Source of the DNA: Deltaproteobacteria bacterium
GTDB taxonomy: Bacteria; Desulfobacterota; Syntrophorhabdia; Syntrophorhabdales; Syntrophorhabdaceae
NCBI GenBank assembly: GCA_029777945.1
Contig: JAKORG010000044.1
Coordinates: 1-44,064, forward strand
DNA: 44,064 bases
Direction: 5' to 3'
The translations under genes were made by a program, and so were the position numbers. This document shows, one piece after another, positions 1-44,064 of this stretch. The first letter of the stretch is position 1. Each line of letters begins with the position of its first letter. The notes under the pieces were generated by a model that did no database searches, was not told the origin of the DNA, and saw only the letters and a program-made list of their open reading frames with translations.

Positions 1-286
<286 letters not shown>

Positions 287-352
287 ATAAATCAAAATCA
301 GCATGTATAGTTGTCATTAAAGTTTGGAAATATTAAATAAAGCTAATAAAGT

Positions 353-471
<119 letters not shown>

Positions 472-507
472 TTTTTTATTCTCAAAATAAACAAACATTT
501 TGATTAA

Positions 508-1305
508 ATGAAAATTGATTTTCATACCCACATATACCCTGATGATATAGCATCAAGCACAATTAATGCGGTTTGTAAACGTTCAGGGATACAGTCCTAC
601 ACTGATGGCACCCTTACTGGCCTAAAAAAATCTATGGCAAGGGCAGGTATAGATTTGTCAGTTGTTGCTGCTGTTCCAACAAAGCCAAACCAAGTTGCAT
701 CCATTCAAAAATGGTTGTCCTCTATTAGGCAACCGGGTATTGAGGCTTTGGCTGCAATACATCCTGATTCTCCTTTAACCAACAATGACCTTAAAACCCT
801 GAAACAGGAAGGATTCAGGGGCTTTAAACTTCACCCAGATTATCAAAATTTTTATGTCGATGAACCCAGGATGTTTTCTATTTACGAAAAAATAGCAGAA
901 CAGGATATGTTCGTTCTTTTTCATGCAGGTGTTGATAGAGGACTCCCCTACCCTGTTCATGGAACCCCTAAACGTATTGCAAAAGTTCACAAGACTATCC
1001 CAGAATTAACTATTATTGCCGCTCATTTAGGTGGAGAAGATGTATATGAAGAAACAATGAGATATTTATTAGGCCAGGACATTTATATGGATACATCCTT
1101 TGTGCTTCGTATAGCCCCACGGGCATTCCTCGAAAATATTTTTAAGAATCACCCCATAGAACGTATACTGTTTGCATCAGATAGCCCCTGGACAGACCAG
1201 AAAGAAGAACTTGATTTTCTTTTAAATCTGCCTTTTCTTTCAGAAAGGGATAAAGAAAAGATATGTTTTTACAATGCGGCAAGACTATTAAAGTTGGACT
1301 TTTAA
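508..1305 (+). CDS. amidohydrolase family protein (TIM-barrel metal-dependent hydrolase)
   Basis: A 265-residue protein of the amidohydrolase-2 type, a metal-dependent TIM-barrel family that includes decarboxylases and lactone hydrolases. Visible family marks are the N-terminal FHTHIYP (metal His6 and His8), FKLHPDY mid-protein, LFHAG, AAHLGGED (late barrel His) and ASDSPW near the C-terminus (metal Asp). The length is usual for small members of the family. It starts 37 bases after 5S rRNA with no strong ribosome binding site and stands alone, converging on the minus-strand run that ends at 1332. The substrate cannot be told from sequence; hydrolysis or non-oxidative decarboxylation of a small carboxylate are both possible. 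Confidence 0.8.
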   Translation: MKIDFHTHIYPDDIASSTINAVCKRSGIQSYTDGTLTGLKKSMARAGIDLSVVAAVPTKPNQVASIQKWLSSIRQPGIEALAAIHPDSPLTNNDLKTLKQEGFRGFKLHPDYQNFYVDEPRMFSIYEKIAEQDMFVLFHAGVDRGLPYPVHGTPKRIAKVHKTIPELTIIAAHLGGEDVYEETMRYLLGQDIYMDTSFVLRIAPRAFLENIFKNHPIERILFASDSPWTDQKEELDFLLNLPFLSERDKEKICFYNAARLLKLDF

Positions 1306-1331
1306 CCACATAGCTTTTTGTTGAATAAATA

Positions 1332-1679
1332 TCACAGAGGCTTCTTGCGGTATTGGGGGCATAACCATGTTGAGCCCGGGACATAGCTACTGCAAACATT
1401 AGTGCGTGTTTCGTATATTTGACAGGATGTTTTTAAACCATCCCATTGAAGATATACACAACTCATCCTGCAATTTTTTATGTGTTTTCCATACTCATTT
1501 ATAATACGGTCCTTTGTCCATGTTACATCGTATGCACGGATATGGTCAAGAATATCATAGCGCCCTTCCTTTTCCCATCTTTTTATATCATCGAGGGTTA
1601 CATAGGCAGCCATATCTACATGACAACAGTTACCGCACCTAAGGCATATAGTATTTTTATTTTTTTTCCTTTTTATCAT
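1332..1679 (-). CDS. YkgJ-type cysteine cluster protein
   Basis: A 115-residue cysteine-rich protein. Near the N-terminus it has CLRCGNCC (C12, C15, C18, C19), the CxxCxxCC signature of the YkgJ/zinc- or iron-chelating cluster family. Further cysteines lie in NCRMSC, TSCQIY, NVCSSY and WLCPQY, enough for one metal or Fe-S centre. No enzyme activity is established for this family. It is the last gene of the minus-strand run, 9 bases after mogA, so it is probably co-transcribed with the molybdenum cofactor genes, but a role there is only inferred. Confidence 0.75.
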   Translation of the reverse strand: MIKRKKNKNTICLRCGNCCHVDMAAYVTLDDIKRWEKEGRYDILDHIRAYDVTWTKDRIINEYGKHIKNCRMSCVYLQWDGLKTSCQIYETRTNVCSSYVPGSTWLCPQYRKKPL

Positions 1680-1688
1680 CGAAAAAAA

Positions 1689-2177
1689 TTATACTCCACA
1701 ATCAGATGTATCCCCTTTTACCTTTAATATGGCATGGGGTAAGGCATCTATTATAAAAGATAGGCACTCTGTTGCTGCCTTGGGGCTGCCAGGCAAATTG
1801 ACAATAATGCTTTCACCTCTTATACCGCATATCCCCCTTGATATAATTCCATAGGGTGTTATCTTGAAGCTTTCCATTCTCATAACCTCAGCAAAACCGG
1901 GAAGGTCTTTTTCTATAACCATCTTTGTGGCCTCAGGTGTAACGTCTCTTTTTGCTACGCCTGTCCCGCCTGTGGTGACTATTAAATCTATTTTTTCTCT
2001 GTCCGCAAGGAACTTTAATGTATCTGAGATAACATCTATTTCATCAGGGACAATCAACATCTTTTTAACATCGTAGAGATCTTTTAACACATTTTGAAGG
2101 GCAGGACCGCTTTTATCCTCCCTTTCACCCTTAGAGCCTTTATCGCTTATCGTTACAATGGCTACGGTATATTTCAT
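1689..2177 (-). CDS. mogA: molybdopterin adenylyltransferase (MogA/MoaB family)
   Basis: A 162-residue protein with the MogA/MoaB fold. The family adenylates molybdopterin, the step that prepares it for molybdate or tungstate insertion. Visible motifs are the N-terminal TISDKGSKGEREDKSG, the nucleotide-binding TTGGTGVAKRDVTPEA and NLPGSPKA near the end. The ATG overlaps the stop of the MOSC gene by four bases (ATGA), suggesting translational coupling. Together with moaC and MOSC it forms a small cofactor operon. Telling MogA from MoaB by eye is not fully reliable; both are the same activity class. Confidence 0.88.
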   Translation of the reverse strand: MKYTVAIVTISDKGSKGEREDKSGPALQNVLKDLYDVKKMLIVPDEIDVISDTLKFLADREKIDLIVTTGGTGVAKRDVTPEATKMVIEKDLPGFAEVMRMESFKITPYGIISRGICGIRGESIIVNLPGSPKAATECLSFIIDALPHAILKVKGDTSDCGV

Positions 2178-2641
2178 TCTATAACCTCTATCCTATCGCC
2201 TACTCTTACATCACCACCAGTTAAAACCTCGGCAAATATACCCTCTTTTGGCATAATACAGTCACCAACTTGTTCAAATATTGCACACCCTTTATGACAT
2301 TGCTTGCCTATCTGGGTTACCCTTAAAATTGCACGATCTCCAATTTTAAGCTTTGTTCCCACTGGCAATAACACAAGGTCAATACCTTCTACTGTGAGAT
2401 TTTCTGCAAAATCCCCGTATTCGATATTTATACCTTTTTCTCTCATTTTTTCTATGCTCTTTAATGACAGAAGGCTCACTTGTCTATGCATAAAACCTGC
2501 GTGCCCATCTCCTTCAAGACCCTTTCCTTCTATCACTTTGCAGCTACTAATATTTATTTTCTTTTCATTTTTATGTTTGCTTATATTTACTGATATAACC
2601 TTCCCTTTTATTGTTTTTTTTTTGTGACTATCTTCTTTCAT
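2174..2641 (-). CDS. MOSC domain protein
   Basis: A compact MOSC (molybdenum cofactor sulfurase C-terminal) domain protein of 155 residues. Stand-alone MOSC proteins are thought to bind or carry sulfur or cofactor; the precise reaction is not settled. Marks are the repeated gly-rich GKGLEGDGHAGFMHRQVSLL, YGDFAENLTVEGIDL, GTKLKIGDRAILRVTQIGKQCHKGCAIFEQ with the conserved Cys, and the closing GGDVRVGDRIEV. I chose the ATG at 2641, preceded by GGGAG, over the upstream start at 2695, which would lie deep inside moaC. Even so it overlaps the moaC stop by 14 bases, and it overlaps mogA by four. Confidence 0.85.
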   Translation of the reverse strand: MKEDSHKKKTIKGKVISVNISKHKNEKKINISSCKVIEGKGLEGDGHAGFMHRQVSLLSLKSIEKMREKGINIEYGDFAENLTVEGIDLVLLPVGTKLKIGDRAILRVTQIGKQCHKGCAIFEQVGDCIMPKEGIFAEVLTGGDVRVGDRIEVIE

Positions 2642-3101
2642 ATCTCCCACTTTTTCCACCTTCTTTTTCAATAAGATAAAATGGACCCAGCTCAATGCCC
2701 TTATCTATGGCTTTACACATATCGTAAATAGTTAAGGCAACATGGGTTGCACATACAAGGGCCTCCATTTCTACACCTGTTTTACCTGTTGTCTTTACTG
2801 TTGATAAAATTTCTACCCTATTTTCATCATCTAAAAAAGTAAATTCCACTTCTATATGGCTTATTGCCAATGGATGACAAAGGGGTATTAACTCGTGGGT
2901 CTTTTTTGCTGCCATAATCCCTGCAATCTTTGCAACGGAAAAAATATCACCTTTTAGACCATAACCTTCTTTTATTATCTTATACGTATTTGGGGATACC
3001 CGAACGTTTCCATACGCCTTTGCAACCCTATGTGTTTCTCTTTTATCAGAGATATCCACCATCCGTGCCCTTCCCTTTTCATCAAGATGGGTAAGTTGCA
3101 T
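2628..3101 (-). CDS. moaC: cyclic pyranopterin monophosphate synthase
   Basis: MoaC converts the cyclic dihydro-GTP made by MoaA into cyclic pyranopterin monophosphate in molybdenum cofactor synthesis. The protein (157 residues, normal for the family) shows the RVAKAYGNVRVSP region, KKTHELIPLCHPL, TTGKTGVEMEALV and IYDMCKAIDKG, the conserved substrate-site blocks. The ATG at 3101 is preferred because GGAGG lies six bases upstream; the longer frame from 3116 lacks a site. It lies 24 bases downstream of the M16 protease stop and overlaps the MOSC start by 14 bases. No moaA, moaD or moaE is in the window. Confidence 0.95.
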   Translation of the reverse strand: MQLTHLDEKGRARMVDISDKRETHRVAKAYGNVRVSPNTYKIIKEGYGLKGDIFSVAKIAGIMAAKKTHELIPLCHPLAISHIEVEFTFLDDENRVEILSTVKTTGKTGVEMEALVCATHVALTIYDMCKAIDKGIELGPFYLIEKEGGKSGRYERR

Positions 3102-3125
3102 CTTTTTCCTCCACACTTTTAAATG

Positions 3126-5690
3126 TTATCCACCCACTTCAACTAAAACCATCTTATCTAAATCTATGTATTTCTTTGCTACATTGTTTACATCTGCTTC
3201 CGTTACCTGTTCTATATAATTTTGCCATCTTTTAAAGTAATCAGGTCCCAGCCCGTATATAGTATCAAGGCACATCTCTGAAGCAATATTTGTATTGGAC
3301 TGCAGACTGATTAATTTATTTCCGATAAGCCGATTTTTTGCATTTTTTATCTCTTCAGATGTGAAACCTTCTTTGGCAACCCTTTTTAATTCATCTATTG
3401 CAATTCTTTTAACATCTTCTAAATATCTTACATCTGTGCCTATGTATATACCCATACTACCTGTTTCGTAATCCTGCCTGTTAAAAAATGTTAATGCATA
3501 TGCGTATGGATTTTCTTCCCTTAATATCCTGTGAATTCTACCTCCCATGCCTGATAAGATCGCAGCCATTACCTCAATGGCATATTTGTCGTTGTCTATT
3601 ATCCCAGGAGCTAAAAATCCAAAGATTAAATGCCTTTGCCCCATTTCTTTCTTTTTTAATACCTCTTGTTTTTTTCCCTTTGGTAGAATCTTTTTTAAGG
3701 TTATCCTTTTCCCATTAAAATCCGAAAAAAATTCTTCAAACAAACCTTTTATTTCAACTTGATTAACGTCTCCTGATATGGCTAATACAGCTTCTTCTGG
3801 TGTTACATATTTTTTATATACAGCGTTTAGGTCAGATATGGTTATGTCTTTAACATCCCTTTCGTTTCCATCGGGGTCCTTTGAGTAAGGATGTCCTTCA
3901 AAAATGGCCTCTCTAAAACGCATAAAGGTAAATGTTATAGGGTCGTCCTCTTTCTGCCTGATCTCTGAGAGCACCTCATCTTTTACCCGTGCCAGCTCAT
4001 CTACTCTAAAGACTGTATCTTTTATAAGTTCGCTCAAGAGCTTAAAAACAGTTTTTAAATCTTTACTTAAAAATTTTCCTGTGAGTCCAAATGTATTTTT
4101 ACCGCTAAAAGGTGTAATATCTCCTGCAAGCATATCAATCTCTTTTGCTATTGTTGAGGCATCTTTATTTGAAGTTCCTTTTAGTAACATTTTTGACAGG
4201 ACATTGAATATACCATTTTTTCCATCAGGTTCTTCTTTTAGACCACCTATAAATCCTATTCTAAAGGCAAAACTCGGGGAACTTTTATTTACATTTACTA
4301 CACATTTCATATTGTTTTTTAATGTAAATGTATAGGGATTCCCTGCCTTTTTACCTGATTGCAAAACTACAATCTTTCTTTCTTTGCCTATAATGTATTT
4401 ATCCAGCGCTGCCTTAATGTCTTTTTCTGTCACCTTTTCAATGCGTTTTAGATAATCCTCAACAAAATCAATTCTATTTGTTAGTGTGAAAAATTTGCCT
4501 ACTTGCATTGCCTTTCCCTGGGCAGTCTCTTGAGAATAAATAAATGAAGAGCTTATAATGTTTTTTGCCTTTGTCAATTCCCATTCATCAGGGCCGTATT
4601 CTTTAAGCCTTTTTAATTCTTTTTCAATTTCTTTTACAATTGCCCTATAATCGTCTTTGAAAAATGTAGAATATATCATAAATAGGCCGTCGTATTTAGG
4701 CACAAATAAATCAGCGGCTATACCTGTTACAATGCCTTTTTTGTATTTCAACTGTTGCTGTAGCCTCGAGCTATCCCCTGAGCCCATAATCACAGATAGA
4801 ACATCAAGGGCAGGTATATCATCATGGGTAATCGATGGAATTCTGTAAGAAATGGCTAAATAGTTTTCTTTAACATCCCTTTCAATTATCTTTTCTGAGG
4901 CCATTTCATCTTTTTTCGTCAAAATTACCGGATCTTTTCTGTATAAATCCAATTTTTTTGAAAAGTGTTTCTTAATGAGTTCCTCTGCCTCTTGTTTTTG
5001 GAAGTCACCAACAACTACGACAACCATATTTTCAGGAACATAATGGGTTTTATAGTATAAAACTATATCCTCTCTTGTGATTCCCTTAACTGTCCTATCA
5101 TAACCTATAATCGGTCTGCCGTAAGGTATATCTGAATAACTCAGGGAAAACAGTTCCTTAAAAAGTTTTCTCTGCGGGTCATCTTCACCCATTTTTATCT
5201 CTTCGAGGATAACCTTTCTTTCTTTTACTATCTCTTCTTCAGGGAATACTGGATTATTTACTGCATCTGCAAGCAATTCAAAACCTTCTCGAAAGGCATT
5301 TTTTGGTATCACAGTATGATATACAGTATTATCGTATGATGTGAATGCATTTATCTGTCCCCCTAATGCCTCAATCATGGAAGGCATTTCGTTGACCTTT
5401 AATTTTTCTGTGCCTTTAAAGATAAGATGTTCTATAAAATGGGTTATGCCGGAAATCTTTTCATGTTCATGCCAGCTACCTACCCTTACCCAAATCTGAA
5501 CAGCAACCACGCCTGTATTTTTTCTTTCCTCGAATATATATTGTAGTTTGTTATTTAGCGTATAAACCTCCATAGAAAATACCTTGTTATAGAATGTAAA
5601 AAAGAAAAAAATAAAGATAAAAGTCTTATAAAAGAAGGGGAAAGGCCCCCTTTTAAAGGGCCTTTCTTCCTTCATAGAATGCTTTGACAT
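3126..5690 (-). CDS. M16 family zinc peptidase, two tandem M16 units
   Basis: An 854-residue insulinase-type (M16/pitrilysin) metallopeptidase, expected in the periplasm or outer-envelope space. The first half carries the inverted zinc motif HFIEH (His84, catalytic Glu87, His88) and the distal Glu164 exactly 76 residues later, within EIVKERKVILEEI. The second M16 unit starts near residue 440 and lacks HxxEH, the usual arrangement of an active plus an inactive half. A hydrophobic Phe-rich stretch at residues 18-38 looks like a signal peptide. The ATG at 5690 (or 5675) lies inside the end of iorB, and a GC-rich hairpin (5641-5665) sits within the signal-peptide codons, so the start is uncertain; Met40 (5573) would give a cytosolic form. 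Confidence 0.88.
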   Translation of the reverse strand: MSKHSMKEERPFKRGPFPFFYKTFIFIFFFFTFYNKVFSMEVYTLNNKLQYIFEERKNTGVVAVQIWVRVGSWHEHEKISGITHFIEHLIFKGTEKLKVNEMPSMIEALGGQINAFTSYDNTVYHTVIPKNAFREGFELLADAVNNPVFPEEEIVKERKVILEEIKMGEDDPQRKLFKELFSLSYSDIPYGRPIIGYDRTVKGITREDIVLYYKTHYVPENMVVVVVGDFQKQEAEELIKKHFSKKLDLYRKDPVILTKKDEMASEKIIERDVKENYLAISYRIPSITHDDIPALDVLSVIMGSGDSSRLQQQLKYKKGIVTGIAADLFVPKYDGLFMIYSTFFKDDYRAIVKEIEKELKRLKEYGPDEWELTKAKNIISSSFIYSQETAQGKAMQVGKFFTLTNRIDFVEDYLKRIEKVTEKDIKAALDKYIIGKERKIVVLQSGKKAGNPYTFTLKNNMKCVVNVNKSSPSFAFRIGFIGGLKEEPDGKNGIFNVLSKMLLKGTSNKDASTIAKEIDMLAGDITPFSGKNTFGLTGKFLSKDLKTVFKLLSELIKDTVFRVDELARVKDEVLSEIRQKEDDPITFTFMRFREAIFEGHPYSKDPDGNERDVKDITISDLNAVYKKYVTPEEAVLAISGDVNQVEIKGLFEEFFSDFNGKRITLKKILPKGKKQEVLKKKEMGQRHLIFGFLAPGIIDNDKYAIEVMAAILSGMGGRIHRILREENPYAYALTFFNRQDYETGSMGIYIGTDVRYLEDVKRIAIDELKRVAKEGFTSEEIKNAKNRLIGNKLISLQSNTNIASEMCLDTIYGLGPDYFKRWQNYIEQVTEADVNNVAKKYIDLDKMVLVEVGG
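5641..5665 (-). terminator. hairpin at the iorB / M16 protease junction
   Basis: AAAGGCCC and GGGCCTTT form an eight-base-pair stem with a nine-base loop. In the minus direction it is followed by CCCCTTCTTTTA, a weak U-rich tract. It overlaps the end of iorB and the first codons of the M16 gene. It may weaken read-through from iorAB into the protease and Mo-cofactor genes, or shape translation of the protease. Function is inferred from structure only. Confidence 0.45.
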
Positions 5691-6246
5691 TTAAATCGTG
5701 GAGTTTTGGTGCAAGAAGGGACTTAATAGCCTCAACAAATTGTTCAGGATTTATCTCGGGAAAGAAATTGGAGAATGCGCCCACAAGGACAACATTTGCA
5801 GCCTGGACATTTCCAAGGCTCCTTGCAATACCTTGCCCATCAACTACCCAGACATTGTCTTTGAAGTATTTTTTAAATATCTTTTCCACATCCTCAGGAT
5901 ATTTAACCTGACCAAGGTTAACTGCAGGTGGAAATATCTTTTGTTTGTTTATGATAATTTTGCCTTCAGGTTTTACCCAGTTGATATACCTTAGTGCCTC
6001 AAGAAGCTCAAAGGATAGGAGAAAATCCACATCTCCATACTTAATTAGAGGCGAATAAACCTTTTTGCCAAACCTAAAGTGTGTAGTAACATCTCCACCC
6101 CTCTGTGCCATCCCGTGCACCTCTGCCTTCTTTACATCATAGCCGGCTTTGATGAAAACCTCGGCAAGGATATTACTTGCAAGGATCGTTCCCTGCCCAC
6201 CAACACCTGATAGAAATATATTTACTGTTTTATCGCTATTTTTCAT
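5653..6246 (-). CDS. iorB: indolepyruvate ferredoxin oxidoreductase, beta subunit
   Basis: The 197-residue gamma-type domain subunit of the two-subunit 2-oxoacid:ferredoxin oxidoreductase that oxidises aryl pyruvates (indolepyruvate, phenylpyruvate) to the aryl-acetyl-CoA and reduces ferredoxin. Family marks are FLSGVGGQGTILAS at the N-terminus, KKAEVHGMAQRGGDVTTHFRFG, and the closing stretch AFYEGRK. The length matches IorB. It starts ten bases after the iorA stop, so the two are one transcription unit. In amino acid fermenters and syntrophs the pair removes transaminated aromatic amino acids or acts in reverse to fix CO2. Confidence 0.95.
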   Translation of the reverse strand: MKNSDKTVNIFLSGVGGQGTILASNILAEVFIKAGYDVKKAEVHGMAQRGGDVTTHFRFGKKVYSPLIKYGDVDFLLSFELLEALRYINWVKPEGKIIINKQKIFPPAVNLGQVKYPEDVEKIFKKYFKDNVWVVDGQGIARSLGNVQAANVVLVGAFSNFFPEINPEQFVEAIKSLLAPKLHDLNVKAFYEGRKAL

Positions 6247-6256
6247 TGCCCACCTC

Positions 6257-8068
6257 CTACTTTGTGCCCGGGACTATGGCATCAAATTTACAAACCTGAA
6301 CACATACCTCGCAGCCTACACACTGATCCCTGTTAATATAAGTAGTTCCTTTTCTCTTGTGACCATCTTTTGTTGTGCCTTCACCTTCTTGCCAGCTTAT
6401 GGCAGGGCAGTTAATCTCAAGGCACATCCTGCAGCCCCTGCATTTATCTGTATCAACTACATAGAACGGATGTTTGAATCTTTCTGTTGGTTTTGCCCTT
6501 CTTAGAAGCATACACGGTGCATTTTTGTAAATAATTAGAGATGGTTCATCTTTATTCATCTCCTCTTTTATGATTTCCATAGTCTCTTTTATGTTGTATG
6601 GGTCAATGTAACGTATGCTCTTTACGCCAAGGGCCTTTCCGAGTTCTGCATAGTCAACGGCATTTGTTGGCTCCTGCCTTGCTGTAAAGCCTGTCCCTGG
6701 GTGTTCCTGGTGACCTGTCATTCCTGTTATCCTGTTATCGAGTACAATGGTAGTTGAATTACCCTTATTATAAACGACATCCATAAGGGGTGTAACACCG
6801 CCATGTAAGAATGTAGAATCACCTATAACGGCTACCACCTTTCCTAATGCATCTTTGCCTATGGCCTTCATGGCGCCGTGAGCCTGCCCAACACCTGCAC
6901 CCATACAAATTGTTGTATGAAGAGCTTGAAGTGGAGGCGCTGTGCCAAGGGTATAACAACCTATATCCCCAAATACAAAGGCACCGAGTTTCTTTAAGGC
7001 ATAAAAAAGTGGCCTGTGAGAACATCCGGCACAGAGGTTTGGTGGCCTTCTGGGAAGGTCCTCTGGTTTTACCCTTATCTTTGGTTCTTTGTATTTTTTA
7101 CCTTTAAGTGCCTTTTCAACAATTTCAGGAGAAAGTTCATACATATTTGGTATTACATCTTTTCCATGCCATATCTTTATACCCATTGCCTTAATCTCTG
7201 TTTCAAAGAATGGGTCAAGCTCTTCCACTATTACAATCTTTTTAACCTTTTTAGCAAACTCTGCGATCATTTTCTTTGGTAGAGGCCATACCATTCCTAA
7301 CTTAAGGTAAGACCATTCAGGAAAGACCTCTTTTGTATACAGATATGATACACCGCTCGATATTACCCCAACACTTGTGTCATTTATCTCCATAATGTTG
7401 TATTTAAATGTATTTGCATACTCTTCGAGCTTTTTCATCTTCTCTTCCACTGCTTTGCGCCTTACCCTGACATTTATGGGCACCATAACATATTTTGGTG
7501 CATCCTTTGGGTCGAGGCCAGGAACAATATTCGATTCTACCCTGTCTTCAAGGACAACTGGCGAATCAGAGTGCGCCACCCTTGTCTCAGTTCTTAAAAG
7601 TACAGGTGTATCGAACTGCTCACTAATTTCAAAGGCAATCTTTGTAAAGTCTTTACATTCCTGGGCATCTGCCGGCTCGAGCATAGGAATCTTGCCAAAA
7701 CGTGCCCAGTTACGGCTATCCTGCTCATTTTGTGAGCTATGGACATTAGGGTCATCTGCTACTACAATCATTAACCCACCTTTGATACCGGTGTAGGAAA
7801 GTGTCATAAGTGGGTCTGCGGCAACATTTAGACCTACATGTTTCATAGATGCCATAGCCCTAACCCCTGCTATCGCTGCGCCACTTACTACCTCTACAGC
7901 CACCTTTTCATTTGTAGACCATTCTGCATATATCTCGGGATAGTTCTCAGCGATATCTCTTAAAATCTCACTACTTGGTGTTCCGGGATAGGCAGCTGCA
8001 ACCTTAACTCCTGCCTCCCATGCCCCTCTTGCAATTGCAGCATTTCCTTGCATTATTTCTTTTTTCAT
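6257..8068 (-). CDS. iorA: indolepyruvate ferredoxin oxidoreductase, alpha subunit
   Basis: The 603-residue catalytic subunit. It has the N-terminal pyrimidine-binding 2-oxoacid oxidoreductase domain (EAGVKVAAAYPGTPSSEI), a transketolase-like middle, and a C-terminal thiamine diphosphate domain (LCAGCSHRPLFYALK, FGDIGCYTLG, VIGDSTFLHGG, LDNRITGMTGHQEHPG). It ends with two 4Fe-4S ferredoxin motifs, CRGCRMC and CVGCEVC, for electron transfer to ferredoxin. The ATG at 8068 follows a purine-rich GGGGGA site. It heads the minus-strand run and is divergent from the SDR gene across about 200 bases. Oxygen sensitivity is expected. Confidence 0.96.
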   Translation of the reverse strand: MKKEIMQGNAAIARGAWEAGVKVAAAYPGTPSSEILRDIAENYPEIYAEWSTNEKVAVEVVSGAAIAGVRAMASMKHVGLNVAADPLMTLSYTGIKGGLMIVVADDPNVHSSQNEQDSRNWARFGKIPMLEPADAQECKDFTKIAFEISEQFDTPVLLRTETRVAHSDSPVVLEDRVESNIVPGLDPKDAPKYVMVPINVRVRRKAVEEKMKKLEEYANTFKYNIMEINDTSVGVISSGVSYLYTKEVFPEWSYLKLGMVWPLPKKMIAEFAKKVKKIVIVEELDPFFETEIKAMGIKIWHGKDVIPNMYELSPEIVEKALKGKKYKEPKIRVKPEDLPRRPPNLCAGCSHRPLFYALKKLGAFVFGDIGCYTLGTAPPLQALHTTICMGAGVGQAHGAMKAIGKDALGKVVAVIGDSTFLHGGVTPLMDVVYNKGNSTTIVLDNRITGMTGHQEHPGTGFTARQEPTNAVDYAELGKALGVKSIRYIDPYNIKETMEIIKEEMNKDEPSLIIYKNAPCMLLRRAKPTERFKHPFYVVDTDKCRGCRMCLEINCPAISWQEGEGTTKDGHKRKGTTYINRDQCVGCEVCVQVCKFDAIVPGTK

Positions 8069-8272
8069 ATTTCCCCCATTTTCCCATTTATTGTATAACC
8101 TTTTGATTAGATTAATTCATCACCTCCTTTATCTGTGTTTTTTATTATTTCAAACAATAATTTTCGTCATCTATTTTTTACAGAAACATACTGTTTTGTC
8201 AAGATTTTTAAAGATTTTATTTTAGTCTTGAGAGATATATGGAATATTTTGTAATATAACATGGAAACAGAG

Positions 8273-9028
8273 ATGAAACTCAAAGGAAAAATAGCGATTT
8301 TAACCGCAGCGGCAGGGGCAGGTATTGGAAGGGCTACGGCAAGGACTTTTGCCAGAGAAGGTGCAATAGTAGTAGTAACGGACATATATGAAGAAAGGAC
8401 AAAACAGGTTGTTCATGAACTAAACAAAGAATTCGGGGTGCAAGGCATTGGCATAAAATGCGATGTTTTAAATCTTCAAGATATAAAGAATGTGGTTAAA
8501 ATAACAATGGAAACATTCGGGAGGATAGATATACTCTTTAACAATGCTGGAACAAATCGTCCTTCTAAAATAATAGACATCACTGATGAAAACTGGGAAA
8601 TAGTAATAGGTGTTTCTTTAAGAAGTGTATTCTACTTTACAAGAGAGGTTCTTCCTATAATGATGGAACAACAATACGGCAGAATCATCAGCATTACATC
8701 CGTAGCCGGTTTCAGAGGCCTCGCAGGAGGCCATGCCCATTATGCAGCAGCAAAGGCAGGTGTCATGGCATTTACAAGATGTCTTGCCATGGAGGCAGCG
8801 CCTTATAGGATAACGGCTAATACCATCGCCCCGAGTTTCATATATAATGAATTTATTCCAAATCTTTATCCAAAGGAAGAAATCGAAAGAATGCTCAACG
8901 AGATACCCTATCCGAGAAAAGGTGTCCCCCAGGACGTTGCAAATGTTGCACTATTTCTTGCCTCAGATGAAGGAGAGTATATTACAGGCCAGACCATATG
9001 CGTAACCGGTGGGAGCTGGATGAGATAA
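8273..9028 (+). CDS. short-chain dehydrogenase/reductase (SDR family)
   Basis: A classical SDR of about 251 residues that uses NAD(P)H to oxidise or reduce an alcohol/ketone pair. The cofactor loop reads TAAAGAGIGRATA, where the usual TG of TGxxxGIG is replaced by TA. The rest is standard: NNAG, the Ser in ITSVAG, the catalytic YAAAK, and the C-terminal FLASDEGEYITGQTICVTGG. I prefer the ATG at 8273 (MKLKGK) with a weak GGA upstream over 8261, which has no visible site. It could be a 3-oxoacyl-ACP reductase-like enzyme or a sugar/steroid-type dehydrogenase; the substrate is not visible from sequence. The next gene follows 47 bases later. Confidence 0.85.
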   Translation: MKLKGKIAILTAAAGAGIGRATARTFAREGAIVVVTDIYEERTKQVVHELNKEFGVQGIGIKCDVLNLQDIKNVVKITMETFGRIDILFNNAGTNRPSKIIDITDENWEIVIGVSLRSVFYFTREVLPIMMEQQYGRIISITSVAGFRGLAGGHAHYAAAKAGVMAFTRCLAMEAAPYRITANTIAPSFIYNEFIPNLYPKEEIERMLNEIPYPRKGVPQDVANVALFLASDEGEYITGQTICVTGGSWMR

Positions 9029-9075
9029 AAAAAGGTGCATATATCTTTAAATATAAATTAAAAAAGGAGGATTAA

Positions 9076-11499
9076 ATGGTCATTCAACTTAGACCTGATT
9101 CTTTATACAATCGTTGTGACCCCGATGAATTTTCCTTTAACACAACAGATGAGATAGAGGATTTTCAAGGCATCATAGGGCAAACACGGGCACTTAGGGC
9201 ACTTGATTTTGGATTGGGTATAAACAGTATGGGTTTTAATATCTTTGCATTAGGTGAAAGTGGAACAGGAAAGGTCTCCACTATACTGTCAATCTTAAAA
9301 GATAGGGCCTCAAAAGAAGAAACCCCTTCTGACTGGGTCTATGTCTATAATTTCAAAGATCCCGATAGCCCCATTGCCATTTCTTTAGAAGCTGGAAAAG
9401 GTGTTGTTTTACAGAAAGATATGGATGAGCTTATCAAATTCTTAAGAATAGAAATACCTAAGGCATTTGAATCAAAAGAATACGATACGCAGAGGAGTAA
9501 AATCTTAGAAGAATTCCAGCAAAAACAAAGTGAATATCTTTCAAGGCTCGATGAAGAGGTAAAAAAGGAAAACTTTACTGTAAGAAGAGGCCCTGCTGGA
9601 ATATTTATAGTACCTTTAAAAGAAAATGGTGAGCTTTTAACAAAAGAGGAATTCGATGCCCTGGATGAAAAAACGAAAAAAAGACTTGAGGAAACGGGAA
9701 GGAAATTTCAGGGGAGATTGAACGACATCATAAGGGTCATGAGGGAATCGGAAAGACTTGTTCAAGATATGCTCTTGCGGCTCGAACGCATGATTGCCCT
9801 TGAAATCATTGAACCTGCCGTAGAATCCATAAAAACAAAATATAAAAACAATACAAAGATTGCCTCTTATTTAAACGAAGTTAAAGATGAGATTTTAACC
9901 CATCTTGATGAATTTAAAACAGTAGAAGAGCAACCTTCGGCCATACCATTTATTAAGATGCCCAAACAGGAACCTTCTTTTTTGAAGTATAATGTAAATG
10001 TCATTGTTAATAATGGAGATACAAAGGGGGCACCTATAATTTTTGAAACAAACCCCACATATCCTAACCTTTTCGGCAGGGTAGAATACAAGGTCACATA
10101 CGGCATAGCAACAACAGATTTTACAATGATAAAGCCTGGCGCACTTCATAAGGCAAATGGTGGCTACTTGATAGTAGAAGCAATGGAATTATTTAAAAAT
10201 CCATTTTCCTATGATGCATTGAAAAGGGCATTAAAAAATAAAGAAATCAAGATAGAGGATGTCCTCGAACAATACAGGCTCTTTAGCACATCAACATTAA
10301 AACCTGAACCAATCCCCCTTAATGTTAAGGTTATAATAGTAAGCAATCCTTTTATATATTACATGCTCAGGGCATTTGATGAAGAGTCTAAAGAGCTTTT
10401 CAAGGTAAAGGCAGATTTTGACAACAAAATGGATAGAATTAAGGAAAATATAGAAAAATATGCAAGTTTTATATCTCTATGCCAGAAAAAAGAAGGGCTT
10501 TTACCGTTTGACAGGACAGCAGTGGCAAAAATCGTTGAATATGGCTCAAGGCTTGCAGACCATCAGAATAAACTTTCCTTGAAATTTAGTGAAATAGAAG
10601 ATTTGATAAGAGAATCCCATTATTGGGCATCTAAAGTTAAAAGTACTGTTGTTAAAGCAGAACATGTAGAAAAGGCTATTGATGAAAAAATTTACAGGGT
10701 TAATATGATTGAAAGCCATATAAAGGAGTTGATGTTAGAGGATACAATTATTGTAGATACAGAGGGCACTAAAGTAGGACAGGTAAACGGGCTGGCTGTA
10801 ATTGATATGGGTGATTACAGTTTTGGAAAGCCTTCAAGGATTACGGCAAAGACCTATACAGGCAGGGCAGGTGTTGTAAATATCGAACGAGAGACAAAAA
10901 TGAGCGGCAAGATTCACGAAAAGGCTATTATGATTATTTCGAGTTACTTGGGAAGCAAATATGCGGTTAAAAAACCTATAAGCCTTTCAGCATCCATTAC
11001 TTTTGAGCAGTTGTATGAGATGATAGAAGGCGATAGCGCTACATGTGCTGAACTCTATGCCCTTCTGAGCAGTATCTCTGGGGTGCCATTAAAACAGAGT
11101 ATTGCAGTGACAGGCTCAATGGACCAAAACGGCGAGGTTCAGCCCATAGGCGGTGTGAACGAGAAGATAGAAGGTTTTTTTGATTTATGTAAGTTAAGGG
11201 GCTTAAACGGTGATCACGGCGTTATTATTCCTAAAAGGAATATAAAACATCTTAATTTAAAAAAAGAGGTGATAGAGGCGGTTAGAGAAAGAAAATTTAC
11301 AATTTATGCCATAGACAAAATGGAAGAAGGGCTTGAAATATTAACAGAAATGAAAGCAGGGGAATTGGACGAACAAGGTCAATACCCTGAAGGAACGATA
11401 AATTATCTTGTTACAAAAAGACTGACAGAGATTGCAGAATCACTAGAAAAGAAAAAGGAAAAAGAAACGGAAAAAGAAGAAAACAACGAAAACAAATAA
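9076..11499 (+). CDS. Lon-family ATP-dependent protease (LonB/Lon-related type)
   Basis: An 807-residue protein with an N-terminal AAA-like region and a C-terminal Lon (S16) protease domain. Walker A is GESGTGK at residues 60-66 and the family signature GIIGQTRALRALDFGLGI precedes it. A long charged segment (about 120-290) is probably coiled coil. The protease dyad is Ser654 in EGDSATCAEL and Lys697 in GGVNEKIEGF, 43 residues apart as in Lon. It lacks the large N-terminal substrate domain of LonA, so it is the Lon-related AAA_32 group. The tail is very rich in Glu and Lys. GGAGG lies nine bases before the ATG, and the stop is 13 bases from the next gene. A role in protein quality control is likely. 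Confidence 0.92.
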   Translation: MVIQLRPDSLYNRCDPDEFSFNTTDEIEDFQGIIGQTRALRALDFGLGINSMGFNIFALGESGTGKVSTILSILKDRASKEETPSDWVYVYNFKDPDSPIAISLEAGKGVVLQKDMDELIKFLRIEIPKAFESKEYDTQRSKILEEFQQKQSEYLSRLDEEVKKENFTVRRGPAGIFIVPLKENGELLTKEEFDALDEKTKKRLEETGRKFQGRLNDIIRVMRESERLVQDMLLRLERMIALEIIEPAVESIKTKYKNNTKIASYLNEVKDEILTHLDEFKTVEEQPSAIPFIKMPKQEPSFLKYNVNVIVNNGDTKGAPIIFETNPTYPNLFGRVEYKVTYGIATTDFTMIKPGALHKANGGYLIVEAMELFKNPFSYDALKRALKNKEIKIEDVLEQYRLFSTSTLKPEPIPLNVKVIIVSNPFIYYMLRAFDEESKELFKVKADFDNKMDRIKENIEKYASFISLCQKKEGLLPFDRTAVAKIVEYGSRLADHQNKLSLKFSEIEDLIRESHYWASKVKSTVVKAEHVEKAIDEKIYRVNMIESHIKELMLEDTIIVDTEGTKVGQVNGLAVIDMGDYSFGKPSRITAKTYTGRAGVVNIERETKMSGKIHEKAIMIISSYLGSKYAVKKPISLSASITFEQLYEMIEGDSATCAELYALLSSISGVPLKQSIAVTGSMDQNGEVQPIGGVNEKIEGFFDLCKLRGLNGDHGVIIPKRNIKHLNLKKEVIEAVRERKFTIYAIDKMEEGLEILTEMKAGELDEQGQYPEGTINYLVTKRLTEIAESLEKKKEKETEKEENNENK

Positions 11500-11512
11500 A
11501 AGAGGTGTTTAA

Positions 11513-12205
11513 ATGAACAAGAAGGCAATCCAAAAGATAAGTTACGGCGTATATATAATAAGCTCAAAGTCTAATGGAAAATTAAACGGTCAGATTGCAA
11601 ATACTGTTTTCCAGATTACTTCAGAACCGCCAACAGTTGCAATAAGCATAAACAAGGAAAACCTGACCCACGATTATATTGTAAAAAGTAAAGTCTTCAG
11701 TGTATCAGTACTTTCAAAATCGGCTCCAATGAGCCTTATAGGGCAGTTTGGCTTTAAATCAGGCAGAGATGTGGATAAATTCCAGAATATAAATTATAAA
11801 ATATCGAATACAGGTGCACCAATTATCCTTGATAACACTGTCTCCTATCTTGATTGTGAGGTTATAAGTGCACAAGATGTGGGAACTCACACTGTTTTTA
11901 TCGGTAAAATCGTGGATTGTGATGTTTTAAGCAATGAAGAGCCCATGTCATATGCGTATTATCACGAAGTAAAAGGCGGTAAGTCACCTAAAACAGCACC
12001 TACCTATATACAACAAGAGGATAATACTAAAAATCAGGGCAAATCAGAAAAGTTTTTATGTAAAGTATGTGGATATGTCTATGACCCAGAAAAAGGGGAT
12101 CCTGATAATGGAATAAAACCTGGAACAGCCTTTGATGAATTGCCAGATACATGGGTGTGCCCGATTTGCGGAGCACCTAAGAGTGAATTCGAAAAAACCT
12201 CTTAA
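11513..12205 (+). CDS. flavin reductase-rubredoxin fusion (high molecular weight rubredoxin)
   Basis: A 230-residue fusion. Residues 1-165 form a flavin reductase-like FMN-binding domain ([21 protein letters not shown] and FVGK-type [10 protein letters not shown]). Residues 178-230 are a rubredoxin with the two iron-binding pairs [10 protein letters not shown] and [11 protein letters not shown]. Such proteins (Hrb in Moorella) pass electrons from NAD(P)H to flavodiiron proteins or other oxygen-reducing partners. It follows the Lon gene by 13 bases and lies about 1.8 kb before the PerR-superoxide reductase operon, which fits an oxygen-defence setting. No flavodiiron protein is seen in the window. 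Confidence 0.92.
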
Positions 12206-12261
12206 ATAAAGACATTGCTTCGGTTAAGACTCTATTAAAATTAAATCTCAAGGAGGATATA

Positions 12262-13140
12262 ATGTCTAATACCATAAAGGAAACAAGCTTAAAAGATTTA
12301 GGCCCATTAAAGAGAGGTAAGGTCAGGGATGTTTACGATTTAGGAGATAGGCTTCTAATTGTGGCAACAGATAGACTATCTGCCTTTGATGTTGTTTTGC
12401 CAACGCCCATTCCCGATAAAGGTAAGGTTTTAACAAAACTATCCATATACTGGTTTAAACACATGGAAGACATAATAGAAAACCACCTCATAGAAACGGA
12501 TGTAGAAAATTTTCCAGAGCCTTTAAAAAAATATACACCCATTTTAAAAGACAGAAGTATGCTTGTTAAAAAGACAAAGGTCATACCCGTTGAATGCGTT
12601 GTAAGGGGATATCTGGCAGGTTCAGGGTGGAAGGATTACATAACCACAGGTGCCATCTGTGGTATAAAACTTCCTCCAGGCCTTGTTGAATCAGAAAAAC
12701 TACCTTCGCCCATATTTACGCCAACCACAAAGGCAGAGGAAGGTCATGATATGGCTATCACAGAAGAACAACTTATAAATATTACAGGGGAAAAGCTTGC
12801 AAGACAGCTAAAGGACATAAGTCTTGCCATATACAGTAAGGCATGCACTATAGCAGAGGAAAAGGGCATAATAATTGCCGATACAAAATTCGAGTTTGGT
12901 ATGATTGATGGTAAAATCATACTAATCGATGAGATATTAACCCCTGATTCATCAAGGTTCTGGTCCATGAAAGATTATAAACCCGGCAAATCCCAGGACA
13001 GTTTTGACAAACAGATTGTCAGGGATTATCTAAATACCCTTGATTGGGATAAACAGTATCCAGGGCCTGAACTCCCTATAGAGATAGTGAATAAGACAGC
13101 CAATAGATATAAGGAGATTCTAAAAATATTAACAGAGTGA
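12262..13140 (+). CDS. purC: phosphoribosylaminoimidazole-succinocarboxamide synthase
   Basis: PurC (SAICAR synthetase) joins aspartate to CAIR with ATP in purine synthesis. The 292-residue protein is the longer, eukaryote/yeast-like PurC form with motifs GKVRDVYDLGDRLLIVATDRLSAFD at the start, VECVVRGYLAGSGW, TKAEEGHDMAIT, ADTKFEFG and LIDEILTPDSSRFW. AAGGAGG lies upstream of the ATG with normal spacing. It converges on the acyltransferase with only 11 bases between stops, leaving no room for a long terminator. No other purine gene is nearby. Confidence 0.97.
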   Translation: MSNTIKETSLKDLGPLKRGKVRDVYDLGDRLLIVATDRLSAFDVVLPTPIPDKGKVLTKLSIYWFKHMEDIIENHLIETDVENFPEPLKKYTPILKDRSMLVKKTKVIPVECVVRGYLAGSGWKDYITTGAICGIKLPPGLVESEKLPSPIFTPTTKAEEGHDMAITEEQLINITGEKLARQLKDISLAIYSKACTIAEEKGIIIADTKFEFGMIDGKIILIDEILTPDSSRFWSMKDYKPGKSQDSFDKQIVRDYLNTLDWDKQYPGPELPIEIVNKTANRYKEILKILTE

Positions 13141-13151
13141 AAAAATGTTAT

Positions 13152-13859
13152 TTAAGACCCTGTACCATAGATAAGTGCTTCCAGCTCTTTTTTTACCGAA
13201 TCCATTAAACTGTCTATTTCTGTCATAGGGCCTTTTGAATTATATATTGGCCTTCCAATATTGACCTCGATTGTGCCTTTTTTTATAGGCACATTATAGC
13301 CTTCAGGTTGTAAAGTCCTGGTCCCTTTAATGCCAACAGGGATTATAGGGACACCTGCCTTCAAAGCAAGGTCAAACCCGCCTTTTTTAAATGGTAGTAA
13401 CCTGTCTCCTTTACCCCATGTGCCTTCTGGAAAAATTACAATATTTATACCATTTTTCAAGTTTACCAGTGCTTTTTTCAATGATTTTATTGCCTTTACG
13501 GGATTTTTTCTATCCATTTCTATATGTCTTCCTGCCTTTAATGCCCAGCCCAAAAAAGGTATAGAAAAAAGCTCTTTTTTAGCTATCCATTTAAAGGGCA
13601 CATTTAAAGAGACATATATTGCAAATATATCAAGAACGCTCTGATGGTTACACATATAAACACATGGCCCTTCTATGATATTTTCAACACCCCTTGTTCG
13701 GATTTTAATATGGCAAATATAAAGATAAAATATTGCCCATATTCTACCGAGCCTGTTTATAATTTTTCCTTTTTTATCAAGGGGGGATATTAAAACCGCA
13801 ATAAGAGACAGAACGATTGTCGAAATTATAAGGTTCAATAAGGCCGATACCCTTCTCAT
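13152..13859 (-). CDS. plsC: 1-acyl-sn-glycerol-3-phosphate acyltransferase (PlsC family)
   Basis: A 235-residue membrane-associated acyltransferase that acylates lysophosphatidic acid to phosphatidic acid in phospholipid synthesis. The N-terminal 30 residues form a membrane segment. The HX4D catalytic motif is NHQSVLD (His72, Asp77), followed by FPEGTWGKGDRLLPFKKGG (phosphate-binding block) and VPIIPVGIKGT. Length and motif order match PlsC. It is divergent from the Fur-family regulator across 112 bases and converges with purC. Confidence 0.92.
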   Translation of the reverse strand: MRRVSALLNLIISTIVLSLIAVLISPLDKKGKIINRLGRIWAIFYLYICHIKIRTRGVENIIEGPCVYMCNHQSVLDIFAIYVSLNVPFKWIAKKELFSIPFLGWALKAGRHIEMDRKNPVKAIKSLKKALVNLKNGINIVIFPEGTWGKGDRLLPFKKGGFDLALKAGVPIIPVGIKGTRTLQPEGYNVPIKKGTIEVNIGRPIYNSKGPMTEIDSLMDSVKKELEALIYGTGS

Positions 13860-13921
13860 TAAACAAAGTTTACCATAAAATCAACATTTGGAAATAATAA
13901 ATATTTTGGATTAAATTTCTC

Positions 13922-13950
13922 TTGACATAATTCAATAATTGTAATAATTT
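13922..13950 (+). promoter_or_regulatory. perR promoter with an embedded Fur/PerR box
   Basis: TTGACA at 13922-13927 and TAATTT at 13945-13950 are spaced by 17 bases. Exactly between them, 13930-13944 reads ATTCAAT-A-ATTGTAA, a 7-1-7 dyad that matches 10 of 14 arm positions of the PerR box TTATAATnATTATAA. Binding there would block RNA polymerase, so the regulator gene at 13972 and its superoxide reductase partner are probably autorepressed and derepressed by peroxide or iron loss. Confidence 0.72.
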
Positions 13951-13971
13951 TAAAACTGAAATAATCGAATT

Positions 13972-14388
13972 ATGGAAACTATTTTAGAAAAACTTCAAGC
14001 CAATAACATTCAACCATCCTTTCAAAGGATAAAGTTATTAGAGTTGCTTGATAAAAAAAGAGAACACATGAATGTAAACGAAATATACGATGAACTTATA
14101 AAAGAAATCCCCACAATTTCTAAAACAACAATATACAATAACCTTAAGGCTTTTGTTGAAAAAGGCATAGTTCAATGTTTGACCATCACGCCCTATGAGA
14201 TGAGATACGATATTGATACAACCCCTCACTATCATCTACTGTGTAAAAAATGTAACAAGGTTTTTGATGTGAATGCGAAGTGTAAAAATACTGAAGCACT
14301 GAATACTGAAGGTCATGTTATAGAAGAGATTCACGGATATTTTAAAGGCATTTGCAAATGGTGTCTCTCAAAGGAGAGACAAATATAA
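13972..14388 (+). CDS. perR: Fur family transcriptional regulator, PerR type
   Basis: A 138-residue Fur-family repressor: N-terminal winged helix ([12 protein letters not shown], then [18 protein letters not shown] as recognition helix) and a C-terminal dimerisation/metal domain with [14 protein letters not shown] and GICKWC, the structural zinc pairs. Peroxide-type sensing is inferred from the neighbour gene (superoxide reductase, 19 bases downstream) and from the PerR-like box in its own promoter; it is not proven by residues alone. A Fur- or Zur-type metal role is the alternative. Confidence 0.85.
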
Positions 14389-14407
14389 CAGAATAAGGAG
14401 GTTAATT

Positions 14408-14782
14408 ATGGCAGAAAGATTGGAAGTTTATAAATGTGATGTATGCGGAAATATAGTAGAAGTGCTCGTTGGTGGAAAGGGTCAGCTTGTCTGCTGCAAT
14501 AAGCCTATGATACTCGTTAAGGAAAACACAGTAGATGCATCACTGGAAAAACATGTCCCTGTTATTGAAAAAGGTGAAAATGGCATTACAGTAAAGGTTG
14601 GAAGTGTTCCTCACCCAATGGAAGAAAAGCACTATATACAATGGATTGAACTTATTATTGATGGCAGAATATATCGTCAGTTTCTCACCCCAGGCGTTGC
14701 ACCGGAGGCATTTTTTCCAATAAAGGGTGAAAACGTAACTGCCCGTGAATACTGCAATCTCCATGGATTATGGAAGGCCTGA
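14408..14782 (+). CDS. dfx: desulfoferrodoxin (superoxide reductase, 2Fe type)
   Basis: A 124-residue desulfoferrodoxin that reduces superoxide to peroxide in anaerobes. The N-terminal rubredoxin-like center I has C10, C13, C29 and C30. The catalytic center II ligands fall at the canonical places: His49 (with Glu47-Lys48), His69, His75, Cys116 and His119. AAGGAGG precedes the ATG. It is co-transcribed with perR, and a strong terminator follows 30 bases after the stop, so the operon is two genes. Confidence 0.97.
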
Positions 14783-14812
14783 TATAACATTTAAAAACAC
14801 ATTTACCCTGCC

Positions 14813-14842
14813 AGAGGCCAGTTAATCTGGCCTCTATTTATT
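14813..14842 (+). terminator. rho-independent terminator after dfx
   Basis: AGAGGCCAG (14813-14821) pairs perfectly with CTGGCCTCT (14827-14835) across a five-base loop, followed by ATTTATT. It closes the perR-dfx operon. Confidence 0.85.
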
Positions 14843-15074
14843 AAAAAACATTTTTTAATCTCTAAAAAAAATGCCCTGCATACCGAAGATACACAGGGCA
14901 AAGAGGGGAATAATTATTTATACGCAAATTTATATTTTAATTAATCTCAGGTAAATGATTTAGGTCACATATTTAGTTTTTTTCTTATTTAAAAAAACAA
15001 TCCAAAACCAACCCCTGAAAAAATAATTAGCTTTTAATTATATGGATAGATGTAGTATGATATATTATCAAATA
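14843..15074. other. non-coding stretch with a solitary hairpin
   Basis: No convincing gene lies between the dfx terminator and the RRM leader. TGCCCTG (14872-14878) pairs with CAGGGCA (14894-14900); in the minus direction the stem is followed by seven T, as in a terminator, yet no minus-strand gene ends here. A weak -10-like TATGAT (15056-15061) may start the RRM transcript. Confidence 0.4.
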
Positions 15075-15169
15075 GACGACTGAGCGTCGCCGTGTTTCTC
15101 CACGGGGTAGATAGAGGATGCCTCTGCTATCTCCAAAAGAAGCATGAAAAAATTAAGGAGGAGATAGTA
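15075..15169 (+). promoter_or_regulatory. structured 5' leader of the RRM gene, possible RNA switch
   Basis: Three short helices can form: GACG/CGTC (15075-15088), CCGTG/CACGG (15090-15105) and GATAG-AGG/CCT-CTATC (15110-15131). CTATCTCC (15127-15134) is also perfectly complementary to GGAGATAG (15160-15167), which overlaps the ribosome binding site; the pairing extends by a G-U and a T-A pair to the A of the start codon. The two pairings of CTATC exclude each other. This suggests on/off control by temperature, protein binding or a ligand; it is an inference from base pairing. Confidence 0.55.
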
Positions 15170-15444
15170 TGCAGGGTAGTAGATTATTTGTAGGAAATTT
15201 TAATTATTCCGTTGGGAAAGAACAGTTAAAAGAGCTCTTTTCACCTTTCGGTGAAGTATTGGACGTCAAAATCATTGAGAATAAGGGATTCGGTTTTGTA
15301 GAGATGTCAACGCAGGTGGAGGCTGAAAAGGCAAAAAAGGAACTGAACAACACATACTTTTTTGGTCGGAATATCAGTGTTGATGAGGCAAGGTCAGCAA
15401 AAAGCCAGCACAGAGGTGGAAAGAGGCCACAGAGAAGATACTAA
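15169..15444 (+). CDS. RRM-type RNA-binding protein
   Basis: A 91-residue single RNA recognition motif protein like the cold-inducible RNA-binding proteins of cyanobacteria and deltaproteobacteria. RNP2 is RLFVGNFNY near the N-terminus and RNP1 is KGFGFVEM at about 39-46; the basic tail (RGGKRPQRRY) gives extra RNA contact. GGAGG lies just before the ATG. The gene is monocistronic between its structured leader and a downstream hairpin. Autoregulation through the leader is plausible. Precise RNA targets are unknown. Confidence 0.95.
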   Translation: MQGSRLFVGNFNYSVGKEQLKELFSPFGEVLDVKIIENKGFGFVEMSTQVEAEKAKKELNNTYFFGRNISVDEARSAKSQHRGGKRPQRRY

Positions 15445-15471
15445 TTAGAACTTAAAACACAAACCAATAAA

Positions 15472-15505
15472 GAGATGCAGGCTTTAACCTAAATGCCTGC
15501 ATCTC
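15472..15505 (+). terminator. hairpin after the RRM gene
   Basis: GAGATGCAGGC (15472-15482) pairs with GCCTGCATCTC (15495-15505), 11 base pairs with a 12-base loop. No T-run follows, so it may be a 3' stabilising stem or a weak terminator. Confidence 0.6.
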
Positions 15506-15554
15506 CATCCATGATTGGTATTCAAAGTTTCGCACAAGGCTCTTATTTTATATA

Positions 15555-15615
15555 TTGACAAATTAAAAAATAGTTATTAATATTAGTATAAACTCATATG
15601 AGGTGATGCTAATAT
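15555..15615 (+). promoter_or_regulatory. promoter and large dyad operator of the ArsR-type gene
   Basis: TTGACA (15555-15560) and TAATAT (15578-15583) have ideal 17-base spacing. A symmetric dyad follows: ATATTAG (15580-15586), six bases, CTCATATGAG (15593-15602), six bases, CTAATAT (15609-15615), all centred on one point and reaching into the start codon. This is the form of an autorepressor site; it could also fold as an mRNA hairpin over the start. Confidence 0.7.
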
Positions 15616-15991
15616 GATAGATGAAAAAGCGATAAAGATCTTGTCCAGACTATTCAAACTCATAAACGACCCCAATCGCTTAAAAATTATATTTACCATA
15701 GGTAAGGAAAAAAAGACCGTTTCAGAAATTATTCAAAAGACAGGTCTTTCACAGACCCTTGTTTCATTCCATCTAAAACCACTCAGGGAAAGTGGCATAC
15801 TTTCAACGGAGAGAAAGGGTGCGTTTATATATTATAACGTTACAGAACCCGGTTTGATAGATCTCCTTGCATCCTTGGGGGGCGTAAAATTGAAAGAGGG
15901 TATAAAAGGTGAGGAACAGAAATTCATCTGCCCACCTATGGCCTTCATGCGCCAGTGGATGGGAGAAAAAAATAAAGATAGGGAGGTGTAG
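15614..15991 (+). CDS. ArsR-type winged-helix regulator
   Basis: A 125-residue helix-turn-helix protein of the ArsR/SmtB group (FKLINDPNRLKIIFTIG; TVSEIIQKTGLSQTLVSFHLKPLRESGIL; wing GAFIYYNVT). It lacks the classical ELCVCD metal box; its C-terminus is CPPMAFMRQWMGE, rich in Met and with one Cys, and may bind a soft metal or another signal. It is probably autoregulated through the dyad that overlaps its start codon. The next gene begins three bases after its stop, so both proteins are made together. Confidence 0.85.
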   Translation: MIDEKAIKILSRLFKLINDPNRLKIIFTIGKEKKTVSEIIQKTGLSQTLVSFHLKPLRESGILSTERKGAFIYYNVTEPGLIDLLASLGGVKLKEGIKGEEQKFICPPMAFMRQWMGEKNKDREV

Positions 15992-15994
15992 TTT

Positions 15995-16366
15995 ATGAGG
16001 ACCGAAGAATCAAAAATAGGTATGGGTATGATGTCTGAAATGATGAAGAATATGATGCAAAATATGATGAAAGACAGTGGCAGTATGCCTGAGATGTGCA
16101 TGAAGATGATGGAACAGATGATGGGTTCAATGGCTGAATCCGCTAAGAATGCCTCCTACGCAACACCTGAGATGAGAGGTCTATTCGAGGAGTGGCTTAA
16201 GAATCTCGAGGCAGAGGTTATAGAGTTTGTGAAAGAAAAGGGCAAAGCCACACCAAATGACATTTCAGAAAAACTCAAGATCTCAAAAGACAGCATCATA
16301 TTCTTAATAGCAAAACTCGCAAAGGAGGGAAAACTCACAATAGGAGAAATAAAGATTGCTCAATAA
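15995..16366 (+). CDS. Met-rich winged-helix protein, unknown function
   Basis: A 123-residue protein with two parts. Residues 8-46 are extremely methionine-rich (MGMMSEMMKNMMQNMMKD, then MPEMCMKMMEQMMGSM), close to the Met clusters that bind Cu(I) or Ag(I), though Met-rich amphipathic helices can also contact hydrophobic partners. Residues 65-123 read like a small winged helix (KGKATPNDISEKLKISKDSIIFLIAKLAKEGKLTIG). It is coupled to the ArsR-type gene and followed 37 bases later by xdhC. I do not recognise a named family; a metal- or protein-sensing cofactor of the upstream regulator is a guess. Confidence 0.7.
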   Translation: MRTEESKIGMGMMSEMMKNMMQNMMKDSGSMPEMCMKMMEQMMGSMAESAKNASYATPEMRGLFEEWLKNLEAEVIEFVKEKGKATPNDISEKLKISKDSIIFLIAKLAKEGKLTIGEIKIAQ

Positions 16367-16403
16367 AAAAGGATAATCTTTTTAAAAATTATATGGAGTT
16401 GCA

Positions 16404-17192
16404 ATGGAAGACATATTTGAAAAAATTATAGAGATGAAAAAGAAAGGAACCCCCTCTGCCCTTGCCATAGTTATAAGGACAGAAGGGTCAGTGCCAAGAA
16501 AACCTGGGGCAAAGATGGTGGTCACAAGAGATGGAAATATCTTTGGGACATTAGGAGGTGGAGACCTTGAAAACAGGATTATAAAGGAGGCAATTAAAGC
16601 TATTGAAGAGGGTAAACCAAAGACTGCCTCCTTTACCCTTGATATGGAAAAGGGTGGGCTTGACATGATGTGCGGTGGCACTGTGGAGGTCTTTATTGAA
16701 CCTCTCCTCCCTCCAGAAAAGCTCATCATCTTCGGGGCAGGACATATTACAAGGAGCCTTGCGCCTATGATGAAAAAGATAGGATTTCACGTAATTATTG
16801 TAGATGACACTCCTCAGTTTCTTCAAAAGGAATACTTTCCTGACATTGAAGATATTTTTTTAGAGGATATGCCTGCCTTTGCAGAAAGACTTTCATCTGA
16901 GCAAAACATTTATGTGGTTGTCCTTTCACGGGGCTTTTCAAGGGACAAGGCAATCCTCGGTAAACTCCTTAAAAAAGATTTTAGATACATTGGTATGATA
17001 GGCAGTAAAAGAAAAATGGAAAATGTGATAAGGGGACTTAAGGAAGAAGGGATACCGGATGAGGCATTCTTAAAACTCAAAAGCCCTGTGGGATTGGATA
17101 TAGGCGCCGAGACACCTGAAGAAATAGCCATCAGCATAGCAGGGGAGATTATAGCTGTGAAAAAAGGGAAACTTGTGTTTTGTAATCAATAA
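16404..17192 (+). CDS. XdhC family protein (molybdoenzyme maturation)
   Basis: A 262-residue XdhC/CoxF-type protein, the family that binds molybdenum cofactor and helps insert its sulfurated form into xanthine dehydrogenase-like enzymes. Marks are the N-terminal XdhC domain (GTPSALAIVIRTEGSVPRKPGAKM, GTLGGGDLENRI, MCGGTVEVFIEP) and the C-terminal Rossmann part (LIIFGAGHI, VIIVDDTPQF, YIGMIGSKRK, DIGAETPEEIAISIAGEI). No molybdenum hydroxylase subunit is in the window, so its client is elsewhere; moaC, MOSC and mogA are about 13 kb away. Confidence 0.9.
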   Translation: MEDIFEKIIEMKKKGTPSALAIVIRTEGSVPRKPGAKMVVTRDGNIFGTLGGGDLENRIIKEAIKAIEEGKPKTASFTLDMEKGGLDMMCGGTVEVFIEPLLPPEKLIIFGAGHITRSLAPMMKKIGFHVIIVDDTPQFLQKEYFPDIEDIFLEDMPAFAERLSSEQNIYVVVLSRGFSRDKAILGKLLKKDFRYIGMIGSKRKMENVIRGLKEEGIPDEAFLKLKSPVGLDIGAETPEEIAISIAGEIIAVKKGKLVFCNQ

Positions 17193-17209
17193 AAAGGAAA
17201 GGGTGTATC

Positions 17210-17333
17210 ATGGAAGAGAAACCAAAAAGTGTATATAGCTGAAGCCATCCTTACCACACGTTTTGCCCATGCATCCACAACATTTGCCACTGCCATCGAA
17301 GGGATGGAGTATCTTGTGGAAAAAGCAAAGTAG
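17210..17333 (+). pseudogene. frameshifted 40-codon ORF, unknown
   Basis: An ATG at 17210 has a good GGAAAGGG site, but the frame stops after ten codons. Skipping one A in the run of five As (17224-17228) joins it to an open frame that ends at 17333 and reads MEEKPKVYIAEAILTTRFAH at its start, with a closing EGMEYLVEKAK. The next gene starts 11 bases later. It may be a recently broken small gene, a +1 programmed frameshift, or a base-calling error in the A run. I do not recognise the product. Confidence 0.5.
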
Positions 17334-17344
17334 AGGAAGAACAT

Positions 17345-18121
17345 ATGAGTAGAGATGATACACTTGTCCGAATAAGGCAGGCAGGTAAAGACATGATAGA
17401 AATCCTGGGGCTTACTACCTCCCCCGTAGGGGTGAGGTTTTTAAGGGGAGATGCTGCCTATCCTGATGGTGCAGAGGTATTAAAACAGTACCGTTACTGC
17501 CAGGCCCTGATGAAGGCAAGGCATGGAGAAAGTGTCATCCTCGATAGTGAAGGTATAGCCTGCCCTGCGGCAGCTTCTGCCTTTGGGTTTAGAAACTTAC
17601 CGGATGGTCTAAAATCAGGAAAAGGGCTTGTAGGCTTCGGGATCGTCTCTGATGAGGCAGTTGGAAAAAGGATGTTTGAAGTCATGCCTCATCTTGAATC
17701 CAGTGAGATAAAGGCCATCTACCTCTATCCCCTTGAAAAGGCCATGTTTATCCCTGATGTTGTGGTAGTCGAGGATGAGATAGAAAAGCTCATGTGGATT
17801 GCACTTGCCTATATCCATACAACTGACGGCGAGCGGATTGTGAGCTCAACCGCCATCCTCCAGGCAACGTGTGTGGATTCCACAATCATTCCCTATCTTA
17901 ACCAGAAACTAAATTTAAGCTATGGTTGCTACGGCTGCAGGGATGCAACAGACATTACTGCCAGCGAAACGGTTCTGGGATTTCCATTGGTTATGCTTGA
18001 AAAGATTGTAGAACACCTGATATTTCATTCAAAAAAGGCAATACCTGTTTCGAGAGGCAAACATGCGCTGGCAATGCTTCGAGAAAGAGAGAAAAAGACC
18101 ACGGGCAATTTTTCTAAGTAA
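17345..18121 (+). CDS. DUF169 family protein
   Basis: A 258-residue protein of the DUF169 family (also seen as ArCR-like cysteine proteins in anaerobes). Recognisable blocks are TTSPVGVRFLRG, YRYCQALMKARHG, EGIACPAAASAFGF and the C-terminal YGCYGCRDATDI. The conserved cysteines could bind metal or a Fe-S centre. No reaction is established for the family. It follows XdhC and the broken small ORF in the same orientation, so all may be one operon with a link to metal or molybdoenzyme metabolism, which is only a guess from position. Confidence 0.8.
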   Translation: MSRDDTLVRIRQAGKDMIEILGLTTSPVGVRFLRGDAAYPDGAEVLKQYRYCQALMKARHGESVILDSEGIACPAAASAFGFRNLPDGLKSGKGLVGFGIVSDEAVGKRMFEVMPHLESSEIKAIYLYPLEKAMFIPDVVVVEDEIEKLMWIALAYIHTTDGERIVSSTAILQATCVDSTIIPYLNQKLNLSYGCYGCRDATDITASETVLGFPLVMLEKIVEHLIFHSKKAIPVSRGKHALAMLREREKKTTGNFSK

Positions 18122-18261
18122 GTTTGTGATTGACAGCTTGCATAAACTTTTATTGGTATCTCTGTACTGAAAGCAATCATCGACATCTGTGAAGGAAATT
18201 GAAGACATTTTTTATATGATGTTTCTAAAGATATGATATAATTTAAAAAAAATCTACACCA

Positions 18262-19662
18262 ATGAAAAAATGCATTCCTAACGACCGTAAAAATTTAGAG
18301 TCCAAAGATACGGGTTCATACCCATCATGTGAGAGTGCATTTACACCAGGGACCCCCTGTTGCACAATACTCAATAGCATAAGTGAAGGTATCTTTACAA
18401 TCGACCTCAATAAAAAGATCACATTTATAAACCATGCAACCGAATCCATCACAGGATTTACAAGTAATGAGGCTATCGGACAATACTGTTTCGATATCTT
18501 TAGATCAAATGTGTGCCAGGTTAACTGCCCTCTGGAGGCTGCCATAGAAACAAAAGAACCTGTTCATGATCGGATAGCGATTATCATCAATAAATCGGGT
18601 AAGGAGGTCTCTTTAAAGATAGAAGCAGAGCTACTTAAAAATGACCATGGAGAGATAGTGGGTGCGATTGAGATATTCAGGGATGTCTCGATAATTGAAA
18701 TATTGAGGCAGAGCCTCTCCGAAAGATACTGCTTTGGTGACCTTATAAGCAAGAACCGCCTGATGCAAGATATCTTTGAGATACTTCCGGATATTGCAGA
18801 AAGCGATAGCACTGTCCTCATACAGGGACAAAGTGGCACAGGCAAGGAGGTCATAGCAAAGACAATCCATGAGCTAAGTCCAAGAAAAGAAAAACCATTA
18901 ATAAAGGTCAACTGTGGTGCAATCCCTGATACACTTCTTAAATCAGAGCTATTTGGCTACGTAAGAGGTGCATTTACAGATGCAAAAAAGGACAAAAACG
19001 GGAGGTTTTCACTTGCCGATGGTGGCACAATTTTTCTGGATGAGATAGGTGCGACATCACCTCAAATGCAGATAAAACTCTTAAGGGTCCTTGAGGAGAA
19101 GGAGTTTATCCCCCTTGGTGGGACAGCGCCTATAAAGGTAGATGTCAGGGTAATTGCAGCAAGCAACAGGGAATTAGAAAAAATGGTTCACGAAGGGCTT
19201 TTCAGGGAGGACTTATATTACAGACTCAATGTCATAAAGATAAATCTACCGCCACTTTCAGAAAGAAAGGAGGACATCCCCCTTCTTGTTGAGCATTTCA
19301 TATCAAGGCTCGATGCAATCAAAGGAAAAGGTATTAAGGGGGTCTCGACGGATGTTATGGCTCTCCTTCTCAACTATGATTACCCGGGCAATATAAGAGA
19401 ACTGGAGAACATCCTCGAACATGCCTATGTGCTCTGTAAGGGTGACATTATAGAAAAGAAACACCTCCCCAATGAATTTATAAATAAAAATAGCGGGAAC
19501 ACACCTTTAAAAGCAAAATTAAAACCCATTGAATCCTACGAGGTCTCTGTAATCAAAGAGGTTCTCCAAAGATGTAATGGCAATAGAGCCCTTGCTGCAA
19601 AGGAACTCGGGATAGGTCGTTCAACACTCTGGCGTAAGATGAAAAGGTTTGGTTTAAAATAA
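18262..19662 (+). CDS. sigma-54 dependent transcriptional activator (PAS-AAA+-Fis)
   Basis: A 466-residue bacterial enhancer-binding protein. Residues about 35-145 form a PAS domain containing C76, C85 and C89 (VCQVNCPL), a cysteine set that could sense redox state or a metal. The AAA+ domain runs from about 160 to 395: Walker A GQSGTGK (189-195), the sigma-54 contact loop GAFTDA (236-241, where most relatives have GAFTGA) and Walker B TIFLDEIG. A Fis-type HTH closes it (NRALAAKELGIGRSTLWRKM). It has no receiver domain. Palindromes and a sigma-54 promoter lie just downstream, so the operon at 19823 is its likely target. No clear ribosome binding site precedes the ATG. Confidence 0.93.
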   Translation: MKKCIPNDRKNLESKDTGSYPSCESAFTPGTPCCTILNSISEGIFTIDLNKKITFINHATESITGFTSNEAIGQYCFDIFRSNVCQVNCPLEAAIETKEPVHDRIAIIINKSGKEVSLKIEAELLKNDHGEIVGAIEIFRDVSIIEILRQSLSERYCFGDLISKNRLMQDIFEILPDIAESDSTVLIQGQSGTGKEVIAKTIHELSPRKEKPLIKVNCGAIPDTLLKSELFGYVRGAFTDAKKDKNGRFSLADGGTIFLDEIGATSPQMQIKLLRVLEEKEFIPLGGTAPIKVDVRVIAASNRELEKMVHEGLFREDLYYRLNVIKINLPPLSERKEDIPLLVEHFISRLDAIKGKGIKGVSTDVMALLLNYDYPGNIRELENILEHAYVLCKGDIIEKKHLPNEFINKNSGNTPLKAKLKPIESYEVSVIKEVLQRCNGNRALAAKELGIGRSTLWRKMKRFGLK

Positions 19663-19674
19663 TTGTTCCATTTT

Positions 19675-19701
19675 TGAAACCTTTTCATGAAACAGTTTCA
19701 T
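19675..19701 (+). promoter_or_regulatory. tandem palindromes, putative enhancer site for the sigma-54 activator
   Basis: TGAAACCTTTTCA (19675-19687) and TGAAACAGTTTCA (19688-19700) abut with a 13-base repeat; the second is a perfect dyad and extends to 15 bases. They lie about 83-108 bases before the sigma-54 promoter at 19783, a normal distance for an upstream activating sequence, and 12 bases after the activator gene. Confidence 0.7.
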
Positions 19702-19782
19702 AATAAAACACAATCTTTTTTCGTCTCCTTCTTAACATATTATAATCACACGGATTTTTATCAAATACCTGCCTTCTATGAC

Positions 19783-19798
19783 TGGCACGTAGATTGCT
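19783..19798 (+). promoter_or_regulatory. sigma-54 promoter (-24/-12)
   Basis: TGGCACG (19783-19789) and TTGCT (19794-19798) give GG-N10-GC spacing and match the consensus TGGCACGnnnnTTGCW at every fixed position. It lies 24 bases before the NifX-like ORF and should drive 19823-21250, perhaps to 21650. Confidence 0.88.
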
Positions 19799-19822
19799 TT
19801 ATAGTTTAGTAGTGAGACCATT

Positions 19823-20176
19823 ATGAATATAGCAATTCCATTATTTAATGATTGTATATTACCACATTTTTCCACTTCCCCTGAGATACTCATTGTGCTT
19901 GTAGAAAAAAATAAGGTGTATTCTGTATCAAAGCTTAATGTGGTTGCCCTATCTGGCTTGGAAAGAAGAAAAAAGATTGTAAGTTTAGGAGTTGATACTA
20001 TCCTCTGTGGTGGTATAGATGAGGTCTCGAGGGAGTGGTTCAGGCTGAAAGGCGTGAGGATAATTGAAAACATAATGGGCGATGCAATGGATGCTTTAAA
20101 TGACTTTCTCGGGAGAGAAAAAAATAAAGATCTCATCAAAAAAAGATTTGCAGAGGACAAAATTAAACAAACCTGA
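19823..20176 (+). CDS. NifX/NafY-like dinitrogenase iron-molybdenum cofactor-binding family protein
   Basis: A 117-residue single-domain member of the NifX/NifB C-terminal family, which binds FeMo-cofactor or related iron-sulfur precursors. The fold starts MNIAIPLFNDCILPHFSTSPE, then GVDTILCGGIDEVSREWF and GVRIIENIMGDAMDAL. Many small members exist outside nitrogen fixers and their cargo is unknown. No nif genes are here. First gene of the sigma-54 operon; a TSUP exporter follows 12 bases later. A role in metal or sulfur cluster handling fits the neighbourhood. Confidence 0.82.
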   Translation: MNIAIPLFNDCILPHFSTSPEILIVLVEKNKVYSVSKLNVVALSGLERRKKIVSLGVDTILCGGIDEVSREWFRLKGVRIIENIMGDAMDALNDFLGREKNKDLIKKRFAEDKIKQT

Positions 20177-20187
20177 AGGAGGTAGTC

Positions 20188-20961
20188 ATGATCTACATCA
20201 TTTATCTTATAACAGGTTTTCTGGCGGGAATAGTTGGAGGGCTTCTGGGCACAGGAGGATGCGCCCTGATAATGCCCGTCATTCGCTTCTACTTTCATTT
20301 TGACCCGGCGATTGCCGTGGGCACCACGCTTACCGCCGTGGTATTTACTGCAGCCTCGGGTGCTATCCAGCATTACAGAATGAAAAACGTTGATAAGGAA
20401 ACAGCCTTTCTCACAGGATACAGTGGCATCCTTGGTGTTATTATCGGATCAGTCATTTTTGGCTATATAAAAAGCCATGGTCCGATAATCGACCTGATTC
20501 TTGGGATAGCCTTTATCATTGTCGCAATAAGGATGCTCTACGAAGGCATATTCGGATCAAAGATGCCCGAACAGGCACCAACGATTCCAGGAAAGCCTCT
20601 TTCAAAGACCATACTGGGCTCAATAATAGGTATATTAACTGGCATAATCGGTTTAGGCGGCGGATATGCCCTCGTTCCTTCATATATTTATTTCATCAAA
20701 GCACCTGTTAAGCTTGCCATAGGCACATCCATGGCTGCCTTCGTCTGGATGGCATTAATCGGAGCTATATTTAAGATTTATCAGGGAGTGGTAGATTTTC
20801 CCTCTGCGATTACACTGGGGATAGGTGCGCTGGTCGGTGCGATATTTGGGGCAAAACTCGTTGCAAAGTTCAAACCTAATGTACTCAAAGCACTTTTTGG
20901 CATCCTCTTTCTCTATGTTTCCCTTAAGTACATCCTCATCTATTTCGGCATTAGTATCTGA
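20188..20961 (+). CDS. TSUP family transporter (TauE/SafE, sulfite exporter-like)
   Basis: A 257-residue integral membrane protein with about eight predicted membrane segments and the two TSUP repeats: GFLAGIVGGLLGTGGCALIMP at the start and IGILTGIIGLGGGYALVPS in the middle. TSUP proteins export sulfite, sulfoacetate or related organosulfur anions, or import thiosulfate. AAGGAGG precedes the ATG. Placed between a NifX-like protein and a thioredoxin-like protein it points to sulfur traffic, but the substrate is not decided by sequence. Confidence 0.9.
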   Translation: MIYIIYLITGFLAGIVGGLLGTGGCALIMPVIRFYFHFDPAIAVGTTLTAVVFTAASGAIQHYRMKNVDKETAFLTGYSGILGVIIGSVIFGYIKSHGPIIDLILGIAFIIVAIRMLYEGIFGSKMPEQAPTIPGKPLSKTILGSIIGILTGIIGLGGGYALVPSYIYFIKAPVKLAIGTSMAAFVWMALIGAIFKIYQGVVDFPSAITLGIGALVGAIFGAKLVAKFKPNVLKALFGILFLYVSLKYILIYFGISI

Positions 20962-20986
20962 GCGAGGGAAAAAGGAGGTAAACAGT

Positions 20987-21250
20987 ATGAAAATTCAGAT
21001 TGTAGGGCAAGCAAACGCCCTCCAGAAAAGACTTTTAAAGAATGTCCTGGAAGCATTAAAAGAACTGGGCTGTGGATGTCAGTTAGAGGTCATAGAAGAA
21101 CTCAAAGAGATTCTTGAATTCGAAAAACATGATTTTATATGCACCCCGGCCCTAATCTTTAATGGTCATATCCTCTGTGAAGGACACATATGGAATAAAG
21201 ACCATATAAAACATTTTCTGGAGAAGGCTATCAAAGAAGATTCTGGTTGA
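20987..21250 (+). CDS. thioredoxin-like small protein without the usual CxxC
   Basis: An 87-residue protein of the small thioredoxin (redox-active disulfide protein 2) type. Relatives begin with a strand, then CxxC; here that place reads GQANALQK and the cysteines are gone. Instead C28-G-C30 (LGCGCQLE) occurs later, plus C50 in ICTPALIFNG, whose cis-proline region is preserved, and C62. I take the ATG at 20987 with AAAGGAGG upstream; the longer frame from 20825 lies inside the TSUP gene. It may have become a metal- or sulfur-carrier rather than a redox enzyme. Confidence 0.8.
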   Translation: MKIQIVGQANALQKRLLKNVLEALKELGCGCQLEVIEELKEILEFEKHDFICTPALIFNGHILCEGHIWNKDHIKHFLEKAIKEDSG

Positions 21251-21311
21251 GCATATCGTATGGGGTGAAAATACATTTGGTTCTATAGGGCAGCTATAAA
21301 GGAGGTTGCCT

Positions 21312-21650
21312 ATGAAAGAGTTGATTACTATTTTTAAGGCACTTTCCGATAAAACAAGGCTCAGAATAATTAAAATACTTGAGAATGGTGAACTCTGCGT
21401 CTGCGATATTGGCGATGCCCTTGGTATTATCCAGCCCAAAGCATCATTTCATTTGCGCGTGCTAAAAAGTGCTGGACTGATAAAAGACAGAAAACAAGGG
21501 AAATGGATGCATTATTGTATATGCGATAAGGATATGTTTAAACGATTTCTTATAATTTCTATATTGGATAGGATACAAGGAGATATTGCTGAACAGGATA
21601 AGAAAAGACTTAACAACTCTCTAAAACAACGAGGGACAATGAGTTATTAG
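21312..21650 (+). CDS. ArsR family metalloregulator
   Basis: A 112-residue ArsR/SmtB repressor. ELCVCDIGDALGI contains the paired cysteines (ELCVCD) that sense arsenite or antimonite in ArsR, followed by the helix-turn-helix IIQPKASFHLRVLKSAGLIKD and wing GKWMHYCICD with two further cysteines. I use the ATG at 21312, six bases after GGAGG; the frame can also begin at a TTG at 21306. It is 61 bases after the thioredoxin-like gene and could be in the sigma-54 operon or have its own promoter. No arsenic pump or reductase is seen beside it. Confidence 0.9.
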   Translation: MKELITIFKALSDKTRLRIIKILENGELCVCDIGDALGIIQPKASFHLRVLKSAGLIKDRKQGKWMHYCICDKDMFKRFLIISILDRIQGDIAEQDKKRLNNSLKQRGTMSY

Positions 21651-21681
21651 GTCTCCAGGTAAAGGGGTTATAGGATGACCC

Positions 21682-21980
21682 ATGATGAATTTAATACACC
21701 CCAAACTTATAAATTAATACACTAATAACGGGGATGTCTTAAATGGATATAATTCCAAAGGCAGTATTTATTAGTGAGTTAAGGAAGAGGCAGTAAAGAT
21801 GAATATAGAAGGTGGATTATCTATTACAGAGGCAGCTTCAAAGACTATGCATACCTAAATCCACATTAGACTACTGGGTGAAAAAATTGAAAGCAGGAAA
21901 ACCCTTAGAGTCTTTAAGGAAACACAAACCAGTAGATAACGAAAAGATGGAACTTACCCGCCTTAAACGGGAGTTAGCTC
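21682..21980 (+). mobile_element. IS3-family remnant: left end and part of orfA (copy 1)
   Basis: About 300 bases are closely similar to the minus-strand copy at about 37265-37625, from the non-coding left end (ATGATGAATTTAAT) to GGGAGTTAGCT. OrfA would begin at ATG 21743 (MDIIPKAVF) and is broken by at least two frameshifts; one, an extra A in TTCAAAG within the helix-turn-helix, is shared with the other copy. The fragment SIPKSTLDYWVKKLKAG is clear IS3 OrfA. Everything downstream of codon 95 is missing. It stands in inverted orientation to copy 2. Confidence 0.8.
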
Positions 21981-22177
21981 ATGTCTATTATTGGCATTGG
22001 GGGTCATTGTAGCGTAACCTCCAGGTTCAATACTCCCAGTTTATTGGGATGATTAATTATGAAAATAGCAGCTTTACCTTCTCTGGTATATGTTATGATT
22101 GACATCTTTACCTCTCTTGTGAAGATAACATTTATCAAGTGAATAATTCTAATAGGTCTTTTGGTGTAAAGCTTCAA
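21981..22177. repeat. non-coding stretch starting with a diverged repeat shared with 37790-37822
   Basis: TGTCTATTATTGGCATTGGG with GGTCATTGTAG (21983-22013) is a near copy of TGTCTATTATTTGCATCAGG with GGTCACTTTTAG (37792-37823). Both follow IS3 debris. The rest, up to the stop of the acyl-CoA synthetase gene, shows no gene. It may be the end of a third, unrecognised mobile element. Confidence 0.5.
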
Positions 22178-23734
22178 TCAGGGGATTGTTCTTGTTTTGA
22201 TTATGTCCTTTATGGATCTTTTTAGTATCTTCCCTTGGGGACTTTTAGGCAGTTCCTTCCAGAATTCCACTGATTTTGGTTTCTTATATCCTGCGAGGCG
22301 TTCAGCGCAGAATTTGATGATCTCCTCTTCCGTTGCTATTGATCCCTCTTTTAGAACCACTATTGCCTTTACTGTTTCACCCCAATATTCATCAGGTACA
22401 CCTATAACAGAGGCCTCCTGTATGGCGGGATGTTCATATAAAATCTCCTCAACTTCCTTTGGATAAATATTGATGCCACCAGATATAATCAAGTCATCTT
22501 TTCTATCTACTATATACAGGTACCCATCTTCGTCTGTCATACCCAAATCTCCTGTATGAAGCCACCCATTTCTCAATTTCCTTGAAGTCTCCTCCGGAAG
22601 TTGCCAGTACCCTTTCATTATTGCTTCGCCTGAATATATAATTTCTCCAACCTGACCAGGTGGAAGCTCATTGTCTTTATCGTCAACAACTTTCACCTCA
22701 ACCCCAACTACTGCAGTTCCTACAGAACTTAATTTTTTAAACTGCTTCTCATTGCCTTCTATAACATGGTCTTCAGGTCTAAGAAGCGTTGTTTGTGGAC
22801 CACTTTCAGTAAGACCGTACCCCTGAAAAAGCTGACAATTAAAGACCTCTAAAGCCCTTCTAATCATATTAACAGGCATTGGTGCACCAGCGTAAAAAAT
22901 CGTTTTCAAACTGCTCAAATCGAATTTATCAATATTCTGGCTTCTTAAAAAAGCGTTTATCATTGTGGGAACCACGTGAACAAAGGTAATGCGTTCTTTA
23001 GAAATAAGTCCAAGAACCTCCTCTGGGTCAAAGCCGCCTTCTCGCCGGATTATCATCGTATTCGGTAAGAAAAAACAACGTCCTATATTGTCTTCAAAAG
23101 AAATATGGTACATGGGGAACAATATCAATACCCTTTCGTTATAACCGACCTTGAACTCTATAAGGCCATGAATAATGTTAGCGAGAATATGTTTGTGTGT
23201 CCTCATTACACCCTTTGGTTTTCCCGTCGTTCCTGATGTAAAAAAGATACTCATTACATCGTCTTCTGATACGGAAATTGATGGTTCAATCTTGCTACCC
23301 TTTGATATTAAAACCTCATAGTTGTCAGCAAAAGAAAGATTCGTGTCCTGTAGCACAATATATCTTTTGACAAAATTAGCTTCAGTCTTCAAGGACTCTA
23401 CCATCTCGGAGAAATCAATATCAAAAACAAGCGCTTTAGGCGTTGAATATTTTAAAACCTCAATTAGTTCCCTTGCTTTTAAATGGTTATTAAAAGGACA
23501 GAAGATAGCGCCTATTTTTGACGCTGCAAAATATAGTTCTACAAACTGGTAAGAATTATGGACAAGTACACCTAAGCGATCCCCTTTTTCTAATCCGTTA
23601 GCAATCAACGCATTCGATAGTCGGTTTACGCGCTCGTTCAAATCCTTGTAAGTAATTGATTGGTTCTGAAAAATGATTGCGTTTTTTTCAGGAAACTTTG
23701 TTGCGTTTCTTATGAGCATATCTTTTACTAACAT
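22178..23734 (-). CDS. AMP-dependent acyl-CoA synthetase
   Basis: A 518-residue adenylate-forming ligase that activates a carboxylic acid with ATP and CoA. Motifs in order: FFTSGTTGKPKGVM (P-loop), PMYHISFEDN, AGAPMP, QGYGLTESGP, GWLHTGDLG, YIVDRKDDLIISGGINIYP (hinge) and the C-terminal catalytic Lys in PKSPQGKILKR. It resembles medium- or long-chain and aromatic ligases (FadD/CaiC group); the acid is not readable. It is the last gene of module 1, 46 bases after the TRAP large subunit, so its substrate is probably the TRAP cargo or a product of it. Confidence 0.92.
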   Translation of the reverse strand: MLVKDMLIRNATKFPEKNAIIFQNQSITYKDLNERVNRLSNALIANGLEKGDRLGVLVHNSYQFVELYFAASKIGAIFCPFNNHLKARELIEVLKYSTPKALVFDIDFSEMVESLKTEANFVKRYIVLQDTNLSFADNYEVLISKGSKIEPSISVSEDDVMSIFFTSGTTGKPKGVMRTHKHILANIIHGLIEFKVGYNERVLILFPMYHISFEDNIGRCFFLPNTMIIRREGGFDPEEVLGLISKERITFVHVVPTMINAFLRSQNIDKFDLSSLKTIFYAGAPMPVNMIRRALEVFNCQLFQGYGLTESGPQTTLLRPEDHVIEGNEKQFKKLSSVGTAVVGVEVKVVDDKDNELPPGQVGEIIYSGEAIMKGYWQLPEETSRKLRNGWLHTGDLGMTDEDGYLYIVDRKDDLIISGGINIYPKEVEEILYEHPAIQEASVIGVPDEYWGETVKAIVVLKEGSIATEEEIIKFCAERLAGYKKPKSVEFWKELPKSPQGKILKRSIKDIIKTRTIP

Positions 23735-23780
23735 AATTTCTAAACCCCCTATTATTTATAAAGCATTACTTAGTTTTTAA

Positions 23781-25094
23781 TTAACGCTTCATAATACTGG
23801 GTAAAAAGGTAGCTAATTGAGGGAAAAGCATAACCGATAATATTGCCACCAGATCTAAAAAGATAAACCAGCCAATTGATTTATATATAGCCATGGTTGT
23901 AACATGTGAAGGAATAACACCCCTCAAGACAAAAAGCACAAGCCCGAATGGTGGCGTTTTCATCCCAACATCTGCACTAAGAAGTGATAAAAGACAAAAC
24001 CATAATGGATCAACGTTAAGGGTCTTGATTATTGGCATAAAAACAGGAAAGGTGGTCATTAACATTGGTAAGCTTTCCATAAAGCAACCCATTATCAATA
24101 ATATGAACTGCATTGTTGCAACTATCATTAGTGGAGGCCAATCCAGTGCATTTATTAAAGAAGTAAGACCAGAGGATATACCTGTATAATTCAAAATTTG
24201 GCTGAAACCTACAGCACCTGTCAAAATCATAAACATCATAATTGTAATTCTTAAGGTATCCTGAATAGAATTTTTTATGACAGCCCATGTCAGCCTTTTA
24301 TATATAGCTGTAACACCTATAGACGTAAGAACACCCCATGCCGCTGCTTCAGTGGGAGTAGCAATGCCGAAGAAGACTACTCCAGTTACAGCCATCACAA
24401 TAATAAAGAAGGGCATTACATTTTTAAAAAGCGCTGATATTTTTACAAACCAGGAGACCTTTGAAGGTTCATAAGGCGGTGCAATTTCTGGCTGGATAGT
24501 ACAGCGTATTATAATATACGCTATATAGAGACAAGCCATAATAACTCCAGGGATAATCCCGCTTATTAACATCTTTCCAACTGAAACATCACCAAGGGTT
24601 GCTATTACTACGGCAAGGGCACTCGGAGGAATAATAACTGCTAACCCACCACTTGTACAGCTGCCAATAGCTATGTCCAGACGATACCCTCTTTTTTCCA
24701 TCTCCGGTATCATAAGAGCCCCAAACATGGCTGTAGTTCCCATGGCTGATCCACTTAATGCAGAAAAAATGCATGCACCCATTATGGTGAGAATACATAG
24801 TCTTCCAGGAATGCGACCCAAAAATTTATCAAGGGTATCAAGGGCATTTATAAATACACCGGAACGGGCTAAAATCTCTCCCATGAGTATAAAAAATGGT
24901 ACCGGCAAAAGTGTAAAGTTGGCTATAGAAGCAAAAGCTGAATGAAAAAAATTGTTGAGTCCTTCAAGGCCTCCCCAAAAAAAGTATATCCCTATTATAT
25001 CAACAATGGTAAAAGCCAGAAAAACAGGGATTCCAATGGATAGGAAAATAAGAAAAAGACCAAATATAATAGCAAAAGGAAAAAGCCACTCCAT
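23781..25094 (-). CDS. dctM: TRAP transporter large permease (module 1)
   Basis: A 437-residue DctM/SiaM-type membrane protein with about 12 membrane segments, the sodium-coupled transport subunit of a TRAP dicarboxylate-type system. Typical stretches are GIPVFLAFTIVDIIGIYFFW, PVPFFILMGEILARSG, SGSAMGTTAMFGALMIPEM, GGLAVIIPPSALAVVIATL and the closing DVGMKTPPFGLVLFVLRGV. It starts two bases after dctQ. It pairs with the dctQ and dctP genes upstream. Confidence 0.93.
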   Translation of the reverse strand: MEWLFPFAIIFGLFLIFLSIGIPVFLAFTIVDIIGIYFFWGGLEGLNNFFHSAFASIANFTLLPVPFFILMGEILARSGVFINALDTLDKFLGRIPGRLCILTIMGACIFSALSGSAMGTTAMFGALMIPEMEKRGYRLDIAIGSCTSGGLAVIIPPSALAVVIATLGDVSVGKMLISGIIPGVIMACLYIAYIIIRCTIQPEIAPPYEPSKVSWFVKISALFKNVMPFFIIVMAVTGVVFFGIATPTEAAAWGVLTSIGVTAIYKRLTWAVIKNSIQDTLRITIMMFMILTGAVGFSQILNYTGISSGLTSLINALDWPPLMIVATMQFILLIMGCFMESLPMLMTTFPVFMPIIKTLNVDPLWFCLLSLLSADVGMKTPPFGLVLFVLRGVIPSHVTTMAIYKSIGWFIFLDLVAILSVMLFPQLATFLPSIMKR

Positions 25095-25096
25095 TT

Positions 25097-25585
25097 TTAT
25101 TCTCCCTTATGGTATCTCTTTAATTCCCGAATAAATTCACGTAAACTTTCTAGAAACAAAACTGAATAACCGAAAAACATAATGGCGATAAAGATAAATT
25201 TTGGAATTGTTAGCATTTTTGCTACAGTTGCACCCATTTTATATGTATCTATTGTGCTGATAAGGGAAAAGCAGGAAAGAAACGCCAGGGTTACACAGGA
25301 AATAGCAAGAACAATAATTCTTATATGCCTTTTAACCCTTGTGCTAAATCTTTCAATGAAGACTTCTACGTTGACATGCTTGCCTTCTCGCAAAAGCCAG
25401 GTAGTTCCGAAGAAGGTAATTACAAAAAGTGCATACTCAGCCATTTCAACGCTCCATGGCAAAGGCCTGTTGAATAGATATCGAGCAAATGAGTCTATGG
25501 ACTCAAAGATGACCAGTAAACCGAGAATAAAACCTGCCAGTAAATAAAATAGATCGATAAATCTGTCAAATAAGTTTCTATTCAT
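25097..25585 (-). CDS. dctQ: TRAP transporter small permease (module 1)
   Basis: A 162-residue DctQ-type subunit with four membrane segments (LLAGFILGLLVIFESIDSFA; SVEMAEYALFVITFFGTTWLL; HIRIIVLAISCVTLAFLSCF; FIFIAIMFFGYSVLFLESL). The block WSVEMAEYALFVITFFGTTW with LREGKHVNVEV is the family signature. It begins after a strong hairpin that separates it from dctP. Confidence 0.9.
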   Translation of the reverse strand: MNRNLFDRFIDLFYLLAGFILGLLVIFESIDSFARYLFNRPLPWSVEMAEYALFVITFFGTTWLLREGKHVNVEVFIERFSTRVKRHIRIIVLAISCVTLAFLSCFSLISTIDTYKMGATVAKMLTIPKFIFIAIMFFGYSVLFLESLREFIRELKRYHKGE

Positions 25586-25602
25586 TTGTACCCTCTTTTT
25601 GG

Positions 25603-25641
25603 AAAAAAGAAGAGGGGGACAAAAGGCCCCTCTTCTTTTTT
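25603..25641 (-). terminator. strong hairpin with T-run between dctP and dctQ (module 1)
   Basis: Left arm 25603-25617 and right arm 25627-25641 pair perfectly over 15 bases with a nine-base loop; in the minus direction the last six bases of the stem are T. It lies just after the dctP stop and 18 bases before the dctQ start. As in many transporter operons it probably attenuates read-through so that more binding protein than permease is made. Confidence 0.85.
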
Positions 25642-25643
25642 TA

Positions 25644-26660
25644 TTATTTATGCCAGGGGAAGCTGCCTTTAGGTAAGGCAGATTTGGAAGAAAGCTGTTT
25701 TAATTTTGGACCGTATTCAGGGGCGCCAGCTATCACAGCCTTCCATGTCTCCTCCTGTGCAATTCTAATTAAATCAGCTGCTACTTTTGGAGGCAGCTGT
25801 ATATATTCCATTCCAGCTTTCTTTCTTACATTGTCTTCATATGACACTATTTGCATTGCCCGCATTGTTCCTATATATTCCATGTCCTGCATAACATCCA
25901 TTATGAGATCCTGGAGGTCCTTGGGTATTGTTTTCCATTTGTCCAGATTTATAAAAGTTGCTGGCTCCAGCTGAAACACGCCTGGTTCAATTACATACTT
26001 TGTTATTTCATGAAGCCCCCATGAGATCATGCCAATCCTTGGCCACATAAAGGCATCTACAACTTTCCTTTCCACTGCTGTATACATATCGCTTGGAGGA
26101 ATCATTGATGGCACTGCTCCAAGGGCCTTTAAGAAAGGCACATAAAGAGGCATAGATCTTATTTTCAGCCCTTTAAAATCTTCTAAACTGGTTATCTTTC
26201 TGTTCGAGTAAATCATAAACGGAACAATACTCTGGAATCTTCCCAAATACTTTGCGTTTAATCTTTTTTCAAATATTTCAGTCCATAACTTAAAAGCACC
26301 GCTTTTACGCTCTTCCCATTCAGTAAGCTCTGAAAGGCCCTTTGCATCTGCTTCCGGCATGAGAGTTTTTGTGAATGAAAATGCACAATATATGAGCATA
26401 TCTATTGATCCTTTCTTAAGGGCCAAGACCTGATCGTAACTCGGTATTACTTCTGGTCCTCCTACCCAATCGATTCTTAGTCTTCCCTTCGACAATTTAT
26501 TCACTTTTTCCACAAAGATTGGCACAGGATCATTTACAAGATTATCCTTGGGAAGATGGCTCAATGCTTTTAGTACTATCGTTTGAGCATTACCTTCTGA
26601 TGATATAAAACAAAGAACAAGAAAAAAGATTACAAAGATAGTTACAAATTTTTTTTCCAT
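25644..26660 (-). CDS. dctP: TRAP transporter substrate-binding protein DctP (module 1)
   Basis: A 338-residue periplasmic binding protein. Residues 1-25 form a signal peptide ending SEGNAQ. The mature part shows ALSHLPKDNLVNDPV, GKLRI-like RLRIDWVGGPEVIP, LKKGSIDMLIY, the DctP core FKGLKIRSMPLYVPFLKALGAVPSMIPPSDMYTAVERKVVDAF with its substrate-carboxylate Arg (IRSMP), and a C-terminal region ending in FPWHK. It likely binds an organic acid with a carboxylate group. First transporter gene of module 1, 72 bases after its regulator. Confidence 0.92.
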   Translation of the reverse strand: MEKKFVTIFVIFFLVLCFISSEGNAQTIVLKALSHLPKDNLVNDPVPIFVEKVNKLSKGRLRIDWVGGPEVIPSYDQVLALKKGSIDMLIYCAFSFTKTLMPEADAKGLSELTEWEERKSGAFKLWTEIFEKRLNAKYLGRFQSIVPFMIYSNRKITSLEDFKGLKIRSMPLYVPFLKALGAVPSMIPPSDMYTAVERKVVDAFMWPRIGMISWGLHEITKYVIEPGVFQLEPATFINLDKWKTIPKDLQDLIMDVMQDMEYIGTMRAMQIVSYEDNVRKKAGMEYIQLPPKVAADLIRIAQEETWKAVIAGAPEYGPKLKQLSSKSALPKGSFPWHK

Positions 26661-26732
26661 ACTTTTGCCCCCCTTTTATTTATTTTGCCAAAAGTTTTCA
26701 CACTTTTGATCAAAGCTTCTTGATGGCCAGCT

Positions 26733-27257
26733 TCATAAAAGTTGTTTTAGGTAAATATTAATAAATTCAATGCTTTCAATTGCCTCAACAGAATGCGGCT
26801 TTTCAGCATCAAAATAAATAATGTCTCCTGCATTTAGTTCAAAAACATCCTTTTCATAAGTTTGGCTGCATTTACCTTTAATAATGTAAGTTATTTCAAA
26901 GCCCTTATTCGTATGTTCATCTATTCTTTTTCCTTTTTTAAGCTTTCCTAAACTAACAGAGATTTTATCACTCACGACACCCTTTGGAACAAGAACCTTT
27001 AAAGAAAGTGCTTTTGTTTCAACAGCAGGTTGTTCATTTGCTGGGATGATTCTAAAACCCTTATCTTTTTCAAAAAAGCTTGTAATAGGATGTTTTAAAC
27101 AATGGGCAATATCAGATAAGATTGCAACAGATGGACTCACTTCACCCGTCTCTATTCTCTGAATTGTGAGGTAGCTAACTCCTACTAACTTTGCCAACTC
27201 TTTTATTGTAAGACCAGTGCTCTTTCTAATCTTTCGTATTTTGTTTCCTACATCCAC
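26733..27257 (-). CDS. XRE family regulator with C-terminal cupin domain (module 1)
   Basis: A 174-residue regulator: N-terminal XRE helix-turn-helix (IRKIRKSTGLTIKELAKLVGVSYLTIQRIETGEVSPSVAILS) and C-terminal cupin (HTNKGFEITYIIKGKCSQTYEKDVFELNAGDIIYFDAEKPHSVEAI), which probably binds the inducer. The start is GTG at 27257; no other in-frame start exists upstream of the HTH. The predicted -10 hexamer TACAAT ends only seven bases earlier, so the mRNA looks leaderless. It probably controls the TRAP-ligase operon that follows. Confidence 0.88.
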   Translation of the reverse strand: MDVGNKIRKIRKSTGLTIKELAKLVGVSYLTIQRIETGEVSPSVAILSDIAHCLKHPITSFFEKDKGFRIIPANEQPAVETKALSLKVLVPKGVVSDKISVSLGKLKKGKRIDEHTNKGFEITYIIKGKCSQTYEKDVFELNAGDIIYFDAEKPHSVEAIESIEFINIYLKQLL

Positions 27258-27264
27258 ATTTCGA

Positions 27265-27368
27265 ATTGTATCAAAAGGTAAATTTTTGTCAAGAAAAAAT
27301 TCACTTTTTGATATATTTTTAATTTAGCAATTCAAGACATTAGAATCAAAGAATATTATTAATTGCTA
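27265..27368 (-). promoter_or_regulatory. promoter and candidate operator of the module 1 regulator
   Basis: On the minus strand TTGACA (27292-27287) and TACAAT (27270-27265) are 16 bases apart; transcription would start at about 27258-27257, at the GTG itself. Upstream, TAGCAATT (27325-27332) and AATTGCTA (27361-27368) form an inverted repeat spaced by 28 bases; the core TAGCAA/TTGCTA is shared with the module 2 regulator operator. Confidence 0.6.
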
Positions 27369-27829
27369 TTACTTCTTCAAACCAAAACAATAAAAAAACA
27401 AGGGTCAGGGTAAAATGTGAAATCTGATCGATTTCATCCTTTCTATAATAATAGAACCAGAAGGTAACCCATGTCAGCATACCATGTATTAAACTGAACT
27501 TGTTCCTGTCAAACCTGGCACCCTTTTAATATATTTTTCATCATCCTATTCTCCCGCTTGATTTTATCTCAAGTCTTTTATGGGGATGGCTTATGTTATG
27601 ATTTTAAAACCACAAAGGCAAAAGCTCCATAACATCTTTTGTATAAAAGAGAAATGGCAAAAGCTAATCTCATCTTTTCTTCACCATTGCAGAGAGCCCA
27701 AAAAGATAATATAAGGAGAGTTATAGCCTAAACTGTGGACTTGCAACCCTCCTGTAATTATATTTTATACGTTTAGTATAATTAATTAAATAAATCTTTT
27801 AGAAGATTTTTAAAGTTATCACATCAATT
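27369..27829. other. non-coding stretch between the two modules
   Basis: No gene is supported here. TGAAATC (27418-27424) and GATTTCA (27430-27436) form a small hairpin with loop TGATC. The stretch is AT-rich and may hold the end of the module 2 transcript and distal control sites of module 1. Confidence 0.4.
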
Positions 27830-28705
27830 TTATCGATTCAAACTGTCATAGAAAGAACTCTCTTTTTTTCTCAAATTTGTCAGATCCATGAGCTCGTTGA
27901 AATCATGAAAATGGATCATTCTATCCATAAAGTTAATGGTCGTCCCTTTTGTCATAAGTTCATCCATTACTTGTTTCACTGCCCATGCAGCCGCATATAG
28001 AGCAGTAATGGGGTACACAACTACGCTATAACCGATCTCTTCTAGCTCCTTAACGGTTAGCATAGGGGTTTTCCCGCCTTCAATCTGTATAGCCTTGGTG
28101 GGTGCGTTTATTTCGTGAGTGATACGGAACATTTGCTCCTTTGTAGTTGGCGCCTCCACGAAGATAAGATCTGCCCCTGCCTCTCTGTACTTATTGGCCC
28201 TTTCTATTGCATCATCTATTCCGTATACCCCAAGTGCATCTGTACGTGCCATTATAACAAAATCAGAATCCATTCTTGCATCAACAGCTGCCTTAATTTT
28301 TGCTATCATTTCATTAACTTCTATTACCTGTTTTCCTTCCATATGGCCGCACCGTTTCGGAAAAAGTTGGTCTTCTATAAACATCCCAGCAGCCCCGGCC
28401 TTTTCGAATTCACGTACTGTCCTCATTACGTTGAGGGTACCACCGTGACCTGTATCTCCATCTGCAAAAACTGGTATATCAACAGCTTCTACAATGTTTC
28501 TCGTGTGATTTACCATTTCTGGTAATGTAAGCAAAGACAGGTCAGGCTTTCCAAGAAGACATGCCGATGCTGGATATCCACCAATCGTAACTGCTTTAAA
28601 ACCAGCTTTTTCTATAATTCTGGCAGAGGTCGCATCATACGCTCCAGGCATAACAAGGATTTCTCTATCCAAGATTAGATTTTTAAGTAACGTTGTTTTT
28701 CTCAT
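27830..28705 (-). CDS. dml: isocitrate lyase/PEP mutase family lyase, probable 2,3-dimethylmalate lyase
   Basis: A 291-residue TIM-barrel lyase. Motifs are DGDTGHGG (82-89, Mg2+ site), EDQLFPKRCGHMEGK with catalytic Cys119 in KRCGH, and IMARTDALGVYGIDDAIERA. The KRCGH loop marks C-C bond lyases (methylisocitrate or dimethylmalate lyase) and not PEP mutase. Standing beside a LeuCD-type hydratase and a PrpF-type isomerase, cleavage of 2,3-dimethylmalate to pyruvate and propionate is the best fit; methylisocitrate lyase (PrpB) is the alternative. I use the ATG at 28705, five bases after GGAGG. Last gene of module 2, 107 bases after dmdB. Confidence 0.8.
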   Translation of the reverse strand: MRKTTLLKNLILDREILVMPGAYDATSARIIEKAGFKAVTIGGYPASACLLGKPDLSLLTLPEMVNHTRNIVEAVDIPVFADGDTGHGGTLNVMRTVREFEKAGAAGMFIEDQLFPKRCGHMEGKQVIEVNEMIAKIKAAVDARMDSDFVIMARTDALGVYGIDDAIERANKYREAGADLIFVEAPTTKEQMFRITHEINAPTKAIQIEGGKTPMLTVKELEEIGYSVVVYPITALYAAAWAVKQVMDELMTKGTTINFMDRMIHFHDFNELMDLTNLRKKESSFYDSLNR

Positions 28706-28812
28706 ATTATCCTCCAATTTATATTATATTGTCTTTTTGCAATCGACTCCTATCAGTTATAATATGCAAAATTACTTGCGGTCATGTTGTCTGAAATGAA
28801 TCCTTAAGTTTG

Positions 28813-29325
28813 TTATTTCGATTTTTTATTATCTTCCTCCATCTTTTTCATCACATATTCAACAAGACCCCCTGCTTCTATTAGTTCGGTAATGAATTCA
28901 GGATATGGAACAGCCGAGAAGACAAGATTTTTTGTTACATTACGGATTGTACCCATGGAGAGATCAATCTCAAGGACGTCTCCCTGTTCGCTCATTTCTA
29001 CTGCTTCTGCACACTCAAGTAGTGGAAGGCCAGTATTAATAGCATTTCTGAAAAATATCCTTGCAAAACTTTTTGCCACCACAGCCGAAATGCCTGCTCC
29101 TTTAATTGTCATAGGCGCTATTTCGCGGGAAGAACCACATCCAAAATTGGTAGTCGCAACAATAATATCTCCTTTTTCAACCCTTTTTCCAAAATCTGGG
29201 TCAATATTTTCCATACAATGTTTACCCAGCTCAAGAGGATCAGAAAAGTTAGCGTATTTAGAAGCAATAATTGCATCAGTGTCAATATTCTTTCCAAACT
29301 TGTGAACTTTTCCACGGATCATCAC
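28813..29325 (-). CDS. dmdB: aconitase-family hydro-lyase small subunit (LeuD/DmdB type)
   Basis: A 170-residue swivel-domain subunit: RGKVHKFGKNIDTDAIIASKY, TTNFGCGSSREIAPMTIKGAGISAVVAKSFARIFFRNAINTGLPLLE. The GCGSSRE loop carries the catalytic Ser and substrate Arg. It begins at GTG 29325 (GGAGG seven bases upstream) or ATG 29322, overlapping the large-subunit stop. Length and motifs match the archaeal/short LeuD group that includes isopropylmalate, homoaconitate and dimethylmaleate hydratases. The gene symbol rests on the neighbours, not on residues that I can tell apart from LeuD. Confidence 0.8.
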   Translation of the reverse strand: MMIRGKVHKFGKNIDTDAIIASKYANFSDPLELGKHCMENIDPDFGKRVEKGDIIVATTNFGCGSSREIAPMTIKGAGISAVVAKSFARIFFRNAINTGLPLLECAEAVEMSEQGDVLEIDLSMGTIRNVTKNLVFSAVPYPEFITELIEAGGLVEYVMKKMEEDNKKSK

Positions 29326-30578
29326 TTAACCACCTCCTCAGGATTTGTGAGTCTTCCTGTAATAGCACTGGCAGCCGCCACTGCCGGATTAACAAGATAT
29401 ATTTCCGAGCGAGGACTTCCCATCCGACCTATAAAGTTTCTGTTTGTTGTTGAAGCGCATCTTTCTCCTGCTGCCAAAATACCTATATGACCTCCTACAC
29501 AAGGACCGCACGTTGGCGGGCCTACAATAGCACCAGCACTTATAAAGACCTCTATAAAACCTGCCCGTAGTGCCGCAAGGTAGACTTCTTGTGAGCCAGG
29601 TATAACAATACAACGGACATCTGGGTGTACTTTTTTATTACGAAGTACCCGAGCGGCATATTCAAAATCTTCAAGGCGACCATTCGTACAACTCCCTATA
29701 ACTACTTGATCTACCCGTATATTGCTGACCTCGCTAATACCACACACATTATCCGGACTATGGGGTAGGGCAACCTGAGGTTCAAGCCTTGACACATCAT
29801 AATCAACGATAGCTGCATAATCTGCTTCGCTATCTGTTGTATAGACATTGTAAGGTCTTGTCGATCTTCCCTCTATGTATGCTTTGGTTTTCTCATCTAC
29901 AGCAACAATTCCTGTTTTCGCACCTGCTTCAACAGACATATTAGCCATGGTAAATCTGCCTTCCATGGACAACCCTTTAATGGCCTCTCCTGTAAATTCC
30001 ATTGCCATATAAAGTGCACCATCTACTGTAATACGACCAATAGTATAAAGAATCAGATCCTTCCCGGTAACCCAGGTAGGAAGCTTTCCGCTATAGTTAA
30101 ATTTAATGGTCTGTGGAACCTTCATCCATATTTCTCCGGTAACCATAGCCACAGCAATATCGGTAGAACCCATACCCGTTGCAAATGCCCCAAGTGCGCC
30201 ATAAGTGCAGGTGTGTGAATCTGCACCCACAACCACATCGCCAGGTAATACTAGTCCTTTTTCAGGCAGGTAAACGTGCTCTATCCCACCATCAACCGCC
30301 TCAACAAACAATATGCCGTATTTCTTTGAAAATTCCCTCAATCGTTTTATCTGTTCTGCTGCAGCCACATCTTTATTCGGAAAAAAGTGATCCATGACAA
30401 AGATGACCTTCTGTGAATCAAAGGGTTTTTTTGCACCCATCTTTTCGAACTGATCCGCTGCGATATGAGCGGTGAGGTCGCTTGCCATCACCATGTCCAC
30501 TTTTACATTTAAAAACTCACCTGCCTTAACCTCTTTTTTTCCAGTATGAGCTGATAAGATTTTTTCTACCAGAGTCAT
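29322..30578 (-). CDS. dmdA: aconitase-family hydro-lyase large subunit (LeuC/DmdA type)
   Basis: A 418-residue [4Fe-4S] hydro-lyase subunit. Cluster cysteines are C297 in IGSCTNG and C357/C360 in PPTCGPCVGG. Other marks: VMASDLTAHIAADQFEKMG, DHFFPNKD, GADSHTCTYGALGAFATGMGSTDIA. The length matches the short LeuC2/HacA group, which includes DmdA of Eubacterium barkeri (2,3-dimethylmaleate hydratase). Function in leucine synthesis is unlikely because no leuA or leuB is near and the gene sits in a transport and lyase operon. It starts 62 bases after the isomerase stop. Confidence 0.82.
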   Translation of the reverse strand: MTLVEKILSAHTGKKEVKAGEFLNVKVDMVMASDLTAHIAADQFEKMGAKKPFDSQKVIFVMDHFFPNKDVAAAEQIKRLREFSKKYGILFVEAVDGGIEHVYLPEKGLVLPGDVVVGADSHTCTYGALGAFATGMGSTDIAVAMVTGEIWMKVPQTIKFNYSGKLPTWVTGKDLILYTIGRITVDGALYMAMEFTGEAIKGLSMEGRFTMANMSVEAGAKTGIVAVDEKTKAYIEGRSTRPYNVYTTDSEADYAAIVDYDVSRLEPQVALPHSPDNVCGISEVSNIRVDQVVIGSCTNGRLEDFEYAARVLRNKKVHPDVRCIVIPGSQEVYLAALRAGFIEVFISAGAIVGPPTCGPCVGGHIGILAAGERCASTTNRNFIGRMGSPRSEIYLVNPAVAAASAITGRLTNPEEVVK

Positions 30579-30640
30579 TTATTTTATTCCTCCTCATAAG
30601 ATTTTGTCTGTGATGTCACAGGTTGCCTTCTCTATAATCG

Positions 30641-31753
30641 TCACACATACACATAGCCTTCCATGATTCTTCTTGCAGTTCGATACATTATGGCCTTTTC
30701 CAGTTCGAATATACCACCTTCATCACAGCAGCGTACATCCACAGAGATAACACCTGAGAAGTGGCCGATTATCACAGTTTCATTATCCTTATCTTCAGGT
30801 GAGACAAATTCGTCTACGATCGATCCCTTTAGCTTTGCAGCCACTCCAGTAGTAACACAGCCTGTTCCGGGATAAGCCTTGTGCATCATACCGGCAGCAT
30901 ATACCTTTGACATAATAGTGACGCCCTCCGGCCTCATAGGTTCTCCAGTTATGAAGTTTGTCCACGGGACTGGCTCCTGGACGAGGGCGAGCATAGGCAT
31001 AAAAGCACTCTTCCCTTCCAGCCCTACAATACGTGCTGCTTCAAGACGTATATGTTCCAGGGATTCAATCAATTTCCTGTCTGCGTCCATTTCTCTTGCC
31101 GTTTCCGTCCCTGTAAGACCAAGATCCCTGGCCCTTATAAAGACAACAGGCGTTGAGACATCGATGATGGTGGCCTCGATAGGACCTATATTTTTTATTT
31201 CAAGTACGTCCTTCCGGTTTCCTGTTGGCAAAAGGCTTCCAGTCAGGATGCCTGCAGTATCTGAATAATCCAAGGATATTTTTGAGCCAGTGCCAGGCAC
31301 TCCATCAATTGCGTAATTTCCCTCGTAGACTGCTTTACCTGCACATGTTTCAAATTCAAGACTAAGATACTTGCCCACGTTCTTGCAGAAAACCTTGACG
31401 GTCGTTCTTGGCTCTCGAGCCCTCACAAGTCCTTCATCTACGGCAAAAGGACCGACAGCTGCGGATAAATTGCCACAGATTGTACCCCAATCAACGATTG
31501 GTTCCGTGATGCCCACCTGGCCGAAAATGTAATCCACGTCGGCATCTTTGCGACTGGGCGGCCCCACAATGGCTATCTTGCTTGTAAGTATATCGGCACC
31601 ACCAAGGCCATCTATCTGTCTTTTATCTGGACTCCCAAGGACTCTTAAAACTGTTTTTGTTCTTTCCTCTATGTTTTCTGGTAATTCATTTTCATGAAAA
31701 AAAACACCCTTACTTGTCCCGCCCCTCATAATAACACATTTAAGTTTTGCCAT
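30641..31753 (-). CDS. mii: PrpF family isomerase, probable 3-methylitaconate delta-isomerase
   Basis: A 370-residue PrpF-type double-bond isomerase (diaminopimelate epimerase-like fold). MRGGTSKGVFFHENELP opens it. Lys59 in ILTSKIAIVG and Cys93 in DWGTICGNLSAAVGPFAVD are 34 residues apart, the spacing of the catalytic Lys/Cys pair in methylitaconate delta-isomerase and PrpF. The GTGCVTTGVAA block near the C-terminus binds substrate. I start at ATG 31753 with GGAGG upstream. With LeuCD-type and lyase genes next, Mii is more likely than PrpF, whose partner AcnD is a single long chain. 4-oxalomesaconate tautomerase is another possibility. Confidence 0.8.
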   Translation of the reverse strand: MAKLKCVIMRGGTSKGVFFHENELPENIEERTKTVLRVLGSPDKRQIDGLGGADILTSKIAIVGPPSRKDADVDYIFGQVGITEPIVDWGTICGNLSAAVGPFAVDEGLVRAREPRTTVKVFCKNVGKYLSLEFETCAGKAVYEGNYAIDGVPGTGSKISLDYSDTAGILTGSLLPTGNRKDVLEIKNIGPIEATIIDVSTPVVFIRARDLGLTGTETAREMDADRKLIESLEHIRLEAARIVGLEGKSAFMPMLALVQEPVPWTNFITGEPMRPEGVTIMSKVYAAGMMHKAYPGTGCVTTGVAAKLKGSIVDEFVSPEDKDNETVIIGHFSGVISVDVRCCDEGGIFELEKAIMYRTARRIMEGYVYV

Positions 31754-31810
31754 TTTTTTACCTCCATCTTTATAAATTGCATGCATCATTCTTATTCTTT
31801 TTTTTTTATG

Positions 31811-33124
31811 TCAAGAGCCAAATACAAGATTGGGCAACCACAGGCTCAATTCCGGGAAAACTATAAGTATAAACAGTACGCACAGATCGCATATTAAAAA
31901 AGGCATAATACCCTTGAAGGCATCCTCAAGGGATATAAGGCCCTCAGAGGCGGCTACCGCCACATAAACATTCATCCCAACCGGCGGCGTTATCTGTCCT
32001 ATTTCGCACATCTTGATGAGAAATATTCCAAACCAGATAGGATCAAACCCAAGCTGCACAATGACCGGAAAAACAACCGGAATGGTGATACATAGTATTG
32101 CTACTGAATCAAGAAGCATGCCAAGTATAAAATAAAGCAGGACGAGACTAAGCAGGAATGTTGCACGTGATATATGTGCATCACTGAGAAAGGCTGCCAC
32201 ATTGACTGGCAACTGAGTTACACTCAAGAATCGTCCGAATATTATTGCACCAATTATAACAAGGAAAATCATACCTGTTGCCTTCATGCAATCTATAAGG
32301 GCAGCGGGTATTTGGGTTTGACGAACCCCCTTCTTTACCACAGCAAAAAGAAGCGTACCGAAGGCACCAACAGCAGCCCCCTCTGTAGCCGTGAACCAAC
32401 CTGCAAAAATGCCGCCTAGGACAAGAGCAGCAAAAAATATTATAGGCCATATCGATATAATCACACGCGCCTTTTCACTCAGCTTGTAACTTTCCTTGAT
32501 AAGGGGCGCCAGCGTGGGCTTTCTTTTAACTCTAATATAGATAAGAGTTGAAAAAGCAAGGGCTGATAAGAAACCCGGGACAAACCCTGCCATAAACATC
32601 CTGCCGATCGATTGTTCTGTCAGTATACAGTAGATGATCATCAAGCCGCTTGGCGGGATCATGGTGGCAAAGGTACCAGAACAACTTATTGTGCCTATCG
32701 CTAGCCTTTTGTCCATTCCCCGCTTAAGCATTTCCGGTAGGGCAATCTTTGTAAAGATACCTGCAGTAGCAAGAGAGGAACCGCATATCATTCCGAAAAA
32801 TGCACATGCAAAAGTTGTCGCTATTGCAAGTCCGCCATACAGCCTTCCAAGAATCTTGCTCATAGCCTCGTAAACCATCGTGCCTATGCCGCCGTTTAGG
32901 GCAAAGGATCCCATAAGAAGAAAAAGCGGCAGAGGACTAAGATCATATGAGGCTGCTACCGCAAAGGGACTAGATCCTAATATTGCCAGACCACCTTTTG
33001 CCCCCATTAAAAAGCACATGCCAAGTCCTCCGACAAGACTCAATGCCAATCCTATATGCAGACCCGAAAAGATAAGCACAAGAAGTATAACTACGCCTAC
33101 GGTTCCTACAAGTATCGGGTCCAT
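31811..33124 (-). CDS. dctM: TRAP transporter large permease (module 2)
   Basis: A DctM-type permease of about 437 residues with about 12 membrane segments: GLHIGLALSLVGGLGMCFLMG, PLPLFLLMGSFALNGGIG, GSSLATAGIFTKIALPEM, GTFATMIPPSGLMIIYCIL, and the late GQITPPVGMNVYVAVAASEG. I prefer ATG 33124 with GAGGTG upstream over GTG 33130. It is the last transport gene before the isomerase, 57 bases away. Confidence 0.93.
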   Translation of the reverse strand: MDPILVGTVGVVILLVLIFSGLHIGLALSLVGGLGMCFLMGAKGGLAILGSSPFAVAASYDLSPLPLFLLMGSFALNGGIGTMVYEAMSKILGRLYGGLAIATTFACAFFGMICGSSLATAGIFTKIALPEMLKRGMDKRLAIGTISCSGTFATMIPPSGLMIIYCILTEQSIGRMFMAGFVPGFLSALAFSTLIYIRVKRKPTLAPLIKESYKLSEKARVIISIWPIIFFAALVLGGIFAGWFTATEGAAVGAFGTLLFAVVKKGVRQTQIPAALIDCMKATGMIFLVIIGAIIFGRFLSVTQLPVNVAAFLSDAHISRATFLLSLVLLYFILGMLLDSVAILCITIPVVFPVIVQLGFDPIWFGIFLIKMCEIGQITPPVGMNVYVAVAASEGLISLEDAFKGIMPFLICDLCVLFILIVFPELSLWLPNLVFGS

Positions 33125-33131
33125 AATCACC

Positions 33132-33623
33132 TCAATTTTTCTTTTCTGTTGTTATTATCTTTGATTTTTCCAAAAGTCTTATTAAGCTGACAATCAACTG
33201 TATCAGAAACATAACGAATCCAATAAAAACTCCGGCCTTTGCCCAATACACAGGCATCTGAAAGCTTGCGCCAGGCAAGGCTTCCCGAATGCTGTATGAA
33301 TCATAAAAATTAAGTACGGTCTGCCAGCTCATCACGGCCACGGTTATAACCGCCAGTATATATACAAATATTTTTACTATACGGGCCGTCCGAGCTGACA
33401 ACCTCTGAATCACCAGCTGTGCGGAGACATGTTGCCGCCCTTCTTCACACGGAGAAAAACCGGCAAACACCGAGAGAGCTAAAAAAATACCCACAATCTC
33501 GATAACACCCTCAATCGAGGCGCCGAAAACAAACCTGCTTATTACCTCAATCACCAAAAGAATCATGATGAGGAATATCAGCAAACTGCCTATTGTTGCC
33601 AGTATTTTGTTACGGATCGTCAT
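33132..33623 (-). CDS. dctQ: TRAP transporter small permease (module 2)
   Basis: A 163-residue DctQ-type protein with four membrane segments (ILATIGSLLIFLIMILLVIE; GVIEIVGIFLALSVFAGFSP; IVKIFVYILAVITVAVMSWQ; YWAKAGVFIGFVMFLIQLIV). CEEGRQHVSAQLVIQRLS is the conserved loop after helix 2. It follows dctP by 72 bases and touches dctM. Confidence 0.9.
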   Translation of the reverse strand: MTIRNKILATIGSLLIFLIMILLVIEVISRFVFGASIEGVIEIVGIFLALSVFAGFSPCEEGRQHVSAQLVIQRLSARTARIVKIFVYILAVITVAVMSWQTVLNFYDSYSIREALPGASFQMPVYWAKAGVFIGFVMFLIQLIVSLIRLLEKSKIITTEKKN

Positions 33624-33695
33624 CTCCCTACCCCGCTATTTGCATAAACCGTTTTTGTTTTGCAAGCCTCCAGTATATACATATACCAGAGATTG

Positions 33696-34781
33696 CTACT
33701 TTGAATATTTTTCGATCAGCTTCTTTGCCCGATCCATCAAAGCCTTTCCTGGCTGTTTCTGCTCCTCGGCCTTCTTGAGCCATTTTTCCAGCGACTCTTT
33801 TTCGCTTGCTGCAGCCCATGCGTTTACTTCTGTGACCGGAAGGTCGAGAACGGTAGCTCCAGCGCTCTTCATCTTTGTTCTAATGTCGGCTTCCAACTTC
33901 TTAATGTCATCCGCAAGCTTTTTCCCGTATTCCTTTCCTATTTCTAACATCACTTTCTGCACCTCGGGACTTAGGCTGTTCCATACATTCTGATTGATCG
34001 TGATAAGTGCCACTGAGCCAGTAAATTGAGGAATAACGAGAACAGTATGCTGTTTACCGATCTCAAAAAGTCTGTACTTGAAGTAGGAAATAAAGGCAGT
34101 GTAATTCGCGTCGATAGCACCTTTTTCCATTGCTGAGTAAATTTCCGTTCCGGGCAGGAAGAAAACTTTGGCGCCCAATGAGGTCATATGTTCTGCATCA
34201 TAACCACCAGCACAGCGTACCCTCAGACCTTTAAGATCATTAAGCGTTTTTAGGGGTCGCGGACCACCTGCAGCCATCTGACCGAAGTAATGAATAGCGA
34301 TGAGCTTTTGATTATATGCATTTAGAACACCCTGAAGTTCTGGAGACTGCTCGTACAGTTCATTAAAAAATTCAGCCTTTTTTGTTGGATCCGCAGGACC
34401 TTTTATGAAAGGTTCACCTATACTCCATAGTGTTAATTCCCTTGGAAAATAGGGGACAAAAATGTACCCCATATCAGCTGTTCCTGACTGAACACCCCGT
34501 AACGTTTCCCTTTCCTTTAACAAAGATCCTGCAAAATAATTTTGAAACTTTACCGCCCCTTTTGTTCTTTTCTCAATCTCATCCGTGAGCCATGTCACGG
34601 CTTCTCCTTCAAGCCCTCTCTGAGGAGTATAAATGGCAAAGCGAATCGTCTTGGATGCTCCATAAGACACTGTAGTTCCAGTAAGAAATATTGCGAAGAA
34701 AATAACAAACAAAGATAAAAACTTTTTCCATTTTACAACAAAAAACAAATTAACATATTCTAAGTTTTTTGACCTTCTCAT
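33696..34781 (-). CDS. dctP: TRAP transporter substrate-binding protein DctP (module 2)
   Basis: A 361-residue periplasmic binding protein with a signal peptide (KKFLSLFVIFFAIFLTGTTVSYG). Mature marks are FAIYTPQRGLEGEAVTWLTDEIEKRTKG, YFAGSLLKERETLRGVQSGTADMGYIF, and LKTLNDLKGLRVRCAGGYDAEHMTSLGAKVFFLPGTEIYSAMEKGAIDANY, the ligand-carboxylate Arg region. AAGGAGGG precedes the ATG. Only distantly like the module 1 protein, so the two transporters probably carry different acids. Confidence 0.92.
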   Translation of the reverse strand: MRRSKNLEYVNLFFVVKWKKFLSLFVIFFAIFLTGTTVSYGASKTIRFAIYTPQRGLEGEAVTWLTDEIEKRTKGAVKFQNYFAGSLLKERETLRGVQSGTADMGYIFVPYFPRELTLWSIGEPFIKGPADPTKKAEFFNELYEQSPELQGVLNAYNQKLIAIHYFGQMAAGGPRPLKTLNDLKGLRVRCAGGYDAEHMTSLGAKVFFLPGTEIYSAMEKGAIDANYTAFISYFKYRLFEIGKQHTVLVIPQFTGSVALITINQNVWNSLSPEVQKVMLEIGKEYGKKLADDIKKLEADIRTKMKSAGATVLDLPVTEVNAWAAASEKESLEKWLKKAEEQKQPGKALMDRAKKLIEKYSK

Positions 34782-34848
34782 TAGAATCCCTCCTTATATC
34801 ATTTATTTTGTTAGATCGTTTTAAATAGGCATCTCACTATACCTCAAA

Positions 34849-35442
34849 TCATTTTTTTGTGGTAAATACTACCAGAAACTTAGCTGGTCTATCTCCTATA
34901 CTTTTTGAATAATGAGGTTTACTGGAATCAAACAGATAGCAATCACCTTCTTCAACGATATAACTTTTACCGTCGTAGACAAACTCCTGCTTCCCCTCCA
35001 GCATAAAGGTCAGCTCTTCACCTTCATGTATCAAAGGTTCTTTTGGAAACTCAAAACCGGCAGTTAGTAAAAAGGCATCCATTAATCTGTTCACTTTCTT
35101 GTATGTAAGTGATTCATATGTATATTCAGGGCTTCCATTAGGTCTTACAACTATTCGGCGTTCTGCAGGCTTGACTATAGAAAGGTGTTCCTCATTTTCT
35201 CTTGGAATTTCACCTGTTAGTAAAAACATAACATCAACGTTAAGTACATAGGCTATTTTAGTCAGGGTACTTATAGGTGGTTCTCTTTTCATGTTTTCTA
35301 TTTGTGAAAGATAACTTTTAGCAAATCCTGTTTTTTTTGACAATTCTTCTAAGGTAATACCCTTATCTCGCCTTAATTTGTTTATTCTTTTAGCTATTGA
35401 TTTCCATATCTCTCTTGTTTTTTCTTCGGCATCTTTCATCAT
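34849..35442 (-). CDS. XRE family regulator with cupin domain (module 2)
   Basis: A 197-residue regulator: N-terminal XRE HTH (RINKLRRDKGITLEELSKKTGFAKSYLSQIENMKREPPISTL) and cupin sensor (EPLIHEGEELTFMLEGKQEFVYDGKSYIVEEGDCYLFDSSKPHYSKSI). The frame can be read from a TTG at 35469, but its own -10 element lies inside that extension, so ATG 35442 or 35439 is chosen; the leader would then be only a few bases. It probably controls module 2 in response to the imported acid. 67 bases separate it from dctP. Confidence 0.87.
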   Translation of the reverse strand: MMKDAEEKTREIWKSIAKRINKLRRDKGITLEELSKKTGFAKSYLSQIENMKREPPISTLTKIAYVLNVDVMFLLTGEIPRENEEHLSIVKPAERRIVVRPNGSPEYTYESLTYKKVNRLMDAFLLTAGFEFPKEPLIHEGEELTFMLEGKQEFVYDGKSYIVEEGDCYLFDSSKPHYSKSIGDRPAKFLVVFTTKK

Positions 35443-35451
35443 GGTTAAAGT

Positions 35452-35515
35452 ATTTATAACTTTTAGCAAACTTTGTCAATAAAAAAATATATTTTTTTTG
35501 CTAATAGCAAAAAAA
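35452..35515 (-). promoter_or_regulatory. promoter and palindromic operator of the module 2 regulator
   Basis: On the minus strand TTGACA (35479-35474) is followed 15-17 bases later by an AT-rich -10 (TATAAATA, 35458-35451). A perfect 23-base palindrome, TTTTTTTGCTA-A-TAGCAAAAAAA, lies at 35493-35515, and a further half-site TAGCAAA at 35464-35470 lies between -35 and -10. Binding of the regulator to both would repress its own promoter. Confidence 0.72.
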
Positions 35516-35818
35516 TGGAACAAAACATATGCGGTAATTGCTACAAAAAGATGATTCAAACTTAAGTGAAACCCGTCCCTGAGAGAAAAGCAGTTACATT
35601 TTCAATTTGCTTTTGATTTAGGCACAACCACCGTATAATAGACTGTCACATTCTCTATAACTCGCGCCCCCCATATACTGAATACAGGTAGTAGGAACAG
35701 AACTCCCTGCATTCTGTAACACACATAAAGTACTGTAGATATTCATATGACCTGTTTTTTATATTATTAGCCAAATATGCTATTATTAGTGAGTCGATTT
35801 TAATAAGGAGATAATGCC
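35516..35818. other. non-coding stretch between module 2 and the IS element
   Basis: No gene is supported. The last part is the untranslated start of the IS3-like element: TTAGCC at about 35769 may belong to its left inverted repeat, and AAGGAG lies before its first ATG. Confidence 0.4.
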
Positions 35819-36124
35819 ATGGAAGAAAAACAAAAGGCAACAAGAAGGTCATTTACACCGGAACAGAAGTTTGAAACCGTAAAAGACATAGAACGTCACC
35901 CAACACTGAAAGAAGGACTTCAAAAATACCAGCTAGCAGATTCCCTCTACCGGAAATGGAAAAGACAGCTTATGGTAGGCGTCCGTGCCTCAATGAGAAA
36001 TACCAAACCATTAAAATCCCCTGACCTAAAAAGACTTGAAGAAGAAAACAGAAGGCTAAAAGAGGTTGTATTAAATCAGTCATTAATGATCACCAGCTTA
36101 AAAAGGCAGATGAATTTGGATTAG
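35819..36124 (+). CDS. IS3-family transposase OrfA (second IS type)
   Basis: A 101-residue OrfA with an N-terminal helix-turn-helix (RRSFTPEQKFETVKDIERHPTLKEGLQKYQLADSLYRKWKRQL) and a C-terminal leucine-zipper-like helix (LKRLEEENRRLKEVVLNQSLMITSLKRQM). It binds the element ends together with OrfB. The frame is intact and has AAGGAG upstream, but its OrfB is ruined, so it cannot transpose alone. It is a different IS3 type from copies 1 and 2. Confidence 0.82.
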   Translation: MEEKQKATRRSFTPEQKFETVKDIERHPTLKEGLQKYQLADSLYRKWKRQLMVGVRASMRNTKPLKSPDLKRLEEENRRLKEVVLNQSLMITSLKRQMNLD

Positions 36125-36138
36125 GACCAGGACATCTT

Positions 36139-37097
36139 ATGGAAGAACAAAAAAAGCAGATCATACAATTTGTAAAGGAACAAAAAGAAAAAGGATATAC
36201 TGTCTCGGCATAAAAAGACCTACCTACCATCAAAGGGTAAAGCCCATGAACTCACCCCCTATGAAAAAACAGCCATCGAAGAGGTGAAAAAGGAATATCC
36301 CCATCTTCGCCACAGAAAGATACAGGGCATATTACAAAACAGAGGATCATATCTCTCATACAGTTCCGTCTACAATCATCTAAAATCTCTAAACATGATA
36401 GAACCCTATGAAAGAAGACCATCTCCATTAAAAGAACCAAGATATAACATATGGAGAAAAAACCTCATGTGGGGGTGTGACTGGACAAGACTGCTTATAA
36501 ATCATCTTCGCTGGTATCTACTTATCTTAATCGACTTCTTCTCCCGTTATATAATCTCATATGGCATATTTCCTTCTATTAATGCATCACACGTAAAGCA
36601 TATATATAAGATGGGGTGAAAGAACAGGGCATAGAAAAAGATCATTACATCCTGCCTGAACTAAGAGTAGACAGGGGCTCCCCCAATACATCCCTTGTTA
36701 CAAAAGAGTTCTTTGACATAATAGGTGCTGACCTATCCTTTGCCAGGGTGAGAAGACCAACGGATAATGCCTTAACTGAAAGATTTTTTGGTACTGCAAA
36801 GCAGGAGGAAATCTATATTGTAGGAAGCTATCCTGATGAACGCTCTGCATGGGAAGAGATAGGTTCATACATATACACATACAATCATGAACGGCCTATC
36901 AGTCTTTATGGAATTTTACCCCTGCCCATATACATGAGGTAAACAACAATACTAAAATACTTGAAGAGCTGGAAAGGTTAAAGCAAAATACACGACTTAA
37001 AAGAAAACGCTATTGGGAGCAGAAACAATTGACAGGTTTGGATACAGAAGACGACTTACAAAAATATGGGATTTTGTCTAAATTAAAAAAAACTTGA
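36139..37097 (+). pseudogene. IS3-family transposase OrfB, broken
   Basis: OrfB begins MEEQKKQIIQFVKEQKEKGY and stops at about 36213. It resumes in other frames at 36246 (HELTPYEKTAIEEVKKEYPHLRHRKIQGIL), at 36616 (VKEQGIEKDHYILPELRVDRGSPNT) and after 36910 (FTPAHIHEVNNNTKILEEL). The DDE catalytic residues are still visible: Asp in WGCDWT, Asp in LRVDRGSPN and Glu in NALTERFFGT. At least one deletion (after KGYTVSA) and three frame changes make it dead. Confidence 0.82.
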
Positions 37098-37099
37098 CA

Positions 37100-37625
37100 A
37101 TGGGCTAACTTTATTTCAAGACTAAGGCGGGCCTCCTCTATCTTTCTTTTTGAAGGTGGTCTTATAAGCCATGCGTAGTAACCACTTTTTGATACTGATA
37201 ATACCCTACACATAACTGGGAGAGGATATATGAGTCGCATGTTTTTTATAAATGCATACTTCACCGCGACTCCTTTGCAAAGTATGCTACGGCTTTTTTT
37301 AATATATCCATTTCCATTTTAACTTCAGCTAACTCCCGTTTAAGGCGGGTAAGTTCCATCTTTTCGTTATCTACTGGTTTGTGTTTCCTTAAAGACTCTA
37401 TGGGTTTTCCTGCTCTCAGTTTTTTCACCCAGTAGTCTAATGTTGATTTAGGTATGGATAGTCTTTGAAGCTGCCTCTGCAATAGATAATCCACCTTCTA
37501 TATTCATCTTTACTGCTTCTTCCTTAAATTCCTTTGTAAATACTGCCTTTGGAATCACATCCATTATGACACCTCCGTTATTAGTGTATTAATTTATAAC
37601 TTTGGTGTCCATTAAATTCATCATA
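37100..37625 (-). mobile_element. IS3-family remnant: orfA and the start of orfB (copy 2)
   Basis: OrfA starts at ATG 37564 (MDVIPKAVFTKEFKEEAVKM, GGAGG upstream) but is broken at TTCAAAG by one extra A and resumes as SIPKSTLDYWVKKLRAGKPI to 37261. OrfB starts at 37264 (MKYAFIKNMRLIYPLPVMCR) and is cut at about 37100, where the broken second IS begins. Homologous to copy 1 at 21682-21980, in the opposite orientation, so the two face each other as in a composite transposon. Confidence 0.8.
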
Positions 37626-37642
37626 AATCAATGTTTATAGAG

Positions 37643-37988
37643 AAAAAGCAGTAAAGATGAATATAAGGTAGATTATCTATTTAAAAGTAAGTAGCCAACC
37701 AAAGACATTGCCAACGAAATAAACAAAATAGACGAGATAGACCAGACAGACGAGACAGACCAATGTGTGAGGCAGTATGAGTAAAGTTTCGTGTCTATTA
37801 TTTGCATCAGGGGTCACTTTTAGGTTCCCTATTATAAACGATCACCAAGGGAATATAGAATGATGCAAAATAAGTTAGAGAGGTGTCCGGTTTGATGGGG
37901 GTAAGTCCACACCTCATGAATTAGATTTTCATAAATCTGAATAAGTAAGTCCCGCAATATGTGGGGGGCTTACAAAAAAAGGAGGGTA
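37643..37988. repeat. IS debris, tandem repeat and hairpin without a gene
   Basis: GCAGTAAAGATGAATATA at about 37650 is a plus-strand scrap of the same orfA. 37730-37764 holds two tandem 18-base units (AGACGAGATAGACCAGAC and a variant). 37792-37823 repeats the sequence at 21983. GTAAG (37945-37949) and CTTAC (37969-37973) with inner C/G runs form a hairpin that lies 16 bases after the CoA-transferase stop and may end that minus-strand operon, although a T-run is lacking. Confidence 0.55.
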
Positions 37989-39275
37989 TTATATTATGAT
38001 GTGGTATATCTCATATGCTTTTTTTGCAAGTTCATCTTTGAATGCGGGATCAGCTATATTGATGAGCGCTTTCATCCGTTCCTTTACTGTCTTACCTTTA
38101 AGTGCCGCTATGCCAAAATCAGTTACAATATAATCAACATCATTTCTCGAAGTGGTAACAGCCGCGCCTGTCTTCAAAGTAGGAACAATCCTTGATATTC
38201 CACCTTTTGTAGTGCTTGGCAGAGCAATGATAGCTTTACCTCCTTCTGACATTCGAGCTCCTCTGACAAAATCAATTTGGCCCCCGACACCACTGAACTG
38301 TTTTGGCCCCAGCGTATCTGCGCATACCTGCCCCAGTAGATCGACCTCAAGGGCGGAGTTTATGGCGACCATCTTTTTATTTTGCGCTATTATGTAAGGA
38401 TTATTTGTGTAGTCAACGGTTCTCATTTCAATGATAGGGTTATCATCCACCCAGTCGTAAAATTCGCGGGAACCCATGAGAAAGTTGCATATTATCTTTC
38501 CTTTATGAAGCGTCTTCTGCCTTCCCGTTATGACTCCTTTTTCAACCAGGTGCTTTACGCCGTCCGACACCATTTCCGAGTGAATGCCAAGATCTTTGAA
38601 GCTGGTAAGGTTTTTTAGGACCGCATCGGGTATCCCGCCAATACCGAGCTGGAGGGTACAGCCGTCTTCGATAAGCTCGGCAACGTGCCTTCCGATGTTC
38701 TCTTCGACCTCTGTTAGCTGTCCGCTCTTCAGTTCATGGATAGGCATATTCACTTCTACAAAGCAGTCGATCTGAGAGACATGGATAAATGAATCGCCGT
38801 GCGTCCTCGGCATGGTTGGGTTCACCTCAGCTATGACCGTTCGCGCGCACTCTACCGCCTTTTTTGTGTAATCCACAGAAACGCCAAGGCTACAGAACCC
38901 TTTTTTATCAGGAGGTGAGACAGTTACCATAGCGATGTCCACCGGAAGAACAGTCTCAAAAAGAAAAGGTATCTCACTAAAAAAGTACGGAATATAATCG
39001 GCTCTGTTTTCCCAGATCGCTTCCCTTGTGGGTCCTCCTGTAAAAAGTGAAACATGGCGGAAGCTTCCCGCATATTTAGGCTTGCAATACAAGGCTTCCC
39101 CCATGGGGACCATATGGACGATCTCAACTCCCTTGAGTTCGTCCATCCTCTGCATAAGTGCAACGGGAAGGACCAAGGGCTCTCCGGCCGCATGTGAAAA
39201 TACAATTCTATCCCCTGACTTTACCCTTTTGACCGCCTCTTCGGCAGTACAGATCTTTTCCCGGTAATGATTCAT
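37989..39275 (-). CDS. abfT: 4-hydroxybutyrate CoA-transferase (acetyl-CoA hydrolase/transferase family)
   Basis: A 428-residue family I CoA-transferase. Marks are KSGDRIVFSHAAGEP, GLGIGGIPDAVL-like LQLGIGGIPDAVLKNL, and the active-site Glu234 in LGIHSEMVSDGV, which forms the CoA thioester. The C-terminal GVGGQIDFVRGARMSEGGKAIIALPST is typical of the Cat2/AbfT group. With the dehydratase two genes upstream, moving CoA from acetyl-CoA or butyryl-CoA to 4-hydroxybutyrate fits best. Its ATG overlaps the stop of the small Cys-rich gene by four bases. Confidence 0.88.
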   Translation of the reverse strand: MNHYREKICTAEEAVKRVKSGDRIVFSHAAGEPLVLPVALMQRMDELKGVEIVHMVPMGEALYCKPKYAGSFRHVSLFTGGPTREAIWENRADYIPYFFSEIPFLFETVLPVDIAMVTVSPPDKKGFCSLGVSVDYTKKAVECARTVIAEVNPTMPRTHGDSFIHVSQIDCFVEVNMPIHELKSGQLTEVEENIGRHVAELIEDGCTLQLGIGGIPDAVLKNLTSFKDLGIHSEMVSDGVKHLVEKGVITGRQKTLHKGKIICNFLMGSREFYDWVDDNPIIEMRTVDYTNNPYIIAQNKKMVAINSALEVDLLGQVCADTLGPKQFSGVGGQIDFVRGARMSEGGKAIIALPSTTKGGISRIVPTLKTGAAVTTSRNDVDYIVTDFGIAALKGKTVKERMKALINIADPAFKDELAKKAYEIYHIII

Positions 39276-39514
39276 TCTTTCCCTCCTTTATCAACGCGGC
39301 ATCTCTCCTGCTTGAATACTTCACAGACAAGCAGATCTAATCTCTTTTGTGCGCTGTCGGATCTCGTCTTCTTTGTCATACACATCCTAGAGCACCCGTT
39401 GACGCATATCAGAACATCGTCATCTGTATTTGAAGCTATCTTTTCAATAGCCTTTCTTATCTTTCTCGGGTCTACCTCTGGGTTGCAATTGCCGCAATAT
39501 CTTACACGTCCCAC
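39272..39514 (-). CDS. small cysteine-rich protein, unknown function
   Basis: An 80-residue protein with RYCGNCNPEVDP at the N-terminus (C7, C10) and VLICVNGCSRMCMTKKT in the middle (C37, C41, C45). The layout resembles a thioredoxin-like or [2Fe-2S]-type small metal protein. The same CGNCNP start is known from uncharacterised anaerobe proteins. It sits 16 bases after the dehydratase and overlaps the CoA-transferase start, so it is tightly built into this operon and may serve the dehydratase's Fe-S centre or electron supply; this is an inference. Confidence 0.75.
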   Translation of the reverse strand: MGRVRYCGNCNPEVDPRKIRKAIEKIASNTDDDVLICVNGCSRMCMTKKTRSDSAQKRLDLLVCEVFKQERCRVDKGGKE

Positions 39515-39530
39515 AAATCAGCCCGAACAA

Positions 39531-40985
39531 TCAGTCCTTCTTTATCCCTGCCAACTTCTCTGCCTGCTCAGCCTTGTAATCAAAGTTTGCTAGTCTCCCA
39601 ATCATGATTTTCTGTGCTTGGGGAGAACCTGCACCATGAAGCGATTCTGTTAGATATCCTACTGCACCCATTCCAAGGGTAAGGTTCTCTATCAATCTCT
39701 GCATTCTGCACCTTTCCTCTGTGCTGTATTCCGTTGCGCTTCTGAAATATTTTTCGAGATATTTGCCTATCTCAGGGTTTTTGAAGTCCTGCTCTCCGGG
39801 CAATGTCACTAAGAGCCCTTCTGCTATATCTTGGGCTAGCCTAGCGATAAGATAGGGAAGATGGGTTACATGTAGCTTGCATACGTTCGCAAGAAGTAAG
39901 TCGATAAGATAGGTCCCTGAAGGCGTCGGTTTACCCTCGGCGGAGCATGCCACTCCGCAAGCGTAAATGGTCTCATTCAGGTGTGTCATCTCTATCAATT
40001 TATCTTTCACGTGCGTGGCCTTTTCGACACCCTGGATCTTTGAAATAGCATGAGCAGCTCCTATAAGGACATCTCCTACACCACTTTTACATCCTCCGTA
40101 ACTCTGTCTGTGGTATCCTGCAAATCTCTCCACAAGTAAGCCAGAATACTGATACTCGCCGCACATAAAAACCCTTTCCCAAGGCACAAAAACATCGTCG
40201 AATACAATAAGCGCCTCCTGGCCTCCGAAATTGGCGTTTCCCACATCAATGGTTCCTTCTTCGAGTCTTCTCGTGTCACATGACTGCCTTCCGTAGACAT
40301 AGAATATACCATTGGCGTCAGCCGGGACGGCAAAACAGAGGGCGTATTCCTTGTCAGCCTCACGCATCGTCTGGGTAGGCATAACAAGTATCTCATGGGA
40401 ATTAACCGCCCCAGTCTGATGGGCCTTTGCACCTCTTACAACGATACCATTAGGCTTTCTTTCTACAACGTGGACAAACTGGTCTGGGTCCTTCTGGCTT
40501 GAAGGGGAAAGCTTCCTGTCCCCTTTCGTATCGGTCATAGCACCGTCTACGACAAGGTCGTTTTCCTGTATATACTCAAGATACGCGCGAAATCTTTTGT
40601 TGTAATCTGTCCCATAATGCTTGTCCATTTCATAGGTCACAGAGTCGACCGCATTAAAACCGTCAAACCCCACACATCTCTGGAAACAGCAGCCAGTCTT
40701 ATGACCCAGAAGTCTTTGCATTTTGACTTTTTTTATAAGGTCATCGGTACTCTGGTGTAAATGTGTGAAACGGTTAATCTTTTTCCCTGTTAGACTTGAT
40801 TGGACTGTTAACAACTCTTCATATTCTGATTGCTGGGCAAGTTCATAAGTCATTGCACATGCATTAATAGATGGCCTGATAATTGGGTGGTCTACATAAT
40901 TTTGTACTTCCTCACCAAGAAGGAAAATTCTTTTCTTCATCCTCTTGAGACTTTCTATATATTCCTCTTTTGTTTTGAGAGCCAT
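39531..40985 (-). CDS. abfD: 4-hydroxybutyryl-CoA dehydratase (vinylacetyl-CoA isomerase)
   Basis: A 484-residue flavoprotein that dehydrates 4-hydroxybutyryl-CoA to crotonyl-CoA by a ketyl-radical mechanism using FAD and a [4Fe-4S] cluster. The cluster ligands are visible: C100 and C104 in TGCCFQRCVG, and the pair HRQSYGGC (His with Cys seven residues on), which match C99, C103, H292 and C299 of the Clostridium enzyme. This sets it apart from 4-hydroxyphenylacetate hydroxylases of the same fold. GGAGG precedes the ATG. First gene of a three-gene operon behind a sigma-54 promoter. Confidence 0.95.
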   Translation of the reverse strand: MALKTKEEYIESLKRMKKRIFLLGEEVQNYVDHPIIRPSINACAMTYELAQQSEYEELLTVQSSLTGKKINRFTHLHQSTDDLIKKVKMQRLLGHKTGCCFQRCVGFDGFNAVDSVTYEMDKHYGTDYNKRFRAYLEYIQENDLVVDGAMTDTKGDRKLSPSSQKDPDQFVHVVERKPNGIVVRGAKAHQTGAVNSHEILVMPTQTMREADKEYALCFAVPADANGIFYVYGRQSCDTRRLEEGTIDVGNANFGGQEALIVFDDVFVPWERVFMCGEYQYSGLLVERFAGYHRQSYGGCKSGVGDVLIGAAHAISKIQGVEKATHVKDKLIEMTHLNETIYACGVACSAEGKPTPSGTYLIDLLLANVCKLHVTHLPYLIARLAQDIAEGLLVTLPGEQDFKNPEIGKYLEKYFRSATEYSTEERCRMQRLIENLTLGMGAVGYLTESLHGAGSPQAQKIMIGRLANFDYKAEQAEKLAGIKKD

Positions 40986-41044
40986 ATTTATCCTCCTTCT
41001 GTGATATTCTCAATAATCTTTATTATTATTCAATATCTTAAAAA

Positions 41045-41060
41045 AGCAATTTATATGCCA
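41045..41060 (-). promoter_or_regulatory. sigma-54 promoter of the abfD operon
   Basis: On the minus strand TGGCAT (41060-41055) and TTGCT (41049-41045) keep GG-N10-GC spacing; one base differs from TGGCAC. Transcription would start at about 41034, leaving a 50-base leader before abfD. Confidence 0.78.
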
Positions 41061-41143
41061 TAGAATAACAGTACACAATTCAATTTAAATATACAGATAA
41101 TATTAATTTTATAATTATTACAATATGTTACATCTAAATATCC

Positions 41144-41212
41144 TCATAAGTATACCCTTATGATATGTATTAATTTTTGATTGTTCTATATTGATGCAAG
41201 AATGCATCAATA
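41144..41212 (-). promoter_or_regulatory. palindrome and hairpin between livF and abfD
   Basis: TCATAAG (41144-41150) and CTTATGA (41157-41163) form a dyad about 84-103 bases before the -24 element, a usual place for an activator site. TATTGATGCA (41189-41198) and TGCATCAATA (41203-41212) form a ten-base-pair hairpin ten bases after the livF stop; it may end the liv transcript, though no T-run follows. Confidence 0.5.
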
Positions 41213-41222
41213 GAATATGGGA

Positions 41223-41933
41223 TTAGACTGCAAGGTATTGCTTTTTGATGTCTTCATCCTTCTTGAAAGTCTCTATCTCTGCTTCATATCTGATATATCC
41301 TTTATCGATAATAGCAACATGGTCAGATACAGCCATAGCAAACTTAATATTTTGTTCTGAAAGGAGTATCGTTGTTCCAACTTCTTTCAGTTTCAATAAA
41401 AGGTCTTTGAGAGTCTTTACTATCACAGGACTCAATCCTTCTGTTGGTTCATCAAGAAGAAGTAATAGTGGATTTCCCATAAGCGTTCTTGCTATAGTAA
41501 GCATCTGCTGTTCGCCTCCGGATAATGTTCCAGCCGGCCTTGACTGAAACTCTTTCAGAATCGGGAAGAACTTATATACAAGGTCAAGGTTCCAAATGCC
41601 TTTTCTGCCCTTTCCCATAATAGCACCGAGAATCAGATTCTCCTTAACCGTTAGAGGTCCAAAAATTCTTCGGTCTTCAGGAACAAGACCCAATCCTAAA
41701 CGGGCTATCTTATATGGCTTCATGCCTGTTATATCTTTTCCATTAAAAAAAACTTTTCCATTTTTCGGGACAATGTCCATTACAATGGTTTTGAAGGTTA
41801 TGGTCTTGCCTGCACCGTTTCGTCCCATAAGGCAAAACGTTTGACCCTCAAGAACTGTGAAACTGACATCAAATAATATATGACTTTTGCCGTAATAGGA
41901 GTTAATCTTATCTACAATCAAAATATCACCCAT
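41223..41933 (-). CDS. livF: branched-chain amino acid-type ABC transporter ATPase LivF
   Basis: A 236-residue ATPase: Walker A GRNGAGKT, Q-loop region LVPEDRRIFGPLTVKENL (LivF-type), signature LSGGEQQ, Walker B LLLLDEPTEGLSP, and SEQNIKFAMAVSDHVAII. I choose ATG 41933 with GAGGTG upstream; the longer frame would overlap livG by more than 30 bases. It is the last gene of the liv operon. The substrate class (branched amino acids, amides or aromatic acids) is not visible without a binding protein, which is not in the window. Confidence 0.93.
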   Translation of the reverse strand: MGDILIVDKINSYYGKSHILFDVSFTVLEGQTFCLMGRNGAGKTITFKTIVMDIVPKNGKVFFNGKDITGMKPYKIARLGLGLVPEDRRIFGPLTVKENLILGAIMGKGRKGIWNLDLVYKFFPILKEFQSRPAGTLSGGEQQMLTIARTLMGNPLLLLLDEPTEGLSPVIVKTLKDLLLKLKEVGTTILLSEQNIKFAMAVSDHVAIIDKGYIRYEAEIETFKKDEDIKKQYLAV

Positions 41934-41934
41934 T

Positions 41935-42690
41935 TTACAGCACCTCTTTTCCCAGATAGGCTTCAATTACAGCTTCATGCTCGCGTATATAATCCGGCGT
42001 ACCTTCTGCTATAAGCTGACCTTGTACAAGGACTCTGATAATCTGGGCAATACCAAATACCATATCCATATCATGCTCGATAAAAATCGTCGACAATTTG
42101 AAAAACTCATGGAGTTCTTTAAGAAGACCCATCATCTTAATTCTTTCATTGGGCGCCATTCCTGCGGTCGGTTCATCAAGCAATAGTATTTTAGGTTGCA
42201 AGGTCAGGGCTATCGCTATATCAAGGACCTTCATATCTCCATGAGATAATTCTGAAGCTTTCATATCCTTACAATGCCACAGCCCTATTTTTTTGAGAAT
42301 AAATTCTGTATGTTCCTTGGCATCTTTAAATGCCATTCTATCAATAAAAATCTTTGCATTTTTATGGAAATGCGAGAGAGAAGCAAGATATATATTATCG
42401 TAAACAGTCTCATCAAGAAATACACTTGCCACTTGAAATGCCCGAACCATACCAAGCTTGACAATGTGTTCAGGTCTTGCCCTAGTTATATCCTGACCTT
42501 CATATATAACAGTTCCTTCATCAGGTGGAATTAAACCTGTTATCAGATTGAAAAAGGTTGTTTTCCCTGCTCCGTTAGGTCCGATGATTGCAGACATCTC
42601 ACCCTTCTGGAAGACTATATTCAAGTGGTTTGTTACATGAATACCGCCAAAATGCTTGTCAAGATTTTTAATTTCCAGAATTGCAGACAA
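41935..42690 (-). CDS. livG: branched-chain amino acid-type ABC transporter ATPase LivG
   Basis: A 251-residue ATPase: IGPNGAGKTTFFNLITGLIPPDEG (Walker A), VRAFQVASVFLDETVYDN (Q-loop area), ASELSHGDMKVLDIAIAL (signature reads LSHGD where LSGGE/Q is usual), ILLLDEPTAGMAP (Walker B), IFIEHDMDMVFGIA. It starts with a TTG at 42690 with AAGGAG nearby and overlaps livM by 23 bases. The signature with His in place of Gly is typical of the LivG family. Confidence 0.92.
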   Translation of the reverse strand: MSAILEIKNLDKHFGGIHVTNHLNIVFQKGEMSAIIGPNGAGKTTFFNLITGLIPPDEGTVIYEGQDITRARPEHIVKLGMVRAFQVASVFLDETVYDNIYLASLSHFHKNAKIFIDRMAFKDAKEHTEFILKKIGLWHCKDMKASELSHGDMKVLDIAIALTLQPKILLLDEPTAGMAPNERIKMMGLLKELHEFFKLSTIFIEHDMDMVFGIAQIIRVLVQGQLIAEGTPDYIREHEAVIEAYLGKEVL

Positions 42691-43639
42691 CCTCTTTCTC
42701 CTTTTCCTCGTTATTTTTGCTTCCTGTGAACTTCTTAATCCCTAATACTCCATTAGGGAACAAAAGAACAACTATAAGAACCACCAAACCTATATAGAAT
42801 GACCAGTACTCTGTGTATTTTCCTACAATCTCCTCAAGTCCTGTGAGTATTCCTGCACCTATAACAGGACCGAAGAAAGTACTCATACCTCCAATTGTCG
42901 CCATAAGGATTGCATTACCTGATGTTGGCCAGTGCAACATGTCAGGGTGGATACTCCCATCAAGCCCGGCATAAAGCCCTCCTGCTATGCCAGCAAAAAA
43001 TGATGATATAACAAATGCTCTTAATTGATTTTTATATACATTGATACCCAGAAAAGTTATCCTTTGCGGATTCTGTCTGATGCAGTTTAGAACAGTACCA
43101 AAAGGAGATCTCCTTATCCTCCATAAGGTATAAATACAGATAGTAACCACGATAAAACTGAAGATGTAATATTTTGTTACACCTCCGCTGAGAATTGCAG
43201 GCTTCGCAATTGCCTGAATACCATCATCACCTCCTGTTAAGTGATAGAGTTTGAATGTAAGTCCCCATACCAGTTAGGCAAATGCCAGCGTAAGCATGGT
43301 GAAATATATACCTGTTAATCTGAGTGCCAGAAGACCTATAAAAAATGAGATGAATGCTGCACTCATAGCTCCGAGAAGGATATAAAGAAGAAAAAATTCC
43401 GGGCTTGTTGCTTTAACAAGCATGCCGGTAATGTATGCACCAATGCCATAGAAGAGGGCGTGTCCGAAAGACACAAGTCCTGTTGTGCCATAAACAAGAT
43501 TGAATGCAACGGCATAAAGACTGTATATAATAATCCTTGAAACAAGGTGGATATAATGGGAACCAGGATTGGCGACAAGTATCCTAATAAAGAATACAAA
43601 ATACAAAGTCCAGGGAAGATAATCTCTTATTTTTTTCAA
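42668..43639 (-). pseudogene. livM: ABC transporter permease LivM with an internal stop
   Basis: LivM-type permease interrupted by one in-frame TAA at 43274-43276. The frame is otherwise open from about 43639 (TTG, GGAGG upstream; the ORF can be extended to 43693) to 42668. N-terminal part: RIIIYSLYAVAFNLVYGTTG and YFTMLTLAFA; C-terminal part: LTGGDDG, GINVYKNQLRAFVISSFFAG and GGLYAGLDGSI. Relatives read AFAQ at the stop, so a CAA to TAA change explains it. Either the transporter is dead, or a truncated form or read-through supplies it, or it is a base error. Confidence 0.85.
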
Positions 43640-43643
43640 GGTG

Positions 43644-44064
43644 TCATTTCCTCCCCACAGCTTTTTTGGCAAGAAGCCCTTCAGGTTTGGCAATCAAGAC
43701 AATAATCATTACAATAAAAGTTAAAACTGTAGCCAGTTCTGGCATATATAGTATTCCGAAAGAAAGAACTTCCCCTATGATAAGAGCACCAAGTAAAGCA
43801 CCCCAGAAATTACCGAAACCTCCGATTACCACTACGATCATAGAATCAATAATGACTTCTATACCCGCACCTGGCGTAACTGTTCTCAATGGTGCTGCTA
43901 ACACACCGGCAAGCCCGCCCATTGCAGTTGCTACTCCAAATACAAGAGTCATAATCATGGGAACATTCACGCCGAGAAGGCTGAGCATAATCCTGTCAAT
44001 TGATGATGCTCTGACCATCTTGCCAGTTTCTGTTCTCATGAGAAAATACCATACGAACAGGACA
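43644..44064 (-). CDS. livH: ABC transporter permease LivH, C-terminal part
   Basis: The C-terminal 140 residues of a LivH-type permease that continues past the window end. Typical stretches are TGKMVRASSIDRIMLSLLGV, GVATAMGGLAGVLAAPLRTV and VVVIGGFGNFWGALLGALIIG. It precedes livM with a few bases of overlap. First gene of the liv operon seen here. Confidence 0.9.
   Translation of the reverse strand, partial: VLFVWYFLMRTETGKMVRASSIDRIMLSLLGVNVPMIMTLVFGVATAMGGLAGVLAAPLRTVTPGAGIEVIIDSMIVVVIGGFGNFWGALLGALIIGEVLSFGILYMPELATVLTFIVMIIVLIAKPEGLLAKKAVGRK

What the first reader, a model, noticed from the sequence alone, without database searches (positions are those of the whole stretch)
15075..15169. 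RNA switch candidate before the RRM gene
CTATCTCC can pair with an upstream GATAG-AGG arm or, perfectly over eight bases, with GGAGATAG at the ribosome binding site; the latter pairing reaches the start codon. Cold-shock-type RRM proteins are good targets for thermal or autogenous control.
Basis: partly seen in the sequence, partly recalled or inferred. Interest (0 to 1): 0.7.

Follow-up and report, generated by a model that had tools for sequence, protein, structure and literature searches.

The report
Conserved RNA leader before RRM gene
The stretch just before a small RNA-binding-protein gene folds into a conserved RNA hairpin, found in front of the same gene in many related bacteria, that can trade its own pairing for pairing with the ribosome landing site, so it probably lets the cell adjust (perhaps self-limit) how much of that protein is made.

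Summary
CTATCTCC (15127-15134) is complementary over 8 bases to GGAGATAG (15160-15167), extending to 10 bp that reach the A of the start codon. Orthologs of this RRM gene in the same family carry the same two-helix hairpin (P1 UGUUUC/GAAGCA, P2 GGAGAUAG/CUAUCUCC) 19-34 nt before the start codon, and a longer homologous form precedes RRM genes in other families of the phylum. Covariance models find it essentially only in front of RRM genes; no Rfam 15 family matches. G-U pairs and compensatory changes show that it acts as RNA on this strand. The competing pairing with the ribosome-binding site exceeds shuffled controls overall and is strong in about a third of genera, including this one, but is weak in others and does not covary locus by locus. 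Predicted accessibility of the site hardly changes with temperature, so a thermometer is not supported. Best reading: an apparently undescribed cis-regulatory leader controlling translation of the RRM gene by occluding or freeing the ribosome site, with the RRM protein itself as the most likely (untested) effector.

The parts
15032..15061 (+). likely sigma-70 promoter (TTTTAA - 18 nt - TATGAT; or TTTAAT - 17 nt - TATGAT); transcription would start near 15069
   Evidence: TATGAT(A) preceded by a TTTCAA/TTGTCAA-like box lies at the equivalent place in several orthologs; the consensus scanner did not call it, so inferred
15075..15088 (+). small 5' hairpin GACG-ACTGAG-CGTC, specific to this genome
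   Evidence: MFE; not seen in relatives
15091..15099 (+). P1, 5' strand (CGUGUUUCU; conserved UGUUUC)
   Evidence: MFE and homologs; model R1 match 15088-15149, 53.4 bits (the window sequence was one of nine used to build R1)
15104..15117 (+). P2, 5' strand: GGGGUAG (conserved partner of CUAUCUC), bulged A, UAGAGG (local extension)
   Evidence: MFE and alignment A2
15121..15134 (+). P2, 3' strand: CCUCUG + CUAUCUCC; 15125-15134 is also the anti-ribosome-site arm
   Evidence: CUAUCUCC nearly invariant in close relatives
15138..15146 (+). P1, 3' strand (AGAAGCAUG)
   Evidence: MFE and homologs
15155..15169 (+). ribosome-binding site AAGGAGGAGATAGT and first base of the start codon; 15160-15169 pairs with 15125-15134 in the alternative state
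15169..15444 (+). RRM protein gene, 91 aa, single RRM plus basic tail; the only such gene found in this genome
   Evidence: Pfam RRM_1 E 3e-21; one match in the genome

Best explanation
The region is a conserved cis-regulatory RNA leader of the RRM gene. The first-transcribed part folds into a two-helix hairpin (P1 closing, P2 apical) that keeps the CUAUCUCC arm busy and leaves the ribosome site free (on state). When P2 is opened or fails to form, that arm pairs with GGAGAUAG and the bases up to the AUG and blocks initiation (off state), either with P1 opened or, as a pseudoknot, with P1 kept. The most likely agent that shifts the balance is the RRM protein itself, binding the conserved leader when in excess (negative autoregulation). 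Shown: conserved hairpin, near-exclusive association with RRM genes, available alternative pairing. Inferred: that the two states control translation, and that the protein is the effector.
For: Two-helix hairpin in orthologs of the family, most of them folding to it on their own. R1 search of 46 order genomes: 23 hit, one place each, each just upstream of an RRM ortholog and none in genomes lacking the gene. R2, built from other families, hits 26 places in 395 phylum genomes, 24 directly upstream of an RRM gene; eight of these were not used to build it, and L124 and L128 were found by the RNA model alone. R2 also finds the family form L022 at E 2e-4, so the two forms look homologous. Both helices stay paired in about 95% of cells, with more compensatory changes than all or nearly all shuffles (9 vs 2.9 cells, 0/500; 5 vs 1.7, 1/500). 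About a fifth of P1 cells are G-U in the sense strand and would be A-C mismatches in the antisense strand, so the RNA acts on this strand. RBS complementarity of the hairpin exceeds dinucleotide shuffles over 25 genera (mean z -1.15, p 5e-4), with 7-10 bp helices in g1, g8, g9, g11, g12, g44. A hairpin restricted to one gene family that makes an RNA-binding protein fits autogenous control; the Bacteroides RRM protein RbpB crosslinks to its own mRNA (PMC11697453).
Against: Exchanging ribosome sites between genera does not weaken the pairing on average (Wilcoxon p 0.69), so locus-by-locus covariation of the off state is not demonstrated. Several genera (g6, g30, g134, L023) have no good off pairing. 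P2 itself uses GGAG/CUCC-type sequence, so an anti-SD sequence could be a by-product. Some RRM orthologs lack the leader (L028, L074, L076, L083-L086, L091, L102, L104). No binding or expression data.
Confidence: 0.5

Rival explanations
1. The conserved hairpin is a protein-binding or mRNA-stability element of the RRM mRNA (for example a site for the RRM protein or for an RNase) and acts without an alternative pairing to the ribosome site; the complementarity to the SD is a by-product of P2 using GGAG/CUCC-type sequence.
For: P1 and P2 are conserved in the carriers while off pairing is weak in g6, g30, g134, L023; the RBS swap test is negative; P1 varies mainly by single-sided steps that keep G-U pairs, with the U positions of the 5' strand (UUUAAUAAUG) well kept.
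Against: Complementarity to the RBS exceeds composition-matched shuffles and runs beyond the SD core in several genera (GGAGAUAG, GGAGGUAG, UGGAGGUA); in L027 arm and RBS differ together and still match.
Confidence: 0.3
2. RNA thermometer or cold-shock switch: temperature alone shifts the leader between on and off, as proposed by the first reader and as in the cspA leader.
For: Energies of the two states are close in many leaders; the RRM protein Rbp1 of a cyanobacterium is needed in the cold (PMC9333190 abstract), and cspA mRNA has a cis thermosensor (PMC9947658 abstract).
Against: Predicted SD accessibility is flat from 10 to 45 C in 16 of 24 leaders and moves in both directions in the rest; P1 and SD pairing show no common temperature trend. 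Nearest-neighbour predictions at low temperature are rough.
Confidence: 0.1
3. Metabolite riboswitch: the variable apical region or the internal loop binds a small molecule.
For: A partly conserved internal loop and a GCUAUCUUG-like apical segment in part of the phylum set.
Against: Only RRM genes carry it, there is no metabolic target gene; no large invariant pocket of the kind usual for riboswitches; the apical part varies greatly in length.
Confidence: 0.05
4. DNA operator: the inverted repeat is a binding site for a transcription factor, not an RNA structure.
For: P1 is nearly palindromic in part of the set (the antisense strand of L071 also matches R2).
Against: About a fifth of P1 pairs are G-U in the sense strand, which would break symmetry in DNA; it lies downstream of the likely promoter boxes; the arms are tens of bases apart.
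Confidence: 0.03

Closest known systems
Chlorobi-RRM motif (Rfam RF01697; Weinberg et al. 2010, PMC2864571)
   Same: A candidate cis-regulatory structured RNA named for its association with RRM genes, in another phylum (listed there as likely RNA and likely cis-regulatory).
   Different: The window and 13 related loci do not match it, nor any other Rfam 15 family above chance level; reported from Chlorobi only; its structure was not compared here beyond the covariance-model scan.
cspA 5' leader of E. coli (cis thermosensor plus CspA acting on its own mRNA; PMC9947658)
   Same: A leader of a small RNA-binding-protein gene whose fold affects ribosome binding.
   Different: CspA is a cold-shock-domain protein, not an RRM; no Rfam match links the leaders; no temperature trend is predicted here.
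Bacteroides RbpB mRNA (PMC11697453)
   Same: RRM-1 protein; its own mRNA carries a crosslinked RbpB site, suggesting autoregulation.
   Different: No conserved leader hairpin is described in the passages read; different phylum.
Ribosomal-protein-type autogenous leaders and SD-sequestering riboregulators
   Same: Would work by a mutually exclusive hairpin versus SD-anti-SD helix in a 5' leader that feeds back on the encoded RNA-binding protein.
   Different: The effector is unknown and no described Rfam leader matches.

Membership tests
Chlorobi-RRM (RF01697) | match to the Rfam covariance model | tested here: not met
   cmscan of all 4227 families, window 15030-15200 at E up to 10 and 13 loci at E up to 1: no RF01697 match
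Chlorobi-RRM (RF01697) | located upstream of an RRM gene | tested here: met
RNA thermometer (ROSE, fourU or cspA-like) | match to a described thermometer family | tested here: not met
   no Rfam match
RNA thermometer (ROSE, fourU or cspA-like) | ribosome-site accessibility changes in one direction with temperature in relatives | tested here: not met
   16 of 24 flat, 6 up, 2 down; prediction only
Autogenous translational leader of an RNA-binding protein | conserved RNA structure in the 5' leader of that gene and not elsewhere | tested here: met
Autogenous translational leader of an RNA-binding protein | alternative pairing that covers the ribosome site | tested here: inconclusive
   available and above shuffles overall, strong in about a third of genera, absent in some, no swap-test support
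Autogenous translational leader of an RNA-binding protein | the encoded protein binds the leader and represses its own translation | not testable with these tools
   needs binding and reporter assays

The most novel reading that the evidence does not exclude
A previously undescribed, phylum-wide RNA family in which an RRM protein, a class whose regulation is poorly known in bacteria, controls its own translation through a conserved hairpin that competes with (possibly pseudoknots to) its own Shine-Dalgarno sequence.
Probability: 0.4. Interest if true: 0.6.

Novelty: new variant of a known kind. Interest (0 to 1): 0.45.

Why it matters
RRM proteins are among the commonest eukaryotic RNA-binding proteins, but their regulation and RNA targets in bacteria are little known. 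A leader conserved across many families of a phylum and found essentially only at these genes gives experimenters a ready natural candidate RNA target for the protein, and a simple test of whether bacterial RRM proteins self-regulate as ribosomal proteins do.

Tried and rejected
Rfam scans: only chance-level hits (STnc250, E 0.06 when 171 nt were searched, 19.9 bits against a cut-off of 42). Copies elsewhere in the genome (a regulon): none. Thermometer: no consistent trend (in one search the SD string chosen for L017/L018 was the wrong one and the L001 fragment was short, so one search is the one to use). Upstream ORF inside the leader (ATG 15118 to stop 15147): not conserved, for example L030 lacks the ATG (sequences). 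3'UTR-RBS pairing (15495-15506 with the start region): strong in the window (-22.7 kcal/mol, p 0.01) but not conserved. First MAFFT alignments misplaced P2, so RNAalifold found little or nothing; replaced by A2, A3 and the model-based A6, A7. Phylum-level R1 matches L069 and L070 are not near an RRM gene and are taken as chance.

Full report
What is there. The window holds a 91-codon gene (15169-15444) for a single-RRM protein with a basic tail (Pfam RRM_1, E 3e-21), the only one of its kind found in this genome. About 100 nt of leader precede it. CTATCTCC (15127-15134) is complementary to GGAGATAG (15160-15167), and the match extends to 10 bp ending on the A of the start codon. Alone, the leader folds into P1 (15091-15099/15138-15146) enclosing P2 (15104-15117/15121-15133), more stable than shuffles (z -2.9).

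Conservation in the family. RRM orthologs exist in 28 of 39 family genomes. Apart from L028, their leaders carry the same arrangement: a UGUUUC-type strand, a GGAG/GAGAUAG-type strand, a CUAUCUC(C)-type strand and a GAAGCAU-type strand, placed 19-34 nt before the start. Nearly all cores fold by themselves into a P1-P2 hairpin of this kind, with a weaker or shifted P1 in L030-L032, although the proteins are only about 52-70% identical to the window's. Model R1, built from nine of them, finds 23 of 46 order genomes, one place each, always just upstream of the RRM gene. At that setting R1 misses divergent leaders such as L027, L034, L042 and L043, so 23 is a lower bound.

Conservation in the phylum. 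RRM genes of other families have a longer version: UUCUC..GUUUAAUAAUGUU - GAGAGG - variable loop - CUACCUCC - AACAUUAUURAAC..GAGAA. Model R2, built from 16 of these, finds 26 places in 395 genomes; 24 lie directly upstream of an RRM gene. One lies at a contig end (L139), and one marginal match (L133, E 0.003) has no RRM nearby. Two hits, L124 and L128, were found by the RNA model alone and proved to precede RRM genes. R2 recovers the family form L022 at E 2e-4, so the two forms appear to be one family. Some genomes carry the leader on two RRM paralogs (for example G058, G158, G095).

Evidence that it is RNA. On model-based alignments P1 is paired in 96-98% and P2 in 90-95% of cells, against 35-66% over the whole structure when the partners are slid by 1-3 columns. 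Cells with compensatory changes number 9 against 2.9 expected (0 of 500 shuffles) in the phylum set and 5 against 1.7 (1 of 500) in the family set. These alignments were fitted to the structure; alignment A3, made from sequence alone, gives the same picture (6 against 1.4, 0 of 500). Relatedness of the sequences is not corrected for in these shuffles. About a fifth of the P1 cells are G-U pairs on the coding strand (46 of about 208 in A7, 27 of about 131 in A6; my sums), which would be A-C on the other strand, so the coding-strand RNA is the selected molecule.

Is there a switch? In the window the two states differ by about 3 kcal/mol in favour of the hairpin; in L017, L024, L026 and L027 the ribosome-site pairing is the predicted minimum. 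Over 25 genera the hairpin's complementarity to its own ribosome site exceeds dinucleotide shuffles (mean z -1.15, p 5e-4, 20 of 25 negative), but swapping ribosome sites between genera makes no difference on average (p 0.69). Contiguous helices of 7 bp or more made by the conserved CUCC arm occur in g1, g8, g9, g11, g12 and g44, plus a bulged one in g49; they are weak or missing in g6, g30, g134 and L023. In L027 arm and ribosome site both differ and still match over 8 bp. The off state is therefore plausible and probably real in the window's own branch, but not proven for the whole family. Because P1 encloses the arm, the off state either opens P1 or forms a pseudoknot; the secondary-structure programs used here cannot decide.

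Effector. The leader has essentially no target other than RRM genes. The simplest effector is the RRM protein; precedents are the RbpB crosslink on its own mRNA (PMC11697453) and CspA acting on its own mRNA (PMC9947658 abstract). A thermometer is not supported by the predicted temperature profiles. A metabolite is unlikely given the target.

Known or new. No Rfam 15 family matches the window region at E up to 10 other than chance-level hits. Of 13 related loci scanned at E up to 1, three gave only chance-level hits well below the gathering scores. The nearest known kind is the Chlorobi-RRM motif (PMC2864571), which the covariance models do not connect with this one. Literature searches for an RRM-gene leader in related bacteria found nothing, within an open-access library only. 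The genomes in the collection are unnamed, so the phylum could not be named.

Noticed in passing
window 14872-14900, - strand: A strong intrinsic-terminator-like hairpin with eight T on the minus strand, with no obvious minus-strand gene ending there; it could end a small RNA or antisense transcript.
   Followed up: no
window 15472-15505: An 11-bp inverted repeat after the RRM gene whose 3' arm (CCTGCATCTCC) complements the ribosome site and start codon with a 5-nt bulge; not conserved in relatives.
   Followed up: partly
L033:1812-2246 and L044:1709-1987: In relatives the RRM gene is followed by an FKBP-type peptidyl-prolyl isomerase or by a ribosomal protein S21 gene, whereas in the window an ArsR-type regulator follows.
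   Followed up: partly
L081, L082, L100, L103: In genus g49 an extra strong hairpin (CCCCGTTAG...AACGGGG type) is inserted between the leader and the ribosome site.
   Followed up: no
L044, L045: In family f3 the leader looks differently laid out: UCUGUUU/AAACAGA outer pairing and a CAGUU-type arm that could pair with either GAGACUG nearby or the ribosome site GGGGGCUGUG / GGGAGGCUG.
   Followed up: partly
alignment A3/A7, loop of P2: Several families share a GCUAUCUUG segment in the apical loop; in L071 and L088 it can pair with the ribosome site.
   Followed up: partly
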